Part shown: positions 1 to 9,080 of the stretch, in pieces
Position numbering within the stretch: the stretch's first letter is position 1
Layout: each line of letters begins with the position of its first letter
NCBI GenBank assembly: GCA_003697105.1
Contig: RFFQ01000182.1
Span: 1-9,080 of the forward strand
DNA from: Gemmatimonadota bacterium
GTDB lineage: Bacteria; 4572-55; J002
Direction: 5' to 3'
Length of the DNA stretch: 9,080 bases
Position numbers and translations under genes: made by a program
The notes under the pieces: model-generated
The model's input: only the letters and a program-made list of their open reading frames with translations
What the model was told of the DNA's origin: nothing
Databases searched by the model: none

Positions 1-920
1 GCATAATCAATCTGAAACATACGGACGTTAAGCCCCGCGCCATACGTCATATCCCCTTCTTGATTACCCAACCGGAGTGCTACCCGTTGCCCCAGGCGAT
101 ACTCTAACCCGAAATACAAATCCCCGCTAACGGTATCACTGCCGAACTGCGCGGCGCTATTTCGCCCTTCAAACAACGTATTGAGGTCTCCGCTGAGGGT
201 TACTTCCCCCAGCGGTGCGCCGGTTGTGAAGGCAAATCCCAACCGTAAACTTGGAGTGATGGTCTCCGTGGTACTCTCTTCGGTATCCCACACCAACGGG
301 CTGGAGGTTGCATCTTTGAGCACGACGCCGACCAGCAGTCGCGGTGAAAGGGCATAAATGGCACCGACATCTAACCCTAACCCCCACGCATGATTATCAA
401 CCGTTTTTTTGTAGATCATCTTGACCGAACCGCCCACTTTCAACTTTAAGCTAAGATGGCGTCCATAGGAAAAATAGAGGGCATTTTGGGCATCACTGCT
501 CATTTTAATGTTGTCCAAATTGAGGGTTTCACCGGGGTCGAGGACGCCATTGCCATTTAGGTCATTCAAGGCACCGGTCGTCACCGGAATATCACCGATA
601 CTGAGCCGCACCAAACTGAGAGATAACGTACCGTTTTCACCAAAAGGTTGGGCATATGCGCCATAATCGTAATTGGCAATATCGCCAAATTGCTCCGCGT
701 GCATTAATACCAATTCCCGTTCGCCCACCCAAGAAAGTCCGGCAGGATTCCAGTAGCTGGCAGTGGCATCATCTGCCAAACCCGTATAAGCACTACCCAT
801 ACCCAATGCCCGGGCGCCAACACCTAAACTGAGAAACTCCCCAGCGTATTTTGTGGCGTAACTCTGGGAACCCCATCCCACCAAAATAATAAGCACCAGT
901 AAGGCGGTTTTCCGTAACAT
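1..920 (-). CDS. PorV/PorQ-family outer-membrane protein, 3' end cut by window
   Basis: Read on the minus strand from the ATG at 918-920, the frame stays open for 306 codons to the window edge, so the C-terminus is missing but probably only by a few dozen residues. The N-terminus (MLRKTALLVLIILVGWGSQS then YA) is a typical Sec signal peptide with cleavage expected after SYA. The mature start has the family hallmark: FLSLGVGARALGMGSAYTG, then DDATASYWNPAGL. Both are characteristic of PorV/PorQ (UPF0164-like, FadL-related) beta-barrels. The rest alternates short amphipathic strands with Gly/Asn/Asp turns, including a DLNGNGVLDPGE loop that resembles a calcium-binding DxNxDG-type turn. PorV acts in type IX secretion in Bacteroidota, but many homologues in other phyla sit in genomes without that system, so a T9SS role is not claimed. 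It is transcribed away from the arcC operon. An excellent Shine-Dalgarno sequence fixes the start. Confidence 0.9.
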   Translation of the reverse strand, partial: MLRKTALLVLIILVGWGSQSYATKYAGEFLSLGVGARALGMGSAYTGLADDATASYWNPAGLSWVGERELVLMHAEQFGDIANYDYGAYAQPFGENGTLSLSLVRLSIGDIPVTTGALNDLNGNGVLDPGETLNLDNIKMSSDAQNALYFSYGRHLSLKLKVGGSVKMIYKKTVDNHAWGLGLDVGAIYALSPRLLVGVVLKDATSSPLVWDTEESTTETITPSLRLGFAFTTGAPLGEVTLSGDLNTLFEGRNSAAQFGSDTVSGDLYFGLEYRLGQRVALRLGNQEGDMTYGAGLNVRMFQIDY

Positions 921-923
921 GAT

Positions 924-930
924 CTCCTCC
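924..930 (-). promoter_or_regulatory. Ribosome binding site of the PorV-family gene
   Basis: On the minus strand the sequence GGAGGAG lies directly upstream of the ATG at 918-920, with the GGAGG core about 5 bases away. It is a near-perfect Shine-Dalgarno match and supports this start over internal ones. Confidence 0.8.
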
Positions 931-1194
931 GTAAAACGTAAAGCGTCAGTTTTTTAGGATGTATTAAACCCCCCTTAGGCAGAAATGATGCCACGATAGC
1001 ACCCGTCCCGTAAAATCCGCCCAAACATCAGAAATAGACTAACCTGTGAACGGTTTGCACGAGAGATTATTCGCCCCGGAAGCGAAGAATATCCCCCTGA
1101 AACTGTGGCAATTAATCGACAATGTACCCGAACGAATGACCTGATGAACCGCGCCAACCGGTTGCCAAGACACTGGTTTACATCCAAAAAAGCC

Positions 1195-1223
1195 TTGACG
1201 GAAAATGGTAAACATGCTAGAGT
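1195..1223 (+). promoter_or_regulatory. Predicted sigma70-type promoter of the arcC operon
   Basis: A -35 box TTGACG (1195-1200, 5 of 6 matches to TTGACA) is followed after exactly 17 bases by TAGAGT (1218-1223, 4 of 6 matches to TATAAT). TG sits at 1215-1216 in the extended -10 position. Transcription would begin near 1230, giving a leader of about 45 bases before the arcC ATG. All downstream genes are on the same strand with minimal gaps, so this may drive the entire rightward cluster. It is a motif match only; no transcript evidence. Confidence 0.55.
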
Positions 1224-1232
1224 TTTACTCTA
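1218..1232. repeat. Small dyad overlapping the -10 box and start site (possible operator)
   Basis: TAGAGT and ACTCTA form perfect 6-base inverted arms around a TTT centre. The left arm is the predicted -10 hexamer and the right arm covers the predicted transcription start, the classical location for a repressor site. A short dyad like this could arise by chance in a region of this size, so the regulatory reading is weak. Confidence 0.3.
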
Positions 1233-1274
1233 TTTGAGCCTTATTGTTTCGGATTACATCTTTAGGATAACCAC

Positions 1275-2333
1275 ATGGCAACTACATCTTTACACCCGCC
1301 GGATCCGATTGCGGTAGTCGCACTGGGTGGTAATGCGATTACCCGCAAGGGTGAAGAAGGCAACATCCAACAGCAATTTGCTAATACCCGTCAAGCCTTA
1401 CCGGCAATTGTAGAACTCATCCAACGAGGGTATCGGGTCGTGATAACTCACGGCAATGGTCCTCAGGTAGGCAATCTGTTCTTGATGGTCGAAGCCACGC
1501 ACGATTTCATCCCCGAATTACCTTTGGGAGTGTGTGTCGCTGATACACAAGGGCAAATGGGCTATATGATCCAGCAAAGTTTACAGAATTTTCTTCGAGC
1601 GGGCGGCATCTCAACCCCAGTCGTCACCGTCGTGACACAGGTCGTCGTTGACCGCCAAGACCCCTCCTTTGACCACCCAACTAAACCTATCGGTAAATTC
1701 TACTCCCCCGAGGAAGCCGCCCAAATTCAAGCCGAAAAAGGTTATCACATGGTCGAAGATAGTGGGCGAGGTTGGCGAATCGTCGTGCCCTCACCTAAAC
1801 CGGTGAAGGTGGTCGAAAAAGAGGTCATCTCCATGCTGTTAGAACACAATGTAATTGTGATCGCGGTGGGAGGTGGGGGTATTCCCGTGATCGAATTAGC
1901 AGAAAATCCAACAGACCCGCCTGACATTAAACACGATAAACAAAAACGTGCTCAGATTTTAGGCTTGGATTTAGCACCGGAAATTTATGATGGGGTCGAT
2001 GTTGTGATCGATAAAGATTTAGCCTCAGCCGTACTGGCAAATAACATTGGGGCGGATATGTTGATCATTTTAACCGGCGTCGATCAAGTTTGTTTGAATT
2101 TTGGCAAACCAGAGGCAACACAGCTTGATCGATTAACACCCGCACAAGCCCAACGTTATTTAGCCGAGGGTCATTTCCCGCCGGGGAGTATGGGACCCAA
2201 AATTGAAGCCGCGGTCTCTTTTATTGAAAATGGCGGTAAAGAAGTCCTGATTACCTCGCTGGAACGCATCCGCGAGGCGTTGGACGGGAAAACCGGTACC
2301 CGGTTGGGTGCTGAAACGGAACCCCTAAAGTGA
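1275..2333 (+). CDS. arcC: Carbamate kinase
   Basis: Carbamate kinase (amino acid kinase superfamily, cytoplasmic) reversibly transfers phosphate between carbamoyl phosphate and ADP, giving ATP plus carbamate, usually in arginine, agmatine, citrulline or purine fermentation. Family motifs are in order: VVALGGNAI (about 14-22), THGNGPQVGN (58-67), VDRQDPSF (125-132) with KPIG (137-140), VPSPKPVKVVE (171-181), VGGGGIPV (198-205), VIDKDLASA (244-252) and the C-terminal FPPGSMGPKIEAA (301-313). The protein is 352 residues against roughly 310-315 for typical ArcC. The excess is mostly a charged stretch at about 207-239 between the GGGGIPV motif and IDKDLAS. The ATG at 1275 has AGGA at 1264-1267 with suitable spacing. 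No arginine deiminase or ornithine carbamoyltransferase lies in the window; accC follows after 7 bases. Confidence 0.93.
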   Translation: MATTSLHPPDPIAVVALGGNAITRKGEEGNIQQQFANTRQALPAIVELIQRGYRVVITHGNGPQVGNLFLMVEATHDFIPELPLGVCVADTQGQMGYMIQQSLQNFLRAGGISTPVVTVVTQVVVDRQDPSFDHPTKPIGKFYSPEEAAQIQAEKGYHMVEDSGRGWRIVVPSPKPVKVVEKEVISMLLEHNVIVIAVGGGGIPVIELAENPTDPPDIKHDKQKRAQILGLDLAPEIYDGVDVVIDKDLASAVLANNIGADMLIILTGVDQVCLNFGKPEATQLDRLTPAQAQRYLAEGHFPPGSMGPKIEAAVSFIENGGKEVLITSLERIREALDGKTGTRLGAETEPLK

Positions 2334-2340
2334 GAAAATC

Positions 2341-3843
2341 ATGTTTAAAAAAGTACTCATCGCCAATCGGGGCGAAATTGCGGTTCGTGTGATGCGCGCA
2401 TGCCGTGAAATGGGCATGAAATCCGTCGCGATTTATTCCGATGCCGACCGCATTGCGCGGCATGTCCGATTCGCAGATGAAGCCTACCGGGTCGGTGAAC
2501 CCCCTTCCATTGAAAGTTATCTGCGGATGGAACGTATCATTGAGGTGGCGAGACAAGCCAACGCGGACGCCATCCATCCCGGCTACGGTTTTCTAGCCGA
2601 AAATGCCACCTTCGCGGAACAGTGCGAACAAAACGGTATCACCTTCGTCGGTCCCCCCTCCGGCGCCATTAGCGCCATGGGCGATAAAATCACGGCACGA
2701 GATTTAGCCGCCAAAGCCAACGTACCGGTGGTACCGGGTGCAAATTTCTCTCTGGAAGATGAACCAATGGCGCGGAACATCGCCCACGAAATCGGATACC
2801 CCATCCTATTAAAGAGTGCCGGCGGTGGCGGCGGTAAAGGGATACGGATTGTCCGCCAACCGGAGGATTTGGAACGCTCTCTCCGCTCGGCACGCCATGA
2901 AGCGTATGCCGCGTTTGGCGATGATCGCGTGTATATGGAAAAATACATCGAAAATCCCCGCCATATCGAAATCCAAATCTTAGCAGATAAACACGGCAAT
3001 GTGATTCATTTAGGTGAACGAGAATGTTCCATCCAACGGCGACACCAAAAATTGATTGAAGAAGCCCCCTCACCGGTCGTCTCGCCGGAAATGCGCCAAC
3101 AGATGGGGGAATGTGCCATCCGCATTGCGAAAGCGGCGAATTATGTCAATGCCGGAACCGTCGAATTTATTGTTGATCCGGCGTTGAATTTTTATTTTTT
3201 AGAGATGAACACCCGGTTGCAAGTGGAACATCCGGTCACCGAACGTATTACCGGCTTGGACATTGTTAAAGAGCAATTTCAGATTGCCGCCGGTCAGCCC
3301 CTCTCGATTTCGCAGAACGATGTCCAATTTCAGGGATGGGCAATTGAGTGCCGCATCAATGCGGAAGACCCGCTGAACCAGTTCCTACCATCCATCGGAA
3401 AGATTGAACAGCTAAACGAACCCGGCGGGAACGGCATCCGGGTGGATAGCGGTATCATCGAGGGGTGTACCGTCAGTGAATATTACGACCCCATGCTGGC
3501 AAAATTGATTGTCTGGGCGCGATCCCGCACCGAGGCGATTGATCGAATGCGTTATGCCCTCCGGGAATTTCGGTTGGAAGGCATTGCCACCAATGTCCCC
3601 TTTCACCAATTTGTAATGGAAGATGACGATTTCCGCGCCGGTCAAATTGATACCCACTATCTGGAGCGCAAATCCTTTGAAATGACCATCGACCCCGCAT
3701 TGGCGGAAGCCGCCGCGATAGCAGTCGCGTTGGAGGTTCACCAAGCACGAATGCAAGCCTCCCCAACCGCACCCTCCGCGCCATTATCTGGGGCAGCCAA
3801 TATGTGGAAAATGTCCGGTCGGCTCTCTCGTCTGCGGTACTGA
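2341..3843 (+). CDS. accC: Biotin carboxylase subunit (acyl-CoA or pyruvate carboxylase type)
   Basis: This ATP-grasp enzyme carboxylates the biotin of a biotin carboxyl carrier protein using ATP and bicarbonate, the first half-reaction of acetyl-CoA, propionyl-CoA or pyruvate carboxylases. Visible motifs: N-terminal KKVLIANRGEIAVRVMRACRE..., HPGYGFLAEN (79-88), the glycine-rich ATP loop GGGGGKGIRIV (161-171), GERECSIQRRHQKLIEEAPSP (around 226-246), catalytic EMNTRLQVEHPVTE (288-301) and the C-terminal biotin carboxylase domain ending near residue 450. It is 500 residues, about 50 longer than the E. coli subunit. The extra tail is Ala-rich and ends in WKMSGRLSRLRY, similar to the longer AccC/PycA forms of acyl-CoA or pyruvate carboxylases. 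No biotinyl domain or carboxyltransferase is fused or nearby, so the substrate is undecided. The gene starts 7 bases after arcC with only a weak ribosome binding site, suggesting translational coupling. Confidence 0.93.
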   Translation: MFKKVLIANRGEIAVRVMRACREMGMKSVAIYSDADRIARHVRFADEAYRVGEPPSIESYLRMERIIEVARQANADAIHPGYGFLAENATFAEQCEQNGITFVGPPSGAISAMGDKITARDLAAKANVPVVPGANFSLEDEPMARNIAHEIGYPILLKSAGGGGGKGIRIVRQPEDLERSLRSARHEAYAAFGDDRVYMEKYIENPRHIEIQILADKHGNVIHLGERECSIQRRHQKLIEEAPSPVVSPEMRQQMGECAIRIAKAANYVNAGTVEFIVDPALNFYFLEMNTRLQVEHPVTERITGLDIVKEQFQIAAGQPLSISQNDVQFQGWAIECRINAEDPLNQFLPSIGKIEQLNEPGGNGIRVDSGIIEGCTVSEYYDPMLAKLIVWARSRTEAIDRMRYALREFRLEGIATNVPFHQFVMEDDDFRAGQIDTHYLERKSFEMTIDPALAEAAAIAVALEVHQARMQASPTAPSAPLSGAANMWKMSGRLSRLRY

Positions 3844-3846
3844 GAA

Positions 3847-3855
3847 GGGGAGGAG
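3847..3855 (+). promoter_or_regulatory. Strong ribosome binding site between accC and the PATAN gene
   Basis: GGGGAGGAG lies 7 bases upstream of the ATG at 3863, just after the accC stop. It is the strongest Shine-Dalgarno match on the plus strand, so the PATAN-led block can be translated independently of arcC-accC even if co-transcribed. No terminator or promoter fits in the 19-base gap. Confidence 0.7.
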
Positions 3856-3862
3856 CAAACCG

Positions 3863-4666
3863 ATGCAACTGGAAGGTCCGGTTCGACGATTCCAACTGGC
3901 ACACGTTTACCGGGAATTGGCATACGAACGCCAAACCGGCATGTTGATCGTCAGTGATCGCAACCGCCAAGCCGGCATCTATTTTAGTAATGGACAACTT
4001 GTGTTCGCCAAACAATCCAGCCAGCAAGACCGGTTGGGAGACCGGTTGGTTGCCAAAGGATATATCACCGAGGATCAACTGCGGGAGGCAATCACCATCC
4101 AACGCCGTTCCGATGAAACCCGCCGGTTAGGGCGGATTTTGATCGATGAACAGTTCGTGGGAGCCGCCATCATAGAGCAGTTGATGCAGGATCAAATTAA
4201 AGAGGTCGTGCTTGAAGTCTTGGATTGGAATTCCGGCACATACCGGTTTATGACCGGCATGTCCCCCCCAGAAGAAGATGTCCTTCTTCAGATAGCTATT
4301 GAAAATTTGATCTTGGAAGGTCTGCGGCGCCGGGTCCAATGGGAAGATGTTCGGACGGATTTTGTCCCCGCCGAAACCGTTTTCGGATTGAAACCTCGGC
4401 CCAATAGGGCGGATATTACCTTGCACCTCACTGCTGAAGAATGGAACACCCTGACGCAGGTCAATGGTATCCGGACGCTGGACGAACTCCGAAAAACATC
4501 GACCTTAGATGCCGATGAGACCGGGCGAATCCTGTATATTTTGTACCAAACCGGACTTATCCATCCCGTCAACGGAACGCTTGTAGAAGATAAACTGCAC
4601 CTCAGCGAGAAAGTAGCACACCTGAACCAGCTCTTGGAGGCATTTTTGACTACTGCAAAGGCGTAA
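3863..4666 (+). CDS. PATAN/DUF4388 domain signalling protein
   Basis: A 267-residue soluble protein. Residues 1-50 match the start of the PATAN (PatA N-terminal, DUF4388) domain: LEGPVRRFQLAHVYRELAYE..., a 'TGMLIVSD' strand, then 'AGIYFSNGQLVFAKQSS'. Two copies of the helical insert typical of the family follow: DRLGDRLVAKGYITEDQL (56-73) and RRLGRILIDEQFVGAAIIEQL (87-107). Next come the 'EVLDWNSGTYRF' strand and the 'IAIENLILEGLRR' helix. Residues 165-245 look like a winged-helix-type end (LTAEEWNTLTQVNGIRTLDELRK ... ILYILYQTGLI). In other bacteria this domain occurs in response regulators and in cyanobacterial and myxobacterial motility or chemotaxis-type regulators; here there is no receiver domain, so it would act as a stand-alone partner. 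Its start follows a strong GGGGAGGAG 7 bases before the ATG. The next gene begins 3 bases after its stop. Confidence 0.82.
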   Translation: MQLEGPVRRFQLAHVYRELAYERQTGMLIVSDRNRQAGIYFSNGQLVFAKQSSQQDRLGDRLVAKGYITEDQLREAITIQRRSDETRRLGRILIDEQFVGAAIIEQLMQDQIKEVVLEVLDWNSGTYRFMTGMSPPEEDVLLQIAIENLILEGLRRRVQWEDVRTDFVPAETVFGLKPRPNRADITLHLTAEEWNTLTQVNGIRTLDELRKTSTLDADETGRILYILYQTGLIHPVNGTLVEDKLHLSEKVAHLNQLLEAFLTTAKA

Positions 4667-4669
4667 TTC

Positions 4670-5395
4670 ATGCCGGAAACTGCGTACCAGCATCTTATCG
4701 CGACATTGGATGCAAGCTTAGAGCGCATCCTGCAAGCCTTTTTTGCGGAAGACCCCCGCCGGGTATCATTTGATGTGGAAACGTGGATGTCACAAATGAA
4801 CTCGGTCGCGCAAAGTTATGTGGCACCCGTCCAAAAGCTGATGCGCTTACAGCACCTTCTCGACGATGCCGGGGAGCAATTCCAATCGGGTGAATTGCCA
4901 CTGCCGGTCTTACAACGCCTAATGCAATTGCTCACCGATCTGCGAACCTCCCGCTTTTCCGGTGAATTTTACCATGCCATTCAAACCGGTGAAGTGCAAG
5001 CGGAACAGATAGACCACTTATTAAACGGTATTTTCCGATTTATCATCCTCCACACCCCGGAAACCGAACTGCTGATCCCCGGGGAAAAAGGACAATGGCA
5101 ACAGGTGGTACTCCACAAAGGGGAAATCCACCCAGAAGACCACGAAAAAGAATTTTTAAGCTACTTATTAACCTACCAAATTGACGCCTTGTTGCATCGC
5201 TACCACGAACAAGATCGATTGTATGACATCGCAAACGAACATCTACACGTCCTCGAAGAACGTTATTCCCGCGAGGATGAGCTTTTCGTGGGGATGATGA
5301 TTTACTATTTGCAGCTACGCCACCAACCGGTTGACGATCTCATCCGGCGCTTCAAGGCGATACGGCAAGCACAACCGGATTTTATTGACTTTTGA
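4670..5395 (+). CDS. Unknown soluble helical protein between PATAN and tandem-DnaA genes
   Basis: I do not recognise this 241-residue protein. It has no signal peptide or membrane segment and no cysteine. It is rich in Leu, Gln, His and acidic residues, with long amphipathic helices suggested around 50-130 (MRLQHLLDD..., VLQRLMQLLTDLRTS) and 185-235 (YHEQDRLYDIANEHLHVLEERYSRED, then IRRFKAIRQAQPDFIDF). A short strand-like section lies in the middle (TELLIPGEKGQWQQVVLHKGEI, about 135-156). The ATG is 3 bases after the PATAN stop with AAAGG at 4657-4661. Its stop lies just ahead of, or within, the start region of the tandem DnaA gene. Tight linkage on both sides suggests a physical or functional partner, perhaps an adaptor; that is inference only. 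Confidence 0.75.
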   Translation: MPETAYQHLIATLDASLERILQAFFAEDPRRVSFDVETWMSQMNSVAQSYVAPVQKLMRLQHLLDDAGEQFQSGELPLPVLQRLMQLLTDLRTSRFSGEFYHAIQTGEVQAEQIDHLLNGIFRFIILHTPETELLIPGEKGQWQQVVLHKGEIHPEDHEKEFLSYLLTYQIDALLHRYHEQDRLYDIANEHLHVLEERYSREDELFVGMMIYYLQLRHQPVDDLIRRFKAIRQAQPDFIDF

Positions 5396-5415
5396 CGGGA
5401 GCCATCCACAACATC

Positions 5416-7497
5416 ATGAGTTTCCTAGACCAAAAATTGATTCCACATTATGTGTTCGATACCTATGTGGTGGGGCACAATAATCGATTAGCATTTGCTG
5501 CCGCTAAGGGTGTAGCAGAGAACCCGGCTTATACGTACAACCCCTTATTCATTTACAGCAGTGTAGGGTTAGGCAAAACGCACCTATTGAACGCCATTGG
5601 CAACGCAATCGTTCAGAGTAACCCGCAAATGAAAGTGGTATATAGCTCGCTAGAAGTGGTGATGGAGAGCCTCACCGGGCACATGAGCCGGGGTACTCTA
5701 AATGAATTTCGATTCTCATTTGAAGAAATTGATGTCTTGCTCCTCGATGATGTCCAGTTTTTAATTGGGCGTGAAGAAAAGCAAGAAGAATTTATCCGTA
5801 TTTTTGATATGCTGTTGATGAATTTAAAACAACTGGTCTTTACCTCGGATCGTCCCCCAACGGATATGACCACCCTAGAAGAACGGTTGCGTTCTCGCTT
5901 TCAGGGCGGATTGATCGTTGATATCCAACATCCCGATTTAGAAACACGAATCGCCATCCTCCAACGAAAAATTAAAGAAACCGGACGTACAGTACCCCCC
6001 GAAGTCGTCCATAAAATTGCCGAGAATGTCCCGACCAATGTGCGGGAATTAGAAGGCGCTTTGAACAAAGTATTGGCACATGCCCTGCTGACCGACCGCG
6101 AGATTTCGCTGGAAGTCGCCCGTGAAGCATTGGGTGAAAAACCCGCCCCAGCGCCGGAAGTCAAAACGCTGGAAGAATTCCAAAAAGAACAAGAAGCCCT
6201 TTCCAACGAATTTTCGGACTTTTTGAGCGGCGTTTCCGAAAAAGTGGAAGGTATCGCCATCGAAATCAGCCAACACCAACGCGAAAAAGATGAACTCCGC
6301 GAAAAAATTAAAATGTGGGAGCATCGTGGATTTGAGGTCGATAGCATCCGCCAAGCACTCCGCGGCACCATAGAAGATGCCAAACGTGCCTATCAGGAAT
6401 TTGAACAAAACGTGCACCGGCTTATGGAATTACAAGACGAACTTAGCGCACTGGAGGTGCCCAAAGAGGAACTATTTGAGGTTCGCCGAATTCAAGCCCG
6501 CTTATTTGATCCAGCCGCCGTGGCGTGGTGTGAGCAAGCCATCGCGACCCTACGGGAAAAGTTGGAAACCGAACAGTTTGATTTTGACCTCCCCCTAGAT
6601 GATTATCATTTTGAAGATTATATCGTGGGCGAAAGCAACAAAATGGTCTATCGGGCGGCACAATTGATCGCGGAAGCGCCGGGTGAACGCTATAACCCGC
6701 TGTTTATTCACGGAGGCGTCGGCGTGGGGAAAACACATCTGCTCAATGCCATCGGAAACCGTATCCTCCAAAAGTACCCTCAGCGGAAAGTGGCGTACCT
6801 CAGTGCCGAAAAATTCACCAATGAACTGATTCAGGCAATTAGTGATAATCAAGTAGAGAAATTTCGAGCGAAATACCGGTCAGTGGATGTACTTATGATC
6901 GATGACATTCAATTTTTAGCCGGGCGGGAACGCACGCAGGAGGAATTTTTCCACTCCTTCAATGCCCTGTACACCGTCCATAAGGCGATCATCCTGACCA
7001 GTGATCGCTCCCCCAAAGAACTTACCACACTGGAAGACCGCCTCCGATCCCGCTTTGAAGGCGGATTAGTTGCGGAAATCAAAGCCCCGACTAAAGAAGT
7101 CCGTACCCAGTTGATTGAACGCATTTTAACCCGCGAAAACATTACGATGGAGCCGGCGCTGATCAACCATATCGCCGATACCATCCAGACCAATATCCGC
7201 GAGTTGATCGGCGCCGTAAACCGGATTGTTGCCAACTGCGTCCTCAATGATCTACCCCCGACCCAGGAGATCGTTGATGCGGTACTGGTCGAGGTTGCCG
7301 GGACAAGCAAACCCGCCGTCACCGCTGCAACCCCCGCAGGACAAGCGCCGATTTCCACATGGGAACAGACACTGTTGGCACAGATTCCGAAAATCGAACA
7401 GCACTGGCGAACCCTAGATGTGTTACTGCATCATGACTACCTAACAGATGAATATCGTGTGGAAAAAGTGCTCCAACTGGCTGATGATAATAGCTAA
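5416..7497 (+). CDS. Tandem DnaA-type AAA+ ATPase without DNA-binding domain
   Basis: A 693-residue protein with two DnaA-family AAA+ modules joined by a long helical linker. Module 1 (about 12-242): altered P-loop SSVGLGKT (48-55), Walker B VLLLDDVQF (107-115), sensor 1 FTSDR (142-146), box VII RLRSRF (157-162), sensor 2 NVRELEGALN (208-217). Linker (250-385): charged heptad-like helices, likely coiled coil. Module 2 (388-628): FEDYIVGESNKMVY, canonical P-loop GGVGVGKT (433-440), LMIDDIQFLAG (493-503), LTSDR, RLRSRF (542-547), NIRELIGAVN (593-602). A 65-residue tail follows. DnaA domain I and the helix-turn-helix domain IV are absent, as in the much shorter Hda, so it is not a replication initiator. 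I chose ATG 5416 because homology begins just after it. An upstream in-frame TTG at 5392 overlaps the previous stop and would add 8 residues; GGGAG at 5397-5401 is rather far from 5416. Confidence 0.9.
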   Translation: MSFLDQKLIPHYVFDTYVVGHNNRLAFAAAKGVAENPAYTYNPLFIYSSVGLGKTHLLNAIGNAIVQSNPQMKVVYSSLEVVMESLTGHMSRGTLNEFRFSFEEIDVLLLDDVQFLIGREEKQEEFIRIFDMLLMNLKQLVFTSDRPPTDMTTLEERLRSRFQGGLIVDIQHPDLETRIAILQRKIKETGRTVPPEVVHKIAENVPTNVRELEGALNKVLAHALLTDREISLEVAREALGEKPAPAPEVKTLEEFQKEQEALSNEFSDFLSGVSEKVEGIAIEISQHQREKDELREKIKMWEHRGFEVDSIRQALRGTIEDAKRAYQEFEQNVHRLMELQDELSALEVPKEELFEVRRIQARLFDPAAVAWCEQAIATLREKLETEQFDFDLPLDDYHFEDYIVGESNKMVYRAAQLIAEAPGERYNPLFIHGGVGVGKTHLLNAIGNRILQKYPQRKVAYLSAEKFTNELIQAISDNQVEKFRAKYRSVDVLMIDDIQFLAGRERTQEEFFHSFNALYTVHKAIILTSDRSPKELTTLEDRLRSRFEGGLVAEIKAPTKEVRTQLIERILTRENITMEPALINHIADTIQTNIRELIGAVNRIVANCVLNDLPPTQEIVDAVLVEVAGTSKPAVTAATPAGQAPISTWEQTLLAQIPKIEQHWRTLDVLLHHDYLTDEYRVEKVLQLADDNS

Positions 7498-8002
7498 CCT
7501 TGGCATTTTGGTAGGGATAGGGGGATGCCAGCCTCAGGCGGACGTGCGGCAGACGACATCCAAAACCGGGAAAATAGAGCCGGATATTCAGACCTGCTTC
7601 CCGATCTTACCTGCGACGGTGCGCACAGTGCCCACTCGCATCGATTCGCTCACCCACCCCTGGGTCTTCCAACGGCTGGGAACGGTAGCACCGGAGATTC
7701 ACCCCCTAGATCAGGCTCGCGCGACCTATTCCTTGGAGGGGGATTCCGTGGAAGTAACCCTTTTTGAATTTGATAGCCTGAAAACGGCACGTCACTGGAT
7801 TTCCACGTTAAATGATGCCGGTTGCCAACCGGATTCCACATGGGGCAACGGTGGTTTTTATGATACATTTACCATTGCTTTCCGTGACGGTGTCTATGGC
7901 GTACATTTACAACGGTTTTCCCGCTCCGACACTGGCCGGATAATTATGCACCAATTGGCGGCAAAACTCGACGAACTTTTGACCCGAAAGGATACCCTGT
8001 GA
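7448..8002 (+). CDS. Small predicted lipoprotein of unknown function
   Basis: A 184-residue protein with a type II (lipoprotein) signal peptide. Basic Lys6-Lys7 is followed by a hydrophobic core (WLMIIANLGILVGIGG) and Cys27 in a VGIGGC context that fits a lipobox. The mature part (TCFPILPATVRTVPTRID..., TYSLEGDSVEVTLFEFDSLKTARHW, then FRDGVYGVHLQRFSRSDTGRI) looks like a small alpha/beta fold resembling proteins that report on 'VTLFEFDS..AA' sequences in other lipoproteins, but I cannot name a family. The mature part has Cys at about 49 and 126, which could pair. The ATG at 7448 lies 50 bases inside the tandem DnaA gene in another frame. The in-frame GTG 7457 and ATG 7484 are alternatives, but 7484 would lose the lysines. 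No clear Shine-Dalgarno is seen, so coupling to upstream translation is likely. Confidence 0.8.
   Translation: MNIVWKKCSNWLMIIANLGILVGIGGCQPQADVRQTTSKTGKIEPDIQTCFPILPATVRTVPTRIDSLTHPWVFQRLGTVAPEIHPLDQARATYSLEGDSVEVTLFEFDSLKTARHWISTLNDAGCQPDSTWGNGGFYDTFTIAFRDGVYGVHLQRFSRSDTGRIIMHQLAAKLDELLTRKDTL
7987..7992 (+). promoter_or_regulatory. Ribosome binding site deciding the GTG start of the propeller gene
   Basis: AAAGGA ends 6 bases before GTG 7999. Because the start codon is GTG and overlaps the preceding TGA, this site and the signal peptide that begins exactly there decide the start. Confidence 0.6.
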
Positions 8003-9080
8003 AATATGTTTGGCTATATGGACTCATCCTACTAATACACCTCGCTTCTGCCAAAGGTAGCCCAGCCGCACAAGCTCTGGTGAACAATATGGGATTAAGT
8101 GGCGGACTGGCAGAATGGTCACCGGATGGGCGGCAACTCGTTTTTGTGTCCACCGAAGGGTCCCGGCGCGGTATGGCAACCAATCTCTGGATTATCAACG
8201 CCAACGGTAGTGGCAAAAAAATGATTACCGATAATAGTTCTTGGGATAGTTATCCTTCGTGGTCGCCGGATGGAACACGCATTATCTATTCCTCACACCC
8301 AGATGGTCGCCCGAAAGAGCGGCATCTTTGGGTGATAAACCGCAACGGAAGTAACAAACAGCGCCTATCCACCCCTGTGAGCAATCCAACCGCCCCGCAA
8401 ATTTCACCTTCAGGACGCGAAGTCCTCTTTGTCTCAGGCGATAACCGTATCTGGAAAATGAATCTGGATGGCACAAATGCCTGCCAACTGACTCACCAAA
8501 AATCAACCCATCCCAGTTGGTCACCCAATGGACGGCATATCCTATTTGCGCAATACAGTCCCAAAACCCGTTACGACATCTGGGTGATGGATGCCGACGG
8601 CGAAAACCCACGACCCATTTCCACAGACATGCACAATGAATCCCACCCGCGCCTTTCACCCGACGGGTCAATGATTCTTTATGAAGTGTGGGATTTGCAA
8701 ACCCGCTCCCGGCGCATCTGGGTCATGAATGCGGACGGAACCAATAAACACCCCTTGAACACAGGTGGTCAAGAAGATGGAATGCCGCGGTGGTCACCGG
8801 ACGGTCACATGATAGTTTTCAATTCCTGGGACCAACAAGAGCACAACCGGTTACAAATCCTTCCGGCGCCGCGTCCACCGTCACAACCGCGATCGCTGCC
8901 CCGCCCCGTCCGGGTAATCCCCCCACGCCAACAGTGGACCACGGATAAAACCCCCGTGAAGCCCGCTACCCCCCCACCCCCCCCCCCCCCCCCCCACCCC
9001 CCCCCCCGCCCCCCCCCCCCCCCCCACCCCCCCCCCCCCCCCCCCACCCCCCCCCCCCCCCCCCCCCACCCCCCCCCCCC
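7999..9080 (+). CDS. Secreted six-repeat PD40/TolB-like beta-propeller protein, 3' truncated
   Basis: The frame opens at GTG 7999, overlapping the lipoprotein stop by 4 bases (GTGA), with AAGGA at 7988-7992 at good spacing. It runs off the window. MKYVWLYGLILLIHLASA is a Sec signal peptide, cut after ASA. Six PD40 (WD40-like, TolB-type) repeats follow, marked by WSPDG (40-44), WSPDG (88-92), SPSG (136-139), WSPNG (174-178), SPDG (220-223) and WSPDG (265-269). Each is paired with a strand such as LWIINANGSG, LWVINRNGSN, IWKMNLDGTN, IWVMDADGEN or IWVMNADGTN. This predicts a six-bladed periplasmic propeller. TolB's N-terminal domain is missing, so it is not TolB itself. After about residue 280 comes a Pro/Arg-rich tail. 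From residue ~325 the translation is poly-proline from the C-tract and should not be trusted. Confidence 0.85.
   Translation, partial: MKYVWLYGLILLIHLASAKGSPAAQALVNNMGLSGGLAEWSPDGRQLVFVSTEGSRRGMATNLWIINANGSGKKMITDNSSWDSYPSWSPDGTRIIYSSHPDGRPKERHLWVINRNGSNKQRLSTPVSNPTAPQISPSGREVLFVSGDNRIWKMNLDGTNACQLTHQKSTHPSWSPNGRHILFAQYSPKTRYDIWVMDADGENPRPISTDMHNESHPRLSPDGSMILYEVWDLQTRSRRIWVMNADGTNKHPLNTGGQEDGMPRWSPDGHMIVFNSWDQQEHNRLQILPAPRPPSQPRSLPRPVRVIPPRQQWTTDKTPVKPATPPPPPPPPHPPPRPPPPPHPPPPPPTPPPPPPHPPP
8969..9080. repeat. Near-pure poly-C tract at the window end, probable artefact
   Basis: From 8969 the sequence is C except for A at 8976, 8996, 9026, 9046 and 9068 and one G at 9008. Such a tract (poly-G on the other strand) at a contig end is typical of two-colour Illumina no-signal reads that were assembled. 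It is embedded in an otherwise ordinary ~50% GC coding sequence, and nothing else in the window is low complexity. A genuine proline-rich tail encoded only by CCC is very unlikely. Confidence 0.85.

Follow-up and report, generated by a model that had tools for sequence, protein, structure and literature searches.

A tandem DnaA-type AAA+ protein family in the Che/MglA/PATAN operon of Gemmatimonadota

Introduction

The ATPases of the DnaA clade (DnaA, Hda, DnaC, and IstB) are known for their work on DNA, and Hda acts through its AAA+ arginine. In Myxococcus, type IV pili are switched on via MglA, which recruits the 14-TPR protein SgmX, and cell polarity is inverted by Frz signalling (PMC11580455, PMC7519303, PMC7668184). 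Here, we describe a family of proteins in which two DnaA-type AAA+ modules are joined in one chain and whose genes lie among chemosensory genes, and we compare it with these systems. Our search of open-licence papers on DnaA together with MglA, CheA, or PATAN, on Gemmatimonas chemosensory systems, and on DnaA paralogues found no description of this tandem family.

Results

P0001 carries two complete DnaA-type AAA+ modules

The window, that is, the whole stretch of 9,080 nucleotides analysed here, is the entire contig C64 of a 4.18-Mb assembly. The tandem protein encoded on it, P0001, is divided as follows.

5416..7497, plus strand: P0001, a tandem DnaA-type AAA+ protein of 693 aa; open reading frame with two Bac_DnaA domains, orthologues found
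5437..6135, plus strand: AAA+ module 1 (residues 8 to 240), the proposed catalytic ATPase; its ATPase residues are retained by almost every member
6136..6594, plus strand: helical linker (residues 241 to 393), homologous among tandem members and with predicted helices
6595..7311, plus strand: AAA+ module 2 (residues 394 to 632), the proposed arginine-finger and regulatory module, based on conservation and the AlphaFold fold match
7312..7494, plus strand: C-terminal tail (residues 633 to 693), the WxWPDxxxRhhEE tail of the family in diverged form (EQHWRTLDVLLHHDY), assigned by eye

The reading frame is open upstream to a TTG at position 5392, and the ATG at 5416 agrees with the N termini of homologues. 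The Pfam model Bac_DnaA gave two matches in P0001 (E value of 2.3e-126 over the whole protein), and the motifs are intact in both modules: Walker A K54, Walker B D111/D112, sensor 1 D145, box VII R157/R161, and sensor 2 R210 in module 1, and the corresponding K439, D496/D497, D530, R542/R546, and R595 in module 2. The initial annotation, which had read two full DnaA-type motif sets in this one chain, is thereby confirmed. It had also held that domain I and domain IV are missing, and Pfam agrees, reporting no match to either in P0001. Module 1 begins at residue 8, with no N-terminal domain I before it, and the NCBIfam DnaA model aligns in two stretches, the best of which spans profile positions 105 to 343 of 437 and therefore leaves the domain IV part unmatched. 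As a warning for annotation, TIGR00362 (DnaA) scores P0001 at 634 bits, far above its cut-off of 343.9, and so labels it DnaA. The genome's own full dnaA, with a product of 464 residues, is a separate gene on a different contig. The two modules of P0001 are 48% and 47% identical to this true DnaA and 42% identical to each other.

In the AlphaFold model of P0001 (mean pLDDT of 77), both modules are confidently predicted AAA+ folds, and the predicted fold of module 2 matches DnaA domain III with a Z score of 29. The model of the monomer thus upholds the two AAA+ modules, and their placement relative to each other is left unfixed by it (pTM of 0.46). The helical linker is conserved, as is the C-terminal tail; the initial annotation lists neither. 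The linker carries a conserved W..(K/R)GF motif, and in P0001 its helices are predicted at residues 252 to 304, 309 to 345, 350 to 363, and 366 to 385, with a pLDDT of about 60. Most tandem members end in WxWPDxxxRhhEE, a motif present in no other open reading frame of the tandem loci; about 16 extra residues follow the diverged form of this tail in P0001.

The arginine finger of module 2 outlasts its nucleotide site

We compared the modules across 58 tandem proteins, which are not independent and include one duplicated pair and one broken entry. Residue names such as K178, R281, and R285 follow the numbering of E. coli DnaA and were assigned by motif. In module 1, the lysine of Walker A, the two aspartates of Walker B, and the arginine of sensor 2 are each present in 57 to 58 of the 58 proteins, and the box VII arginines in about 55. 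In module 2, the box VII arginines equivalent to R281 and R285 are present in 57/58, the Walker A lysine in 52/58, the sensor 2 arginine in 43/58, and the sensor 1 aspartate in 21/58. When the approximately 240 columns of module 2 were ranked by conservation, R281 came 3rd and R285 7th, followed by D235 (15th), K178 (19th), D236 (28th), R334 (86th), and D269 (194th). Four members, at loci L204 to L207, have had Walker A and Walker B of module 2 destroyed and retain an intact finger motif, R(L/M)RSRFEGG. This is the pattern expected if module 2 donates an arginine finger to module 1. The idea of a built-in dimer in which the arginine of one module completes the ATP site of the other, put forward in the initial annotation, thus gains indirect support from the box VII ranks and from the persistence of the finger after Walker loss in these four members. 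Module 1 may also serve as an arginine donor, because its own box VII arginines are conserved.

Losses in module 2 could alternatively mean that the protein is a scaffold without a meaningful ATP cycle between its modules, in which module 1 works alone and module 2 is a decaying copy retained for folding or binding. Such decay would fit the loss of sensor 1, of sensor 2, and, in five members, of the Walker lysine. However, the R281 and R285 equivalents, kept in 57 of 58 proteins, have outlasted the nucleotide site of module 2, and plain decay would not spare them. We consider a scaffold unlikely, albeit worth keeping in mind.

The modules also differ at positions of single-stranded DNA contact. 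In module 1, the V211 position has changed to histidine in 43/58 proteins and the R245 position to glutamate in 52/58 (P0001 has threonine and glutamate, respectively), and module 2 has valine or isoleucine at V211 and arginine at R245 in nearly all members. Both modules of most members have glycine at the position of W288 of canonical DnaA. Retention of V211 and R245 in module 2 would be consistent with a DNA-acting ATPase, for example one that takes part in DNA uptake or serves as a transcription factor, in which module 2 binds single-stranded DNA via the DnaA-specific insertion motif. Among canonical DnaA proteins, however, 19 of 59 have arginine at the R245 position; conservation of this arginine in module 2 is therefore no sure sign of single-stranded DNA binding, and for this reason we dropped the V211/R245 argument as proof of such binding. 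The opposite charge at R245 in module 1, the missing domain IV, and an operon without DNA-metabolism genes also argue against action on DNA, which we regard as improbable.

Tandem genes belong to a chemosensory operon

In Gemmatimonadota, homologues with the same two-module layout have the genes of a Che/MglA/PATAN operon as neighbours. The order is cheW-cheY-cheA-cheC-TPR-PATAN(DUF4388)-mglA-TANDEM-PATAN/TPR-cheD-cheB, with a variable place for cheW. Across 45 tandem loci, a protein search placed a PATAN/TPR gene in the neighbourhood in 39, mglA in 35, cheA in 31, and cheC in 30, and in a translated DNA search, only five of the Gemmatimonadota tandem loci with a visible slot were without mglA beside the tandem gene. 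Of 36 cases, 18 show an overlap of exactly 4 bp between the stop of mglA and the start of the tandem gene; the stop of the tandem gene abuts or overlaps the start of the PATAN/TPR gene. Pfam confirmed CheW, CheA, CheC, CheD, CheB, and PATAN domains in the operon, and the operon GTPase matches solved MglA structures at 3e-60. The tandem family is a fixed member of the Che/MglA/PATAN operon in Gemmatimonadota. Gene neighbourhood is evidence of shared function, not of contact. An apparent fusion of MglA to the tandem protein at L213, L273, and L276, with an N-terminal extension of 190 residues, was rejected, the extension being mglA in the wrong frame.

The initial annotation had envisaged a nucleotide switch acting either on DnaA or on neighbouring signalling proteins. 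The latter is supported, because the family is fixed in this operon; the former is not. An Hda-like regulator would dock on ATP-DnaA and trigger hydrolysis with its finger, so that the chemosensory pathway would tune replication initiation. The two modules belong to the DnaA/Hda clade and come without domain IV, and the N terminus of P0005, a paralogue of P0001 described below, carries QLQLF, which is similar to a sliding-clamp motif. Yet P0005 is the only one of 45 tandem proteins with such a motif at the N terminus, where the other 44, P0001 included, have none. Furthermore, TIGR03420 (Hda) gives P0001 183.2 bits, below its cut-off of 194.8, and the genes linked to the tandem gene are for signalling, with no linked replication gene. 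An Hda-like role therefore seems to us quite improbable.

The tandem layout is widespread in Gemmatimonadota and has a single origin

The genome that encodes P0001 has a second tandem protein, P0005, on contig C53 (locus L006, 6924-9017, minus strand), which is 44% identical to P0001 over its length. A third, with 37% identity to P0001, is encoded by G001, the one genome of the same class that was examined, and the scan of a single named collection turned up another tandem protein, encoded by a Gemmatimonas MAG. With a strict whole-protein threshold, 40 of 150 Gemmatimonadota genomes gave full-length tandem matches. This threshold undercounts the family, and the slots were inspected in cheC-positive genomes. 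Twenty such genomes are without a strict match: 14 have a full two-module protein in the same slot, in 3 the contig stops before the slot, and 3 are exceptions, namely, a truncated, 395-residue AAA protein (L267), broken pieces (L269), and cheA and cheC without mglA or a tandem gene (L279). Tandem carriers make up at least 54 of the 150 sampled Gemmatimonadota genomes. In a domain-wide sample of 386 genomes, the tandem protein occurs only in P0001's genome, G001, and three genomes, of which two match genomes on the Gemmatimonadota list in their coordinates and the third (G353) shares its locus with G064 on that list.

The modules sort into three clades in a tree, one for canonical DnaA (support of 100/92), one for module 1 (98/86), and one for module 2 (100/98). 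The two modules of P0001 lie in the second and third of these, outside canonical DnaA. A larger tree that includes divergent fusion proteins agrees on canonical DnaA and module 2, with module 1 less resolved. The tandem layout is ancient, has a single origin, and stands apart from canonical DnaA. An artefact in which a misassembly of two genes, the concern of the initial annotation, or a missing stop joined neighbours into one frame is refuted by the same two-module chain with its homologous linker in P0005, in G001, and in more than 50 other genomes, dozens of them Gemmatimonadota, and its probability is close to nil.

P0001 lies beside a PATAN gene in a genome with a scattered chemosensory system

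Two genes precede the tandem gene in the window.

3863..4666, plus strand: P0003, 267 aa, a PATAN (DUF4388) protein with an inserted MshEN-type c-di-GMP-binding motif; DUF4388 match at 6e-26, NF053729 above cut-off
4670..5395, plus strand: P0002, 241 aa, between the PATAN gene P0003 and the tandem gene, with gaps of 3 and 20 nt

The gaps of 19, 3, and 20 nt between the upstream accC, P0003, P0002, and P0001 suggest that these genes form one operon. The MshEN-type insertion of P0003 matches the structures of MshE, PilB, and PilF. P0003 is in the same gene run as P0001, as is usual for PATAN genes in the tandem family, and at other loci too PATAN genes adjoin tandem genes; P0003 is likely to share an operon with P0001 and to be its functional partner. 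P0002 has no family match in Pfam or NCBIfam and was not found in other tandem operons; it occupies the place held by mglA in the Gemmatimonadota operons. At the left end of the window (3-920, minus strand) lies a gene for a PorV/PorQ-family outer-membrane protein, a relative of type IX secretion, and at the right end (8805-9080, minus strand) a glycine-rich, low-complexity open frame that is probably not a gene.

The 9-kb contig contains no mgl or che gene. P0001 belongs to the tandem protein family, and we infer its place in the pathway from orthology and from its PATAN/MshEN neighbour instead of from adjacent che genes. In G001, the tandem gene ends a run of cheA, an ExeA-like ATPase gene, cheW, cheC, TPR, and PATAN. 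The genome of P0001 has cheW-cheY-cheA-cheC, closest to the G001 genes, on contig C7, a TPR gene next to P0005 on C53, an orthologue of the PATAN/TPR gene on C103, and mglB-mglA on C54. Here the system is scattered over several contigs, and P0001 is one of two paralogues; P0005, which lies beside the TPR gene, may instead be the copy that truly belongs to the operon.

Loss of the module 2 Walker lysine coincides with absence of mglA

The Walker lysine of module 2 has been lost in five Gemmatimonadota members, those at L192 and L204 to L207. The same five are the only Gemmatimonadota loci with a visible slot and without mglA beside the tandem gene (L211, which begins at the tandem gene, was left out of this comparison), and they fall in two separate lineages. 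Few as they are, these two evolutionary events suggest that nucleotide binding by module 2 is connected with MglA. The rule is not universal, since tandem genes of P0001's class keep the lysine without an adjacent mglA. In one version of our model, a replication-initiator ATPase, duplicated in tandem, was recruited into the chemosensory pathway, where it would serve as a switch driven by ATP and would act directly with MglA: module 1 would hydrolyse ATP, the arginine finger would come from module 2, and module 2 would need to bind nucleotide only where MglA is present. We advance this version tentatively and hold it to be possible but doubtful.

Discussion

In more general terms, we propose with middling confidence that the tandem protein is a non-replicative, DnaA-derived AAA+ ATPase of a chemosensory pathway that comprises CheA, the Ras-like GTPase MglA, PATAN proteins, and a large TPR protein. 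Module 1 would bind and hydrolyse ATP, and module 2 would supply the arginine finger, either in cis or to a neighbouring chain. Turnover of ATP would change the assembly state, or the partner binding, of the helical linker and C-terminal tail, and this state would be set by signals from CheA, by c-di-GMP (via PATAN/MshEN), or by MglA-GTP. Fusions of a DnaA module with TPR arrays or MshEN, compared below, may be counted in favour of this proposal.

By analogy with MglA, SgmX, and Frz in Myxococcus, the output is probably control of type IV pili and surface movement, and it would include cell polarity. Several PilT/PilB-type ATPases are encoded in P0001's genome, in G001, and in the operon-bearing genomes G198 and G108. 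FliM had no match in these four, whose assemblies are incomplete, and flagella are therefore an unlikely target there. Other tandem carriers (G060, G079, G129, and G141) have FliM, so the output is perhaps not always pili.

The family presents a DnaA-derived protein that is fixed in a chemotaxis-type operon over much of a phylum and coupled to a Ras-like GTPase. If the proposal is true, chemosensory pathways gain an ATPase element not described before, and the tandem proteins offer a natural two-module system in which the logic of the AAA+ arginine finger can be tested by single mutations.

Comparison with known systems

Other proteins also contain DnaA-type modules. At L030 (6458-12001, minus strand) and L215 (3531-8783, plus strand), very long TPR arrays finish with one DnaA-type AAA+ module, and domain IV is absent. 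At L216 (1816-13430) and L217 (1961-11360), the products of three consecutive genes all join an MshEN-type N terminus to a DnaA AAA+ module, and in the MshEN-DnaA protein of 1993 residues two DnaA modules are separated by more than 1200 residues. At L031 (2512-7752, minus strand), a protein of 1746 residues has two divergent DnaA-like AAA+ modules with about 1000 residues of coiled coil between them. Like the tandem family, the TPR-DnaA (L030, L215) and MshEN-DnaA (L216, L217) fusions lack domain IV and place a DnaA-type AAA+ module in a signalling-type setting. They differ from the family in architecture and lineage and fall outside both the module 2 and the canonical DnaA clades.

With DnaA itself, the tandem proteins share the Walker, sensor, and box VII motifs of domain III; the modules of P0001 are 47 to 48% identical to its genome's DnaA, and the fold matches as well (Z score of 29). 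Unlike DnaA, the tandem proteins have two modules, no domain I or IV, glycine at W288 in most members, clades of their own, and linkage to signalling genes. Hda and HdaA likewise are DnaA-type AAA+ proteins without domain IV, but Hda consists of one module and a clamp-binding motif, whereas P0001 has two modules, a sub-cut-off Hda score, and no N-terminal clamp-like motif.

As a pathway, the closest likeness is to the Frz/MglA/SgmX system of Myxococcus xanthus, which likewise brings together chemosensory proteins, the MglA GTPase, and a large TPR protein (PMC7519303, PMC7668184, PMC11580455). We found no DnaA-type ATPase described in that system, whereas in Gemmatimonadota such an ATPase, in tandem form, is a fixed member of the operon.
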